Positions 1 to 64,000 of a stretch of 64,000 nucleotides of DNA are shown one piece after another (positions within the stretch are counted from its first letter, which is position 1; every line of letters begins with the position of its first letter). The notes beneath the pieces are model-generated. The model did no database searches and was not told where the DNA came from. It worked only from the letters and a program-made list of their open reading frames with translations. Source of the DNA: an uncultured Ectothiorhodospiraceae bacterium (GTDB lineage: Bacteria > Pseudomonadota > Gammaproteobacteria > Nitrococcales > Nitrococcaceae). The DNA is taken from positions 62,001 to 126,000 of the forward strand of contig CAJXKP010000001.1 in the NCBI GenBank assembly GCA_913055565.1. The letters run 5' to 3'. The position numbers and the translations under genes are program-made.

Positions 1-1018
1 ACATGGTCGCGACCCAATTGAACACCTTTACCCCGGTCGGCACCGCAATGAGCATCGTGGCGTACATAAAGAACAGCTCGCCCGCCAGCGGCATGCCCGC
101 CGTAAACATGTGATGGGCCCAGACGATGAACGACAGGAACGCGATGGAGGCCGTGGCGTACACCATGGAGCTGTAGCCGAACAACGGCTTACGGGCGAAG
201 GTCGGGATGATCTCCGAGAGAATGCCGAACGCCGGCAGGATCATGATGTAGACCTCGGGGTGGCCGAAGAACCAGAAGATGTGCTGGAACAGCACGGGGT
301 CACCCCCACCGGCGGCACTAAAGAAGGTCGTACCGAAGTACTGATCCGTCAGCAGCATGGTAATGCCGCCCGCTAACACCGGCATCACGGCGATAAGCAG
401 GTAGGCGGTAATCAGCCAGGTCCAGACGAACAGCGGCATGCGCATGAGGCTCATGCCAGGGGCGCGCATATTGAGAACCGTAGCAATCACGTTGATCGCG
501 CCCATGATGGAGCTAATGCCCAGGATATGGATCGAGAAGATCAAGAACGGGAAGGCATCACCCATCTGCAGGGATAGCGGCGGGTAGAGCGTCCAACCGC
601 CCGAGGGCCCGCCGCCCGGCAGAAAGACGGTTGACAGCAACATCAGGGAGGCGAACGGGAGCAGCCAGAAGCTCCAGTTGTTCATGCGCGGCAGCGCCAT
701 ATCGGGAGCGCCGATCATTAAGGGCACCATCCAGTTCGCCAACCCGACGAAGGCCGGCATCACCGCGCCAAAGATCATTACCAGCGCATGCATAGTGATC
801 ATCTGGTTGTAGAAATAGGGGTCCACAACCTGCATGCCAGGCTGGAAGAGCTCGGCCCGGATGAGCATGGCCATGGCGCCACCGACGAAGAACATCAGCA
901 GCGACCACAGCAGGTACAGCGTGCCGATATCCTTGTGATTGGTGGTAAACAGCCAACGCGCCGCGAACCCCCGCAGCCCGCTGTATTCCTCGCTCTCGTG
1001 CTCAGTCGTTGCAGTCAT
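1..1018 (-). CDS. coxA: Cytochrome c oxidase subunit I (5' part; gene runs off the left edge)
   Basis: Catalytic haem-copper subunit of the aa3-type terminal oxidase, which reduces O2 with electrons from cytochrome c and pumps protons across the inner membrane. The first 339 codons are present. The N-terminus reads [15 protein letters not shown] and is followed by the subunit I hallmarks [33 protein letters not shown] (a low-spin haem His) and [11 protein letters not shown] (CuB His and the cross-linked Tyr region), with several membrane helices. The ATG at 1018 has an AGAGGTAG ribosome site and lies 24 bases after the coxB stop, so the two genes are co-transcribed. The window edge cuts the 3' part, so helices VIII-XII and the remaining haem ligands are not visible. 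Confidence 0.97.
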
Positions 1019-1042
1019 CGCAGCTACCTCTTGGTTGATCCG

Positions 1043-1903
1043 CTAGCGGCGGGCTACCGCGTCGCCGCTCGCTCGATCTAGCGCCGCCTTCGCGGCCGCC
1101 GTATCACCCTCTTTCTTGGCCGCCAACCACTCCTGGAAGCGCTCGGGCTCGACCGCTTCCACGACCACCGGCATAAAGCCGTGGCCACGACCACAGAGTT
1201 CCGCGCACTTGCCACGATACACGCCGGGCTCCTGGATCTCCGTCCAGGTCTCGTTGATGTAGCCTGGCACGGTATCCTTCTTCCAGCCGAGCTCCGGCAC
1301 CCACCAGGAATGGATGACGTCGTTCGAGGTCATCAGGAACTTGATCCGTGTGTTGGTCGGTAGGATAAGGCGATTGTCAACCTCACGCAGGTAATTCTCC
1401 ACGCTAGTGGGATCGACGCCAGAGCCGAGCCGTCGGGCGTAATTACTGTCAGTGGCGAGGGTGCTATAGAAGGCGACATCCTCGTCCATGTACTTGTAGT
1501 GCCACTTCCATTGATAGCCCGTGACCTTGACGCGCATGTCTGCGCCACTGGTGTCGTACATGTCGATGAGCGTCGTCGATGCTGGTACCGCCATGCTTAC
1601 CAGGATAAGGAAAGGGATAATCGTCCAGACGATTTCAACGCCGGTGCTGTGATGGAATTGCGCGGGCTTGACGCCGCGCGCCTTACGGTGCCGCACGATG
1701 GAGAAGATCATCGCGCCAAACACCAGGACCCCGATGACGACCACGATATAGAAGATCTGCATGTGCAGGCTGTAGACCTCGCGGCTCGTCGAGGTCACGC
1801 CTTCGGGCATATTCAGTACCCACTCCGCCAGCGCAGGCGAGGCTATCACCAGTAGCGCGAGCGCTATTGCGCCTCGCCCCGCTAGCCGTTTAATCCGATT
1901 CAT
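1043..1903 (-). CDS. coxB: Cytochrome c oxidase subunit II
   Basis: Subunit II carries the CuA centre that accepts electrons from cytochrome c and passes them to subunit I. The 286-residue protein has an N-terminal signal-like helix ending in SPALAEW (about residues 10-27), two membrane helices (about 48-70 and 88-107), then a periplasmic cupredoxin domain. The CuA motif CAELCGRGHGFM, with its Cys pair, His and Met, is intact, as is the aromatic GYQWKWHYKY patch. An upstream in-frame start at 1960 exists, but the ATG at 1903 is preceded by a GGGGGGAG ribosome site and gives a proper signal peptide, so it is preferred. It precedes coxA directly. Confidence 0.96.
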   Translation of the reverse strand: MNRIKRLAGRGAIALALLVIASPALAEWVLNMPEGVTSTSREVYSLHMQIFYIVVVIGVLVFGAMIFSIVRHRKARGVKPAQFHHSTGVEIVWTIIPFLILVSMAVPASTTLIDMYDTSGADMRVKVTGYQWKWHYKYMDEDVAFYSTLATDSNYARRLGSGVDPTSVENYLREVDNRLILPTNTRIKFLMTSNDVIHSWWVPELGWKKDTVPGYINETWTEIQEPGVYRGKCAELCGRGHGFMPVVVEAVEPERFQEWLAAKKEGDTAAAKAALDRASGDAVARR

Positions 1904-1980
1904 CGCAGCTTGGCTCCCCCCAATACATTGGATTAGCCGGCAGCGGCGACGCCATGCCATTAGCCACCGCTCCCCCTATT

Positions 1981-2505
1981 CTACCGGTCAGCGGCCAGCG
2001 CTGACCCCATAGGTCCGATCCAGGACCGCAGCTCCCGGGCGAGACCCCAGCGTGCCTCCGGTGCCAGGAATTCGCCCACCTCGACAGCCTCTCCGCGCGA
2101 GCGGATAACAACCCGTACGCCCGAGCCACTGGTCGGCTCTACGACGACCTCGGCCCACGCCCGCTGGAACTGCCACCGCTGCTCGGGCCGCCGCCGGCCC
2201 TTCTCAATGAGCAGCCAGTCTGCGCTCAAGCGCAGCACCTGCGTATCCAGCGATCGTCGCGCTGAGGCATAGAGCGCGGCACCTAGCGCCATTACCTCCA
2301 GTCCCGCGAACGGCAGAATAGGCCAATATCCCATGGCCGCAAAACCCGCCGCGACGCTCAGCGTGACGGTCGCCATGCCCACAAAGATCCGCACGGTCTG
2401 CGGCCAGTCCACGGCGAAGTCCGGGCGGATCACCCGGCAGTCGTCGCCCTGTTGAGATGCCTCGGTTACCGCCATCCCACTGCCCCATTCACGACCGTAC
2501 GCCAC
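1981..2505 (-). CDS. DUF2244 family membrane protein
   Basis: A 174-residue protein of the DUF2244 family, which is often found beside cytochrome oxidase genes. Two membrane helices (about residues 38-58 and 61-80) are followed by a soluble domain with the family-like stretch WLLIEKGRRRPEQRWQFQRAW. It precedes coxB by about 80 bases on the same strand, so a link to oxidase assembly or expression is plausible, but the function is unknown. A second in-frame ATG lies ten codons in (2475) and could be the true start. The family assignment is from memory of its pattern and was not searched. Confidence 0.75.
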   Translation of the reverse strand: MAYGREWGSGMAVTEASQQGDDCRVIRPDFAVDWPQTVRIFVGMATVTLSVAAGFAAMGYWPILPFAGLEVMALGAALYASARRSLDTQVLRLSADWLLIEKGRRRPEQRWQFQRAWAEVVVEPTSGSGVRVVIRSRGEAVEVGEFLAPEARWGLARELRSWIGPMGSALAADR

Positions 2506-2580
2506 TGTTGCGGGCCAGCCGGGGGCCTATTTTAGGCGCCCCGTCGCCATTTATCCACGCCACTAATCGTACAGCCGACG

Positions 2581-3258
2581 CTAGTGCCACCACGCGGTGT
2601 CATTCAGCCACGCGGCGACGTCGCTCGGTTCCGGGCGGCTCAGCCAGGGCACCCGCCCCAGCAATGGCGCGTTGAGCCGCCTTTCAAGGCTCGCGATCTG
2701 ATCCGCCACCCGCTCGGGCTCCGGTTCCATGATATTAGCTACCCAACCAGCGAACGCCGCGCCATCGCGCTTAATGGCATCGGCAGTAAGCAGGGCGTGG
2801 TTGAGGCAACCAAGCCGAATGCCGACGACCAGGATAACCGGTGCGCGCAGGGCTAGGGCCAGGTCCGCCATGGTCTCGGTCGCGGATAGCGGCACCCGCC
2901 AACCGCCAGCCCCCTCGATAACGAGGCCATCGGCCACCGGCAATTGATCCGCCATGGCGGCCAGTTCCGCGGCGTCCATGCTCAGGCTGACCTCTTCCGC
3001 TGCCAGGTGCGGGGCGAGCGCGGGCGCGAGCGCGACCGGATTGATCCGCTCGTAATCAATCGGTTGGGTCAGGGCATCCCGCAAGATAAGCGCATCCTCG
3101 TTACGCAGGCCATCGCCGCCGAGCAAGCACCCCGTAGCTACGGGCTTATAAGCGGCCGTCGAGAATCCGCGCGCGGCCAGGGCGGCGAGCATGCCGGCCG
3201 CAACCCGGGTCTTGCCGACGCCCGTATCGGTACCGGTCACGAACCAGCGCCGACTCAT
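2581..3258 (-). CDS. bioD: Dethiobiotin synthetase
   Basis: ATP-dependent carboxylase that closes the ureido ring of 7,8-diaminopelargonate to give dethiobiotin, the penultimate step of biotin synthesis, in the cytoplasm. It has 225 residues, the normal length. The N-terminus FVTGTDTGVGKTRVAAGML is the family P-loop with its catalytic Lys, and VIEGAGGWRVPL is the second signature. Its ATG overlaps the bioC stop as ATGA, so translation of the two is coupled. It is the last gene of the bioB-F-C-D operon; the next gene (DUF2244) begins about 75 bases further on. Confidence 0.96.
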   Translation of the reverse strand: MSRRWFVTGTDTGVGKTRVAAGMLAALAARGFSTAAYKPVATGCLLGGDGLRNEDALILRDALTQPIDYERINPVALAPALAPHLAAEEVSLSMDAAELAAMADQLPVADGLVIEGAGGWRVPLSATETMADLALALRAPVILVVGIRLGCLNHALLTADAIKRDGAAFAGWVANIMEPEPERVADQIASLERRLNAPLLGRVPWLSRPEPSDVAAWLNDTAWWH

Positions 3259-4151
3259 GACGGCGACTCACCGCGCCGCCTAACGGGGATCTGCCCAACC
3301 TCGACCCGGGTGGCGCCGTCCTCGTCGGTGTGCTGCGGCACGGCATCCGTGCCCCAGGCATGCCCGTAGATGACCTCCCAGGTCGCTGGCAACCGCCCCT
3401 CCCCATCGCGCTGGGCCTCATAGGCACGCTCCATGGCGCGCAGGCGCCCACGGCCCGTGAGGCCGCGCTCACGCCCAGCCATGGCGTTCTGCGCCCCAAT
3501 GGCCTTGAGATCGCGCATGAGCGAGCGCGGGGTATCGTAGGTAAGCGTAAAGTACTCCATATCCATAACCGGATCCGCCAGCTTGGCGTGCGCCATGACA
3601 TCGCCGACGTCGTGCATATCGATAAAGCGATGGACATGCCTGGCATCATCCACGGCTGCCCAGGCCTGGCGGAGCTCGCTCAGCGTGTCGGGGCCAAAAC
3701 TGGAGAACATCAACACACCCCCCGGACGAAGGACGCGCTGGAACTCGCGAAAGACGGCATCCAGATCGGGAATCCACTGCAGCGTGAGGTTCGAGAAGAT
3801 GGTATCGAAGCTGTCATCGGCCACCGGCAGGCGCACCGCATCACCGGCGATGCAGGGCAGGCCGCGCCACCACGGTCCTCGCCGACGCGCGCGCGACAGC
3901 ATCCCGGGAGCGACGTCCAGCGCCGTGACGCGCGCCTGACGGTAGCGCCGCATCAGCGCCGCCGTCGTTCGCCCCGTGCCGGCACCGACATCGAGGATGC
4001 GCCTTGGCGGCTCGCGTAGCAGGGTCAAGCGCTCGATCAATCGTTCACCGACCTCCGCCTGCAGAACGGCCGCGTCATCGTAGCTCTGGGCCGCCCGATC
4101 AAACGCCCGGCGGACCGCACTCGCCTCCGGCCGGAGGGGATCCTCGCTCAT
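3255..4151 (-). CDS. bioC: Malonyl-ACP O-methyltransferase BioC
   Basis: SAM-dependent methyltransferase that caps malonyl-ACP as a methyl ester, letting fatty acid synthase build the pimeloyl chain for biotin. It has 298 residues. The start ATG at 4151 (MSEDPLRPEASAVRRAF) has an AGAGGTG ribosome site; an upstream in-frame extension to 4253 looks non-coding. The class I SAM motif ILDVGAGTGRTTAAL sits at about residue 55, and RAFDRAAQSYDDAAVLQ at the N-terminus is typical of BioC. The C-terminal third is longer than in the shortest homologues. It is separated from bioF by 117 bases, and the partner esterase gene bioH is not in the cluster. Confidence 0.93.
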   Translation of the reverse strand: MSEDPLRPEASAVRRAFDRAAQSYDDAAVLQAEVGERLIERLTLLREPPRRILDVGAGTGRTTAALMRRYRQARVTALDVAPGMLSRARRRGPWWRGLPCIAGDAVRLPVADDSFDTIFSNLTLQWIPDLDAVFREFQRVLRPGGVLMFSSFGPDTLSELRQAWAAVDDARHVHRFIDMHDVGDVMAHAKLADPVMDMEYFTLTYDTPRSLMRDLKAIGAQNAMAGRERGLTGRGRLRAMERAYEAQRDGEGRLPATWEVIYGHAWGTDAVPQHTDEDGATRVEVGQIPVRRRGESPS

Positions 4152-4268
4152 TAGCACCTCTTTCGCTCGGGCGGCGAGCCACCAACCGCCACGATTCGGA
4201 TTGTTGGACAGCCCCCGCTTGGTGATAGCGCGCCCGGCGATAGCCAGGGCCACTACCGTCAGGCCATT

Positions 4269-5429
4269 CTACCCCGTTGCCCGTTCCCGCGCGGCGTCCA
4301 GCGCCGTCAATAGCCCCGTCACGTCGCGTTCCGTGTGCGCGGCACTCAGGGTCACGCGCAGACGGGCCGAGCCCTCCGGCACCGTCGGTGGCCGGATCGC
4401 CGTCACCAGGTAGCCTCGTTCGGCCAGCGCGGCACTCCAGGCCGTTGCCGCCTCCGCGTCACCAACGCGTACCGGCTGGATCGCGGTATCCGAGGGCATC
4501 AGGCTCAGACCGCGGCGCCGGGCGCCGTCACGGAACTGCTCGACAAGCGACCGCAAATGGTGGCGCCGCGCGGGTTCGGCTTGCAGGATCGATAACGCCG
4601 TACGCACCCCCTCGGCCACCGCCGGTGGGACAGCGGTGGTGTAGATATAGGGCCGCGCGGCCTGGACAAGGTAATCGCAGAGTTCCGCCGACCCGGCCAC
4701 GAAGGCGCCACTGCCCCCCAAGGCCTTACCCAGCGTGCCGACGAGCACAGGCACCTGATCCTGGCCAATCCCGGCACCGGCCACGCTGCCCGCGCCATGG
4801 TCACCAACGACACCGATCCCGTGGGCATCGTCGACCATCAGCAGGGCATCCTGATCACGGGCCGCTGCCGCGAGCTCGGCAACCGGCGCGATATCGCCGT
4901 CCATACTGAACACGCCATCGCTAGCCACCAATCGCTCGCCGCGTGCCGTTTGCAACCGCTCGGCGGCCGAAGCCGCGTCGGCGTGGGCGTAGCGAACCAG
5001 GCGCGCCTCGCTGAGCCGGCCGCCATCCAGCAGCGAGGCGTGATTGAGCCGGTCCTGCACCACCGTATCACCGCGAGCGCTTAGGGCATCGATCACGCCC
5101 ATGTTCGCCATGTATCCGGTGGAGAAGAGCAACGCGCGTTCGCGCCCCAGGAAGGCGGCCAGCTCGCGCTCGAGATACTCGTGGGCGGGCCGATGACCAC
5201 TAACCAGGTGGGCGGCGCCGCTACCCGCGCCATGGGAGCGGGCGGCGGATGCCACGGCCTCGGCGACCCGAGGCTCACCCGCTAGCCCGAGATAGTCATT
5301 GCTACAAAACGGCGTCAGCCAGCTGCCGTCGTCGCTGCACACGCGGCGCCCATCGGTGTGCAGGGTACGCACGCGCCGAAACAGGCCCGCCTGCCAGCGA
5401 CGCTGGAGATAGCCGGCGAGATCGCGCAC
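4269..5429 (-). CDS. bioF: 8-amino-7-oxononanoate synthase
   Basis: PLP enzyme that condenses pimeloyl-ACP (or CoA) with L-alanine, the first step of biotin ring assembly. It has 386 residues, the usual length. Visible motifs are FCSNDYLGLAG, the PLP-aspartate region LMVDDAHGIGVVGDHGAGS and the Schiff-base lysine in VGTLGKALGGSGAFVAG. The start is GTG at 5429, since no in-frame ATG lies between it and the bioB stop ten bases upstream. This tight spacing indicates co-translation with bioB. Confidence 0.96.
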   Translation of the reverse strand: MRDLAGYLQRRWQAGLFRRVRTLHTDGRRVCSDDGSWLTPFCSNDYLGLAGEPRVAEAVASAARSHGAGSGAAHLVSGHRPAHEYLERELAAFLGRERALLFSTGYMANMGVIDALSARGDTVVQDRLNHASLLDGGRLSEARLVRYAHADAASAAERLQTARGERLVASDGVFSMDGDIAPVAELAAAARDQDALLMVDDAHGIGVVGDHGAGSVAGAGIGQDQVPVLVGTLGKALGGSGAFVAGSAELCDYLVQAARPYIYTTAVPPAVAEGVRTALSILQAEPARRHHLRSLVEQFRDGARRRGLSLMPSDTAIQPVRVGDAEAATAWSAALAERGYLVTAIRPPTVPEGSARLRVTLSAAHTERDVTGLLTALDAARERATG

Positions 5430-5439
5430 CGGGTCTGGC

Positions 5440-6429
5440 TCAGGCGGGTGCCTGAGCGGTCTCCTCGTGGTTCTGGAAACGCATGCCCAGGCGCGCGAGC
5501 AGGGCCTGATCGTGCTGGACCTCGGGGTTATCAGTAGTCAGCAGCTGATCCCCGTAGAAGATGCTATTGGCCCCGGCGAGGAAGCAAAGCGCCTGAAGCT
5601 CGTCGTTCATCTCGTCGCGCCCGGCCGACAGCCGCACCCAGGACCGCGGCATGATGAGGCGTGCCACGGCGATGGTGCGAACGAACTCAAAGGGGTCAAC
5701 CTGTTCCATACCGTGGAACGGCGTGCCTGGCACCTGGACGAGCCGATTAATAGGCACGCTCTCGGGGTGAACCGCCAGGGTTGCGAGGACGGTCAGCATG
5801 GCCGCGCGATCGGCGACCGTTTCCCCCATACCGATGATGCCGCCGCAGCACACCTTGATGCCGGCCTCGCGGACCGCCTCCAGGGTATCCAGGCGCTCCT
5901 GGAAGCTGCGCGTGGTCACCACCTCGTCGTAATACTCCGGCGAGGTGTCGATATTGTGGTTATAGTAATCGAGGCCCGCGTCTCTGAGGCGCTCAGCCTG
6001 GTGCGGCTTGAGCATGCCGAGCGTGGCACAGGTCTCGAGCCCGAGCGAGCGCACCCCCGCGACCAGATCGGCAACGGCATCCACCTGACGCTCCTTCGGA
6101 TTACGCCAGGCGGCGCCCATGCAAAAGCGAGTCGCCCCAGCCTCCTTGGCCCGTCGCGCCGTTGCCAGGACCTGCTCTCGATCCATTAGCGCCTCCGGCT
6201 CGAGGCCCGTGTGGTAGCGAATACTCTGGGGGCAATACTTGCAGTCCTCGGGGCAACCCCCCGTCTTAATGCTCAGCAGCGTGCTGGCCTGTATCTCCGC
6301 CGGATCGAAGTGGCGCCTGTGGACACCCTGGGCGCGGTAGATCAGATCGTGGAACGGTAGGGCGAATAACGCCTCGACCTCGTGGCGTTGCCAATCATGG
6401 CGGATATCGGCGTCGGCGGGCGTGGACAT
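5440..6429 (-). CDS. bioB: Biotin synthase
   Basis: Radical SAM enzyme that inserts sulfur into dethiobiotin to make biotin. It has 329 residues. The radical SAM [4Fe-4S] motif [12 protein letters not shown] (CxxxCxxC) is present, as are the cysteines of the sacrificial [2Fe-2S] cluster in ETCATLGM and [11 protein letters not shown], and [13 protein letters not shown], typical of BioB. It is the first gene of the biotin operon. The ATG at 6429 faces comF 31 bases away. A near-perfect sigma-70 promoter and a candidate BirA operator lie just upstream, suggesting repression by biotinyl-AMP-loaded BirA. Confidence 0.98.
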
Positions 6430-6460
6430 GCGTTAAACTCTCGCTTGATCCGAGGCGGCT

Positions 6461-7186
6461 GTGTGGCTGAATGGTAGCGTGCCGACAAGGACTGTCAACC
6501 AAAAACAAGGGCGCCAGGTTAACGGACTGCTAACCAGACTCCTCGCTCAGTTACTGGAGCGCGACTGCCGGCTCTGCCATGAGCACGTTCCATCCGGCGA
6601 GGCGCTATGCCCCCAGTGCCGCAATGCCTTGCCATGGCTTAGCGCCGGCTGCTCACGCTGTGCTGACCCACGCGCCCCGGCCTGTGAATGCGGCCACTGC
6701 CAGCGCTACCCCCCAGCGTTCGATCGGGTCGTCGCCGGCTTCGAGTACCGCGATGAGGTCGCCTCACTGATACGACGCTTCAAGCACGGCGGCGACCTGA
6801 GCGCCGGGCGCGTCCTCGCCGATGCCTTGGCCGAGCAATGCCCGACCGATCTACCGCCGACGCTGGTGCCAGTCCCGCTCGATCGCCGACGCTTGCGCGA
6901 ACGGGGGTTCAATCAAGCCATCGAGATCGCCCGTCGGCTGCCGGGGGGCATTGCTAGCGGCCTCGTGGTTCGCGGAGGCAGTCATCAGCCGCAGAGCTTG
7001 TTGGCGGCCCACCAGCGTCGGCGCAATATCCGACATGCCTTTCGCCTAGCCACCGATCAGGTGCCGACGCGCCTGACCATCGTCGACGACGTGGTCACCA
7101 CCGGCGCGACCGTGCGTGAGCTAGCCCGCATCCTGGCCCGGGCCGGGGCCCGTGAGATAATGGTCTGCGCGCTAGCGCGCGCCTGA
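6461..7186 (+). CDS. comF: ComF family phosphoribosyltransferase-like protein
   Basis: Protein of the ComFC/GntX group, needed for DNA uptake in naturally transformable bacteria. It has about 241 residues. An N-terminal zinc-ribbon-like cysteine cluster includes CRLCHEHV, CPQC, CSRC and CECGHC. The C-terminal PRTase fold has the PRPP-binding loop LTIVDDVVTTGATVREL. The GTG at 6461 has a GAGG site five bases upstream; a GTG at 6479 is an alternative. It is divergent from bioB. The pil genes in this window would be natural partners if the organism takes up DNA, but that is inference. Confidence 0.88.
   Translation: MWLNGSVPTRTVNQKQGRQVNGLLTRLLAQLLERDCRLCHEHVPSGEALCPQCRNALPWLSAGCSRCADPRAPACECGHCQRYPPAFDRVVAGFEYRDEVASLIRRFKHGGDLSAGRVLADALAEQCPTDLPPTLVPVPLDRRRLRERGFNQAIEIARRLPGGIASGLVVRGGSHQPQSLLAAHQRRRNIRHAFRLATDQVPTRLTIVDDVVTTGATVRELARILARAGAREIMVCALARA
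6471..6498 (-). promoter_or_regulatory. Candidate bioB promoter
   Basis: On the minus strand the perfect -35 hexamer TTGACA (6498 to 6493) is followed, after 16 bases, by TACCAT (6476 to 6471), which matches the -10 consensus at four of six bases. Initiation would fall near 6464, about 35 bases before the bioB ATG. The assignment rests on sequence and position only. Confidence 0.6.
6492..6525. promoter_or_regulatory. Candidate BirA (biotin repressor) operator
   Basis: An inverted pair of half-sites, CTGTCAACC (6492-6500) and GGTTAACGG (6517-6525), is separated by 16 bases. The BirA consensus is TTGTAAACC, a 14-16 base spacer, then GGTTTACAA; the arms match at seven and six of nine positions. 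The left arm overlaps the -35 box of the predicted bioB promoter, which is where a repressor should sit. It also lies inside the N-terminal codons of the divergent comF gene. Confidence 0.5.
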
Positions 7187-7194
7187 GCCGTTAG

Positions 7195-8073
7195 TCAGGC
7201 GTACATAAAGTGGAGCAGTATGCCCAGGAAAATCACGCCGCCGTAGGTATTGTTGTTCAAAAAGGCATGGAAGCAGTTATCCCGGTCCTGGTCCTTGATC
7301 AGCCACTGCTGGCGGACGAAGAGCAACGCGGCGACGGCCAGGCTGGCATAGTAGACGAGCCCCAGATCGTTGACGACGCCGACCGCGACGAGCAACAGCG
7401 TCATCGCGAGCTGCAGCATCGCGATGATCAATCGATCGTAATCACCGAACAGCACCGCCGTGGACTTAATGCCGATCCGGCGGTCGTCCTCGCGGTCTAC
7501 CATGGCGTACTCCGTATCGTAGACCGCCGCCCATAGCACAGACACTAATAGCACCAGCCAAGCCTCGCCGGGTACCGTCGCTGTCTCGGCTGCGTAGCCC
7601 ATGGGGATAGCCCAGCCAAACGCGGCGCCGAGATAGAGCTGGGGGAAATGGGTATAGCGCTTCATAAACGGATAGCTCGCCGCCAACGCCACCGCAACCG
7701 GGGCCAGCGCGATGGTCAGCCAGTTCATCGTCGACACCAGCGCCAGGGCGAACAGGCAGAGAACGACGAACAGGGCCAGGGCCTCACGCTCGGTTACAGC
7801 GCCCGTTGCCAGCGGTCGCGCCCGCGTGCGCTGGACGTGGCCGTCGAGATGGCGATCCGCGTAGTCGTTGATGACGCAGCCGGCGGCGCGCATGACCACA
7901 ACACCCAGGACAAAGACGGCCAAAACGCCGGGCCGCGGCGGCCCCCCAGCGGCCAGCCAGAGCCCCCAGAGCGTCGGCCAGAGCAACAGGAAATTGCCGA
8001 TGGGCCGGTTGAGTCGCATCAGGCGCCAGTACGATCCGGCGCGCTGGGTGATCAAGCTAATCGCGGCGTTCAT
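7195..8073 (-). CDS. ubiA: 4-hydroxybenzoate polyprenyltransferase
   Basis: Integral membrane enzyme that attaches the polyprenyl tail to 4-hydroxybenzoate in ubiquinone synthesis. It has 292 residues with about eight hydrophobic helices. The first Asp-rich motif is [15 protein letters not shown] and the second is [13 protein letters not shown]; both bind Mg-polyprenyl diphosphate. The start ATG at 8073 ([20 protein letters not shown]) was chosen because the longer frame to 8250 runs through ubiC. It overlaps the 3' end of ubiC by 17 bases, so the two steps are coupled. It converges on comF with only eight bases between stops. Confidence 0.96.
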
Positions 8074-8638
8074 TACCAACCTTCCCTTCCGTGAGCCGCC
8101 AAGGAACCAGAAACACCTCGGTAACCAATAGGCCACGCTCGTCGACACGGAATACGGAGCGCCGCGCCCAGAGCTCGTCCGTGGCGGGCATGCCGGTGCG
8201 CGCTTGGGCGCGCTCGTGGAGCCAGTCCCCGGGGCGCAGCCGGGCAACACCCAGCGCCCCGCGACGAAGCCTATGGCGGCCGAAGATCAATTCGCCAAGC
8301 GGGCGATCACCAAGGCGCTTGAGCCCGGCCAACGGCCCGTCCACCAAGTCCGGTGGGACCACAGTGCGCCCGAAGATCTGCGGTGTCTGCCCTAATCCCA
8401 GCCAGACCTCACGCGTCCAGGCGTAGCGCCCCGTCGCCAGCGCCAGGCCCAAGACCTCGTCGTGCGCCGGCAGGGCCCAGCCCTCACCGAGGCGCCGGAA
8501 GGCGAAGCGCTCACCCGCTATGCCCCGAATGCGGCGCGTGAGCGAACCCGGCTCGCGGATCCAGGCGCGCAGATGGCGGGGCATCGACGCCGGCAGGGGC
8601 GCGCCCAGCGGTCGCCAACTTGGGGATCGGTAAGCCAT
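8057..8638 (-). CDS. ubiC: Chorismate--pyruvate lyase
   Basis: Cytoplasmic enzyme that removes pyruvate from chorismate to give 4-hydroxybenzoate, the substrate of UbiA. It has 193 residues. The conserved active-site surroundings are visible: TREVWLG (substrate-binding Arg), [10 protein letters not shown] and LLVTEVFLP-like VTEVFLVPW (catalytic Glu). Identity rests on these and on the adjacent, overlapping ubiA. The protein is slightly longer than the E. coli enzyme (about 165 residues). Confidence 0.88.
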
Positions 8639-8703
8639 TTCGCCTCTCTAAAAACGGCGCTCATGGCACATTATTGCATCCCTGCCAGCGCCTCCCCCTG
8701 CTC

Positions 8704-10794
8704 CTAGGCCTGGGCATAACGCTCGGCCTCCCCGACCCAGCGGGCGATGAGCGCCTTCGCCTGCTCCGGCGCCGAGGTCAGTAGGGCATGGGCATGCCGC
8801 TGAACCGGCGCCAAAAGATCCTTGTCACGCGTCAGCTCGGCGATACGATAGTTCAGGGCCCCGGTTTGCCGCGTCCCCAATAGCTCGCCGGGCCCACGAA
8901 GCTCCAGATCACGTTGCGCGATGCGAAAGCCGTCGCCGGTCTCGCGGAGCACCGCCAGGCGAGCGCGCGCCGTCTCCGATAGGGGGCCGTGGTAGAGCAA
9001 CACGCAGCTACTCTGAGCCGCCCCGCGACCTACGCGCCCGCGGAGCTGATGCAGCTGGGCCAGCCCCAAACGCTCGGGGTTCTCGATGATCATCAACGAG
9101 GCGTTGGGGACATTGACCCCTACCTCGATGACGGTGGTAGCTACCAGCAGATCGAGCTCGCCTGCCTCGAACGCCGTCATCACCGATTCCTTGGCATTGG
9201 CCTTGAGGCGTCCGTGTACCAGACCGATACGCAACTCGGGGAGCGATTCGGCCAAGCGCTGTGCGCTGGCCTCCGCCGCCTCGGCCTCGAGCTCATCCGA
9301 GGCCTCCACCAGGGTGCACACCCAATAGACCTGGCGGCCGGCGGCGCAGGCGGCCTGGACGCGCTCGATCACCTCGTCACGGCGGGTATCGGGTAAGGCC
9401 ACGGTCGTGACCGGCTGTCGCCCCGGCGGGAGCTCATCGATAACGGCGGTGTCCAGATCGGCGTAGGCTGTCATCGCCAATGTCCGGGGGATAGGCGTGG
9501 CCGTCATGATGAGCTGGTGCGGCTGCCAGCCACCCCCCTCGCCTTTGTCGCGCAGCGCCAGACGCTGGTGGACGCCGAAGCGGTGCTGCTCGTCGGCGAT
9601 AACCAGGCCGAGTCGCGCGAAGCTGACGTCCTGCTGGAACAGCGCGTGGGTTCCGACCGCCACAGCCGTCGTGCCATCGGCGAGCGCCTGGCGGTGGTGG
9701 CGACGCTCAGCCGCCGACGAGCGCCCGCTGAGCCAGCCGATCTCGACGCCCAAGGGCGCCAGCCAATCCCGAAAACTGCGGCAGTGCTGCTCCGCGAGCA
9801 ACTCGGTGGGCGCCATCACCGCTGCCTGCCAGCCGCATTCAACGGCATTCAGTGCCGCCAGGGCGGCTACGACCGTCTTGCCCGAGCCGACATCGCCCTG
9901 GATCAACCGCAGCATGGGCTCGGCACGCGCCATATCAGCGTCGACCTCGGCCGCCACGCGCTCTTGAGCGCCGGTCAGCGCGAAGCCGAGCCGATCCCGA
10001 AAGCCGCGCCTAAGACGCCCGTCCCCGTCAATCCCAGGGGCCGGACAGGCCTGCTGATGGTGCGCGCGGCGCTTGAGCAGGCTCAGGCGGTGGGCGAGCA
10101 GCTCCTCGAAGGCGAGGCGCCTGACCGCCGGGTGACGACTCTCGATGAGCGCGCGGGCATCGGCATCCGCAGGCGGCGCGTGCACGAACGACAGGCTGTC
10201 ACGCAGGCTGGGGAACCCGAGCTCGGCCAGGACCTTATCCGGAACCAGCTCCGTCAGCCCATCCAAAGCCTGCTCCAGGGCCCGCGCGACCAGGCGGCGA
10301 AGGCTGGCCTGGGGCAGGCCCTCGGTACTGGGGTAGACAGGCGTCAGGCAGCCGTCGGTATGGCCAGCCTGCTCGGAGCTGATCACCTCCCATTCGGGAT
10401 GGACCATCTGGCACGCCCCCGAGCCATCGCGGAGCTCACCAAACGCCCTGACCAACCGCCCCCGCCGCAAGGCCTGCCTCTGGTTGTCGTAGAAGTGGAA
10501 GAAGACCAGATCCAGCGAGCCGGTCCGATCATGGATGCGGCAGACCAGACGGCGCCGTCGTCCGGACGCGATCTCGGCGTGCTCAACCTCGCCCTCGACA
10601 AGGGCCTCCGAGCCGGACGCCACTTCGCCGATCGGGACAAGCCGGGAGCGATCCTCATAGCGCAGGGGTAGATGGAAAAGGAGCTCATCGACCCGGGTGA
10701 TGCCCAGGCGCGCCAGGCGCTCACCCTGTCTCGGCCCCACGCCCTTGAGGGCGGTAACGGGGCGCTGTGGCGAGGCGCCGACCGTCACGGGCAA
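8704..10794 (-). CDS. recG: ATP-dependent DNA helicase RecG
   Basis: Monomeric branch-migrating helicase that remodels stalled forks, D-loops and R-loops. It has 696 residues, the normal length. The N-terminal HhH-like [14 protein letters not shown] and the wedge/OB domain (about residues 10-170) precede the helicase core: GDVGSGKTVVAALA (motif I), DEQHRFGVHQRLAL (motif II), MTATPIPRTLAMT (III), TTVIEVGVNVPNAS (V) and QLRGRVGRGAAQS (VI). The start is TTG at 10794, or possibly the GTG at 10788. It follows ridA by six bases in the gmk-rpoZ-spoT-ridA-recG gene string. Confidence 0.98.
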   Translation of the reverse strand: MPVTVGASPQRPVTALKGVGPRQGERLARLGITRVDELLFHLPLRYEDRSRLVPIGEVASGSEALVEGEVEHAEIASGRRRRLVCRIHDRTGSLDLVFFHFYDNQRQALRRGRLVRAFGELRDGSGACQMVHPEWEVISSEQAGHTDGCLTPVYPSTEGLPQASLRRLVARALEQALDGLTELVPDKVLAELGFPSLRDSLSFVHAPPADADARALIESRHPAVRRLAFEELLAHRLSLLKRRAHHQQACPAPGIDGDGRLRRGFRDRLGFALTGAQERVAAEVDADMARAEPMLRLIQGDVGSGKTVVAALAALNAVECGWQAAVMAPTELLAEQHCRSFRDWLAPLGVEIGWLSGRSSAAERRHHRQALADGTTAVAVGTHALFQQDVSFARLGLVIADEQHRFGVHQRLALRDKGEGGGWQPHQLIMTATPIPRTLAMTAYADLDTAVIDELPPGRQPVTTVALPDTRRDEVIERVQAACAAGRQVYWVCTLVEASDELEAEAAEASAQRLAESLPELRIGLVHGRLKANAKESVMTAFEAGELDLLVATTVIEVGVNVPNASLMIIENPERLGLAQLHQLRGRVGRGAAQSSCVLLYHGPLSETARARLAVLRETGDGFRIAQRDLELRGPGELLGTRQTGALNYRIAELTRDKDLLAPVQRHAHALLTSAPEQAKALIARWVGEAERYAQA

Positions 10795-10800
10795 CGGCTT

Positions 10801-11190
10801 CTAGGCCCGGGACAAATCCATAATGGCGTCCATCTCGACCGCTGCCCCCTTGGGCAGAGCCGCCACACCAAGGGCCGCGCGCGCCGGATAGGGCTCCCCG
10901 AAGACCTCCTCCATGAGCTCGTTAACGGTACCGAAATAGGACAAATCCGTGAGATAGATATTGAGCTTGGCGATGTCGGCGAGGCCGCCACCGGCGGCCT
11001 CGCAAATGGCGCCGAGGTTCTTAAAGACGCGCCGGGCCTCGGCCTCGAAACCGCCCGCCACCAAGCTCATGGACTCGGGGTCAAGGGGGATCTGACCGGA
11101 GATATAGACCGTCTCGCCGCAGCGAACCGCTTGGGAATACGGGCCAATGGCGGCGGGCGCGGCCTCCGTGTGCACAATCGAGCGCGACAT
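10801..11190 (-). CDS. ridA: RidA family enamine/imine deaminase
   Basis: Hydrolyses reactive enamine and imine intermediates such as 2-aminoacrylate released by PLP enzymes, protecting the cell from damage. It has 129 residues, the standard length. The fold signatures [26 protein letters not shown] and the conserved Arg in [19 protein letters not shown] are all present. It sits between spoT and recG, a position common in gammaproteobacteria. Confidence 0.95.
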
Positions 11191-11214
11191 CCTGACCTCT
11201 CGTTGCTGGTATGG

Positions 11215-13377
11215 CTATTCCTTGCGCCGGCTGATCCGAATGACCGAACTCAGTAGGCGCAGCCGTCGCATGATGCGCGCCAGATGCGTGCGATCCCGCG
11301 CGCCGAACGTGAGGTAGATGGTAGCAACCATACCCTCCTTCTCGGCGACGTCGACGGCATCGATATTGGAGCCAAGCTCCGAGACGGTGGCCGCAATCGC
11401 CGCCAAGACGCCCCGCTCGTTGACCACGTCGACGGCGACACTCACGGGGAAATCACCCGCGATACCGTCGTCCCATTGCACGTCCAGCCACTTCTCCGGC
11501 TGGTCGTGGTAGCCGCGGAGGTTGTGGCAATCCTGTTGGTGGACTACTACGCCGCGCCCGGAACTGGCGAAGCCGACGATGTTGTCCCCGGGGATCGGGC
11601 GACAGCAGCGGGCGAAGGTTACCACCGCGCCCTCACTGCCGCGAATCCTCAGCGGCGCAGAGGCCGCGGCATCAAGCTCGGGCTCGTCACCAACCCCCGA
11701 TAAACGCTGTGCTACCAGCCAAGGCATGCGCTCACCGAAGCCTACCTCCTCGAAGACCGTCTCGATGGCGTCGCCCCCGAGTCCGCCGAGTGCCCGGTCG
11801 ACGCGCTCCTGGGAGAGCTCATCGCATGACAGCCCCAGCGCCTGCAGGGCCTGATCCACCAAACGGCGGCCCAGGTCCACGGCCTCCTCGCGCCGCAGCC
11901 GCTTGAGGCTGTGGCGGATGGCGGCCCGAGCCTTGGCGGTCACGACGAAGTCCAGCCAGGCGGGATTCGGGCGCGCCACCGGCGCTGTAATGATCTCCAC
12001 GGTTTGCCCGGTATCAAGCGGTGTACGCAGCGGCGTCAACCGATGATCCACCATGGCCGCGATGCAGCTATCGCCGATATCCGAGTGGACCGCGTAGGCG
12101 AAATCCACCGCCGTAGCGCCGCGCGGCAGCTCCATGATGTCGCCCGAGGGGGTAAAGACGTAGACTTCGTCGGGCTGGAGATCGACCTTGACGTTCTCGA
12201 TGAACTCGACCGGGTTACCGGCGTTGCGCTGCATCTCGATCAGCCCGCCGACCCATTCACGAGCCCGGTCGTGGGCGACCGAGCTCGCCGAATCGCCGTC
12301 CTTGTAATGCCAGTGCGAAGCGATGCCCGATTCCGCTACTCGATCCATCTCGGCAGTGCGTATCTGGACCTCCACACGAATGCGCCGCGGCCCCAGTAGC
12401 GTCGTGTGTAGCGACTGATAGCCGTTGGCCTTGGGGATCGCGATGTAATCCTTAATACGCCCCGGCAGTGGCTTATAGGCACTGTGCATAACGCCAAGGG
12501 CGCGATAGCAGGTGTCGATATCATCGACAATGACCCGCAAGCCGTGGACATCGAAGATATCCTGGAAGCTCGCGCGCTTGCTGCGCATCTTCTTATAGAT
12601 GCTCCAAAGATGCTTCTCCCGCGCGAGGACCCGGGCGTCAATGCCCGTATCGCTCAGGCGCTGCTCAAGCACACCGCGCACCTTGTCGATCATCTCCGAG
12701 CGCGAGCCATCCTGGCGTCGGATCTTGTCCTTGAGCACGCGATAGCGCATGGGATAGAGCGCCGCGAAGGCCAGATCCTCGAGCTCAACGCAGAAGCGGT
12801 TCATCCCCAGCCGATGGGCTATAGGGGCGTAGATATCCAGCGTCTCCGCGGCGACACGCCAGCGCTTGTAGGGCGGCATCACCCAGATCGTGCGCATGTT
12901 GTGCAGTCGGTCGGCGAGCTTGATCAGGATGACCCGGATGTCATGCGACATCGCCATGACCATCTTGCGGAAATTCTCCGCCTGCGCCTCCGCTTTGGAC
13001 TTGAAATCGATCTGGGTGAGCTTAGAGACGCCATCGACCAGCTCCGCCACCTCGCTACCGAACCGCTCAGCCAGCTCGTTCTTGGCCGTTGAGGTGTCCT
13101 CGATGACGTCGTGAAGGATAGCGGCCACGATAGCGTCGTCATCGAGGCGCATCTCGCCAAGGATCTTGGCCACGGCAAGCGGGTGGGTAATATAGGGCTC
13201 GCCGGACAGGCGGCGCTGGCCCTCATGGGCCTGCGCGCTGAAGCGATAGGCGTCAAAGACCTGCTGGATCTGGTGGGGATGGAGGTAGTCCTCGAGCAAC
13301 GCGCAGAGGTCACTAGCGTGCGCCGACGGGTCGGCGCCACCCGCCTGCTGTGTGACCACTACATCGCTACTCGCCAT
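11215..13377 (-). CDS. spoT: Bifunctional (p)ppGpp synthetase/hydrolase
   Basis: Makes and degrades the stringent-response alarmone (p)ppGpp. It has 720 residues. The N-terminal HD hydrolase domain has AILHDVIEDTSTAKNELA. The synthetase domain has LPGRIKDYIAIPKANGYQSL; the RxKD loop is the form found in bifunctional SpoT/Rel enzymes, whereas monofunctional RelA has ExDD. A TGS domain (VYVFTPSGDIMELPRGAT) and a C-terminal ACT domain follow. It lies just after rpoZ; the omega subunit forms part of the ppGpp site on RNA polymerase, so the linkage is functionally meaningful. Confidence 0.97.
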   Translation of the reverse strand: MASSDVVVTQQAGGADPSAHASDLCALLEDYLHPHQIQQVFDAYRFSAQAHEGQRRLSGEPYITHPLAVAKILGEMRLDDDAIVAAILHDVIEDTSTAKNELAERFGSEVAELVDGVSKLTQIDFKSKAEAQAENFRKMVMAMSHDIRVILIKLADRLHNMRTIWVMPPYKRWRVAAETLDIYAPIAHRLGMNRFCVELEDLAFAALYPMRYRVLKDKIRRQDGSRSEMIDKVRGVLEQRLSDTGIDARVLAREKHLWSIYKKMRSKRASFQDIFDVHGLRVIVDDIDTCYRALGVMHSAYKPLPGRIKDYIAIPKANGYQSLHTTLLGPRRIRVEVQIRTAEMDRVAESGIASHWHYKDGDSASSVAHDRAREWVGGLIEMQRNAGNPVEFIENVKVDLQPDEVYVFTPSGDIMELPRGATAVDFAYAVHSDIGDSCIAAMVDHRLTPLRTPLDTGQTVEIITAPVARPNPAWLDFVVTAKARAAIRHSLKRLRREEAVDLGRRLVDQALQALGLSCDELSQERVDRALGGLGGDAIETVFEEVGFGERMPWLVAQRLSGVGDEPELDAAASAPLRIRGSEGAVVTFARCCRPIPGDNIVGFASSGRGVVVHQQDCHNLRGYHDQPEKWLDVQWDDGIAGDFPVSVAVDVVNERGVLAAIAATVSELGSNIDAVDVAEKEGMVATIYLTFGARDRTHLARIMRRLRLLSSVIRISRRKE

Positions 13378-13397
13378 ACGACCTCTCTGCTTGCCGG

Positions 13398-13697
13398 CTA
13401 GGCCTCCGACTCGTCGGCATCAGGCTGGAACTCGGCCGCTGGATCCGGCTGAGCCTCCGCCGCCTCGGCTGCCGCCTCCTCAACCATCTCGGCGGCGGCC
13501 TCCTGCTCCAGCATATCCGCATTGATGAAGCCACCGGCGATCTCGCGCAACGCCACGACCGTCGGCTTGTCATTCTCCCAATCCACCAAGGGCTGGGCCC
13601 CACGAGCGATCTGGCGAGCGCGCTTGGTTGCCGCCAGCACCAGCTCGAAGCGATTATTCATATTCGCGAGGCAGTCCTCGACGGTCACACGTGCCAT
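13398..13697 (-). CDS. rpoZ: RNA polymerase omega subunit
   Basis: Small subunit that helps assemble RNA polymerase and contributes to ppGpp binding. It has 99 residues, starting [20 protein letters not shown] with a GAGGACC ribosome site. The conserved core is [11 protein letters not shown] and [13 protein letters not shown]. The C-terminal 35 residues are an Ala/Glu-rich acidic tail ([18 protein letters not shown]), longer than in E. coli. An in-frame extension upstream runs through a mobile element (13786-13951) and is not favoured as coding. spoT follows directly. Confidence 0.96.
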
Positions 13698-13785
13698 GTT
13701 GGGTCCTCTACACCAGGTGTTTGCAATCGGTTGACTATGATTGTACCGCCCTACCGCCAAAAGGAGAAGCGAGTCAATAATCTGC

Positions 13786-13951
13786 CAGCAATCCCAATTA
13801 TGTGATCCCCAGGAAGGGCGCGTGCTCGCGTTACCCCCTGCCGGGGACGCCATAAACCGTCCCTCGGGGCTCGACGGCGGCCTTCCCTGGCCGCAGACGC
13901 CCTCGGCAGGGGCTAACGCGACCACCTCGAAGGTCAAAATGAGAATTGCTG
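13786..13951 (-). mobile_element. MITE-like element, copy 1 (between gmk and rpoZ)
   Basis: A 166-bp non-coding element. The right end ATGAGAATTGCTG and the left end CAGCAATCCCAATT form terminal inverted repeats. The flanks ATAATCTGC (13777-13785) and ATAATCCTGC (from 13952) look like a 9-bp target duplication with one indel. Parts: outer B 13786-13823, arm 13824-13851, inner 13852-13895, arm 13896-13923, outer A 13924-13951. The 28-nt arms are inverted repeats of each other. The inner segment holds a GCGGCC/GGCCGC hairpin. The minus-strand order A-arm-inner-arm-B is collinear with copy 2. It begins 88 bases upstream of the rpoZ ATG. Confidence 0.85.
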
Positions 13952-13963
13952 ATAATCCTGCCG

Positions 13964-14587
13964 TCAGTTACTGCGATCCGGCAGGAGGTCGGCGAGGACA
14001 CCCGCCCAGCGGCGCTCTTGCGCGGCAAGCCGCAGGCGGCGCGCCTCGACGATGGTGCGGAGCTCCGCCAGGGCCCGGTCGAAGCTGTCGTTCACGATGA
14101 GGAACTCGTAGTCGGAGTAGTGGCTAATCTCCTCCTCGGCCGCGTGAAGGCGGCGCTCGATGACCGCTTCACTGTCCTTGCCCCGCCCTCGCAGGCGATG
14201 GGCGAGCTCCTGGCGGGACGGCGGCAAGATAAAAATGGAGACGCAATCGGGCATAGCGGCGCGCACCTGCTGCGCCCCCTGCCAATCGATCTCCAGGATC
14301 ACATCGCGCCCCTGATTGAGCTCGGCCTCTACCGACGCCCTAGCGGTGCCATAGAGATGGTCGAACACGCGCGCATGCTCCAGGAACTCACCCTCGTCGA
14401 CCATCGCTCGAAACCGATCCGCATCGGTGAAATGGTAATCCACGCCCTCCTGCTCGCCCTCGCGCCGCGCCCTGGTGGTATGCGACACGGAGACGTCCAG
14501 CCCCGGCTGCTGGTCAACGAGGCCCCGGACCAGGCTGGTCTTGCCCGCCCCTGAAGGCGCCGAGATGATATAGAGCGTGCCGATCAT
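13964..14587 (-). CDS. gmk: Guanylate kinase
   Basis: Phosphorylates GMP (and dGMP) to the diphosphate with ATP. It has 207 residues. The P-loop is [35 protein letters not shown] is the GMP-binding region and [13 protein letters not shown] the second signature. ATG 14587 was chosen because [16 protein letters not shown] aligns with known starts; an upstream ATG (14644) overlaps the preceding gene. It lies 13 bases after the yicC stop, and its own stop is 12 bases before a mobile element. Confidence 0.97.
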
Positions 14588-14600
14588 GGCGCCCTCCCGA

Positions 14601-15467
14601 CTATTCGATGTTCTGGACCTGCTCGCGCATCTGCTCGATGCCAACCTTCATATCAACCGCGTAGCGCGTGGTCTCGGCATCGGCAGCCTTGGAGGCGAGG
14701 GTGTTGGCCTCGCGATTGAGTTCCTGCATCAAGAAATCCAGGCGCCGGCCCACGGGGGCCTCGCTATCGAGGCTGGCCTCGATCTCCGCGCAGTGGCTAG
14801 CAAGTCGATCCAGCTCCTCGTCCACATCGAGGCGCTGCGCCGCGATGGCCAGCTCCTGTTCTAGGCGTGCGTTATCGGCCTCGACATTAAGCTGCGCCAG
14901 CCGCGAGCGCATACGCTCGCGGCTGGCGGTGACCACTACCTCCCGGCGCGCGCGCACCGCCGCCACGGCCTCCTTGAGCTGATCGAGTCGTTCCCGGATC
15001 ATACCGCTGATTCGCTCACCCTCGCGCTGGCGAGCGTCCACCAACTGGCTCATCGTCTCGTCGAGCAGCGACATCGCCGCCGCTCCCAGGGCGTCATAAT
15101 CGGTCGGCGCATCGGTCATTACCCCGCGCAACCGCAACAACTCCAGCGGCGACACGGGACCCGCCTGCTCCCCCTGGCGCGCGGCGAGCGAGCGACAGGC
15201 CTCGATCAGCTCGTCGGCGTAGTCCCAGTTGATAGCAACCTCGGCCCTACCGGTATCCAGCCAGCAGTTCAACGTCGCATCCACCTTACCGCGCCCCAGC
15301 GAGGCGTCGATGCGCTCCCGGACGCGCGGCTCCAGAGACCGTAAGGGCTCCGAGAGTCGCGGGTTAACGGCTAGATAGCGATGGTTTACCGATTTCAGTT
15401 CCCAGCGCAGCGTCGCCCCCGCCACGACACGCTCGCGGCTCGCGAACGCCGTCATACTGCGCAACAT
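14601..15467 (-). CDS. yicC: YicC family endoribonuclease
   Basis: Member of the YicC/YloC family, reported to act as an endoribonuclease in RNA turnover. It has 288 residues. The N-terminal signature MLRSMTAFASRE and the Asn-His motif ELKSVNHRYLAVNPRL are present. The C-terminal DUF1732 region has RRLDFLMQELNREANTLASK and ends MKVGIEQMREQVQNIE. The middle part is helical and charged. The open frame extends further upstream, but homology begins at ATG 15467. It is divergent from rph across a 297-base gap and co-directional with gmk. Confidence 0.95.
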   Translation of the reverse strand: MLRSMTAFASRERVVAGATLRWELKSVNHRYLAVNPRLSEPLRSLEPRVRERIDASLGRGKVDATLNCWLDTGRAEVAINWDYADELIEACRSLAARQGEQAGPVSPLELLRLRGVMTDAPTDYDALGAAAMSLLDETMSQLVDARQREGERISGMIRERLDQLKEAVAAVRARREVVVTASRERMRSRLAQLNVEADNARLEQELAIAAQRLDVDEELDRLASHCAEIEASLDSEAPVGRRLDFLMQELNREANTLASKAADAETTRYAVDMKVGIEQMREQVQNIE

Positions 15468-15764
15468 AATGACTCCCCAGGACCTGGTAACGCCGCCACG
15501 ATCGCCTTGTACCGGTGGCACCAATCGGTTTGTTGTCGCCACACGCGCAGCCATCAGCGCGACAGCACGGCCATCGATGAAGGAACCGCCGCCTAATGAC
15601 CGCCGCCGTGCCAACCTGATGCAGCAAGGCGCCTGCGATCGGATGATACGCCACCAATCCCGGCTGGGGAACGCGGCCGCACGGCTATGATATTCTAGTG
15701 AGTTACCGTTCAACCCGCTCCACGGTGCGGGAATGCACACGCCCGTCGAGAGGACATAGCCCCC

Positions 15765-16481
15765 ATGCGCCCTAGCGGCCGCCAGCCTGATCAGCTTCGA
15801 ACCACCCGCATCACGCGCAACTACACCATGCATGCCGAAGGCTCGGTGCTGGTGGAATTCGGCAACACGAGCGTCCTCTGCACGGCCTCTGTGGAGACGC
15901 GCGTTCCACCCTGGCTGCGCAACAAGGGGCAGGGCTGGGTGACCGCCGAATACGGCATGTTGCCGCGCTCGACGGCCACGCGCACCGACCGCGAGGCCGC
16001 CCGGGGCCAGCAAAAGGGCCGTACCGTGGAGATCCAGCGCCTAATCGGACGCTCGCTGCGTGCCGCGGTTGACCTCGAGGCGATCGGCGAGCGCCAAGTG
16101 GTCGTCGATTGTGACGTCCTGCAAGCGGATGGCGGCACCCGAACCGCCGCCATCACGGGCGGCTACGTCGCCATTACCGACGCCCTCGAGCGCCTGGCGC
16201 GCAATGGCACGTTGCGACGCGATCCCATTTTCGGGCACGTGGCCTCCGTGTCAGTCGGGATCTATCAGGGGGCACCCGTCCTGGATCTCGATTACGCGGA
16301 AGACTCGGAGGCCGAAACGGATATGAACGTGGTCATGAACGAGGCCGGCGCCTTCATCGAGATCCAGGGCACAGCGGAGGGCCACGCCTTCCGGCGCGAC
16401 GAGCTCAATGCCATGCTCGATCACGCCGACAAGGGCATCGGCGAGCTTATTACCGCCCAGCGTGAGGCGCTCGCCAGCTGA
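15765..16481 (+). CDS. rph: Ribonuclease PH
   Basis: Phosphorolytic 3'-to-5' exoribonuclease that trims tRNA 3' ends. It has 238 residues, the usual length. The start is [20 protein letters not shown]. Family motifs are [51 protein letters not shown] and [18 protein letters not shown]. An AGAGGACATAG ribosome site precedes the ATG. Its stop overlaps the approach to rdgB by one base gap, so the two genes are co-expressed. A TATGAT -10-like hexamer lies at 15686-15691, but no good -35 was found. Confidence 0.98.
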
Positions 16482-16482
16482 T

Positions 16483-17091
16483 ATGGCCCATCGGATCGTG
16501 CTAGCGAGTAACAATGCCGGTAAGGCGCGCGAGATCGCGGAGCTGCTCCCGGAGACGGCAGCCCCCCTCGAGACCCAGTCGGCGCACGACGTGCCCGAGG
16601 CCGAGGAGACGGGTACAACGTTCGTAGAAAACGCCATCATCAAGGCGCGCAATGCGTGCCGCCACACCGGCCTGCCCGCCATCGCCGACGACTCCGGTAT
16701 CGAGGTCGACGCGCTCGGCGGGGCGCCTGGGGTACGCTCGGCGCGCTTCGCGGGCGAGCAAGGCGACGACGACGCCAACAATAGGCTTCTGGTCGAGCGA
16801 CTCGCGGACGTTCCCGCCCCCGAGCGCACCGCTCGCTACTACTGCGTCATGGTCTACATGGCCCATGCCGAGGATCCAACACCGATTATCGCCGAGGGCA
16901 GCTGGGAGGGTTGGATCCAGGATCAGCCGCGCGGCAACAACGGGTTCGGCTACGATCCCTATTTTCGCGTTCGGGGCCATGAGGCAACGGCCGCGGAACT
17001 CGACCCGGCGACCAAGAACCAGGCCAGCCATCGCGGCCAGGCCATGCGGCGCCTTGCTGTCGAGCTGGCCGACGACCAAGAACGCGGTTAA
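16483..17091 (+). CDS. rdgB: dITP/XTP pyrophosphatase (RdgB/HAM1 family)
   Basis: House-cleaning hydrolase that converts dITP, ITP and XTP to monophosphates, keeping deaminated purines out of DNA. It has 202 residues. Motifs are IVLASNNAGKAREIAELL, TGTTFVENAIIKARNAC, LPAIADDSGIEVDALGGAPG and NNGFGYDPYFRV. The ATG lies one base after the rph stop, and the stop TAA shares a base with the hemW ATG, so rph-rdgB-hemW is one tightly packed operon. Confidence 0.97.
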   Translation: MAHRIVLASNNAGKAREIAELLPETAAPLETQSAHDVPEAEETGTTFVENAIIKARNACRHTGLPAIADDSGIEVDALGGAPGVRSARFAGEQGDDDANNRLLVERLADVPAPERTARYYCVMVYMAHAEDPTPIIAEGSWEGWIQDQPRGNNGFGYDPYFRVRGHEATAAELDPATKNQASHRGQAMRRLAVELADDQERG

Positions 17092-18245
17092 TGCTGACAC
17101 CACCCCCCATTGGGTTGTATGTCCACCTCCCCTGGTGCGTGCAGAAGTGCCCGTATTGCGACTTCAACTCCCATGGGCAGCCGCGCGAGACACCCTTCGA
17201 GGGCTACACCGACGCCTTGCTGCGCGACGCCGAAACGGAGGCCGAATCCCTCGATGGGCGCACCATCGGCTCGATCTATATCGGCGGGGGCACGCCGAGC
17301 CTGTTCCCGCCGCCAACCATCGACCGCCTGCTGACGGGCCTTAGTCGGCGGCTGCCGCTGGGTACGGACTGCGAGATCACCATGGAGGCCAATCCGGGCA
17401 CCTTTGAGCTCGAGCGGTTTCGGGCCTTTCGGCGCACCGGGGTCAACCGGCTCTCGATCGGGGTACAGAGCTTCCACGCCCACCATCTGCGCGCCCTGGG
17501 CCGTATCCACGGCGGCGGCGAGGCCGCCCAGGCGGCCGAAGCGGCCCGCGAGGCCGGCTTCGAGCGATTCAACCTCGATCTGATGTTCGCCCTGCCCGGC
17601 CAGACGGTCACCGAGGCTGAGGCGGACGTCGCGCGCGCGATCGAGCTCGGTGCCCGCCACATCTCGCACTACCAGCTCACACTGGAACCGGGGACCGCCT
17701 TCCACGCGCAACCCCCAACCTTGCCGGACGAGGATACCGCGGCGGCCATACAGGAGGCCTGCAGTGCTCGGCTCGCCGAGGCTGGACTGGAGCGCTACGA
17801 GGTCTCGGCCTGGTCGGTACCCGGTGAGGCGTGTCGCCACAACCTGACCTACTGGCAGTTCGGCGATTACCTCGCGATCGGTGCGGGCGCCCACGGCAAG
17901 ATCAGCGACGCCGCGACCGGGCGCATCGAGCGCTATAGCAAGTGGCGTATGCCCCAGCAATACATGGCACGCGCCGGCGGCCCGGAGGCACTCGCAGAGC
18001 ACTACCCGGTAGTGGCCGAGGAGCGACCACTCGAGTTCGCCATGAACGCCCTGCGGTTGACCGACGGCGTTCCGGCGGCGTATCTCACGGCCCGCACGGG
18101 CGTCACCGAAGACGCCTTCGAGCCCGCCCTCAGCGACGCCGAGGCCGAGGGACTAATCGAACGACGCGACGGCCGGGTGCGACCGACCGAGCGCGGCCTG
18201 ACCTTCCTGAACAACACGCTCGGTCATTTCCTACCGGCGACGTGA
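17091..18245 (+). CDS. hemW: Radical SAM haem chaperone/coproporphyrinogen-like protein HemW
   Basis: Radical SAM protein related to HemN, regarded as a haem chaperone rather than a coproporphyrinogen oxidase. It has 384 residues. The iron-sulfur motif is CVQKCPYCDFNSH (CxxxCxxCxF form). Further motifs are SIYIGGGTPSLF, VNRLSIGVQSF and NLDLMFALPGQT. The C-terminal domain (about residues 310-384) is a winged helix-like domain. It starts on the last base of the rdgB stop codon. Confidence 0.95.
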   Translation: MLTPPPIGLYVHLPWCVQKCPYCDFNSHGQPRETPFEGYTDALLRDAETEAESLDGRTIGSIYIGGGTPSLFPPPTIDRLLTGLSRRLPLGTDCEITMEANPGTFELERFRAFRRTGVNRLSIGVQSFHAHHLRALGRIHGGGEAAQAAEAAREAGFERFNLDLMFALPGQTVTEAEADVARAIELGARHISHYQLTLEPGTAFHAQPPTLPDEDTAAAIQEACSARLAEAGLERYEVSAWSVPGEACRHNLTYWQFGDYLAIGAGAHGKISDAATGRIERYSKWRMPQQYMARAGGPEALAEHYPVVAEERPLEFAMNALRLTDGVPAAYLTARTGVTEDAFEPALSDAEAEGLIERRDGRVRPTERGLTFLNNTLGHFLPAT

Positions 18246-18439
18246 GCGCGCAAATGGACGAACAGACCATCCAGTGCCCCTATTGCGGGGCCTCGTTTAC
18301 GGCCCTCATCGACTGGTCGGATGCCGGCGGCAGCTACACCCAGGACTGCGAGATCTGCTGCCAGCCCATCCTGTTTCGGCTCGAGCTGGACGCGCTCGGC
18401 GGCCCCAGCCACGTTACCGTGGACCGGGAGCAGGACTAA
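18242..18439 (+). CDS. CPXCG motif-containing cysteine-rich protein
   Basis: Small zinc-ribbon-like protein of unknown function, common after hemW-type genes in Proteobacteria. It is 65 residues from a GTG that overlaps the hemW stop (GTGA), or 61 from the ATG at 18254 (MDEQTIQCPYCGASF). Two Cys pairs are seen: CPYC at the N-terminus and CEICC near the middle, then PILFRLELDALG. The four cysteines probably bind one zinc ion. Confidence 0.82.
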   Translation: MSAQMDEQTIQCPYCGASFTALIDWSDAGGSYTQDCEICCQPILFRLELDALGGPSHVTVDREQD

Positions 18440-18443
18440 CGGA

Positions 18444-18824
18444 TTACCAGGGCATAACGGTCTTCGTTAGCGCCGTCTGGAAGATATAAGCGAATACGAC
18501 GAGGGCGCCAACGAAGGCCACAGCCCGGATGGCCTTCGTTGGCCCGCGCTTAAGGGCGATCACACCGAGCGCGATATAGGCCACCAAGGCAATGAGCTTG
18601 GCGGTGATCCAGTGCGGCGTCAGCGGCCATCCCCACCCCACAATAGCCAGATACAGCGCGCTAACCAGCAACACCGTATCCACGATGTGCGGCGTAATGC
18701 GGACCCACTTGCGGCTCAGCATGGCCGAGCCCGCCAGCATCCAGCCACCGCGCAGGACGAACAGCGCCAGCGTGGCCGCGACCGCCAGCTGATGAACGTA
18801 TTGGGTGATCACATAGGCTTCCAT
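18444..18824 (-). CDS. SirB2 family membrane protein
   Basis: Inner-membrane protein of 126 residues with four predicted helices. The N-terminal QYVHQLAVAATLALFVLRGG and the middle WVRITPHIVDTVLLVSALYL are typical of the SirB2 family, whose function is not established. The ATG at 18824 (MEAYVITQYVHQ) follows a GGAGAC site and was preferred to an upstream frame without family similarity. It converges with the CPXCG gene, the two stops being four bases apart. Confidence 0.85.
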   Translation of the reverse strand: MEAYVITQYVHQLAVAATLALFVLRGGWMLAGSAMLSRKWVRITPHIVDTVLLVSALYLAIVGWGWPLTPHWITAKLIALVAYIALGVIALKRGPTKAIRAVAFVGALVVFAYIFQTALTKTVMPW

Positions 18825-18937
18825 CACCGTCTCCTTTGATAAACGGATTCTACAGGCTGACATGCGGCCGGCGCCGAGCGCAGTCCATCCAGCCAATGGT
18901 GCTATATTATCGGTATCCACTCATTAGGGGGCATACC

Positions 18938-19267
18938 ATGGCCGGGCTTTCCTTCGATGACTGGGCTCGCCTAGCCCGCCGGGATCGGCACGCGTTCGAG
19001 CAGGCGCGCCGAGCCAAGATTGATGCCTTTCTGGCAACACGTCCAGCCCATCGGCGCGAGCGCCTGGAGCGGCTGCAATGGCGCATCGACCGTGAGCGCG
19101 AGCGCTGCGTCAATCCGCTGGCGGCCTGTGTTCATCTGTCTAACCTGATGTGGGAGCGCTTCGCCGGCCCACGGGGGCTGGCGGCGGCATGGCAGGAGCT
19201 AGGCAGCCGGACGCTGGCGACACAGCAGCCGACGCCGCAGGTACTGCCCTTCCGCCGGCGCCACTAA
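18938..19267 (+). CDS. DUF3135 domain protein
   Basis: A 109-residue basic, helical protein. The N-terminus SFDDWARLARRDRHAFEQAR followed by ERLERLQWRIDRERERCVNP matches what I recall of DUF3135, a family of unknown function in Gammaproteobacteria. No catalytic motif is visible. The start ATG has a TTAGGGGGC ribosome site eight bases upstream. It stands alone between the divergent SirB2 gene and rpmE2. Confidence 0.75.
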   Translation: MAGLSFDDWARLARRDRHAFEQARRAKIDAFLATRPAHRRERLERLQWRIDRERERCVNPLAACVHLSNLMWERFAGPRGLAAAWQELGSRTLATQQPTPQVLPFRRRH

Positions 19268-19380
19268 CACGCCTTACTGAGGCGGCTACGCCGACGCCGT
19301 CGCACGCTATGTCGCTGGCGCGTATTGTCTTCCGTGTTGCAGCGCCCTATCCTGTGACCGTTTTTAAACCCAGACCTAAG

Positions 19381-19402
19381 CCCGTCCGGCGGTCCGGACG
19401 GG
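19381..19402 (+). ncRNA. Perfect hairpin in the leader of the L31 gene
   Basis: CCCGTCCGG (19381-19389), a CGGT loop, then CCGGACGGG (19394-19402) forms a 9-bp perfect stem. It ends seven bases before the GAGGTGG ribosome site and 18 bases before the rpmE2 ATG. No T-run follows, so it is not an ordinary terminator. It may be a translational operator for L31 or an mRNA-stability structure; this is inference. Confidence 0.5.
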
Positions 19403-19420
19403 CCCACGCGAGGTGGCACA

Positions 19421-19681
19421 ATGAAACAGAACATGCATCCGGAATACCGGGACGTCGTCTTTCAGGATATATCCTCGGATTTCACGTTCCTGACGCGCTC
19501 GACCGTGCGAACCGATGAGACTATCCAGTGGGAAGATGGCAACGAGTACCCACTGGTCAAAGTGGAGGTGTCGAGCGCGAGCCATCCCTTCTTCACGGGC
19601 AAGCAGCGCGTGCTCTCCAGCGGTGGCCGAGTGGACCAGTTCCGCAAGCGCTACGGTCGCATGGCCAAGGGCACGAAGTAG
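19421..19681 (+). CDS. rpmE2: Ribosomal protein L31, type B
   Basis: Large-subunit ribosomal protein that helps bridge the subunits. It has 86 residues. The start [20 protein letters not shown] and the end [18 protein letters not shown] identify the type B (C-minus) form, which lacks the zinc-binding cysteines of type A L31; no Cys is present. In many bacteria this form replaces the zinc form when zinc is short, under Zur; no clear Zur box was seen here. The leader has a strong hairpin (19381-19402). Confidence 0.96.
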
Positions 19682-19878
19682 CGCCTTCCCACCTCGCGGC
19701 GCGGCCGAGCCAGCTCGCCCATCGGGATGCTGGCGAAGGGTCCCGACCCGAGCGGGAGTGGTAAGGCATGCGCCGCAAGGCACGGACTACCCGGTGCGCC
19801 GGCAGCTCACGCGCGACCCACGCACGCCCCGCCGGCCACTCTCCTCAGGGGCGTTTAGCCAGGATCAGGAGAAGTCCC

Positions 19879-21177
19879 ATGTCCAATAAGACCGTTACGC
19901 TGACCGATAACGCGACCGGCAAGACCGCGGAGTTTCCGGTACGCGAGGGCACACACGGCTCGCCGGCGATCGATATACGGAGCCTGCCTCCGGAGACAGG
20001 ATACTTCACCTACGATCCGGGCTTCGCCTCCACAGCTAGCTGCAGCAGCGACATCGCCTTCATCAATGGCGACGAGGGCACACTGCTGTACCGCGGCTAC
20101 CCGATCGAGCAGCTCGCCGAACAGAGCTCGTTCCTCGAGGTCTCCTACCTGCTTCTCCACGGTGAGCTACCTCGTAAGAACGAGCTAGAGGCGTTCGAGG
20201 ATTCGATCACGAATCACACCATGGTCAACGAGAGCCTGAAGAACTTCTTCCACGGCTTTCACTACGATGCCCATCCGATGGCCATGCTGACCGGCGTGGT
20301 GGGATCGCTGTCGGCGTTCTATCACGACACCATCGATATCCATGATCCTGACAACCGGATGCTCTCGGCCCACCGGATCATCGCCAAGATGCCCACCATC
20401 GCGGCGCTGGCGTTTAAGCACATCATGGGCGAGCCGTTCGTCTACCCGCAAAATCGGCTCTCCTACTGCGGCAACCTGCTGAATATGCTGTTCGCCCGGC
20501 CCACCGAGGAGTTCCAGATCAACCCGGTAGCCGAGCGTGCACTGGATCAGCTGCTAATCCTCCACGCCGACCACGAGCAGAATGCCAGCACCTCAACGGT
20601 ACGCCTTGCTGGCAGCACCGGCACGAACCCCTTTGCGGCCATCTCGTCCGGCTGCGCCGCGCTGTGGGGGCCGGCTCACGGCGGCGCCAATGAGGCCGTG
20701 CTCAACATGCTCCATGAGGTGGGCGACGTTAAAAACGTCCCCCGCTACATCGAGAAGGCCAAGGATAAGAACGATCCGTTCCGGCTGATGGGCTTCGGCC
20801 ACCGCGTCTACAAGAACTACGATCCGCGGGCGACCGTTATCCGCAAGACCTGCCACGACGTTCTCGACGAGCTCGGCATGGGCGACGACCCGCAGCTGGA
20901 GCTGGCCATGCGGCTCGAGGAGATCGCGCTCGCTGATGACTACTTCGTCGAGCGCAAGCTCTACCCCAACGTGGATTTCTATTCCGGCATCATCTACCGC
21001 GCTCTGGGCATCCCCTCGGAGTTCTTCACCGTGCTCTTCGCGCTCGGCCGGACCCCGGGCTGGATTGCGCAGTGGATGGAGATGATCTCGGATTCCGAGC
21101 AGCGCATCGGGCGGCCGCGCCAGATCTATACCGGGGCGTCCAAGCGCAATTACATGCCGCTGCACCGCCGCGGCTAG
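19879..21177 (+). CDS. gltA: Citrate synthase (type I)
   Basis: Condenses acetyl-CoA with oxaloacetate at the entry of the TCA cycle. It has 432 residues, the size of the NADH-sensitive hexameric Gram-negative form. The catalytic residues are visible: His in [14 protein letters not shown] and [12 protein letters not shown], Arg/His in [14 protein letters not shown] and Asp in [16 protein letters not shown]. The ATG at 19879 has an AGGAGAAG site; an upstream frame (from 19768) lacks homology. It is followed at once by a palindromic repeat (21178-21265) that probably ends transcription. Confidence 0.98.
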
Positions 21178-21265
21178 GGCAACGCTCGATAAGAATTCTC
21201 GCGGGCCTCTGCGCGCCGGGGCCGCCTGTTCGGCCAGAGGCTCGCGCGAATGGTTCAGCGCTGCC
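21178..21265. repeat. Palindromic repeat (REP-like) after gltA, copy A
   Basis: An imperfect inverted repeat of about 88 bases. The left half starts after the gltA stop (CGCTCGATAAGAATTCTCGC, then GGGCCTCTG). The right half (21232-21260) reads on the minus strand CGCTGAACCATTCGCGCGAG then CCTCTGGCC. That half occurs again at 32565-32593 with 28 of 29 identical bases. It lies between the converging gltA and the 21321 gene, so it may act as a bidirectional terminator. Confidence 0.6.
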
Positions 21266-21320
21266 TTAAGGCGCGGGCGACCAGTGCGGCCGAGCACTGG
21301 ACTCCCTGACCCGGGGCCAT

Positions 21321-21944
21321 CTAGGCGTCGGCCTGATAGGCGCTATCCCGGAGCTCGCGAACCGCCGCCAGCGCTGCCCGTTGCATGGGTTGGCCGTCGA
21401 CACGGGATCGCGGCGGATGCCGTAAGGCGCGCTCATCGAGGACCGTCAGCTCTACGGGAATACGCCCGGCCACGAATCGATAGACGGGGCGGAAGGCGTA
21501 GCTATCGTCGAAGCGCACCCGGCGTTCGCCGCTGTCGAAGGGGATATCGTGGTCCATGAGGAACAACACAATATCCTCCGGCGTGTCGGCGAAGACGTGC
21601 AGGTGGACATCGCTATGCTCGCCCGCCGTGCCATCAAGCAAGGCGCCAACCAGCCTAGGGCGGAACGACTCGAAGAACTCCATGGCATCTACGGCCGTGG
21701 CCAGTAGATCGGCCAGATGCTCGCGCCGGGCGTGGCCTCCAAAAAGCTCTTGGTAGGCCACCAGCGCTGTCTGGATCTCACGGTTCTGCGGCAGATGCCG
21801 CGTACCGGATGCGCCGAGCTGCGTCGCCGCCTTGCGCTTGGCCAGGTGGTAATCCGTTATCCCTTGCTCCGCCATGATGCGGGCTGCCTCCTGGGCGATG
21901 TGCTCCCGCATCCGCTGTGCCTGCCCTTGGGAGGCCTTACCCAT
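21321..21944 (-). CDS. Conserved protein of unknown function
   Basis: A 207-residue soluble protein. It resembles a family of proteobacterial proteins I recall only as hypothetical, with a helical N-terminus (HLAKRKAATQLGASGTRHLP, then EIQTALVAYQELFGG) and a C-terminal half with LVGALLDGTAGEHSDVHLHVF. That stretch resembles a nucleotidyltransferase fold but lacks a clear GSxxxGxxxxxSDxD motif. ATG 21944 was chosen because GGAGGTG lies seven bases upstream; ATG 21959 is possible. It is 24 bases upstream of the mrcA stop side and transcribed away from it with gltA converging. Confidence 0.6.
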   Translation of the reverse strand: MGKASQGQAQRMREHIAQEAARIMAEQGITDYHLAKRKAATQLGASGTRHLPQNREIQTALVAYQELFGGHARREHLADLLATAVDAMEFFESFRPRLVGALLDGTAGEHSDVHLHVFADTPEDIVLFLMDHDIPFDSGERRVRFDDSYAFRPVYRFVAGRIPVELTVLDERALRHPPRSRVDGQPMQRAALAAVRELRDSAYQADA

Positions 21945-21968
21945 CGTTGCCACCTCCATCAGCTAGCG

Positions 21969-24425
21969 CTAGAACAACGAGCCACCGCCCGAGGATTCGC
22001 TCTCATCGTCGCCACTACCGGCGCTATCCTCGCCATCATTCGCCGAGGGCGACTCGCGCTTGGGGACATTACCATCCCGGAAATGCTCGAACATGGCGTT
22101 GGGGTCGCTGGCGCTGGTCACCCGGCCGGTCTCGCTATCAATGCGAACAGTAATCAACCCCGCCGGTTGCGGTAGCGCTTTCTCTTCGATCCCCTGTAGC
22201 TCATGACGCATGAAGGCCTTCCAGACCGGGAGAGCAGCCCGGGAGCCCGTCTCGCTGGGCCCCATCGGTGTCGGATCGTCAAAGCCCACCCAGGCAGCCG
22301 TCGCCACGGCATCGTTAGAGCCCGCAAACCAGGCATCCTTTTGCTCGTTGGTCGTCCCCGTCTTACCGGCCAGATCGCTGCGACCTAGCTCCCTGGCGCG
22401 GCGTCCGGTGCCCTGCTGGATCACATCCCGCATCATGCTGGTCATGAGCCAGGCGTTGGTTGGCGCGATCACGCGCTCAGCTCGACCGCCTTCCGAGGCC
22501 GAATTGTCGGTTGGGGCCGCGCGCGTCGTGGCCTCCTGCGAGCTCGACGAGGCAGCAGGATCGTCACAGCTAATGCCCTCGCAAGCCGTAGCCGGGTCCG
22601 CCTTGAATAGGACCTCGCCATCGTCACCGACCACCCGCTCGACCAACCACGGGTCAATGAGGAAGCCCCCATTAGCAAACACCGAATAGCCGCGAGCCAT
22701 TTGCATCGGCGTCACCGCACCGGCCCCGAGGGCGAGCGAGAGGTTCTCCGGCAGGCCGCTCGGCTCAAAGCCGAAGCGCTGGATATGCGAGCGCGCCGCA
22801 TCAACCCCGATACGGCGGAGCACGCGAATGGAAACTAGGTTACGCGAGTGGATGAGCGCCTCGCGCAGGCGCGTCGGCCCGAAGAAACGCCCGCTATAGT
22901 TCTCGGGGCGCCAAGTAGCCTCCAGCGCCCGGTCCTGGAATACCACCGGTGCGTCATTGATGATGGTAGCCGGGGTGAGGCCATTGGCTAAGGCTGCCGA
23001 GTAGATGAAGGGCTTAAAGCTGGAACCGGGCTGGCGCTTACTCTGGGTGGCCCGATTGAACTTGCTCTGCGAGAACGCGTAACCCCCGACCATAGCGCGG
23101 ATACGCCCATCATGCGGATCCAGCGATACCAGCGCCCCTTGTGGCTGAGGGATCTGGGCCAACCGCAGGCCGTCATCGGTGTCACGAACTCGGATGATAT
23201 CGCCGACACTGAGCACGTCGCCGGGGCCCTCAGGCTTGGCACCTTGACGGCCGCGACTCTGGAAAGGCCTGGCCCAGCGCATGCCTTCAAAGGGCAGACG
23301 TACCGACTCCGCTTGGTTGGCGATCATCAGCGTGGCGCCTCCGTCGTCCATCGCGCGCACGACGGCATTCCGTAATGGCCCCGGGGATGGGTACCCGCGG
23401 AGCTCGCGACGCAGGGCCGCGTCGCCCATCGTGGCCGGATCGAGATTGGCAACGGGGCCACGCCAGCCATGGCGCTCGTCGTAGGCATGCAGATTATCCC
23501 GCAACGCGTTAATAGCAGCGCGCTGGCTATCGCTCACCACACTTGTATAGACGTTGAGCCCGCGCGTATAGGCCTTCTCCTTGCCGTAGCGCCGTACCAT
23601 GACCTGGCGTGCCTGCTCAGCGATATAGGGGGCCTCGATGTCACCACGTGCATGTTGGCGCTTGGCGGTAATAGGGGCCCTATTGGCACGCTGGTAGGCC
23701 GCGTTATCGATGTAGCCCACCTCCAGCATCCGCGAGAGCACGTAGGATCGGCGCTCCAGGGCACGCTTGGGATGGTTGAGAGGGTTCAGGCTCGATGGCG
23801 CCTTCGGCAGACCCGCAATCATCGCCATCTGGGCCAGGTCCAGCTCGTTAATGTCTCGCCCGTAATAGGCATGGGCAGCCGCGCCGACGCCATAGGCACG
23901 CTGGCCCAGATAGATCTTATTGAAGTAGAGCTCGAGGATCTCGTCCTTGCTGATCTTGCGCTCGATCTTGAGGGCCAGAAGGATCTCGCGGGCCTTACGC
24001 CGGTAGGTCGCATCGCGCGAGAGGAAGAAGTTGCGCGCCACCTGCATGGTAATGGTGCTACCACCTGGCCCCTTGTCGCCTGTGCGCAACAGGTGCCAAA
24101 CCGCCCTGATGATCCCCTTGTAATCGACACCGGGGTGCTCGTAGAAGCGCTCGTCCTCCGAGGCGATGAAGGCATGCACGAACTGCTCCGGCACATCGTC
24201 CAGGGCCACGGGAACCCGTCGCCGCTCCCCGAACTCCGCGATGAGCTCCCCGTCAGCGGTGTGCACACGCAGTGGAATATCATAATCCACCTTTCGCAGG
24301 GCCTCGACGGGCGGCAGCGTCGGCGCCAACCACAGGTAGCCGGCAGTCAGACCAGCAGCCGCGAGTACGCCGCTGACCAAGATGAGAACTAGACCCCAGC
24401 GAAGGATGGGGAGTAGACGTTTCAT
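21969..24425 (-). CDS. mrcA: Penicillin-binding protein 1A
   Basis: Bifunctional class A PBP that polymerises lipid II and cross-links peptidoglycan, anchored in the inner membrane. It has 818 residues. An N-terminal helix (about residues 7-30) is followed by the GT51 transglycosylase domain with catalytic Glu in HAFIASEDERFYEHPGVDY. The transpeptidase domain has the SxxK motif in QPGSSFKPFIYS, an SRN motif and KTGT in LAGKTGTTNEQKDAWF. The C-terminus is acidic and Ser-rich. It is divergent from pilM, the common arrangement in gammaproteobacteria. Confidence 0.98.
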   Translation of the reverse strand: MKRLLPILRWGLVLILVSGVLAAAGLTAGYLWLAPTLPPVEALRKVDYDIPLRVHTADGELIAEFGERRRVPVALDDVPEQFVHAFIASEDERFYEHPGVDYKGIIRAVWHLLRTGDKGPGGSTITMQVARNFFLSRDATYRRKAREILLALKIERKISKDEILELYFNKIYLGQRAYGVGAAAHAYYGRDINELDLAQMAMIAGLPKAPSSLNPLNHPKRALERRSYVLSRMLEVGYIDNAAYQRANRAPITAKRQHARGDIEAPYIAEQARQVMVRRYGKEKAYTRGLNVYTSVVSDSQRAAINALRDNLHAYDERHGWRGPVANLDPATMGDAALRRELRGYPSPGPLRNAVVRAMDDGGATLMIANQAESVRLPFEGMRWARPFQSRGRQGAKPEGPGDVLSVGDIIRVRDTDDGLRLAQIPQPQGALVSLDPHDGRIRAMVGGYAFSQSKFNRATQSKRQPGSSFKPFIYSAALANGLTPATIINDAPVVFQDRALEATWRPENYSGRFFGPTRLREALIHSRNLVSIRVLRRIGVDAARSHIQRFGFEPSGLPENLSLALGAGAVTPMQMARGYSVFANGGFLIDPWLVERVVGDDGEVLFKADPATACEGISCDDPAASSSSQEATTRAAPTDNSASEGGRAERVIAPTNAWLMTSMMRDVIQQGTGRRARELGRSDLAGKTGTTNEQKDAWFAGSNDAVATAAWVGFDDPTPMGPSETGSRAALPVWKAFMRHELQGIEEKALPQPAGLITVRIDSETGRVTSASDPNAMFEHFRDGNVPKRESPSANDGEDSAGSGDDESESSGGGSLF

Positions 24426-24610
24426 GGGTTATTCGCACATGCTGTAGCGGTGCGCCGAGGATAACACCGCCGCCGCTCGGTGGCGCTTATGCCGTTGTGG
24501 CGGTTGACGCGAGACCAACTAACAAGGAGGCTTGATCTACGGTTACGCGTACTATTGAATGTTGTGACCAATAAGTTGCTCTTAACTTAAGCGCGGAGAA
24601 GGAAAAGGCC

Positions 24611-25672
24611 GTGGGTTCGTTTACAAAAAAGTCCGCGCCGGTTCTCGGCATCGACATCGGCTCCGCGGCGGTCAAGCTGGTCGAGCTCAAACGAAGCGGC
24701 GATCGCTATCAGGTCGAGAGCTACGCCGTGGAACCGCTACCCCGGGACGCCGTGGTCGAGAAGAACATCAGCGATCTGGAGGCGGTATCACGCGCCGTTC
24801 GGTCGGCGGTCAAGCGGTCGCAGACCAAGCTCAAGGAAGCGGCAACGGCCGTACCAGCATCGGCCGCCATCAGCCGCACACTCGTTCTGGACAGCAGCCT
24901 TGGCGAGGAGGAGATGGAGGGGCAGGTCAACCTCCAGGCCGAGCAATACATCCCGTACCCGCTCGAGGAGGTCAACCTGGACTTCGAGGTCCGCGGGCAA
25001 GCCGCGGGCGGGGACGCCGGCGAGGTTGAGGTGCTGCTCGTGGCCTCCCGCAACGAGAACGTCGAGGCACGCGTCGACGCCCTGTCTGATGCGGGGCTGA
25101 CAGCAAAGGTCATGGATGTCGACAGCTACGCGCTGGAGAACGCCTTCGAGCTGATCCGGCCGAGCCTCGGAGGCGAATCGAACCAAACGGTCGCGATGAT
25201 CGACATCGGCGCCACGGTGACGACGCTAACGGTCTTCGAGCAGGGCCAGATCGTCTACACCCGCGACCAGGTCTTCGGCGGCCGTCAACTCACCGAGGAG
25301 ATCGCACGCCGCTTCGACATGGACCAGGAGGAGGCCGAGCGCTACCAGAAACAGGGCGGTCTACCGGACAGCTACGAGTCGGAGGTGCTGCAGCCATTCA
25401 GGGAGGCCATGGCACAGCAAGTCAACCGCTCCATGCAGTTCTTCTTTGGCGCGAGCCATCACAGCAGCGTCGACCAGCTGGTCATTGCCGGTGGTTGCGC
25501 CGGCATCGACGGGGCTAGTGACGTGATCGCCGACGCTACCAGCACGGAGACGGTGGTCGCCAACCCCTTCAGCCAGATGTCGGTCTCGTCACGTATCAAG
25601 CCGCAACAATTGGCCGGTGACGCACCTGCCCTCATGACAGCCTGCGGTCTCGCATTGAGGAGCTTCGACTGA
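24611..25672 (+). CDS. pilM: Type IV pilus inner-membrane platform protein PilM
   Basis: Actin-like cytoplasmic ATP-binding protein that binds the N-terminus of PilN and connects the pilus motor with the PilNOP alignment complex. It has 353 residues. The actin-fold phosphate loops are VLGIDIGSAAVKLVELK and MIDIGATVTTLTVF, followed by VFGGRQLTEEIARRF and VIAGGCAGIDG. The start is GTG at 24611 with a GGAGAAGG site. It is the first gene of pilMNOPQ, with one base between its stop and pilN. Confidence 0.97.
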   Translation: MGSFTKKSAPVLGIDIGSAAVKLVELKRSGDRYQVESYAVEPLPRDAVVEKNISDLEAVSRAVRSAVKRSQTKLKEAATAVPASAAISRTLVLDSSLGEEEMEGQVNLQAEQYIPYPLEEVNLDFEVRGQAAGGDAGEVEVLLVASRNENVEARVDALSDAGLTAKVMDVDSYALENAFELIRPSLGGESNQTVAMIDIGATVTTLTVFEQGQIVYTRDQVFGGRQLTEEIARRFDMDQEEAERYQKQGGLPDSYESEVLQPFREAMAQQVNRSMQFFFGASHHSSVDQLVIAGGCAGIDGASDVIADATSTETVVANPFSQMSVSSRIKPQQLAGDAPALMTACGLALRSFD

Positions 25673-25673
25673 C

Positions 25674-26255
25674 ATGGCAACGCGCATCAACCTACTGCCC
25701 TGGCGCGAGGAGCGACGTCAGCAACGCCAGAAGGAGTTCCTCCTTATGGTTGTCGCGGCGGTCATCCTGGCTGTAGGGATTGTCTACCTGGGCGACAACT
25801 ACTACCAAGGCCGTATCGCTTACCAGGAAGAACGCAACGAGCTGCTGCGCTCCGAGATCAGCAAACTTGAGGATCAGCTCCAGAAGATCAGCGAGCTCAA
25901 GGAAACCAAGCGACAGCTCGTCAACCGCATGGAGGTTATCCAAGATCTGCAAAAGGGGCGACCACAGATCGTGCACATGTTCGAGGAGCTGGTCACAACG
26001 CTCCCAAGTCAGCTCTATCTGGAAAGGGTCCAGGACCGAGGTAACCGGATAAGCATCAGCGGGGTCGCCGTATCCAACGCGCGGGTCGCCGATTACATGA
26101 CGAACCTGCAGAACTCACCCTGGTTCCAGTCGCCTGATCTAGGCCGTGTCGAGGAGCAGGATCAGGGCGATTCGACGATCTACCAGTTCTCGCTGTCGGT
26201 AAAACAAGCATCCCCTGACGATCAGAGCGATAACAACAGCGGGGGCGGCCAATGA
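25674..26255 (+). CDS. pilN: Type IV pilus assembly protein PilN
   Basis: Inner-membrane protein that pairs with PilO. It has 193 residues. The N-terminal cytoplasmic motif RINLLPWREERRQQRQKEF is the PilM-binding INLLPWR signature. One membrane helix (about residues 23-43) and a coiled coil (about 52-85) precede the periplasmic ferredoxin-like domain with VTTLPSQLYLERVQDRGN. A polar C-terminal tail (DDQSDNNSGGGQ) follows. It overlaps pilO by ATGA. Confidence 0.96.
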   Translation: MATRINLLPWREERRQQRQKEFLLMVVAAVILAVGIVYLGDNYYQGRIAYQEERNELLRSEISKLEDQLQKISELKETKRQLVNRMEVIQDLQKGRPQIVHMFEELVTTLPSQLYLERVQDRGNRISISGVAVSNARVADYMTNLQNSPWFQSPDLGRVEEQDQGDSTIYQFSLSVKQASPDDQSDNNSGGGQ

Positions 26256-26863
26256 CACTCGATGAGCTAAAAAACCTCGATCACACCAACCTCGGGAGTT
26301 GGCCGGCGCCCGTCAAGGCGACGGCACTGGTGCTGTTGGTCGCCCTCATTGTCGGGGCTGGCTACTGGTTCCTGTGGCGCGACCGCTTTGAGCGGCTCGA
26401 GGAGGTCAAGGCCAAGGAACAGGAGTTGCGGGACGAATTCGAGGAGAAACAACAGCGTGCCGCCAATCTGGAGAAGTATCAGCGCCAGCTTGAGGAGATG
26501 CGTTCCCTGTTCGGCGATATGCTTGATCAGCTGCCGAGCGCCGAGCGGGTACCGGATCTGCTGACCGACATCTCCAACGAGGTCCTCGCGAGCGGACTGC
26601 GGCAGGAGCTGTTCCAGCCCCAGAGTTCCAAGCGCCAGGACTTCTACGCCGAGAAGCCCGTGCAGATACGCATATCGGGCAAATACGACGAGCTCGGCCG
26701 TTTCGTTAGCGGCGTTGCCAACATGCCGCGCATCGTTACGTTGGACGGCGTCGCCATTAGCCGCGACAGCGAAGGCGATCCCGACGGTGAGGCAACGGCG
26801 GATCTGACCATGGAGGTAACGGCCAAAACCTATTGGTACCTAGAGCCGGGGGGTAACCAATGA
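26252..26863 (+). CDS. pilO: Type IV pilus assembly protein PilO
   Basis: Partner of PilN in the inner-membrane alignment complex. It has 203 residues: a short N-terminal cytoplasmic part, one helix (about residues 24-46, ALVLLVALIVGAGYWFLW), a coiled coil and a periplasmic domain with EKPVQIRISGKYDELGRFVSGVA-like family features. The NLDHTNLGSWPAPVK start is usual for PilO. It overlaps both neighbours by ATGA. Confidence 0.96.
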   Translation: MTLDELKNLDHTNLGSWPAPVKATALVLLVALIVGAGYWFLWRDRFERLEEVKAKEQELRDEFEEKQQRAANLEKYQRQLEEMRSLFGDMLDQLPSAERVPDLLTDISNEVLASGLRQELFQPQSSKRQDFYAEKPVQIRISGKYDELGRFVSGVANMPRIVTLDGVAISRDSEGDPDGEATADLTMEVTAKTYWYLEPGGNQ

Positions 26864-27435
26864 TCAGGGCACCGCTACTGCAAGGGTCCGCTACTGCCCT
26901 GCGCTGGCTCACCGCTGGGGCCGCTGTAGCGCTCCTGAGCGCCTGCGGCAACAACGACATGAGCCAACTCCAGGATTACGTCGAGCGGACCAAGACACGC
27001 GAGGGCGGGGCGATCGAACCCATCCCGGAGATGGAGACGTTCGAGACGTATCGCTACCCCGACGACCCGGGTCGGGACCCGTTCACCACCCTGTCTTTCG
27101 CGAAGCCGGAGTCGGCCCGGACTGACGAACCCGACTGCGATCAGGAGGTGTCGCCCAACACCGATCGACCGCAGGAACCGCTGGAACAGTTCGCGCTCGA
27201 CAGCCTGAGCTACGTCGGCACGCTCGAGCAGAACAAGGCGTCGTGGGCGCTTGTGGAGGATCCGGGCGGCACAGTCCACCAGGTGCGGGAAGGCGATTAC
27301 ATCGGCAAGAATTACGGCCGCATCGAATCCATTACGGCCCAGGCAATCCAACTGCGCGAGTTCGTCGAAGAGGACGCCTGTTGGCAACAACGAGAGCAGT
27401 CGCTGGCACTGGACGACGGAGCGACGGGGAGCTGA
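26860..27435 (+). CDS. pilP: Type IV pilus lipoprotein PilP
   Basis: Periplasmic lipoprotein that links PilN/PilO to the secretin PilQ. It has 191 residues. A signal peptide ends in the lipobox LLSAC (Cys at about residue 28). An extended linker follows, then the compact C-terminal beta domain with SYVGTLEQNKASWALVED and VREGDYIGKNYGRIESI. Two further cysteines (in PDCDQE and EDACWQQ) could form a disulfide. It is a little longer than the usual 175 residues because of the linker. Confidence 0.95.
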   Translation: MIRAPLLQGSATALRWLTAGAAVALLSACGNNDMSQLQDYVERTKTREGGAIEPIPEMETFETYRYPDDPGRDPFTTLSFAKPESARTDEPDCDQEVSPNTDRPQEPLEQFALDSLSYVGTLEQNKASWALVEDPGGTVHQVREGDYIGKNYGRIESITAQAIQLREFVEEDACWQQREQSLALDDGATGS

Positions 27436-27440
27436 ATCTG

Positions 27441-29651
27441 ATGATAACGATAACACCGAGTCTGAACTGCCGTATGGGACAACTGGGACGGTTGGCCGCC
27501 AAAGGCCTACGGCGTAGCCCCCTCCTGGCGCTAGTGCTCGTGGCGGGTTCCAGTGCCGCCCAGGCGGCCACGCTAACGGCGATGGACTACACCGCACTCC
27601 CCGGTAACGCGGTGCAGGTCAATTTCACCTTCGATGAGGCCGTCGATACACCGAAGGCCTTTAAGACCGCCAACCCGGCGCGCATCGCCCTGGATTTCGC
27701 GGGCGCGAGCAACGGCCTCGATGAGCGCTCGCTTGATGTGGGTGTCGGCGCGGTGACGAACATCTCCACAGCGGAGGCCAGCGGGCGAACACGCGCCGTA
27801 GTTAAGCTCTCCGATCTGGTGCCGTACCAGATCAACACTGATGAGCGCATCGTCCAAATCCGCATGGAGGCGCCCGGCAGCAGCGGCGGGACGAGCGCAT
27901 CCGCCTCTCGGGGTGAAAACAACACCCAGGCCAGCTCGGATTCAGCCGAGGCCAGCGAGGGCAATCGCATCGAGGAGATCAACTTCCGCCGAGGCAGTGA
28001 TGGCTCTGGTAAGGTCATCGTAAGCATGAGCAACGCCTCGGCCGCCGTCGATGTCCGCCGTTCGGAAGGCAACGTGGTCGCCGACTTCGCCGACACCCAG
28101 GTGCCGGACCGGCTGCAGCGACGACTCGACGTCACCGATTTCGCGACCCCGGTGGAGACCGTAACGACCCGTGAGCGCGGTTCCAGCGTGCGCATCGCCC
28201 TGGCGCCCGCAACTGACACCTACGACCAGATTGCTTACCAAGCGGATAAGAGCTTCACCATCGAGCTCAAGCCGCTGACCGAAAAGGAGAAAGAAGAGCA
28301 GCAGGAGGAGCAGTTCCAGTACACGGGCAAACGCCTGTCGCTGAACTTCCAGGACATCAAGGTCCGATCCGTGCTGCAGCTCATCGCGGACTTTACCGGC
28401 AACAACATCGTCGTCAGCGATAGCGTCAGCGGTAACATCACGCTGCGCCTGCAAGACGTACCCTGGGACCAGGCACTGGCGATCATCCTGCGCAGCAATG
28501 GCCTGGATAAACGCAAGCGCGGCAATGTGATGTGGGTCGCCCCGGCCGATGAGATCGCCCAACGCGAGCAGCAGCTCGCCAAGTCGAGGCAGCAGCAGCA
28601 GGATCTCGCGCCGCTGCGCTCGGAGTTCATTCGCGTTAATTACGCTAAGGCCAGCCAGCTCGCCTCGCTCATTACGGGGGGCGGCGGCCAGAAGATGATC
28701 TCGGATCGCGGCTCGCTGAGCGTGGATGAGCGCACCAACACCCTGATCATTAACGCGACACAGGCGAACCTTAGCGACATCCGATCCCTGGTTAACCGCC
28801 TCGACATCCCCGTGCGCCAGGTCGAGATCGAGTCGCGCATCGTGCTGGCAACCTCCGATTTCACCAAGGAGCTGGGTGTTAACTTCGGCTACGGTCAACG
28901 CGAGAACGTCGACATCAATTCCGATGATGACGGCCAGGCGGTCATCGGTGGGACGAATGGCCCTGGACTAACGACCAATGTGCCTGGTGACGGAAGTGAA
29001 GACGGAAGTAACCCGCAGAACAGACGAGACACTCAGACCGGCTTTGGTGCCGGCGGGGTCGACAACCTCATTACAGCCTTGCCGACGAGCGGCGCCCCGA
29101 CGGGCTCGCTAGGCCTCGCCGTCGGTAAGATCGGTAGCAACCTGTTGCAGCTGGAGCTGCAGGCCCTGGAGAGCGAGGGGCGCGGCGAGGTCATCTCGAC
29201 ACCGCGCGTGGTCACCGCCAATCAGAAAGAGGCCTTCATCCAGGAGGGTGAGGAGATCCCGTTCACCTCTAGCGACGGCGATAGCGTTAACACGGAATTC
29301 AAGGAGGCCTTCCTGGAACTGACCGTAACGCCGCAGATCACGCCGGATGACCGCGTCCTGCTCGACCTGGAGGTGAGCAACGACAGCCGCGGTGAAAACA
29401 CGCCCGACGGACCGGCCATCGACACCCAGGCACTGGGGACGCAGGTCCTGGTGGATAACGGCGAGACGATCGTCCTCGGCGGTGTCTACGAGCGCAACAA
29501 GCAGCAGAGCACCGATCGCGTCCCCTTCTTCGGCGAGCTACCGGTGCTTGGCCGCCTATTCAAGCGAACAAGCAATACCGACGAGAAACGTGAGCTGCTG
29601 ATCTTCGTAACGCCGAGGATCATGGATGAGCAGGTGAGTCTGAATAACTAG
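27441..29651 (+). CDS. pilQ: Type IV pilus secretin PilQ
   Basis: Outer-membrane secretin that forms the gated channel for the pilus. It has 736 residues. A signal peptide (cleavage near SSAAQAA) precedes AMIN domains with TLTAMDYTALPGNAVQVNFT, a variable Ser/Asn-rich linker, the STN/N0 domain with RLSLNFQDIKVRSVLQLIAD, an N1 domain and the secretin domain. The secretin signature is EGRGEVISTPRVVTANQKEA and VPFFGELPVLGRLFKR. The open frame continues upstream into pilP, but the ATG at 27441 gives the signal peptide; another ATG at 27474 is possible. Confidence 0.97.
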   Translation: MITITPSLNCRMGQLGRLAAKGLRRSPLLALVLVAGSSAAQAATLTAMDYTALPGNAVQVNFTFDEAVDTPKAFKTANPARIALDFAGASNGLDERSLDVGVGAVTNISTAEASGRTRAVVKLSDLVPYQINTDERIVQIRMEAPGSSGGTSASASRGENNTQASSDSAEASEGNRIEEINFRRGSDGSGKVIVSMSNASAAVDVRRSEGNVVADFADTQVPDRLQRRLDVTDFATPVETVTTRERGSSVRIALAPATDTYDQIAYQADKSFTIELKPLTEKEKEEQQEEQFQYTGKRLSLNFQDIKVRSVLQLIADFTGNNIVVSDSVSGNITLRLQDVPWDQALAIILRSNGLDKRKRGNVMWVAPADEIAQREQQLAKSRQQQQDLAPLRSEFIRVNYAKASQLASLITGGGGQKMISDRGSLSVDERTNTLIINATQANLSDIRSLVNRLDIPVRQVEIESRIVLATSDFTKELGVNFGYGQRENVDINSDDDGQAVIGGTNGPGLTTNVPGDGSEDGSNPQNRRDTQTGFGAGGVDNLITALPTSGAPTGSLGLAVGKIGSNLLQLELQALESEGRGEVISTPRVVTANQKEAFIQEGEEIPFTSSDGDSVNTEFKEAFLELTVTPQITPDDRVLLDLEVSNDSRGENTPDGPAIDTQALGTQVLVDNGETIVLGGVYERNKQQSTDRVPFFGELPVLGRLFKRTSNTDEKRELLIFVTPRIMDEQVSLNN

Positions 29652-29656
29652 CTGGG

Positions 29657-29680
29657 CGTGCCCGGCGCGCGCCGGGCACG
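29657..29680. terminator. Perfect 24-bp GC palindrome after pilQ
   Basis: CGTGCCCGGCGC followed at once by its reverse complement GCGCCGGGCACG, six bases after the pilQ stop. It can form a strong hairpin or cruciform. There is no T-run, so it is more likely a pausing, mRNA-protecting or weak terminator structure between pilQ and aroK. Confidence 0.5.
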
Positions 29681-29750
29681 ATGATGCACGGTCGTGCCCC
29701 TCGACGTTCAGGCGCTGGCGGGGCGCGGCCACTTCAGGCGACATGACGCC

Positions 29751-30284
29751 ATGGCAGCGGCCAACGCTATCTTCCTAATCGGCCCCATGGGCAGCGGCAA
29801 GAGCACGGTGGGGGCCTCACTGGCCCAGCGTCTGGGGCTCGACTTTCGCGACAGCGACGACCGGGTGGAGGGCCTCACGGGCGCCACCATCCCGAGCCTC
29901 TTCGAGACCCTGGGGGAGGCCGGCTTTCGTGATCGCGAGGAGACCGCCCTGGAGGAGCTAACGCAGGCAGGCCCGATGATCCTGGCTACCGGTGGCGGCG
30001 CGGTATTGCGCCCAGCCAATCGCGGGCGCCTATCGGAACGCGGCACGGTGATCTACCTAACTGCCAGCGTTGCCACCCAACTCGAGCGCACACGGGGCAG
30101 CGACCGCCCCCTGCTACGCACCGACGACCCGGCGGCGCGTTTGGCCACGCTGCTCGCCGAGCGGGATCCGCTCTATCGGGCCACGGCCCACCACGTGGTC
30201 GACACCGATGACGCCGCTACCGAGTCGATCGTCGAGACCATCATCGAGCGCACCGAGAGATCGCATCGTGGCACCAACCGATAG
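29751..30284 (+). CDS. aroK: Shikimate kinase
   Basis: Phosphorylates shikimate at O3 in the aromatic amino acid pathway. It has 177 residues. The P-loop is IFLIGPMGSGKSTVGASLAQ; DFRDSDDRVE contains the shikimate-binding Asp, and ILATGGGAVLRP is the third motif. The lid has RTRGSDRPLLR-like residues. ATG 29751 (MAAANAIFLIGPMG) was chosen over one 57 bases earlier because it aligns with the family. It overlaps aroB by 17 bases. Confidence 0.97.
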   Translation: MAAANAIFLIGPMGSGKSTVGASLAQRLGLDFRDSDDRVEGLTGATIPSLFETLGEAGFRDREETALEELTQAGPMILATGGGAVLRPANRGRLSERGTVIYLTASVATQLERTRGSDRPLLRTDDPAARLATLLAERDPLYRATAHHVVDTDDAATESIVETIIERTERSHRGTNR

Positions 30285-31365
30285 TCCCGCCACCCCGCGC
30301 CATCTGGCTGTGGACCTGGGCGAGCGCTCCTACCCGATCCTGATCGGCAGCGGTCTCCTGGGCGAGGGCTCGCCACTGGCCGACTACCTTGCCGGACGCC
30401 AGGCGCTGGTGGTCACCAACGAGACCGTCGCACCGCTATTCGGCGACGCCACGACGCGTGCGCTGACTGACGCTAGCTTGGATACCGTCGTCCTGCCCGA
30501 CGGCGAGCGCTACAAGGAATTGACCACCCTGGATCAGGTCTATGATCGGCTCCTCGCCGACGCGTTTGATCGCAGCTGCACCCTAATCGCTCTCGGCGGC
30601 GGCGTGGTGGGGGACATGGCGGGATTCGCCGCCGCCACCTATCAGCGGGGAGTCGCCTACATCCAGGTACCGACCACGCTGCTCGCCATGGTGGATTCCT
30701 CGGTCGGCGGTAAGACGGGCGTCAATCACGCCCGCGGCAAGAACATGATCGGCGCCTTCCACCAGCCGCGTTGCGTCATAGCCGATCCCGACCTGCTGGC
30801 CACGCTCCCGGACAGGGAGCTGCGGGCCGGCATCGCCGAGGTCATTAAATACGGCCTGCTCGGCGATTACGCGTTCTTCGCTTGGTTGGAACAGAACATG
30901 GCCGCGCTGCTGGCACGCGATCCGGCGACGCTGGCCGAGGTGATCGAGCGAAGCTGTCGCAACAAGGCAGCCATTGTCGCCGCCGACGAGCGCGAGGCCG
31001 GGCAGCGCGCGCTGCTCAACCTCGGCCACACCTTTGCGCACGCCATCGAGACGGCCACCGGCTACAGCAGCTGGCTCCACGGCGAGGCGGTGGCCGCCGG
31101 GCTCTGCATGGCGGGCCACACCTCATGGCAGTGCGGCTGGCTCAGCGATAATGACCGGGCGCGCATCGACAGCCTGATCGCTGCGGCCGGCCTGCCAACC
31201 GCGCCGCCTGCCCTCGAACCACAGCGCTGGCGCGAGTTGATGGGCATCGACAAGAAGGCCAAGGATGGCCGCATCCGCCTGATCCTGCTCCGGGCGCTCG
31301 GGGACGCCGTGGTAACCGAGGACTTCCCCGATGAGGCCTTGGCGGCTACCCTTAACGGGTTTTAG
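30268..31365 (+). CDS. aroB: 3-dehydroquinate synthase
   Basis: NAD- and metal-dependent enzyme that cyclises DAHP to 3-dehydroquinate, the second shikimate step. It has 365 residues. Motifs are ALGGGVVGDMAGFAAATYQRG, PTTLLAMVDSSVGGKTGVNH, KNMIGAFHQP and the metal-binding His in LNLGHTFAHAIE and WLHGEAVAAGL. The start is GTG at 30268, inside the aroK 3' end, as the longer frame lacks similarity. aroK-aroB after pilQ is a standard gammaproteobacterial arrangement. Confidence 0.98.
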   Translation: MAPTDSPATPRHLAVDLGERSYPILIGSGLLGEGSPLADYLAGRQALVVTNETVAPLFGDATTRALTDASLDTVVLPDGERYKELTTLDQVYDRLLADAFDRSCTLIALGGGVVGDMAGFAAATYQRGVAYIQVPTTLLAMVDSSVGGKTGVNHARGKNMIGAFHQPRCVIADPDLLATLPDRELRAGIAEVIKYGLLGDYAFFAWLEQNMAALLARDPATLAEVIERSCRNKAAIVAADEREAGQRALLNLGHTFAHAIETATGYSSWLHGEAVAAGLCMAGHTSWQCGWLSDNDRARIDSLIAAAGLPTAPPALEPQRWRELMGIDKKAKDGRIRLILLRALGDAVVTEDFPDEALAATLNGF

Positions 31366-31380
31366 CTCCCGGACGGAATC

Positions 31381-32559
31381 ATGGCCCCCACGCAGACCCC
31401 GGGCGAGCCGCCCTGGCTCGCCGATTACGCGGCAATGGCGGCGGCAAGCCGCGGCCGGCGCTACGATGAGGCCCCACCCAGCTACCGCAGCGAGTTCCAG
31501 CGCGACCGTGACCGCATCATCCACGCCTCGGCCTTCCGGCGTCTCGAGTACAAGACCCAGGTCTTCGTCAATCACGAGGGCGATCTCTTCCGCACCCGGC
31601 TGACCCATTCACTGGAGGTCTCCCAGGTCGCGCGCACCATCGCCCGGCAAATGGGCCTGAACGAGGAACTCACCGAGGCCATCGCCCTGGCGCATGACCT
31701 CGGGCATACGCCGTTCGGGCACGCCGGGCAGGACGCGCTCAACCGTTGCCTAGCGGAGTACGGCGGCTTCGAGCACAATCTCCAATCGCTGCGGGTGGTG
31801 GATCATCTGGAGGCCCGCTATGCCGAGTTCGACGGCCTGAACCTGACCTTCGAGACCCGCGAGGGCGTTCTCAAGCGTTGCAGCCGGCGACACGCGCAGC
31901 AGCTCGGCGAGCTTGGCACCCGCTTCCTCGAGGGTGGGCACCCCTCGCTGGAGGCCCAGCTAACCAATATCGCCGACGAGATCGCCTACAACAGCCACGA
32001 TGTCGATGATGGCCTACGCGCCGGCTTCATCGACATCGACGAGCTCCAGGAGGTCGAGCTCATTCGCGAGCTATTCGAGCGCGTGGCGGCCTCCCATCCG
32101 GGCCTATCGCAGCGCCGCACCATCTATCAGGTGGTACGCCACCTCATCGGCGAGCAGGTCGGCGACCTCATCGAGGCCAGCCAAGCGCGCATCGCGGCCC
32201 ATCAACCGCGCCATATCGATCATGTACGCACCGCGGACGCCGCGCTGATGGGCTTCAGTGAGACCATGGCGAGCCGCCATCGCGAGCTCAAGCAGTTCCT
32301 CTTGCGCCACCTCTATCGCCACTACCGCGTCCACCGGATGAATCGCAAATCCCAGCGCATTATTAACGACCTATTTGGCGCTCTCTTCGAGGACCTCCAA
32401 CTCCTGCCGCCGCCGCAGCAGCACTACGCCGAGAGCCGCGCCGAGGCCGGCGGTGATCGCGGACGCGCCCGTGCCGTCGCCGATTACATCGCGGGCATGA
32501 CGGACCGCTACGCCATCGCTGAGCACGAGCGCCTGTTCGACCCGCAGACGCTCACGTAG
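31381..32559 (+). CDS. dgt: Deoxyguanosinetriphosphate triphosphohydrolase-like protein
   Basis: HD-domain dNTP triphosphohydrolase that cleaves dNTPs to deoxynucleoside and triphosphate. It has 392 residues. The HD motif is split as RLTHSLEVSQVARTIAR and LAHDLGHTPFGHAGQDAL; YNSHDVDDGLRAG completes the metal site. It belongs to the shorter "dgt-like" type 2 group, not the 505-residue E. coli enzyme. It starts 15 bases after aroB and is probably in the same operon. Confidence 0.95.
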   Translation: MAPTQTPGEPPWLADYAAMAAASRGRRYDEAPPSYRSEFQRDRDRIIHASAFRRLEYKTQVFVNHEGDLFRTRLTHSLEVSQVARTIARQMGLNEELTEAIALAHDLGHTPFGHAGQDALNRCLAEYGGFEHNLQSLRVVDHLEARYAEFDGLNLTFETREGVLKRCSRRHAQQLGELGTRFLEGGHPSLEAQLTNIADEIAYNSHDVDDGLRAGFIDIDELQEVELIRELFERVAASHPGLSQRRTIYQVVRHLIGEQVGDLIEASQARIAAHQPRHIDHVRTADAALMGFSETMASRHRELKQFLLRHLYRHYRVHRMNRKSQRIINDLFGALFEDLQLLPPPQQHYAESRAEAGGDRGRARAVADYIAGMTDRYAIAEHERLFDPQTLT

Positions 32560-32889
32560 GGACACGCTGAACGATTCGCGCGAGCCTCTGGCCAGCGGGC
32601 CCATGCCTAGGTAGCGCCGGCGCGCCGCGCTGTACGGGGGTTAACGTCAAGCGCTGCGATGCCGACGGCACACGCGCCCAGCGGCCCACGAGGATTATTC
32701 AGTATCGGCCTAAGCGATCGGTCCGAAAGATGCATCAAAACTCCCCCTTTACGGCCGATCCCGTTCTAGCTAACCTATCAACCCATTTGTCCACTTACGG
32801 GAGCGCCGAGAACGGTCGCCCACTGGGCATCACCTTCCCGATCTCGCCCCCCGGTTCCCGTGAGCTAGCCGCTGTCATTGAGGGCAACC
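32560..32889 (+). other. Leader and gap between dgt and gltB
   Basis: The 330 bases between dgt and gltB contain no gene. The first part holds one half of the small palindromic repeat (32565-32593) and a GC hairpin (32613-32631, AGCGC.CGGCG/CGCCG.CGCT). The rest is lower in GC (32690-32800) and probably holds the gltB promoter, but I could not identify a convincing -35/-10 pair. A GAGGG ribosome site precedes the gltB ATG. Confidence 0.5.
32565..32593 (+). repeat. Palindromic repeat half after dgt, copy B
   Basis: CGCTGAACGATTCGCGCGAG then CCTCTGGCC, five bases after the dgt stop. It matches the minus strand of 21232-21260 at 28 of 29 bases. The second half of the inverted repeat seen after gltA is absent or decayed here. 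Confidence 0.6.
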
Positions 32890-35800
32890 ATGCATAGCCA
32901 TAACGCCTCGATCCATCACCGCTTCTCTGAGCCGACGCTCTATCGCCCGTCGTTCGAGAAGGACAACTGTGGCTTCGGCCTAATCGCCCACATGGACGGC
33001 GAACCCAGTCACTGGCTCATCGAAACGGCCATCGGCGCCCTCGAGCGGCTGACCCACCGCGGCGCCGTCGCCGCCGACGGGCGTACCGGCGATGGTTGCG
33101 GGCTGTTGATGCGGCAGCCGTTCGCCTTCCTGCGTCAGCTGGCCGGCGAGGCCGGTATCGAGCTCGGCGAGCGCTTCGCGGTCGGCGCGATCTTTTTGAG
33201 CCCGGACGGCGAGACCGCGAGCGCATCGCGTCAAGCCGTCGAAGAGGCACTGCGCCACTACGAACTGATCGTCTCCGGCTGGCGGGAGGTGCCGATCGAT
33301 CCCGAGGTCTGTGGCGAGCAGGCCCGCGCAAGCCTGCCGCGTATCGAGCAGGTATTCGTCACCGCGCCGGCCAACACGGACGAGCTGGAATTCGAGCGCC
33401 GTCTATTCATGGCGCGACGCCGCGCCGAGAAGGCCCGCGGCGACAGCGATCCCGATTTCTACATACCGTCGCTCTCGGGGCGCGTGCTCTCCTACAAGGG
33501 CTTGGTCATGCCCGAGTTCCTGACCAGCTTCTATAAGGACCTCGGCGATGAGCGTCTGGAGACCTCGCTGGTGGTCTTCCATCAGCGCTTCTCCACCAAC
33601 ACATTGCCGCAATGGCGCCTGGCCCAACCCTTCCGTTATCTCGCCCACAACGGCGAGATCAACACCATCCAGGGCAATCGCAACTGGGCCGTCGCTCGCG
33701 CGTACAAGTTCGACACGCCGTGGCTACCGGATATCGAGGCCATCCAGCCGCTGGTCAACCTCGAGGGCTCAGACTCCTCGAGTCTGGACAACATGCTCGA
33801 CGTCCTCATCACGGGCGGCATGGACATCTTCCGGGCACTACGCCTGCTGATGCCGCCGGCGTGGCAGAACGTCGATACCATGGACGCCGACCTGCGCGCC
33901 TTCTACGAGTACCACTCCCAGCACATCGAGCCCTGGGACGGCCCCGCCGGCATCGTCCTAACCGACGGCCGCCACGCTGCCTGCGCCCTGGATCGTAACG
34001 GCCTGCGGCCGGCGCGCTGGGTGGTCACCAAGGATCGCCATATCACCCTCGCCTCGGAGATCGGCGTGTGGGACTACGACCCCGCCGATGTCGTCCGTAA
34101 GGGCCGCCTCAAGCCCGGTCAGATGCTGGCCGCAGACACCGAGACCGGTGAACTCCTGTTACCGGAGACCATCGATGAGCGCCTCAAGGATCGCCAGCCC
34201 TACAAGCGCTGGCTCCAGAACAACGCCCGCAACCTCGAGACGGGGCTCAAGCCGATCCAGAATCGCGAGCCGCTGGACGAACGGCTCGTAGGCACCTACC
34301 AGAAGCAGTTCAACGTCAGCTTCGAGGAGCGCGATATCGTGATCCGAACGCTGGCGCAGAGCGGTGCCGAGGCGGTCGGCTCCATGGGCGACGACACGCC
34401 CATGCCGGTCCTGTCCAAGCAGATCCGCTCGCTCTACGACAACTTCCGCCAGCAGTTCGCCCAGGTCACCAACCCGGCCATCGATCCGTTGCGCGAGCAG
34501 CTGGTGATGTCTCTCGAGACCTGCTTCGGCCGAGAGAAGAACCTGTTCGAGGAATCCGAGGGCCACGCCAAGCGCCTGGTGGTCGATTCACCCATCCTCT
34601 CGGATGTCAAGTATCAGGCCCTGCTGGCGCAAACGGACGACGAATACGCGCACCAGGTCATCGACCTCAACTACGAGCGCGACGAGGACCTGGCTGGCGC
34701 CATCGACCGGATCTGCCGCGAGGCCGAGACGGCCGTGCGCGATGGGTACGTGGTGCTGGTGCTGTCCGACCGGGAACTTGGCAAGGATCGCATCCCGGTC
34801 CACGCGCTGTTGGCGACGGGCGCGGTCCATCACCACCTCGTGGCGCGCGGGCTGCGCTGCGATGCCAACATCGTCACGGTGACTGGCACCATCCGCAATC
34901 CCCATGAGTGCGCGGTGCTCATCGGCTACGGCGCCACGGCCGTGTACCCGTATCTCGCCTTCGAGGTCGTCCAGGAGATGACCCGCACGGGCCAGATCAA
35001 GGGCGTGCCGCTGCCGGAGCTGCTGGAGAACTACCGTAAGGGGCTCAACAAGGGGCTCTACAAGATCCTCTCCAAGATGGGGATCTCGACCATCACCAGC
35101 TACCGCGGCGCCCAGCTCTTCGAGATCGTGGGCTTTCATGAGGAGGTCGTCGAGAAGTGTTTCCCGGCTACCGTCAGCCGCGTCCAGGGAGCCGCCTTCG
35201 AGGACCTGGAGTCGGACATGCGTCGGCTGCAGTTCGATGCCTGGCGCCAGAGCCAGCCGATAGCCCAGGGCGGCTACCTCAAGTACGTCCATGACGGCGA
35301 GTATCACGCCTACAACCCGGAGGTCATCCGCACCCTCCAGGAGGCCGCCCATACGGGCGACTACGAGAAGTACCAGGCGTATGCGCGCACGGTGAACGAG
35401 CGCCCTGTAGCGACCTTCCGGGACATGTTCCGCGTTAAGACCACGGAGCAGCCGCTGGACCTCGACGACGTCGAGCCGCTAACCGACATCCTGCCGCGCT
35501 TCGACTCGGCGGGGATGTCCCTGGGCGCCATGTCGCCCGAGGCCCACGAGGCGCTAGCCATCGCCATGAACCGCCTCGGTGCCCGATCCAACTCGGGCGA
35601 GGGCGGCGAGGACCAGGCGCGCTACGGCACCGAGCGCATGTCCAAGATCAAACAGGTTGCCTCGGGTCGCTTCGGTGTCACGCCGCACTACCTGGTCAAC
35701 GCCGAGGTGCTCCAGATCAAGATCGCCCAGGGGGCTAAGCCCGGTGAGGGCGGCCAGCTTCCGGGGCACAAGGTCAACGAGATGATCGCCCGCCTGCGCT

Positions 35801-37374
35801 TCTCCAAGCCCGGCGTGGCGCTGATCTCGCCGCCGCCCCATCACGACATCTACTCGATCGAGGATCTGGCGCAGCTGATCTATGACCTCAAGCAGGTCAG
35901 CCCCAAGGCCCTGGTATCGGTGAAGCTCGTCGCCGAGCCCGGGGTGGGCACCGTTGCCGCCGGTGTTACCAAGGGCTACGCCGATCTGATCACGATCGCG
36001 GGCTATGATGGCGGCACGGGCGCCAGCCCATTGACCTCACTGAAGTACGCCGGCACCCCATGGGAACTGGGCCTGACCGAGGCACACCAGACCCTGCGCG
36101 CCAACGACCTGCGCGATCGCGTGCGCATTCAGACGGATGGCGGGCTCAAGACGGGGCTGGACGTCATCAAGGCCGCCATCCTCGGCGCCGAGAGCTTCGG
36201 CTTCGGGACCGGGCCCATGGTCGCCATGGGCTGCAAATACCTCCGGCTGTGCCATCTCAACAACTGTCCCACCGGTGTGGCGACCCAGCAGAAGGTGTTG
36301 CGCCTCAAGCACTTCGTGGGCACACCGGAGCGTGTCGCCAACTACTTCACCTTCATCGCCACGGAGGTCCGCGAATGGCTCGCCAAGCTCGGCGTGCGTT
36401 CGCTTGAGGAGCTCATCGGGCGCCTGGACCTGCTGGAGCAGATCGAGCCCGAGACCTCGCGCCAGGCCAAGCTGGATCTCGCCCCCATACTCTCGGATGG
36501 CGGGATCGATGCGGCGAAGCCGCAATCCTGCCAGGTCGCGCGTAACGAGCCCTTCGACAAGGGCGAGCTCGCGGAGCGCATGGTCGCGGACGCGCTACCC
36601 GCCATCGAGGCGGGCAGTGGCGGCACGTTCACCTACCGCGTCCAGAACACGGATCGCTCCATCGGCGCCCGACTGTCCGGTGAGATCGCGCAACGCTGGG
36701 GCAATTACGGCATGGCCGACACCCCGATTCGGCTCAACCTCACCGGCACGGCCGGCCAGAGCTTCGGCGTCTGGAATGCCGGCGGCCTTGAGCTCTATTT
36801 GGCGGGCGACGCCAATGACTACGTCGGCAAGGGCATGGCAGCCGGTAAGGTGGTGCTGCATCCCCACGAGACCAGCGGCTTCGCCAGCCATGAGACGACC
36901 ATCATCGGTAACACCTGCCTCTACGGCGCGACCGGCGGCAAGTTCTTCGCCGCCGGCCTCGCCGGCGAGCGCTTCGGTGTGCGCAACTCGGGCGTTCATG
37001 CGGTCGTTGAGGGTATTGGCGACCACGGCTGTGAGTACATGACCGGCGGGGTCGTGACCGTCCTCGGCACCACGGGCCTAAACTTCGGTGCCGGCATGAC
37101 CGGCGGCTTCGCCTTCGTGCTGGATCAGGATAACCACTTCGTGGACAGCTACAACCACGAGCTCATCGACATCCACCGCATCCGCGGTGAGAACATGGAG
37201 GCCCATCGCGAATACCTGCGAAGTATTGTCGAGGAGTTCGTCGCTGAGACCGGCTCCGCGTGGGGTCAGCACATCCTGGATAACTTCCGGGACTACGTCG
37301 GCCAGTTCTGGCTGGTCAAGCCCAAGGCGGCCGATATTAACGAGGTGCTGGACACGCTACGGATCGCCGCCTGA
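32890..37374 (+). CDS. gltB: Glutamate synthase (NADPH) large subunit
   Basis: Catalyses reductive transfer of the glutamine amide to 2-oxoglutarate, giving two glutamates. It has 1494 residues. The first 26 residues form a short propeptide; maturation should expose Cys27 ([14 protein letters not shown]), the amidotransferase nucleophile. The central and FMN synthase domains follow, with [26 protein letters not shown] and the 3Fe-4S cysteines in [15 protein letters not shown]. The C-terminal GXGXG beta-helix domain includes [11 protein letters not shown]. The start ATG has a GAGGG site; a TTG 12 bases earlier is less likely. gltD follows after 69 bases. Confidence 0.98.
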
Positions 37375-37395
37375 GGCAGCGACCCCAAACGATAG

Positions 37396-38850
<1,455 letters not shown>

Positions 38851-38899
38851 CCCGAGCCAGGGTGAGACCAACGTGGTTCCCCGGCGGGGGAGCGCGCCG

Positions 38900-39064
38900 C
38901 AGCAATTCTCATTTTGGCCTTTGAGGCGGTCGCGTTAGCCCCTGCCAAGGGCGTCTGCGGCCAGGGAAGGCCGCCGTAGAGGCTCCAAGGAAGGTTTATG
39001 GCGTCCCTTGGCGGGGGGTGACGCGACCAGGCGCGCTCCTGGGATCCCATGATGAGAATTGCTG
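38900..39064 (+). mobile_element. MITE-like element, copy 2 (between gltD and hemE)
   Basis: A 165-bp element with ends CAGCAATTCTCAT and ATGATGAGAATTGCTG. It is flanked by a perfect 9-bp duplication, AGCGCGCCG (38891-38899 and 39065-39073). Parts: outer A 38900-38927, arm 38928-38955, inner 38956-38999, arm 39000-39028, outer B 39029-39064. The arms pair over 28 nt. The inner part has GCGGCCAGGGAAGGCCGC. It encodes no transposase. The element starts 49 bases after the gltD stop and ends 83 bases before the chosen hemE start. Confidence 0.92.
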
Positions 39065-39147
39065 AGCGCGCCGGGGCCCAGCCAATGCCGAGGCACGGTG
39101 CGCGCGTGCTACACTACGCGGTGTTTCCGTACAGTGGTATCACCGCC

Positions 39148-40218
39148 TTGAGCCAGCTCGACAACGATCTGCTGCTGCGTGCCCTGAACCGCGAGCCCGT
39201 GCCGCGCACGCCGGTCTGGATCATGCGCCAGGCCGGGCGCTACCTCCCCGAGTATCGCCGTATACGCGAACAGGCGGGCAGCTTTATGGCGCTGTGCCAG
39301 AACCCTGAGCTCGCCTGCCAGGTCACCCTGCAGCCCGTGGAGCGCTTCCGGCTCGACGCGGCTATCCTGTTCTCGGATATATTGACCATCCCCGAGGCCA
39401 TGGGCCTGGGCCTCTACTTTGAGCCCGGCGAGGGACCGCGCCTGAAGCATCCGGTCCGCGATGAGCGCGCCATCGACCAACTGCCGGTGCCGGACGCCCG
39501 CGACGAGCTCGGCTACGTACCCGACGCCATCCGCCTGACGCGCCGCGAGCTCCAGGGCCGCGTGCCACTGATCGGCTTCGCGGGCAGCCCCTGGACGCTC
39601 GCCACCTATATGGTTGAAGGCGAGAGCAGCCGCGAATTCCGTCGCATCAAGACCCTGCTCTACGATCGCCCGGAGCTGCTCCACCGGCTGCTCAGCAAGG
39701 CCGCCGACAGCATCACGGACTATCTCAATGCCCAGACCGAGGCTGGGGCGCAGGCGCTGATGATCTTCGATACCTGGGGTGGCGCCCTGTCTCACGAGGC
39801 CTACCACGCCTTCTCGCTAGCCTACGCCAAGCGCGTGATCAAGGGTCTGACCCGCCAGCGCGAGGGCCGCCATATCCCCGTGATCTTCTTCACCAAGAAC
39901 GGCGGTCTCTGGCTGGAGGCCATGGCCGACTCGGGCGCTGATGCCCTTGGCCTCGACTGGAGCACGAGCCTTGGCGAAGCGCGTCAGCGCGTCGGCGAAC
40001 GCGTCGCCCTCCAGGGCAACCTCGATCCCTGCGCCCTCTACGCCCGGCCCGAGACCATCCGCACCGAGGTCGCTCGCACACTGGCCGATTACGGCACCGG
40101 TCCGGGACATGTGTTCAACCTGGGCCATGGCGTCCACCCCGAGATCCAGCCCGACCATGTCGACGCCATGATCGAGGCCGTCCACGAGCTTAGTCCGGCC
40201 CATCATGAGCAGCGATAG
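39148..40218 (+). CDS. hemE: Uroporphyrinogen decarboxylase
   Basis: Removes four acetate carboxyl groups from uroporphyrinogen III to form coproporphyrinogen III in haem synthesis. It has 356 residues. The start TTG 39148 ([17 protein letters not shown]) aligns with known N-termini such as E. coli; an upstream ATG at 39049 would begin in the mobile element's terminal repeat and is disfavoured. Signatures are [42 protein letters not shown] and [12 protein letters not shown]. The stop overlaps the Nudix gene by 14 bases. Confidence 0.97.
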
Positions 40219-40687
40219 CCCCTCCGCCGAACGCGACCTCGGTACGCGTCACGGCAAGCGGATACGGGTCCTATCGGCCGGTGTCGCCGTGATCCGGCCG
40301 GAGGGGCACGAGTGGCGCCTATTGCTGTTGCGCGCCTACCGCTACTGGGACTTCCCCAAGGGCAAGGTCGAGGCGGGCGAGACGCCGCTGGAGGGCGCCT
40401 GCCGCGAGGTTGCCGAGGAGAGCGGTATCACGGACTTGGACTTCCGATGGGGTGAGACCTACTTCGAAACGGGACCGTACGGTCCCGGCAAGATAGCGCG
40501 CTACTACGTGGCGCAGACCCGAAGCCAGGACGTCGTCCTGGGCATCGCCCCGGAGCTGGGGCGCCCCGAGCATCACGAGTATCGTTGGGTCGGCTTCGAT
40601 GAGGCCTTCCGCCTCGCCTCACCGCGCGTGCGACGCGTGTTGCGTTGGCTCAAGCGCCAATTACCGCCACGGCCCGACCAGCGTTAG
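40205..40687 (+). CDS. Nudix hydrolase
   Basis: Hydrolase of nucleoside diphosphates linked to another moiety; it resembles the bis(5'-nucleosyl)-tetraphosphatase type. It has 160 residues. The full Nudix box [20 protein letters not shown], then SGI, fits GX5EX7[18 protein letters not shown] precedes it, typical of the Ap4A group. The start ATG lies inside the hemE 3' end, so expression is coupled. The C-terminal part is basic. The exact substrate cannot be read from the sequence. Confidence 0.9.
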
Positions 40688-40734
40688 GCGAGCAACCCCG
40701 CGATAACCCGCCCACTGTCCCAGACTAGCCGCCC

Positions 40735-42150
40735 TCACGGTACTAATCGCTGCAGCCAGCGCACCAGCCGCCGCGTACCGGCACTGAATAGACGCGGTGC
40801 GTAATGCGTATTCACTACGCGACGGTGGATCTGCGACAGCGTGGGGTAGGCGTGAATCGCCGAGCTCACGTGGCCGAGCCGTACCCTGGCCTGCATGGCC
40901 AGGACCACCTCATGGATCAGCTCCCCGGCATGCGGGCCGAGAATGGTCGCGCCGAGGATACGGCCACGGCAAATGACCAACTGCATGCGCCCGTGTGCCT
41001 CCCCCTCGGCGTGGGCCCGATCGAGCTGGTCGAAGGGGAACGTCAGGACCTCGGCATCCGGGTAGCGCTGCCTCGCCTGCGACGGCGTGGGACCGACCCG
41101 AGCAAGCTCCGGATCGGTGTAGGTAACACCGGGAACGACGCGATAATCGATGCGCCGCGGCCAACGCAACACGGCATTGCTGATGATGACACCGGCCTGA
41201 TGCTCGGCCATGTGGGTGAACGGATAAGGCCCACAGACGTCGCCGCAGGCGAAGATGTGGCGCTGCGTCGTCCGCATCCGTCGGTCCACCAGGATACCGG
41301 CGCTGCCGCGGTCCACGCCCGCGGCGTCTAGGCCCAATCCCTCGACGTTGGGCGCCCGACCGGCGGCCACCAGCAGGGCATCTACCTCCACCGGCATACG
41401 GTCCTCGCCCCGCCGGGCGTAGACGCATTGGCGGTCACCGCTCGCCTCGACCCGCTCGACCCGCGTGCCCGGGCGCACAGCCACGCCCTCGGCGGCCATG
41501 ATCGCGCGTAACTCGCCCGCGATAGCCCGATCTTCCCGGGGCAGGATCTCCTCGGCCATGTCGAACAGCGTGACGCGGCTACCCAGCCGCTGGAACGCCT
41601 GAGCCAGCTCGACACCGACCGGGCCGGCACCCATTACCGCCAATCGCGCCGGCAGCCGCGTCTGGTCGAAGACGTCCTCATTGGTCCAATAGTCGACCTC
41701 CTCGAGCCCAGGAATAGCGGGTACGGCCGGCCTGGAACCGGTAGCGATCACAAAGCGCCGGGCCCTCAGCCGCTGCCCCTTGATCGCGATCTCATACGGG
41801 TTGCAAAAACGCGCCTCGCCGAACAGGACCTCAACACCGAGCTCACGAAGGCGTTCCGGATCATCATGGGCCTCGATCGTCGCAATCACGGCGCGTACGC
41901 GCTCGTTGACACCAGCGAGAGCCACCTCGGGGCGACAGCTCGGAAGACCAAAATCCCCGCCTCGGCGCATCAGCGAGGCGACCTTGGCCGACTTTATAAA
42001 GGTCTTGCTCGGAACGCAGCCGCAACGGAGGCAATCGCCACCGAGCCGGGGCGATTTCTCGACGAGGGTTACACGCAACCCCAGTTGGGCGGCGACACTC
42101 GCGGTCACCAGACCGCCAACCCCGCCTCCGACGATGATCAGATCACGCAA
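40735..42150 (-). CDS. FAD-dependent pyridine nucleotide-disulfide oxidoreductase (mercuric reductase/dihydrolipoamide dehydrogenase-like)
   Basis: A 471-residue flavoprotein with the glutathione reductase fold. The FAD loop is LIIVGGGVGGLVTASVAAQL, the redox disulfide is GGDCLRCGCVPSKTFIKSAK (CxxxxC with an additional central Cys), NAD(P) binds at LAVMGAGPVGVELAQAF and the ATPase-like GGD is HIFACGDVCGPYPFTH. The interface His is in HAYPTLSQIHRRV. It is a merA/lpd-like enzyme of the membrane-associated group often near DedA-type genes; no N-terminal HMA domain for mercury is present. The start is TTG 42150 with a GAGGGAAG site. Confidence 0.88.
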   Translation of the reverse strand: MRDLIIVGGGVGGLVTASVAAQLGLRVTLVEKSPRLGGDCLRCGCVPSKTFIKSAKVASLMRRGGDFGLPSCRPEVALAGVNERVRAVIATIEAHDDPERLRELGVEVLFGEARFCNPYEIAIKGQRLRARRFVIATGSRPAVPAIPGLEEVDYWTNEDVFDQTRLPARLAVMGAGPVGVELAQAFQRLGSRVTLFDMAEEILPREDRAIAGELRAIMAAEGVAVRPGTRVERVEASGDRQCVYARRGEDRMPVEVDALLVAAGRAPNVEGLGLDAAGVDRGSAGILVDRRMRTTQRHIFACGDVCGPYPFTHMAEHQAGVIISNAVLRWPRRIDYRVVPGVTYTDPELARVGPTPSQARQRYPDAEVLTFPFDQLDRAHAEGEAHGRMQLVICRGRILGATILGPHAGELIHEVVLAMQARVRLGHVSSAIHAYPTLSQIHRRVVNTHYAPRLFSAGTRRLVRWLQRLVP

Positions 42151-42316
42151 ATCGATCTTCCCTCACGACGTCTGTCAGGGCGCGGCCCGACCGTGGCCGC
42201 GAAGCCGGTGGCTACCAAACGGCATGATGACGCGCGATCGGAGCCCTATACATCCGTATTAGCGCGGAGCGAGCGATGGACCGGCTTGGGCGCGAACGTC
42301 GGCACAGGCATACTAA

Positions 42317-43360
<1,044 letters not shown>

Positions 43361-43413
43361 GCCGCGTCACCGCCGTGGGAACAGCTCGCAGCAACCAGTA
43401 ACGAGGGCGCGCC

Positions 43414-44226
43414 ATGGATCACTACGTCGTCATGGGCAACCCCATCGACCATTCCAAGTCGCCGCCGATACACCAGCTCTTCGCCGCGCAGACCGATCAG
43501 GCCATGAGCTATGAGCGACAGCTCGTGGCCGAGGGTGGCTTCGCCGAGGCCGTCGCGGCCTTCCAGGACAGCGGCGGCCGCGGCGCGAATGTAACGGTGC
43601 CGTTCAAGGAGCAGGCCTGGCACCTGGCTGATCGCCGCAGCCACCGCGCCGAGCGCGCGGGCGCCGTGAATACGCTCGCTTTCGAGGCAGGCGAGCGCTA
43701 CGGCGATAACACCGACGGCGCCGGCCTGGTCCGCGATATAGGCGTCAATCACGCGACTCGCCTGGCGGGCCGCGCCATCCTGGTCATCGGCGCCGGTGGC
43801 GCTGTACGCGGGGTCTTGCCCGCTATCCTGGCGTGCGGACCATCGTCCGTATGCATCGCCAACCGGACGGCGACGAAAGCGAGCGCTCTGGCACGCGAGA
43901 TGGCCGACCTCGGGGCCATCGAGGGTGGTGGCTTTGCCGAACTAGCGGGCCGGGGCTTCGATGTGGTCATTAATGCCACATCTTCCGGTCTGCACGGCGA
44001 GCTACCGCCGCTGCCGGACGGCCTCCTGAGCGAGGGGTGCCTGTGCTACGACATGGTCTACGCCGATGAGCCCACGGCCTTCGTACGCTGGGCGCGTGAA
44101 CAAGGCGCCGCCCAGGCCGTCGATGGCCTCGGCATGCTGGTCGAGCAAGCCGCCGAGTCGTTCCTGCTCTGGCGCGGCGTACGCCCAGACACGGCCCCCG
44201 TCATCGAGGCCCTGCGGCCGTCCTAG
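43414..44226 (+). CDS. aroE: Shikimate dehydrogenase
   Basis: NADPH-dependent reduction of 3-dehydroshikimate to shikimate. It has 270 residues. The N-terminal substrate domain has NPIDHSKSPPIHQLF and the catalytic Lys in NVTVPFKEQAW; the Asp is in NTDGAGLVRD. The Rossmann part is ILVIGAGGAVRGVLPAI, followed by NRTATKASALA. The C-terminus includes GLGMLVEQAAESFLLW. With aroK and aroB, three shikimate pathway genes are in this window. Confidence 0.97.
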   Translation: MDHYVVMGNPIDHSKSPPIHQLFAAQTDQAMSYERQLVAEGGFAEAVAAFQDSGGRGANVTVPFKEQAWHLADRRSHRAERAGAVNTLAFEAGERYGDNTDGAGLVRDIGVNHATRLAGRAILVIGAGGAVRGVLPAILACGPSSVCIANRTATKASALAREMADLGAIEGGGFAELAGRGFDVVINATSSGLHGELPPLPDGLLSEGCLCYDMVYADEPTAFVRWAREQGAAQAVDGLGMLVEQAAESFLLWRGVRPDTAPVIEALRPS

Positions 44227-44227
44227 C

Positions 44228-44251
44228 CCGTCGCCGGCGTGCCAGCGACGG
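44228..44251. terminator. Candidate bidirectional terminator between aroE and the aspartoacylase gene
   Basis: CCGTCGC (44228-44234) and GCGACGG (44245-44251) form a 7-bp stem with a 10-base loop in the 32-base gap between two converging genes. No T-run is seen, so termination is inferred from position only. Confidence 0.4.
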
Positions 44252-44258
44252 CCAGCGC

Positions 44259-45341
44259 TCACACGATGGGCGGCTCATCCTCCCAGCTCTGGTCCTCCTC
44301 CAGTTCGCGGCTAAAGGCCTCGACGTGGCGCGCGACCCGTCTCGCCGCATCGAAGCGCGCGAGATTGAACAGCGCCTCGCCCTCATGGACCAGCGGCAGA
44401 TTGTTCCGCCCGATAACGATGCCGGCGGTTGGGGCGACGACGGTCATCTCGGACTCCCCAAAGGGATCCGCGATAAACCCCAGCGTCTGGCCCTCGGTGA
44501 CGTGCGCCCCCAGTGGCACGATGGCGCGGAAGAGGCCATCCTGCTCACCGCGGACCCAGGCATTGTTATTAGCCACGTAGCTCTTACGACGCCCCTCGCG
44601 CTGGCGCTTGCTCGTACGCGGCGCCATCTCGAGCTGACGCATGACGCGCACGACCCCGCGCACCCCCGCCTTGATGGACTGCTCGTTAAAGCGCAATGCC
44701 TCGCCGGCCTCGTAGGTAATCACCGGCTTGCCGGACTCGCTGCACATATGCCGCAGGCTGCCCTCGATGAGCGGCGTATTCACGATCACGGGCGTGCCGA
44801 AGGCCTGCGCCATGGCTTCGCAGTCGGGCTCATCCAGATTGGCGCGGATCTGGGGCAGATTATCGCGGTGTACGGCCGCCGTGTGAAGATCGATCACGTG
44901 GCTGGCGTGCTCCACGATGCGCGTGCGGAACAGATAAGCCAGGCGCGCGGCGAGGGAACCGCGCTCGGTTCCCGGGAAGGCGCGATTGAGATCGCGCCGA
45001 TCCGGCAGATAGCGCGAACGGTCCGTGAAGCCGAAGACGTTCACAATCGGCACCGCCAGGAGGGTCCCCCGCAGCTGCCTCATCACGGGGAGCTGGAGCA
45101 GACGGCGGATGATCTCCACGCCGTTGATCTCATCGCCGTGAATGGCGGCGTTGACCAAAACGGTCGGCCCCGGCCGCCGGCCGTGGACGACGTGGACGGG
45201 CAATGACACCGGGGCATGGGTATACAGCAGCGCCGCCGGGATATCGATGGTCTGGCGGCTGCCAGCCGGAACCGCGACCCCGCCCACCTCAATGGCAGCC
45301 CGCGACTTCGAGCGACGCCGCCTGGGGGAGCTCTCGCTCAC
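44259..45341 (-). CDS. Succinylglutamate desuccinylase/aspartoacylase family protein
   Basis: Zinc-dependent M14-like amidohydrolase, 360 residues. The zinc site is NAAIHGDEINGVEIIRRL (HxxE) with the later His in ASHVIDLHTAAVHR, and PDRRDLNRAFPG is characteristic. The C-terminal half has a small beta domain (QTLGFIADPFGES). This subgroup is common in gammaproteobacteria, sometimes beside rimK-like ligases, and its substrate is not established. The start GTG overlaps the carbonic anhydrase stop (GTGA). A basic N-terminus (SPRRRRSKSRAA) is unusual. Confidence 0.85.
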   Translation of the reverse strand: MSESSPRRRRSKSRAAIEVGGVAVPAGSRQTIDIPAALLYTHAPVSLPVHVVHGRRPGPTVLVNAAIHGDEINGVEIIRRLLQLPVMRQLRGTLLAVPIVNVFGFTDRSRYLPDRRDLNRAFPGTERGSLAARLAYLFRTRIVEHASHVIDLHTAAVHRDNLPQIRANLDEPDCEAMAQAFGTPVIVNTPLIEGSLRHMCSESGKPVITYEAGEALRFNEQSIKAGVRGVVRVMRQLEMAPRTSKRQREGRRKSYVANNNAWVRGEQDGLFRAIVPLGAHVTEGQTLGFIADPFGESEMTVVAPTAGIVIGRNNLPLVHEGEALFNLARFDAARRVARHVEAFSRELEEDQSWEDEPPIV

Positions 45342-45868
45342 GCGCTACCCTCGTGGCGTTGCTTCAGACTGACGTAGTGGCGCGCCGAGTAGACCAGCTG
45401 CTCGCGATCCTCATCGGTGAGCTCGCGTGCCTTGCGCACCGGCGAGCCGAAATACAGATGCCCCGACACCAGGCGTTTACCCGGTGGCACGAGGGCGTTG
45501 GCGCCCACGATGACGTCATCCTCGACCACGGCACCGTCCATCACCGTCGCGCCCATGCCCACCAGGACCCGATCGCCAAGCGTGCAGGCATGGATAATGG
45601 CGCGGTGGCCGATGGTGACATCGGCGCCGATGCGCGTGGCCAAACCACCGGGGGTATACGGTCCATCGTGGGTGACATGCACCACCGTGCCATCCTGGAT
45701 GTTGGTGCGCGCCGCCACCTCGATGGTATTGACGTCACCACGCATGACCGTCGTCGGCCAGACCGAGACGTCCTCGCCAAGGCGGACGTCACCGACGACG
45801 ACCGCGGTCTCATCGACCCAGGCACCATCCGACAGCATAGGTGCCATGCCCTCAAGCGTCCTAATCAT
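45338..45868 (-). CDS. Gamma-class carbonic anhydrase family protein
   Basis: Trimeric left-handed beta-helix protein of the YrdA/CaiE group. It has 176 residues. Hexapeptide repeats run from about residue 15 to 130, including VWPTTVMRGDVNTIEVAAR. Metal-ligand histidines can be seen in VVHVTHDG and VTIGHRAIIHACTLG. It may bind zinc or iron and have weak carbonic anhydrase activity, as in family members. It lies 12 bases after gor and overlaps the aspartoacylase gene. Confidence 0.92.
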   Translation of the reverse strand: MIRTLEGMAPMLSDGAWVDETAVVVGDVRLGEDVSVWPTTVMRGDVNTIEVAARTNIQDGTVVHVTHDGPYTPGGLATRIGADVTIGHRAIIHACTLGDRVLVGMGATVMDGAVVEDDVIVGANALVPPGKRLVSGHLYFGSPVRKARELTDEDREQLVYSARHYVSLKQRHEGSA

Positions 45869-45880
45869 GCCTTCGCTCCC

Positions 45881-47233
45881 TTAGGTCATGGTGACCAATT
45901 CCTCGGCGGCCGTGGGATGGATCGCCACGGTATTATCCAGATCGGCCTTGCGCGCGCCCATGCGGACGGCGACGGCGAAGCCCTGGAGCATCTCATCGCT
46001 CCCGATGCCGAAAAGATGGACCCCCACTACCTTCTCGTCATCGCCGACACAGACCAGTTTCATAAAGCTGCGGCGCTTGTTCTCGGGCGCCTCCAGGGCG
46101 AAATCCATGGGCGTAAAGCGCGTCTCGTAACAGCGTACCGCGGCGTCGCCGTACTGCTCGCGGGCCTGCGGCTCGGTTAGCCCGACGGTCCCCATGGGCG
46201 GATGCGTGAACACGACGGTCGGGATGGCGCTGTAATCCAGATAGCTATCCCCGGCCCCGCCATAGACGCGATCGGCCAGGCGGCGGCCCGCCGCGATGGC
46301 CACGGGGGTGAGCTCGTAGGACCCGATAACGTCGCCCAGGGCGAAGATATGGGCTTGGTTCGTGACCTGATAGCGATCCACCGGGATGGTGCCGTTATCG
46401 GCCAACTCAACCCCCGCGTTCGCCAAGCCGAGATCCTCCGTACTGGGATCACGCCCGATGGCCCAGATGAGCTTGTCCATGCCGGTGAGCTCGCGACCGT
46501 CCTCACCATAGAGGGTGAGCTTCTCACCGGCCTCGACACCCACGGGTTGGAACCCGGTCACGACCTCGATGCCATCGGCCTCGGCGGCCTCCATGAGGCC
46601 TTCCCGCAGGATAGGATCAAACGCGCGCAGCGGCTCCTGACGGCGGATCACCAGCCTCACGCGGCTCCCTAACTGGCGCAGCATCGAGGCGAGCTCGACG
46701 GCAATATAGCCCGCCCCCACAACCGCAACGTCCTCGGGGCGATCGCGCAGGGCGAAGAAGCCATTGGAATCGATGCCCAGGTCGGCCCCGGGGATCGCGG
46801 GCCAGCTCGGCCGGCCACCGACCGCCACCAGGAACCGATCCGCGCTGTACTGCTCGCCGGCGACCTCGATGGTATGCGGGTCCAGAAAGCGCGCCCGGCC
46901 GGTAATGGCAGTCACGCCGGCCTTGTCCAGGTTGCTCTGATAGATGTCGTTGAGGCGCTCGATGTAGGCCTCGCGCCGCGCCACCAGCGTACCCCAGTCC
47001 AGGCCGCGGCGAGCCACGTCGAAGCCAAAGGCCTCGGCATGCCCCAGGGCCGCGGCGTGATGGGCCGCGTTCCACATCACCTTCTTCGGCACACAGCCGA
47101 CGTTAACGCAGGTCCCCCCGAACCGGTCCTCCTCGACCACGGCCACGCTCGCGCCATGGGCCGCCGCCCGTCGAGCCGTTGCGATACCACCGCTACCGCC
47201 CCCTATACAGATAAGATCGAACTGATTCGCCAT
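45881..47233 (-). CDS. gor: Glutathione-disulfide reductase
   Basis: NADPH-dependent FAD enzyme that keeps glutathione reduced. It has 450 residues. FAD loop [18 protein letters not shown], redox disulfide [21 protein letters not shown] loop [17 protein letters not shown] with [11 protein letters not shown], then [19 protein letters not shown] and the C-terminal catalytic [11 protein letters not shown]. The pattern VGCVPKK and the arginines after the NADPH loop favour glutathione reductase over lipoamide dehydrogenase. It is the first of three genes with the carbonic anhydrase and aspartoacylase. Confidence 0.95.
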
Positions 47234-47313
47234 GACCTACTAGCACCTCGTCGCCTGCGCCGTTATGCGGCACAATCTACGCGACCCACGACACTACGAG
47301 CAAAGCCCCGTCC

Positions 47314-49353
47314 ATGACGAACCCCGTTACCGATACCAGCGGCCTACCTCGCTTCAGCGAGATACGCGCCGAGCATGTCGAGCCCGCCATCGATGAGCTC
47401 CTGGCCGAGAGCCGTCAGGCCGTCGAGGATCTCCTCGCACGCAACGGCGACTACACCTGGTCCAACCTGGTCGCCCCGTTGGAGGCGATCCATGACCGGC
47501 TCCACAAGGCGTGGTCCCCGGTCTCGCATCTCAACGCGGTGGTTAATAGCGACGAGCTCCGCGCGGCCTACAACGCGTGTGTGCCCAAGTTGACCGCCTT
47601 TGAGACCGAGCTCGCCCAGGACGAGCGCCTCTACCAGGCCTATCGCCAGGTACGCGAGCGCCGCGATTTCGCCGACCTCACCGCCGCCCAGAAGCGCAGT
47701 GTCGACAACGCCCTGCGCGATTTCCAGCTGGCGGGTGTTGCCTTGCCCCAGGCGGACAAGGTGCGCTTCGCCCAGATCGCCGAACGGCTCAGCGAGCTCA
47801 GCAGTCGCTTTAGCGACAACCTGCTGGACGCCACCCATGCCTGGTCGCTGGATCTCACAGACCACTCGCAGGTCGCGGGCCTGCCGGAGTCGGCGCTGGG
47901 AGTAATGCGCCAGAACGCGGCTAGCGCGGGTAGCGACGGCTGGCGCGTCACCCTGGACATGCCCGTCGTTCAGGCGATTCTGACCCACGCCGACGACCGC
48001 GAGCTGCGCTACCAGGTCTACCAGGCCTTCACTACGCGCGCCTCGGACGTCGGCCCCAACGCCGGCGCCTACGACAACGGCCCGATCATGGACGAGATCA
48101 TGGCCCTGCGCTGCGAGCAGGCGCGACTGCTGGGCTATAACAACCCGGCCGAGGTCTCGCTGATCCCCAAGATGGCTGAATCCGTGGAACAGGTGCAGGG
48201 GTTCCTGGATGATCTCGCCGCCAAGAGCGTGCCAGCTGCCCAACGCGAGCTCGCCGAGCTCCAATGCTACGCCCGCGACGAGCACGGCGTGGACCAGCTG
48301 GAGGCCTGGGATATCGGCTACTACGCCGAGAAGCTACGCCAGGCACGCTACGACATCTCGCCCGAGGACCTGCGCCCCTACTTCCCCGTGGACCGGACCA
48401 TCCACGGCCTTTTCCAGGTGGTCGAGCGCCTCTACGGGGTACGCATCGCCCAGGAGGCCAACGACGACGTCTGGCACCCCGAGGTCCGCTTCTACACCGT
48501 GCGCGATGCGGATGGCAGCCCTCGCGCCCATTTCTATATGGATCTCTACGCGCGAGCGAACAAGCGCGGCGGCGCCTGGCTCGCCATCTGTCGTAGCCGC
48601 CATCGCAGCGACACGGGCGTCCAGCTACCCGTGGCCTTTTTGACCTGCAACGTGACGCCGCCGGTCGGCGACGACCCCGCGCTGCTCAGCCACGACGAGG
48701 TCCAGACGCTGTTCCACGAGTTCGGGCACGGCCTGCACCACATGCTCACGCAGGTCGACACCCCCAGCGTCGCCGGTATTAGCGGGGTAGCCTGGGATGC
48801 CGTCGAACTGCCTAGCCAATTCATGGAGAACTGGACCTGGGAGCGCGAGGCGCTCGACCTGTTCGCGGCGCACTACCAGACCGGCGACCCCATCCCGGCC
48901 GAGCTGTTCGAGCGCCTCCAGGCCGCCCGCAACTTCCAGGCAGCCATGCGCATGGTCCGCCAGCTGGAGTTCTCGCTATTCGATCTGCGGCTGCATGCGG
49001 AGTACGACCCCGGGCATGGTCCCGGCATCCATGCGCTGCTCGACGCGGTCCGCTCGCAGATCGCCGTGGTCCGTCCGCCATCGTTCAATCGCTTTCCCAA
49101 CACCTTCGGCCACATCTTCGCCGGGCCCTACGCGGCGGGCTATTACAGCTACAAGTGGGCCGAGGTGCTATCGGCGGACGCCTACGCGCGTTTTGAGGAA
49201 GAAGGCATCTTCAATGCCGAGACCGGGCGCGATTTCCGCGAGCAGATACTTGAGCGGGGCGGCTCCGCGGACGCCATGGCGCTGTTCCAGGCCTTCCGTG
49301 GCCGACCACCCAGCGTCGAGCCGCTGCTCCGCCACAGCGGCCTGGCCGCCTGA
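47314..49353 (+). CDS. prlC: Oligopeptidase A
   Basis: Cytoplasmic M3 zinc metallopeptidase that degrades signal peptides and other oligopeptides. It has 679 residues, the normal size. The zinc motif is TLFHEFGHGLHHMLTQ (HExxH), with the third ligand Glu in VAWDAVELPSQFMENW. N-terminal LPRFSEIRAEHVEPAIDELL is typical of PrlC. The start ATG at 47314 follows the divergent gor after 80 bases. xthA follows after 63 bases. Confidence 0.97.
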   Translation: MTNPVTDTSGLPRFSEIRAEHVEPAIDELLAESRQAVEDLLARNGDYTWSNLVAPLEAIHDRLHKAWSPVSHLNAVVNSDELRAAYNACVPKLTAFETELAQDERLYQAYRQVRERRDFADLTAAQKRSVDNALRDFQLAGVALPQADKVRFAQIAERLSELSSRFSDNLLDATHAWSLDLTDHSQVAGLPESALGVMRQNAASAGSDGWRVTLDMPVVQAILTHADDRELRYQVYQAFTTRASDVGPNAGAYDNGPIMDEIMALRCEQARLLGYNNPAEVSLIPKMAESVEQVQGFLDDLAAKSVPAAQRELAELQCYARDEHGVDQLEAWDIGYYAEKLRQARYDISPEDLRPYFPVDRTIHGLFQVVERLYGVRIAQEANDDVWHPEVRFYTVRDADGSPRAHFYMDLYARANKRGGAWLAICRSRHRSDTGVQLPVAFLTCNVTPPVGDDPALLSHDEVQTLFHEFGHGLHHMLTQVDTPSVAGISGVAWDAVELPSQFMENWTWEREALDLFAAHYQTGDPIPAELFERLQAARNFQAAMRMVRQLEFSLFDLRLHAEYDPGHGPGIHALLDAVRSQIAVVRPPSFNRFPNTFGHIFAGPYAAGYYSYKWAEVLSADAYARFEEEGIFNAETGRDFREQILERGGSADAMALFQAFRGRPPSVEPLLRHSGLAA

Positions 49354-49416
49354 ATCCAGCGCCCGCGTCCCGGGCGGGAACGCCGCTAACGCCAACGAGC
49401 CGAGGGGTTTGGGATC

Positions 49417-50181
49417 GTGAGAATAGCCTCCTGGAACGTCAACTCGCTGAATGTGCGCCTAAACCACGTCACGGCCTGGTGCCAGCAACAGCAGCCGGCC
49501 ATCCTGGCCCTGCAGGAGACCAAGCTCGCCGACGAGCGCTTCCCCGTTGCCAGCATCGAGGAGGCGGGCTACCACGTCGCCTACAGCGGGCAGAAGACCT
49601 ACAACGGCGTCGCCGTATTAAGCCGCGAGCAGCCGTGTGACATCGTTACCGATATCCCGGGCACGGACGATCCCGCCCGGCGGGTCCTGGCTGCCACAGT
49701 GGGCTCACTGAGACTAATCAACCTCTATGTGCCGAACGGCAAGGCCGTGGGCACGGCCAAATACGACTACAAACTGGGCTGGCTGGCGAGCCTTCGGGAC
49801 TGGCTACGCGACGAGCTCGCCGAGCACGATCGGATCGCCGTGGTGGGCGACTTCAACATCGCCCCCGAGGACCGTGACGTGCACGACCCCGAGGAATGGC
49901 ACGAGGGCATCCTCTGCAGCACCCCCGAGCGCGACGCCTTCCAAGCCCTCTGCCAGCTCGGCTTCAGCGACAGCTTCCGCGCCTTCGAGCACCCGGAGGC
50001 AACCTTCTCCTGGTGGGACTACCGCACCAACAACTTCAAGCGAAACCGGGGGCTGCGCATCGATCTCATACTGACGAGTCCAGCCCTAACGCCGGCGCTG
50101 ACAACCAGCTACGTCGATCCCGAGCCGCGGCGCTGGGAGCGCCCCTCGGACCACGCGCCGGTCGTCGCTGAGCTGAGCTGA
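49417..50181 (+). CDS. xthA: Exodeoxyribonuclease III
   Basis: AP endonuclease and 3'-5' exonuclease of base-excision repair. It has 254 residues. Metal and catalytic residues are visible: ASWNVNSLNVRL, ALQETKLADERFP, VGDFNIAPEDRDV, WWDYRTNNFKRNRGLRIDLI and the terminal His in RPSDHAPVVAEL. The start is GTG 49417 with a GAGGGG site. A 10-bp inverted repeat follows its end. Confidence 0.97.
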   Translation: MRIASWNVNSLNVRLNHVTAWCQQQQPAILALQETKLADERFPVASIEEAGYHVAYSGQKTYNGVAVLSREQPCDIVTDIPGTDDPARRVLAATVGSLRLINLYVPNGKAVGTAKYDYKLGWLASLRDWLRDELAEHDRIAVVGDFNIAPEDRDVHDPEEWHEGILCSTPERDAFQALCQLGFSDSFRAFEHPEATFSWWDYRTNNFKRNRGLRIDLILTSPALTPALTTSYVDPEPRRWERPSDHAPVVAELS

Positions 50182-50202
50182 GGCTGACGGCGCCCCGGCG
50201 CG

Positions 50203-50238
50203 CACGGCGGCGCAACGGTAGCTCGCTCCGCCGCCGTG
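50203..50238 (+). terminator. Candidate hairpin after xthA
   Basis: CACGGCGGCG (50203-50212) and CGCCGCCGTG (50229-50238) make a perfect 10-bp stem with a 16-base loop, 21 bases after the xthA stop. There is no long T-run, so it is a possible Rho-independent-like or stabilising structure. Confidence 0.45.
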
Positions 50239-50267
50239 TTCGCCTAACAAGACGGCCCGAGAGGACC

Positions 50268-51110
50268 ATGAGCTGGACCACGAATCCGCACGACGGTACG
50301 CGTTTATACTATGAGGCCCAGGGCCGCGGCCCAGCCCTAGTATTGGTTATGGGGCTGGGCGGCAGCGTTGCCGCCTGGGGCATGCAGTGGCCGGCCTTTA
50401 CCCGCCAGCATCGGGTGATCGCACTGGACAACCGCGGCTCGGGCCAATCGGATAAACCGCCGTCCGGTTACGACAGCGCCACCATGGCGGCGGACGTCGA
50501 GGCCGTCATGGACGCCGAACACATCGAGCAGGCCGCTGTACTGGGGGTCAGCATGGGCGGCCTGATCGCCCAATCGCTCTACCATCGGGTGCCGGAACGT
50601 ATTAGCCGCCTGTTACTAGCGGCCACTGGTCCCCCGGTTACCAGTCCCGGCCATGTGGCTCCCGAGCCAGTGGTGCGCGCCGCTCTCGAGCGCGACCGCT
50701 ATACCACCGAGACTCGGGCACTGATCGAGGAGATGGTGGCGATCTTATATCATCCGGCGTACCGGCAGCGAATTCCGAACCTGGTGGATTGGCTGGTACG
50801 CTTTGAGCGCGACCAGGGGCAGCCGGCGCACGCGTATCATGGCCAGCTGGGGGCGGTCCTTGGTGATCGCTCGACACCGGATCGCGCCGAGGCTATCCGC
50901 GCTCCGACGCTGTTTATCCACGGCCGTGACGATCGGGTATGGCCGCTCGCTAACGCGCAGCGGCTCGTCGAACGGCTCCCCGACGCGGAGCTCACCGTCA
51001 TCGACGCGGCTGGCCATATGGTCATGATGGAGCAGCCGCGCCGGTTTAATGCGTCGGTACTGGAATTCACCAAGAAGCAGGGGGCTAGTCTCGATGCCTA
51101 CGACGATTAA
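50268..51110 (+). CDS. Alpha/beta hydrolase
   Basis: A 280-residue soluble serine hydrolase. The oxyanion region is LVLVMGLGGSVAAWG, the nucleophile elbow AVLGVSMGGLIAQSL, the acid Asp in FIHGRDDRVWPL and the catalytic His in AAGHMVMMEQPRRF. A cap domain lies between residues about 125 and 200. It resembles 3-oxoadipate enol-lactonase-like and haloperoxidase-like hydrolases, but no substrate can be named. Its 3' end overlaps mlaA by 17 bases. As bioH is absent from the biotin cluster, this gene is one possible substitute, without direct support. Confidence 0.85.
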   Translation: MSWTTNPHDGTRLYYEAQGRGPALVLVMGLGGSVAAWGMQWPAFTRQHRVIALDNRGSGQSDKPPSGYDSATMAADVEAVMDAEHIEQAAVLGVSMGGLIAQSLYHRVPERISRLLLAATGPPVTSPGHVAPEPVVRAALERDRYTTETRALIEEMVAILYHPAYRQRIPNLVDWLVRFERDQGQPAHAYHGQLGAVLGDRSTPDRAEAIRAPTLFIHGRDDRVWPLANAQRLVERLPDAELTVIDAAGHMVMMEQPRRFNASVLEFTKKQGASLDAYDD

Positions 51111-51918
51111 TGGACTATGGCGGCTTATCGGCATCACTGCGATGGCGGCCATGCTCGGCGGTTGCGCCACATCCACAACACCCGAGACCACAACGGCATC
51201 CGAAGCCGGACCCCAGTTCGCCGATGACGACGGCTCGGGTGATCCGCTAGAGGGCATGAACCGCCGCATCTTCGCGTTCAACGAGGGCGTCGACGAATAC
51301 GCCCTGGCGCCCGCCGCCAATGCCTGGATAGCGGTCACACCGGCCCAGTTACGGCGCAACGTGGGCAACTTCTTCGACAACGCGGGCGCACCCGGGCAGG
51401 TGCTCAACAACCTCCTCCAGGCCAAGGGGCAGGCAGCCGCCACGGACGCGGCCCGTTTCTTCGTCAATACCACCATCGGCCTGGCCGGCCTGTTCGATGT
51501 CGCCTCAGGCGTTGGGCTCGAGACGCGGCCGGAGGATTTCGGCCAAACGCTGGGCGTCTGGGGGCTAGACTCCGGCCCCTATCTCATGCTTCCGCTGCTC
51601 GGCCCCTCGAGCACACGCGATGTCAGCCGCTACCCGGTCGACTGGTATACGGACGTGCTCACCTATCTGTCCCTGGAAACCGCTACCCGCGCCGGTTTAA
51701 CCGGCCTCAACATCGTCAACACGCGCGCTCAGCTGGGCCGGGCGATCAGTATCCGCAACGAGGCCGCCCTCGATCCCTACGCCTTCACGCGCTCGTCGTA
51801 CCAGCAACAGCGCCGCAGCCAGGTCTACGACGGCGAGCCACCGGCCGGCGAGGATGACCCCTACGGCGATTTCTTCGATCAGCAAGGCAGCAAGCCGTCT
51901 CCGCCGAACGGCGACTAA
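51094..51918 (+). CDS. mlaA: MlaA/VacJ family outer-membrane lipoprotein
   Basis: Outer-membrane lipoprotein that removes mislocalised phospholipids from the outer leaflet and hands them to MlaC. It has 274 residues. The signal peptide ends in the lipobox MLGGC. The family core is DPLEGMNRRIFAFNEGVDEY, NNLLQAKGQAAATDAARF, FVNTTIGLAGLFDVAS and EDFGQTLGVWGLDSGPYLML. The C-terminal tail (about residues 235-274) is polar and acidic. The other mla genes are not in the window. Confidence 0.95.
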   Translation: MPTTINGLWRLIGITAMAAMLGGCATSTTPETTTASEAGPQFADDDGSGDPLEGMNRRIFAFNEGVDEYALAPAANAWIAVTPAQLRRNVGNFFDNAGAPGQVLNNLLQAKGQAAATDAARFFVNTTIGLAGLFDVASGVGLETRPEDFGQTLGVWGLDSGPYLMLPLLGPSSTRDVSRYPVDWYTDVLTYLSLETATRAGLTGLNIVNTRAQLGRAISIRNEAALDPYAFTRSSYQQQRRSQVYDGEPPAGEDDPYGDFFDQQGSKPSPPNGD

Positions 51919-51935
51919 CGCTGGTCCGCTGGCGG

Positions 51936-52820
51936 CTAGCCCAGCGTCGCGAGAAGCCGATCGATGAGCCGCTGCGCGGGGCTCTCGTACATGCGGCCGA
52001 ACAGGTTGAGATGATTGAGGATGTGGTAGAGCTGGTAGAGATCCCGGCGCCGCTCATAGCCCGCATCCAGCGGCCAGGTAGCCCGATAGGCCTGATAGAA
52101 ATCGCTCCCCAAGCCCCCGAAGAGCTCCGTCATGGCCAGATCCGTCTCGCGGTCGCCGAAATAGGTGGCCGGATCGAAGATCACGGGCCGGCCTCGCTCG
52201 TCGAACGCGACATTGCCGCCCCATAGATCGCCATGGAGCAATGAAGCCGCCGGCACGTAGTCCTCGAACAAGCCAGCCAGTCGTTGTTCTAGGCGCCGCC
52301 CGGCGCGAACCAGTTCACCGTAGCCACCGCTGGCGGCGACGAGATCGAGCTGATGGCCGAGGCGCTGCCGCGCGAAGAACCGAGCCCAGTCGTGATCGCT
52401 GCGGTTCGGTTGCGGGGTGCTGCCGATGGTGTTGTCTCGGTGCCAACCGTGTTCGGCGCGAGTAACGGCATGGATGCGCGCGAGCCCCTCGCCCAGGGCC
52501 CGCTCGCTACCCTGAGCCGCTCGACCAAAGGCGATATACGCCATGATCAAGAAGGCCCCCTCCGCGTCGACGCCCTGGCCGATGGGCTGGGGCACCCGAA
52601 TAACCCCGGGACCGCCCAGCAGCTCCAGGGCCTCGGCCTCGGCAGCGAACATATCACCGGCGTCGACAGACCCCGTTTTGACGAAGACATCGCCATCGCC
52701 GACGGGCACCCGATAGGCGGGACTGATACTACCGCCGCCGACTCGGCGACGGGCCTCGATGTCGGGCCGAGCGCCACACTCGCGAGCCACGACGTCCGCA
52801 ATCGTGGTCCAAAGGCTCAT
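51936..52820 (-). CDS. Fructosamine kinase family protein
   Basis: Aminoglycoside-phosphotransferase-like kinase of the fructosamine-3-kinase family, which phosphorylates ketoamines on glycated proteins and starts their repair. It has 294 residues. The P-loop-like strand is VGGGSISPAYRV, the catalytic loop is LLHGDLWGGNVAFD and the metal Asp is in VIFDPATYFGDRETDLAMTE. The start ATG 52820 overlaps the upstream exonuclease stop (ATGA). Confidence 0.92.
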   Translation of the reverse strand: MSLWTTIADVVARECGARPDIEARRRVGGGSISPAYRVPVGDGDVFVKTGSVDAGDMFAAEAEALELLGGPGVIRVPQPIGQGVDAEGAFLIMAYIAFGRAAQGSERALGEGLARIHAVTRAEHGWHRDNTIGSTPQPNRSDHDWARFFARQRLGHQLDLVAASGGYGELVRAGRRLEQRLAGLFEDYVPAASLLHGDLWGGNVAFDERGRPVIFDPATYFGDRETDLAMTELFGGLGSDFYQAYRATWPLDAGYERRRDLYQLYHILNHLNLFGRMYESPAQRLIDRLLATLG

Positions 52821-53710
52821 GCCAACGCCTCCTCGCGCTGCGCCGGCAACCGCTGGCAAAGGCTGCTGAGCTGGACCGGCAGCGAAAGCCGTTCGAGCGC
52901 CGCGGGGCAGACGCCCTCCCAGGCCAGCGACGAGAGGCTCGTGGCTAGGGGCACGCGGCAGCAGATCAGGCTCAGTTCACGCGACAACCAGGCCTGTTCC
53001 CGGTAGCTCGCCAGGAGCCGGCGGATCCGCGCCGCGCCGCGTAGGCGCAACGAGGCGACCGCGGCGAGATCATCATAGATCGCCTCCAACGACCCCATCG
53101 CCGTCAGCAGCGCTGCCGCCGTCTTCGCGCCAATGCCGGGTACCCCAGGGATGTTGTCGATGCTGTCACCGGCGAGCGCCAGCCAATCGGCGACTTGATG
53201 CGGGCCTACGCCGATATGATCGCGCGCGCCGTCGCCATCCAGCCAGCGATCACGGCCGGCATCCCACCAGTAGTCGCCCTCGCCGATCAGCTGCGCGTAA
53301 TCCTTATCGGCCGTCACGAAGACACAGCCATCCACCTCACCGCGCAGCGACGCGGCCATCGTCCCAATGAGATCGTCCGCCTCGTAACGCTGGGCTGACA
53401 CAGCCCGAATACCGAGGGCCTCCGTGAGGGCATGGCATTGCGCGAACTGGCGCTCGAGCTCCGGCGGCGGCAGGGGGCGATTGGCCTTGTAGGCCGGGTA
53501 GATCTCGTTGCGGAACGAGCTGGTCAGGCTGGCGTCGAAGGCGCAGGCCAGATAATCCGGGCGGCAACGCTCGATGAGATCGCACAGGAAGCGCCCATAA
53601 CCGAAGACGGCATTGGACTGGCGGCCCGCCGTGTCGGTGACGTCCGCGGAGACAGCGAACCACGCGCGAAAGACGTAGACACTGGCGTCGACGAGATAGA
53701 CGCGCGCCAT
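52817..53710 (-). CDS. 5'-3' exonuclease (flap endonuclease-like)
   Basis: Stand-alone FEN-like nuclease related to the 5' nuclease domain of DNA polymerase I and to Xni/ExoIX. It has 297 residues. The PIN-like domain has VYLVDASVYVFRAW, FDASLTSSFRNEIYPAYKAN, RYEADDLIGTMA and VTADKDYAQL; the helix-3-turn-helix is GDSIDNIPGVPGIGAKTAAA. Unlike E. coli Xni, the EADDL and ADKD metal motifs are intact. The ATG 53710 has GAGGG seven bases upstream; GTG 53716 is an alternative. Confidence 0.9.
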   Translation of the reverse strand: MARVYLVDASVYVFRAWFAVSADVTDTAGRQSNAVFGYGRFLCDLIERCRPDYLACAFDASLTSSFRNEIYPAYKANRPLPPPELERQFAQCHALTEALGIRAVSAQRYEADDLIGTMAASLRGEVDGCVFVTADKDYAQLIGEGDYWWDAGRDRWLDGDGARDHIGVGPHQVADWLALAGDSIDNIPGVPGIGAKTAAALLTAMGSLEAIYDDLAAVASLRLRGAARIRRLLASYREQAWLSRELSLICCRVPLATSLSSLAWEGVCPAALERLSLPVQLSSLCQRLPAQREEALA

Positions 53711-53731
53711 CAGCACGCCCTCTGGCGATGG

Positions 53732-55072
53732 CTAGTCGTCATTACCACCCTTTTTCGGGTCGGCCGTCACCACGATGTCCTCGCGCTCGGAGACCACCAC
53801 GCCGCCGGGGCGCTCGCGGGTCACGGCAAACAGCGATGGCTCACCGACGGTAACCTCTGGGGCAATCGGCACGATTACCGAGTCACGATCGGAGGGGACA
53901 TTAAACACCCCGCCGTTGACGGGGTACTCGTGGCGCTCGCCATCGAAGATCCAGAGCTGATACTGGGCCTCACGGGGGTCATTAGCCGGCACGTTATCGA
54001 GCACCATATAGCCGCGTTGGCGCTGGTCGCTCCAGATAACCTCACCCGAGGCAGTGCGCTCGCCCATGGCCTCGCCGCTCTGCCACGGGGCCCGAACAAC
54101 AGCCTCGTCCGACGCCAACAGCGACTTTAGGCCTTCCTTCGGGTCGTCGCTGGTCGCCATCCGCTCGGCCAGCGTCGGCCACCAGCCAAGGATGGCCAAG
54201 ACTAGCCCCGCAGCCGCCAGCCAGTAGGCCGCCAAACGACTCCTGCGACCCCCCACCAACGTACCGCGGCGTTCGGCCTCCGAACGCGGCGCGGTGACAC
54301 CGGGCCAGCGACGCCACTGGTCCATGAGCCGCTCGCGCACGGACTCAGGCATCGGATCGCGCCCAGCCACGGCCAGCGTCACCGCTGCGGCACTGCGTTC
54401 CAGCGCCTCGGGGTCGATATCCGTGACTTGTGCCTGCAGCGATTCCAGCTCGCTACACTCGGCGTCATCGAGTCGCCGGTAGGCTGCATCAGCCAGGAGC
54501 TCAACTAACCGCTGCCGCGCCGGCGCGCTCGCGTCGGCCGACGCCGGTATACCCGCCATTCGCTCGGCCACCACAATGAGCCGATCGCGAGCGACAGCCC
54601 CGATGCGGGCCTCATCCAAGCCGGTGATCTCGGCTACGTTCGCCGGCGCAAGCGCGTAACCGATAGCGAGCATGGCCGCACGCCGGCCATCACCGTCGCA
54701 CTCCGTCAGGGCTTCCCGGGCAATGCGAGCGCCGTGATCCGACGGCTCAGTAGCCGGGAACTCGTTAATCGCCAGGGACGCGGGCAGATCAACCTCACCA
54801 GCATCCTGCCACCAGTCACGCAGGCGCTGGCGCGCGATCAGCGCCACTGTCAGCTCTTCGGAGGCGTTCACCGCCGTATAACGCCACGACTCACGGGCGA
54901 TGGCAGAGAACAGCTCAGCCACAAGCTCTTCGCGGCCGGCATGGGACGGAGCCGCAGCCGTCACGGCCCAAAGCAGATCACCATGCCGTTCCAGCAACGA
55001 CCACGCGGCATCGGACCGGCCTTGCGTTAGTGCGGCCATCACGGTTGGCCCGGCGTCGGCGCTTGTCGTCAT
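53732..55072 (-). CDS. Predicted sigma factor/anti-sigma factor (RskA-type) fusion protein
   Basis: A 446-residue protein that appears to join two parts normally encoded separately. Residues about 24-90 resemble ECF sigma region 2 (AAWSLLERHGDLLWAVTA, then LVAELFSAIARESW and a DWW stretch). About 125-172 resemble region 4 (MLAIGYALAPANVAEITGLD with a helix-turn-helix pattern). About 185-260 look like an anti-sigma N-terminal zone. One membrane helix (280-298, AAYWLAAAGLVLAILGWW) leads to a C-terminal RskA-like periplasmic domain (YQLWIFDGERHEYPVNGGVF; FAVTRERPGGVVVS). The start ATG 55072 has GGGAGG upstream. The sigma part is divergent and may not bind promoters. The exonuclease gene follows after 21 bases. 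Confidence 0.6.
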   Translation of the reverse strand: MTTSADAGPTVMAALTQGRSDAAWSLLERHGDLLWAVTAAAPSHAGREELVAELFSAIARESWRYTAVNASEELTVALIARQRLRDWWQDAGEVDLPASLAINEFPATEPSDHGARIAREALTECDGDGRRAAMLAIGYALAPANVAEITGLDEARIGAVARDRLIVVAERMAGIPASADASAPARQRLVELLADAAYRRLDDAECSELESLQAQVTDIDPEALERSAAAVTLAVAGRDPMPESVRERLMDQWRRWPGVTAPRSEAERRGTLVGGRRSRLAAYWLAAAGLVLAILGWWPTLAERMATSDDPKEGLKSLLASDEAVVRAPWQSGEAMGERTASGEVIWSDQRQRGYMVLDNVPANDPREAQYQLWIFDGERHEYPVNGGVFNVPSDRDSVIVPIAPEVTVGEPSLFAVTRERPGGVVVSEREDIVVTADPKKGGNDD

Positions 55073-55172
55073 ATCAGCCTCCCGAATGCGAGCCGGCACT
55101 GTAACCGCTGCGGCCCGAGCCTGTCAGACGCGGCCGCTGGTAACGGCATCACGCTGCCCCAAACCAGGGGCG

Positions 55173-55802
55173 TTAGGAGTGGTCCGGGCGCTCGCGGGCA
55201 AGCTCTTCGGCCAGGGTCAAACGCTGGTGCAAGGGGCTCCGGCGGGGGAACTGAGCCCGCAAAAAGGCCATTTGATCGGCGAGAATGCGGCGTCCCTGGA
55301 GATAGATGTACTCCGCATGCGTCGGCGTAAACGGAACCGCGATAAGCTCGAGACCGGCCTGCTCCGGTCGCCGATCGCCCTTGTGGTTATTGCAGCGCTT
55401 ACAGGCCGCGACGACGTTATTCCAGATGTCCTGACCGCCACGACTGATGGGGCGGACGTGATCGCGCGACAGCATCGAGGTCCGAAAGCGATTGCCGCAA
55501 TACATGCAGATATGGTCATCCCGGCGGAACAACGTCTCGTTATTCAGGGGAGGCGTATAGCCGGGACTGACCTTGACGCTCGCTTGCGTTGCCCCCTCGG
55601 TCGCGATGATGGAGCTGAGGTCGATGGCACTGCGCTGCCCGGTAGCGGCGTTATAGCCACCGCGTACCCGGTACAGCGACCGACCGCAGGTATAGGCGAC
55701 GTGGCCGAGATAATAAAGCCGAACCGCATCCTGGTAAGTAACCCATTCCAGGGGCAGTCCCGAGACATCCGTGCGAAGGATGTGGTGATCCAAGCTTGTC
55801 AT
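55173..55802 (-). CDS. HNH endonuclease
   Basis: A 209-residue protein with a zinc-stabilised HNH nuclease domain in its C-terminal half. The HNH core is ICMYCGNRFRTSMLSRDHV, RPISRGGQDIWNNVVAACKR and CNNHKGDR; two Cys pairs (CMYC, CKRC) bind zinc. The N-terminal 100 residues (LPLEWVTYQDAVRLYYLGHV) are found in a group of gammaproteobacterial HNH proteins whose role is not known. The ATG 55802 has GGGTGGGAG upstream; a longer frame to 55886 is less likely. No restriction-modification or toxin-immunity partner is adjacent. Confidence 0.88.
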   Translation of the reverse strand: MTSLDHHILRTDVSGLPLEWVTYQDAVRLYYLGHVAYTCGRSLYRVRGGYNAATGQRSAIDLSSIIATEGATQASVKVSPGYTPPLNNETLFRRDDHICMYCGNRFRTSMLSRDHVRPISRGGQDIWNNVVAACKRCNNHKGDRRPEQAGLELIAVPFTPTHAEYIYLQGRRILADQMAFLRAQFPRRSPLHQRLTLAEELARERPDHS

Positions 55803-56214
55803 GCTCCCACCCCTTTGGCGACACGCATCGCCTTTGCGGTTATGGCAGTATGCACCGTTATTCCACAATTCAAGGCTAAACTGCAACCATTACGCCTTGA
55901 CGGGGTGGTGAGGCCGTTCCGCGATGGCATCGAGCGCGCGCGGGACGGTCCCACACTCGCCTCAGGGCGGTTTTGCCGTCTATACTCCCGCGATCGAGTG
56001 TCGGCGCCGTCCCACGGTCACGGACCGGCGGGACCATACCTGCGGGTATCACCACCGTGTGGTCTCGGTGTAGGGTGCCCGGCGTTGCCGGTTCCCACCG
56101 GAGGCGGCAAAAACCGGTGGCGATACCGCCCCGGTACGCCGGGAGCGCCGTTCATTCGGTTCTCCGCGGGGGAAAACCGTTCCCCATTCGCCAGAAAAAC
56201 ACGGGAGACAGGTC
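55803..56214 (+). promoter_or_regulatory. Gap and structured leader upstream of pntAA
   Basis: A 412-base gap without a gene between the divergent HNH gene and pntAA. A TATACT -10-like hexamer is at 55981-55986, with only a weak -35. Three hairpins follow: ATACC/GGTAT (56036-56049), ACCAC/GTGGT (56051-56063) and CCACCGG/CCGGTGG (56095-56120). Transcription from 55981 would give a leader of about 220 nt. No known riboswitch was recognised. Confidence 0.4.
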
Positions 56215-57345
56215 ATGACGATCAAAGTTGCCGTGCCCAAGGAAACGGCCAGCGGTGAACGCCGCGTGGGCCTTGTACCAGGCGTGCTAAAACAGCTCGA
56301 CAAGCTCGGCGTCGAGGTCCTGATGCAAAAGGGTGCCGGCCTCGACAGCGGCTTTCGGGACGAGGAATACGAGGGGGTCACACTTGTGGACTCCGCCGAC
56401 GAGCTCTACAAGCAGGGCCAGGTCTTCCTCAAGGTTCAACCGCCCACGGTCGAAGAAGCCGGCAAGCTGCCCGAGGGCAGTGTCCTAATGGGCTTCATGG
56501 CGCCCCACGAAGGGGACAGCCGCGTCAAGAATCTGGTCAAGCGTAAGGTGACCAGCTTTTCCATGGAGCTGGTGCCGCGCATCACACGCGCGCAGAACAT
56601 TGACGCCCTGTCGTCGCAGGCCAATCTCAGCGGCTACAAGGCCGCCCTCATGGCCGCCGAACGCAGCCCGCGCATCTTCCCCATGATGACCACCGCCGCC
56701 GGAACCATCCGGCCGTCGAAGGTGTTGGTCATGGGCGCTGGCGTGGCGGGCCTGCAGGCCATCGCCACCGCCCGTCGGCTGGGCGCCATCGTCGAGGCCT
56801 ACGACGTCCGCTCGGCGACCAAGGAGCAGGTCGAGTCGTTGGGTGGTAAGTTCGTCGAGACTGGCGTTAGCGCCGAGGGCGAGGGCGGCTACGCGCGCGA
56901 GCTCACCGACGACGAGAAGCAAAAGCAGCAGGAGGCCCTGGCCGATCACGTCGCCGCCGCCGACGCGGTGATCACCACGGCGGCCATTCCCGGCAAACCG
57001 GCGCCGAAACTCATCGATAAGACCACCGTCGATCGTATGAAGGCTGGCGCCATCATCCTTGATATGGCCGCCGAGACCGGGGGGAACTGCGAGGTTACGC
57101 AGGCGGGCAAGGAAGTCGACCAGAACGGCGTCATCGTCTACGGCCCCAAGAACATATCCAGCGCGGCGGCTACGCACGCGAGCGAGATGTACGCCCGCAA
57201 CCTGCTGAACCTCCTCAACCTGATCGTTAAGGAAAGCGAGCTGAGTCTCGACTGGGAGGACCAGGTGTTGGCGGATAGCTGCCTAACGCATGACGGTGAA
57301 ATCAAGCACGGCCCCACGCGCGAGCGTGTGGAAGGAGGCAAGTAA
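56215..57345 (+). CDS. pntAA: NAD(P) transhydrogenase alpha subunit part 1
   Basis: Domain I of proton-translocating transhydrogenase, which binds NAD(H) on the cytoplasmic side and drives hydride transfer to NADP+. It has 376 residues. Motifs are IKVAVPKETASGERRVGLVP, RAQNIDALSSQANLSGYKAA and the Rossmann loop VMGAGVAGLQAIATARRLG with AYDVRS. The alpha subunit is split into two genes here, unlike the fused E. coli pntA. The ATG has a GGGAGACAGG site; its stop shares a base with the pntAB start. Confidence 0.97.
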   Translation: MTIKVAVPKETASGERRVGLVPGVLKQLDKLGVEVLMQKGAGLDSGFRDEEYEGVTLVDSADELYKQGQVFLKVQPPTVEEAGKLPEGSVLMGFMAPHEGDSRVKNLVKRKVTSFSMELVPRITRAQNIDALSSQANLSGYKAALMAAERSPRIFPMMTTAAGTIRPSKVLVMGAGVAGLQAIATARRLGAIVEAYDVRSATKEQVESLGGKFVETGVSAEGEGGYARELTDDEKQKQQEALADHVAAADAVITTAAIPGKPAPKLIDKTTVDRMKAGAIILDMAAETGGNCEVTQAGKEVDQNGVIVYGPKNISSAAATHASEMYARNLLNLLNLIVKESELSLDWEDQVLADSCLTHDGEIKHGPTRERVEGGK

Positions 57346-57635
57346 TGGAAATCGAGGGATTCATTGCCCTGTACATCTTCATGCTCGCCGGCTTTACCGG
57401 CTTCGAGGTCATCTCGCGCGTGCCGGTAATCCTGCATACCCCGCTCATGTCGGGATCCAATTTCGTCCACGGCATCGTGATCGTGGGGGCCATGGTCGCC
57501 CTCGGCAGCGCCCAAACGACCGTTGAGCAGATTATCGGCTTCATCGCGGTGCTACTCGGTGCCGGCAACGCCGTGGGCGGCTACGTGGTCACCGAACGCA
57601 TGCTCGAGATGTTTAAGAGCAAGGACGAGAAATAA
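57345..57635 (+). CDS. pntAB: NAD(P) transhydrogenase alpha subunit part 2
   Basis: Membrane part of the alpha subunit, 96 residues with about three helices. Sequence features are FIALYIFMLAGFTGFEVISR, VPVILHTPLMSGSNFVHGIV and GFIAVLLGAGNAVGGYVVTE. It forms part of the proton channel with PntB. The ATG overlaps the pntAA stop by one base, and pntB starts 19 bases after it. Confidence 0.96.
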   Translation: MEIEGFIALYIFMLAGFTGFEVISRVPVILHTPLMSGSNFVHGIVIVGAMVALGSAQTTVEQIIGFIAVLLGAGNAVGGYVVTERMLEMFKSKDEK

Positions 57636-57654
57636 CAAGGGGGCCGACTAAGCA

Positions 57655-59151
<1,497 letters not shown>

Positions 59152-59175
59152 GACCGGCCAACAAGCCGAGGCAGA

Positions 59176-59208
59176 GAAACGGCCGCTACCAGCGGCCGTT
59201 TCTTTTTT
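59176..59208 (+). terminator. Rho-independent terminator after pntB
   Basis: GAAACGGCCGCT, an ACC loop, then AGCGGCCGTTTC and a run of six Ts. The 12-bp perfect stem and T-run are a textbook intrinsic terminator, 24 bases after the pntB stop. Confidence 0.92.
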
Positions 59209-59304
59209 CGGCTCCCGCATTAGCATCCGCTAACGGCAACGCGGCTGGCGCTCTGTTACGATCTACCCAATGACAAACGCCGGCCGCATCACCCAGGAGG
59301 CCCT

Positions 59305-59721
59305 ATGAGTACACCCGACGAGCAGACCCTTGATCAACTGCGCATGGACGGCGATAACCTTTATCGCGAGGAGAACTACACCGATCGTCGGGTCGGTAGC
59401 ATACAGCGCATGGTGCCCATCACGAGCGACGGCGAGGACGACCCCGAGCGCGGGATCGTCTATCTGGGCCATACCCAGGTCATGACGCCCGCCGGTGCCC
59501 TGCCGCTCAACTTCGAGCTAGAGGTCGGCTCGTTGGCCGAGGCGATTGAGGCCTTCCCGACGGCGGCCAGCCGGGCACTCGAGGACACCATGAAGCAGCT
59601 CGAAGAGATGCAGCGCGAGCAGCAGGGCTCGGGCATCGTGACACCCGATCAGATGGGTGGCGGTGGCATGGGCGGCGGCCAAGGCGGCGGCATGCCGGGC
59701 GGCGGTTTCCAGCTTCGCTAG
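59305..59721 (+). CDS. Conserved protein with a glycine-rich tail
   Basis: A 138-residue soluble acidic protein of unknown function, similar to proteins I recall in related gammaproteobacteria. The core has LYREENYTDRRVGSIQRMVP, IVYLGHTQVMTPAGALPL and NFELEVGSLAEAIEAFP, followed by a helix (RALEDTMKQLEEMQREQQ). The last 25 residues are almost all Gly, Met and Gln (GGGGMGGGQGGGMPGGG). It has a good CAGGAGG ribosome site and is followed after 12 bases by a TIGR02444 gene. Confidence 0.75.
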   Translation: MSTPDEQTLDQLRMDGDNLYREENYTDRRVGSIQRMVPITSDGEDDPERGIVYLGHTQVMTPAGALPLNFELEVGSLAEAIEAFPTAASRALEDTMKQLEEMQREQQGSGIVTPDQMGGGGMGGGQGGGMPGGGFQLR

Positions 59722-59733
59722 GCCGCTGGACCC

Positions 59734-60309
59734 ATGAGCCAGGACATCGATGACGCCGCCGAGCGGCTCTGGGCCTTCGCCGTTGCCGTCTACGAGGACG
59801 ACGCGATCAAGTCGCATTGCCTGAGCATCCAGGCGCGCTACGGACTCAGCATCTCGATCCTGCTCGGCAGTATCTGGGCCGGCGCCAACGGTTACGGACG
59901 CCTCGGGGCGACCCATCTCGAGATGGCCATTCGGCGAGGCGTCGAGTGGCACCGCGAGATCATCGAACCGATGCGATCCCTTCGCTGGCGTCTGCGTCAG
60001 CAACCCCCTCCCGGGCTTGAGGGGCGTACGGAATCGCTACGCCATCGGCTGCTGGACGAGGAGCTAGAAGCCGAGCGCATCGAGCAGCGCCTGTTGCTGG
60101 AGGATTTCCCGGCCGACGCCCCGGTTGCCGAGGAAGGCGAGCAGTGGCGTGACGCCGCCGCCAACGCCGCCTGCTATACCCGTAAGAGCTGCCCCCAACC
60201 CGAGCAGCCGGCCCTTAAATCGCTCGGGGTCATCTTACACAGCGTCTTTCCGGCCATAGCGGCCGAGGACCTGGAGCGCGAGGCCGAAGCCTTTTGGCGA
60301 GGGCGGTGA
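59734..60309 (+). CDS. TIGR02444 family protein
   Basis: A 191-residue cytoplasmic, mostly helical protein. The N-terminal RLWAFAVAVYEDDAIKSHCL and SIQARYGLSISILLGSIWAG match the pattern of TIGR02444, a family of unknown function in Gammaproteobacteria. The central part is charged and helical. It may be co-transcribed with the preceding glycine-tailed gene. It converges with the DnaJ-related gene, with 14 bases between stops. Confidence 0.8.
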   Translation: MSQDIDDAAERLWAFAVAVYEDDAIKSHCLSIQARYGLSISILLGSIWAGANGYGRLGATHLEMAIRRGVEWHREIIEPMRSLRWRLRQQPPPGLEGRTESLRHRLLDEELEAERIEQRLLLEDFPADAPVAEEGEQWRDAAANAACYTRKSCPQPEQPALKSLGVILHSVFPAIAAEDLEREAEAFWRGR

Positions 60310-60323
60310 CGGGTTCGACGGCC

Positions 60324-60905
60324 CTACAAACCGAGTTGGGCCATGGCGTCATGGATCTCCTGGATACGCTGAGTATCGCCACCACGGTCCGGATGGTGCT
60401 GCATGACCAAACGCCTGTAGGTCGCCTTAATCTCGTCATCGGTAACTGGATCACTAAGCCCGAGGCTAGCTAACGCTGACTCACGGCGCTCATCCCCGCG
60501 CTTGATGAGCCGCCAGAATTCCCCCATTAGCCGCTCGATCCGGTCGCGATCCAATTCCAGATTCGACCGATCCAAGTAGAAGGCGCGTACGGGGTCGGTC
60601 GTGTCCAACGAACCACCATCCGCTGCGGTTTGCGGCAGTGATCGTAGCCGACAGCGCAGACAGCCCACTTCCACTTGGCTGTCCGTGAGCGTCGCATCCA
60701 GGCAATACAGGACATGGAAGAGGATGAAATGCGTCCGATACAGCGACACGGGATCACTCAGAGCGTCGTCATCAAACTCGGCGAGATCGTCGTCGCGCTG
60801 CAGGGCACGGATCAGGTCGAACTCACTGAGCCCCTCGGGGTGCGCGCGCAGTAACGCGAGCAGCGGCGCCTCAATATGGGGCCATGGATGCGCTGCCTCT
60901 GCCAT
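60324..60905 (-). CDS. DnaJ-related protein
   Basis: A 193-residue protein with an N-terminal DNAJ_related region (PLLALLRAHPEGLSEFDLIR, then LFHVLYCLD) and a C-terminal J domain (about residues 140-190, ALASLGLSDPVTDDEIKATY with the HPD motif in VMQHHPDRGGD). It should stimulate a DnaK-type chaperone, but no client is known. Two cysteines (CLRCR) lie in the middle. It is transcribed divergently from priA across a 339-base gap. Confidence 0.88.
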   Translation of the reverse strand: MAEAAHPWPHIEAPLLALLRAHPEGLSEFDLIRALQRDDDLAEFDDDALSDPVSLYRTHFILFHVLYCLDATLTDSQVEVGCLRCRLRSLPQTAADGGSLDTTDPVRAFYLDRSNLELDRDRIERLMGEFWRLIKRGDERRESALASLGLSDPVTDDEIKATYRRLVMQHHPDRGGDTQRIQEIHDAMAQLGL

Positions 60906-61244
60906 GCGATGAGTCTAGCATCTATCGGATGATAGGCATCGATAGCCGCCGAGTTATCCACTGGACTAATCGGTCGTCAAGACTTGACAAAGCCCCTGAC
61001 CGCCTAAACCGCCATTTAGCCGGCGCTGCAACCCGGAATCTCGTAAGTCCCTGTTTTTAATAACTAACGCAACTACTGGTGGGTTTCTCGCCAATGCAAA
61101 GACCAGCTCACCACAACGGGGACTTACGTCATTCCCGCCCATTTTCTCCACATATTTATCCACAACTTCTGTGGACGAACGTGAGCTTGATAACCCACCG
61201 CGTGGCGGCGATCATCCACCCGCCAAACCCAGCGGTTGGAACCC
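60906..61244. promoter_or_regulatory. Gap upstream of priA with DnaA-box cluster and inverted repeat
   Basis: No gene is present. It holds a perfect DnaA box TTATCCACA (61156-61164), near-boxes TTCTCCACA (61144-61152) and TTATCCACT (60954-60962), and an opposed TGTGGACGA (61170-61178). A 10-bp inverted repeat, CGTAAGTCCC (61042-61051) and GGGACTTACG (61118-61127), brackets an AT-rich patch (TTTTTAATAACTAA). It may be a DnaA-controlled promoter or a replication-related site. Confidence 0.45.
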
Positions 61245-63443
61245 ATGCCTCAGCCCAACGTGCGCATCGCCGTACCCGGCCCTTTCTACGAGGGCTTCGA
61301 TTACGCCTGGCCCCATGATGGCCTAGCGCCTCGACGCGGCATGCGGGTCCGAGTGGGATTTGGCCGCCGTGAATGTGTCGGTCTCATCGTGGCCACCGAC
61401 GTCGAGACCAGCATCGCCGAGTCACGCCTGCGCGAGGTCAGCGATGCCCTCGACATCAGCCCCGTGCTCGCCGAACCGCTGCTGGATTTCATCCTATGGG
61501 CGGCGCGCTATTACCACTACCCACCGGGGGACGCCATTTATACCGCGCTACCCCGTTGGCTGCGCGAGGGCCGCCCGGCAGAGCCCAGTAACGAGACCTA
61601 CTGGCAACTGACCGACGCCGGGCGTGACATGGACCCGGACACGCTCGCGCGGCGGGCGCGCCGCCAGGCGAGCCTCCTCGCCCGCCTCCAGGCCCGTGGC
61701 GAACTGGGCGCCGGGCATTTCCCCGAGGGCCAGGGCGATTGGCGCGGCGGCCTCCAACGCCTCACCGAGCGCGGCCTGGCCGAGCCCATCAGCCGCCCCG
61801 CCTACGCCCTCATACGTGGCCACGGCACCGCCAGCGCACCGGCGCTCAACGCCGACCAGGCCACAGCGGCCCGCGCCCTCAGTGGCGAGCAAGGCTTCCA
61901 GACCGTACTGCTCGACGGCGTCACGGGCAGCGGTAAAACGGCCGTCTACCTGGCCGCTATTGAGGACATCCTGGCACGTGGCCTTCAGGTGTTGGTGATC
62001 GTTCCGGAGATCGGGCTCACGCCGCAATTGGTAGACCGGTTCGCGGAGCGCCTGGACCACCCTCTCGTCGTGCTCCATTCCGGGCTCAGTGACGGCGAGC
62101 GCCTGGGGGCCTGGCTCGCAGCGCGCGACGGCGAGGCCGGCGTGATCATCGGCACCCGATCGGCGGTGTTCACCCCCCTGGCACGGCCCGGCTTAATCGT
62201 CGTTGATGAAGAGCACGACACGTCCCTGAAACAGCAGGAGGGCTTTCGCTATCAGGCGCGCGACATGGCCGTGGCTCGAGCCAGCCGCCTAGCCATCCCG
62301 GTCGCGCTCGGCTCTGCGACCCCTTCCCTGGAGAGCCTCGATAACGTCCGCCGAGGTCGCTATCATCATCGACGACTCCCTGCGCGCGCCACCGGCGCCG
62401 CCATGCCAGCATTTCGTCTCCTCGATATTCGCGGACGCTCCCTGCGCCACGGGCTATCGGCGGCCCTTTTGGAGCAGACCCGCGAGCACCTCGATCAAGG
62501 CGGGCAGGTACTGCTGTTCCTCAATCGCCGCGGCTATGCGCCAACGCTGCTCTGTCATGAGTGCGGCTGGGTTGCAGAGTGTCAGCGCTGCGATGCGCGC
62601 TATACCTACCATCAGGCCGGGCGCCGGCTCCACTGCCATCACTGCGATTCAGCGGGCGGCGTGCCGATCGCGTGCCCGGCCTGCGCCAGCCCGGATCTCA
62701 GGGCGGTGGGCGTCGGCACCGAGCGCCTGGAGGAGGTGCTGTCCGAAGAGCTCCCCGAGACTGCACTCGTGCGCATCGACCGCGATAGTACCCGCCGCAA
62801 AGGCGAGTTCGAGCGACGTCTGGAGCGCGCGCGCAACGGTGATGCTCGCCTGCTCCTCGGGACCCAGATGCTAGCCAAGGGCCACCACCTGCCGGCCGTG
62901 ACCATGGTTGGCATCATCGACGCCGACCAGGGCCTGTTCGGTAGCGATTTTCGCGCCCCCGAACGCCTCGCGCAGCTCATTATCCAGGTTGCCGGCCGCG
63001 CCGGGCGTGCGGACCGCCCCGGCGAGGTCGCCATCCAGACCCATCAGCCCGAGCATCCCCTGCTACAACAACTCATCCAACGCGGCTACCCAGCGTTCGC
63101 CGCCGATGCCCTCGCGGAGCGTCAGCAAGCGGGGCTACCCCCCTTTAGCGCCCTCGCCCTGCTGCGCGCTGAGGCCGTCACCGAGGAGGCACCCGAGGCA
63201 TTTCTGGCTGAGGCCGCCGAGCTGGCCGGCGCCGCGCGCGAGGTGGGCGTCCATTGCCTGGGCCCTATGCCAGCCCCGATGCCGCGCCGGGCAGGGCGCT
63301 ATCGGGCGCAATTGCTACTCCAGAGCACCGAGCGTCAACCGCTCCAGCGCCTGCTCGCGCGCATGACCCCAATGCTGAAGGGGCTCGACCATGCACGGCG
63401 TGTGCGTTGGTCGCTCGATGTTGACCCCGCCGAGATGCTTTAG
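61245..63443 (+). CDS. priA: Primosomal protein N' (replication restart helicase PriA)
   Basis: 3'-5' helicase that reloads the replisome at stalled forks. It has 732 residues. The N-terminal 3'BD domain (VRIAVPGPFYEGFDYAW) is followed by the helicase motifs LDGVTGSGKTAVYLAAIEDI and VVDEEHDTSLKQQEGFRY. A zinc-binding insertion has eight Cys (CHECGWVAECQRC, CHHC, CPAC). Motifs V and VI are GTQMLAKGHHLPAVTMVG and QVAGRAGRADRPG. The ATG 61245 was chosen over TTG 61236. Its TAG stop lies inside the target duplication of a mobile element. Confidence 0.98.
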   Translation: MPQPNVRIAVPGPFYEGFDYAWPHDGLAPRRGMRVRVGFGRRECVGLIVATDVETSIAESRLREVSDALDISPVLAEPLLDFILWAARYYHYPPGDAIYTALPRWLREGRPAEPSNETYWQLTDAGRDMDPDTLARRARRQASLLARLQARGELGAGHFPEGQGDWRGGLQRLTERGLAEPISRPAYALIRGHGTASAPALNADQATAARALSGEQGFQTVLLDGVTGSGKTAVYLAAIEDILARGLQVLVIVPEIGLTPQLVDRFAERLDHPLVVLHSGLSDGERLGAWLAARDGEAGVIIGTRSAVFTPLARPGLIVVDEEHDTSLKQQEGFRYQARDMAVARASRLAIPVALGSATPSLESLDNVRRGRYHHRRLPARATGAAMPAFRLLDIRGRSLRHGLSAALLEQTREHLDQGGQVLLFLNRRGYAPTLLCHECGWVAECQRCDARYTYHQAGRRLHCHHCDSAGGVPIACPACASPDLRAVGVGTERLEEVLSEELPETALVRIDRDSTRRKGEFERRLERARNGDARLLLGTQMLAKGHHLPAVTMVGIIDADQGLFGSDFRAPERLAQLIIQVAGRAGRADRPGEVAIQTHQPEHPLLQQLIQRGYPAFAADALAERQQAGLPPFSALALLRAEAVTEEAPEAFLAEAAELAGAAREVGVHCLGPMPAPMPRRAGRYRAQLLLQSTERQPLQRLLARMTPMLKGLDHARRVRWSLDVDPAEML

Positions 63444-63446
63444 CGG

Positions 63447-63610
63447 CAGCAATTCTAATTATGTGCCCCCAGGAGGGCGCGTGGTCGCGTTACTCCCTGC
63501 CGAGGGCGTCTGCGGCCACGGAAGGCCGCCGTCGAGCCTCCAGGGAGGGTTTATGGCGTCCCTCGGCAGGGGTAACGCGACCACCTCGAAGGCCAACATG
63601 AGAATTGCTG
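63447..63610 (+). mobile_element. MITE-like element, copy 3 (between priA and argS; inner segment reversed)
   Basis: A 164-bp element with ends CAGCAATTCTAATT and ATGAGAATTGCTG. The flanks CTTTAGCGG (63438-63446) and CTGTAGCGG (63611-63619) are a 9-bp duplication with one change. Parts: outer B 63447-63482, arm 63483-63510, inner 63511-63554, arm 63555-63582, outer A 63583-63610. The outer order on the plus strand is B then A, as in copy 1, but the inner segment reads TGCGGCC...GGTTTAT, as in copy 2. The inner part is thus reversed relative to the ends. Confidence 0.9.
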
Positions 63611-63629
63611 CTGTAGCGGCCTCACTATC

Positions 63630-63657
63630 TTGCACACCGTTGGTGAGCGCGCATAAT
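63630..63657 (+). promoter_or_regulatory. Candidate argS promoter
   Basis: TTGCAC (63630-63635) and CATAAT (63652-63657) with a 16-base spacer, 20 bases after the mobile element and 33 bases before the argS ATG. The -10 differs from consensus by one base. Confidence 0.5.
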
Positions 63658-63690
63658 GGCGGGCTTACCCGAGCGCGGCAGCTGTGGCCC

Positions 63691-64000
63691 ATGAAGCATC
63701 AGATCGCCCAGGACTTGCGCCAAGCCCTGGATCACCTCCAGAACCAAGGACAATTGCCGGCGGAAGCCGACGTCGCTGTTCAAGTCGAGCGCGGGCGCGG
63801 CGAAGAGCACGGCGATTTCGCCACTAATACCGCTATGCGCCTGGCCAAGCCAGCCAAGCGCTCGCCACGCGACATCGCCTTCGAGATCATCAATGCCCTG
63901 CCCGCTAACCCCTACGTCGAGCGCGTCGAGGTGGCCGGGCCCGGCTTCATTAATTTCTTCCTGACCGATGATGCCGCCCTGGCAGCGGTGGCGGCGGTCT
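63691..64000 (+). CDS. argS: Arginine--tRNA ligase (5' part; gene runs off the right edge)
   Basis: Charges tRNA-Arg with arginine. The first 103 codons are present, starting MKHQIAQDLRQALDHLQNQG. The N-terminal additional domain typical of ArgS is clear: GRGEEHGDFATNTAMRLAKP, ARSPRDIA-like KRSPRDIAFEIINALP and VERVEVAGPGFINFFLTDD. The catalytic domain lies beyond the window. priA-argS is a usual gammaproteobacterial neighbourhood. Confidence 0.93.
   Translation, partial: MKHQIAQDLRQALDHLQNQGQLPAEADVAVQVERGRGEEHGDFATNTAMRLAKPAKRSPRDIAFEIINALPANPYVERVEVAGPGFINFFLTDDAALAAVAAV

Follow-up and report, generated by a model that had tools for sequence, protein, structure and literature searches.

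The window, a stretch of 64,000 nucleotides from the draft genome of an uncultured Ectothiorhodospiraceae bacterium (G000; 2.72 Mb in 84 contigs, 94% complete), harbours three copies of a short palindromic element. Copy 3 sits in a 247-nt gap between a priA-like and an argS-like gene and consists of two outer ends (A and B) that enclose a pair of arms with a core between them (Table 1).

Table 1. Features of copy 3, its neighbouring genes and the other two copies in the window
Feature	Positions	Strand	Remarks
Copy 3, whole element, 164 nt	63447..63610	+	class 2: end A - arm - core - arm - end B
Copy 3 target duplication, left, 9 bp, CTTTAGCGG	63438..63446	.	8/9 identical to the right one
Copy 3 target duplication, right, 9 bp, CTGTAGCGG	63611..63619	.	
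Copy 3 outer end A, with terminal inverted repeat CAGCAATTCTAATTATG	63447..63480	+	
Copy 3 left arm, 28 nt	63483..63510	+	
Copy 3 core (inner segment), 44 nt, TGCGGCC...GGTTTAT	63511..63554	+	
Copy 3 core hairpin 1	63512-63517/63524-63529		loop ACGGAA
Copy 3 core hairpin 2	63542-63547 (loop)		loop AGGGAG
Copy 3 right arm, 28 nt	63555..63582	+	inverted repeat of the left arm
Copy 3 outer end B (reverse complement of CAGCAATTCTCATGTTGGCCTTCGAG)	63585..63610	+	
Copy 1 (L030)	13786..13951	-	class 1
Copy 2 (L038)	38899..39064	+	class 1; target duplication AGCGCGCCG matching 9/9
priA-like gene, upstream of copy 3	61236..63443	+	PriA_3primeBD, PriA_C
argS-like gene start, downstream of copy 3	63691..63999	+	Arg_tRNA_synt_N; continues beyond the window

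Read along the core, copies 1 and 2 carry end B (CAGCAATTCTCATTTTGGCCTTYGAG) on the 5' side and end A (the reverse complement of CAGCAATTCTAATTATGTGATCCCCAGGAGGGCGC) on the 3' side, whereas copy 3 shows the reverse order, with end A 5' and end B 3'. A sequence-only reading of the window had claimed that the core of copy 3 is reversed relative to the outer ends and that the arms are inverted repeats of each other, and we found both claims to be correct, as were the coordinates and the comparison with copies 1 and 2.

By its terminal inverted repeats, its 9-bp target duplications and its lack of coding capacity, the element is a palindromic MITE. The terminal inverted repeats (CAGCAATTCTcATt..) are present at both ends, most copies in this genome start with CAGCAATTCT with 9-bp duplications alongside, and the length of the target duplication is fixed at 9 bp, with most copies matching at 7-9 of the 9 positions. 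The copies are scattered and no gene is linked to the element. An end-pattern search of G000 retrieved, besides element copies, only truncated ends and a single copy lacking the hairpin, and revealed no autonomous partner with the same ends in this 94% complete draft, from which a partner could be absent; many MITEs outlive their autonomous partner. At L076 (G000:C9:64064-64113) both outer ends are kept and the central hairpin is cleanly absent, as expected for the outcome of palindrome deletion, and at L069 (G000:C37:16693) and L073 (G000:C13:35616) a truncated end B with a partial arm directly abuts other sequence. The gaps that hold the copies in this genome (n=49) are mostly divergent (21 divergent versus 5 convergent); in other genera, convergent gaps equal or outnumber divergent ones.

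When the inner orientation was tabulated over the core-bearing copies of G000 (at least 49, comprising 41 from the first searches and 8 found later), both orientations proved to be present, with 39 of the 49 in class 1 (like copies 1 and 2) and 10 in class 2 (like copy 3; L001-L010, of which L010 lacks end A and is classed from end B alone). Copy 3 is therefore not unique. The class change is seen solely at the arms' outer boundary (alignment columns 1-2 and 115-117) and, since the arms are inverted repeats, a turn of the 44-nt core is indistinguishable from a turn of the whole hairpin of ~100 nt. The target duplications of class 2 copies match at 8.1 of 9 positions on average, versus 2.3 of 9 between loci, showing that ends A and B arrived in one insertion. 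This excludes a crossover between copies and thereby refutes, in its crossover form, the recombination of two copies by which the sequence-only reading had allowed copy 3 to be explained. A near-identical flank plus element also occurs at two contig ends (L070, G000:C1:1-900, and L078, G000:C63:7400-8049), which are probably one locus assembled twice, with the contigs breaking at the hairpin.

Homologous loci in related genomes allow the orientation to be compared at one and the same insertion. In the congeneric genomes G011 and G013, five copies are homologous by the unique flanks that they share; the orientation is kept at four of them and inverted at the fifth (L221/L230). There, the flanks are identical at 897/984 and 315/410 positions and the 132-bp segment is identical at 117/132 positions when inverted versus 78/116 as it stands, in a comparison that relies on a fragmented G013 bin with 6% contamination and in which 57 nt beside L221 are better matched by another G013 contig end (L224). 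The breakpoints lie within the outer inverted repeats TTGTCAG/CTGACAA. None of five homologous pairs from G280 and G545 is inverted, bringing the total (G011/G013 and G280/G545) to one inversion in place among 10 homologous pairs. A candidate inverted pair from the latter two genomes (L198/L311) was dropped, since it proved to align, without inversion, with a second element next to it.

The two arms co-vary within G000 copies, with 27 double complementary changes versus ~2 expected, and when the two commonest variants are removed 19 double changes (14 of them complementary) are left versus 3.8 expected (P = 4e-10). Transversions make up 16 of the 27 double changes, unlike the G-U-bridged transitions expected from stepwise compensation, with the qualification that most of these transversions sit in two common variants and may thus stem from few events. 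Selection for pairing could be another source of the co-variation. Variants private to a single copy occur on both sides at L005, L007 and L037. In other genomes (L110-L169 from G115, G256, G110, G309 and G248) the core tip is borne on copy-specific stems of 30-45 bp that are nearly perfectly paired, and the outer stem sequence varies between copies with the pairing kept.

How two orientations come to coexist in one genome can be explained in several ways. If one ancestral flip had been followed by transposition of both forms, two standing subfamilies would be left per genome, and in G000 the data are compatible with a single class 2 clade (AU test, p = 0.25), while each class 2 copy is flanked by target duplications of its own, as separate insertions would be. 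Against this account, the core is undifferentiated between classes 1 and 2 and the arms carry no class-specific variants; the copy tree is star-like, with 9 class changes versus a shuffled mean of 9.3, i.e. random scatter. Elements of this kind, though with other arms and ends, also occur in an unrelated genome from another family (G098), where 28 loci retain both ends, 19 in the order A-core-B and 9 in the order B-core-A (8 distinct copies, as L247 and L251 share one core), and where an outer X/Y layer nested around A/B also occurs both ways round, all four combinations being found. A single origin of B-core-A is rejected in G098 (AU test, p = 0.0019), showing that flips recur, and the tree, built from the inner ends and core with the X/Y columns excluded (their inclusion falsely gives a single X/Y change), requires 7 changes versus 7.1 when shuffled, of which supported branches force at least 3. 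The G071, G256 and G280 families showed no flips against their own outer ends. The account by subfamilies, rejected in G098 with its two nested layers, is unlikely; even under it, the two unrelated families and the G011/G013 locus would each have to have flipped once or more. Ectopic gene conversion, by which an oppositely oriented copy would overwrite another via the arms such that the core is exchanged and not flipped, could draw on dozens of similar copies per genome, and as the inverted segments of L221 and L230 are no nearer to each other than they are to other copies, it may have acted at that locus. Against it, the arms are ~28 nt long and imperfect, which falls below the usual requirements of RecA, the core moves without the outer ends, and the one-copy variants on both arms fit an exchange within the copy; taken as a general explanation, we regard conversion as quite unlikely.

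The remaining two explanations concern the arms as substrates, either of an enzyme or of the assembler. A site-specific recombinase acting on the arms, as in an inverton, had been one of two mechanisms suggested in the sequence-only reading, and the inverted repeats on either side of the segment and the occurrence of both orientations would suit it. A recombinase requires a shared site, however, and the flipping families (G000, G098 and G011/G013) have unrelated arms, inverted segments of unequal length and no recognition sequence common to the inverting loci, which argues against this suggestion and leaves it unsupported. Moreover, many arms are mismatched, the two nested layers flip on different repeats and the 44-nt spacer is, to our knowledge, shorter than known invertase systems use, making a recombinase extremely unlikely. 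That an assembler turned the segment between the inverted repeats is conceivable in draft assemblies, in particular in G098, whose arms match perfectly over 28-31 nt, so that an error of assembly is less firmly excluded there. The perfect inverted repeats span just 6-15 nt in 7 of the 10 class 2 copies of G000, below common k-mer sizes, and the longest one reaches 17 nt in L230 (read off the sequence). An artefact is on this evidence very unlikely, also for copy 3, whose longest perfect inverted repeat is 13 nt and for which an assembly error had initially been entertained.

The reading that we favour, with a probability of about 0.68, is recurrent spacer inversion by polymerase template switching, the switching step itself being one that we infer. 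The long central hairpin of the MITE bears the conserved three-way-junction core at its tip, and the segment between the inverted arms would turn in place time and again, with no dedicated enzyme involved. The polymerase would, in the course of replication, jump to the opposite strand inside one arm, copy the spacer in reversed orientation and jump back inside the other arm, and the same process would copy arm onto arm, such that the arms stay matched while their sequence drifts. The quasipalindrome correction of Ripley and Lovett is reportedly the same class of process. Template switching between short inverted repeats is known to homogenise the arms and to invert spacers in yeast genes (PMC8604942), and our elements resemble that system in the homogenised arms, the inverted spacer, the recurrence and the dispensability of a site-specific sequence; they differ in that the published spacers are 2-5 bp, compared to 44 to ~130 nt or more in the bacterial repeat families with their nested layers. 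Since homogenised arms together with an inverted spacer constitute the published double signature, template switching is favoured, and it is the better fit of the two mechanisms suggested beforehand. The accompanying notion of an invertible cassette holds insofar as the inner part inverts, recurrently and in one case in place, whereas nothing supports a programmed cassette function: judging by sequence comparison, the inversion appears to be a passive, slow and recurrent rearrangement that extends beyond 44 nt.

Small hairpin-loop inversions of chloroplast genomes similarly involve a loop between short inverted repeats that is reported in both orientations across related genomes; those are single loci, whereas the repeat family described here is dispersed and has a conserved, structured core as its loop. 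The case is a confirmed recurrent inversion of a hairpin spacer in a MITE and a variation on a known process. The elements provide a natural record of spacer inversion over 44 to ~130 nt or more. The replicates run to dozens per genome and include nested layers, so that the rates and length limits of template switching in bacteria become measurable.

The core itself recurs in other genera with unrelated arms. Among the 276 Gammaproteobacteria genomes sampled, a covariance model detected it in 50 (45 of 216 genera), the carriers often scoring at least 18 core places, and in a phylum-wide draw 22 of 22 positives belong to the Gammaproteobacteria. It folds into a three-way junction with two CANGGANG loops, in which 97.4% of cells are paired and two-sided changes occur at 19 of 23 pairs; the covariation score is 0.65 versus 0.18 when shuffled, for an alignment that had been fitted to this structure and whose slid controls score 0.05-0.09. 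In Rfam 15 no family scored above its gathering threshold for the core, and a literature search with the core sequence letters returned no match. A strict core pattern scan of genome contigs retrieved three MAGs (Chromatiales, Acidiferrobacterales and an uncultured Gammaproteobacteria), and the exact G000 end-arm junction gave no match in that scan; plasmids, phages and E. coli genomes yielded no core except for one weak match on a Vibrio plasmid. This widespread structured repeat core seems to be undescribed.

The loops of the core point to a possible RNA-binding partner. In hairpin 2 the sequence is C-A-N-G-G-A-N-G: all 56 of 56 matches agree in the six fixed letters and vary only at the two N, and hairpin 1 is almost as strictly conserved; the CsrA/RsmA consensus is likewise an ANGGAN hexaloop closed by C-G. 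CsrA is present in 242 of the 276 genomes and in 49 of the 50 core carriers (G213 is not among the positives), an association (Fisher p = 0.007) that is confounded by phylogeny. G000 copies show no strand preference towards genes (about 10 SS and 9 AA), and outside G000 antisense placement of the GGA strand prevails (AA 14 versus SS 5; AA 12 versus SS 4), all of these being small counts from a rough, home-made gene caller. For a putative role as CsrA decoy the strand context gives no support, and the loop match remains a lead; a literature search on repeats and CsrA produced nothing on point. The core shares its two A-N-G-G-A-N hexaloops closed by C-G with Csr/Rsm RNAs, but unlike these it is a dispersed repeat whose GGA strand tends to lie antisense to the neighbouring gene outside G000. 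It is a long shot that the core is an undescribed class-wide CsrA/RsmA-binding RNA module, carried as cargo by unrelated MITE-like elements, each copy of which template switching would toggle between silence and transcription as a decoy. The structured core, absent from Rfam, has two invariant loops that match the motif which a global regulator recognises; whether this core works as DNA or as RNA, and from which strand, can be tested directly.

With bacterial MITEs the element has in common the terminal inverted repeats, the 9-bp duplications, the lack of coding and the ~50 intergenic copies; it departs from them in that its centre is a core common to unrelated MITE-like families across a class and in that an autonomous partner was not found. 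REP/BIME elements are likewise extragenic hairpins, but the present element is a three-way junction with two fixed-motif loops and a fast-changing stem. Some neighbouring cores are inverted in the manner of BIME pairs: at L055, L062, L066 and L091, 2-3 cores lie within ~300 bp with neighbours oppositely oriented. Finally, six core matches on one strand at a spacing of ~227 bp (G468:C1:94433-95640) are apparently a tandem array of the element.
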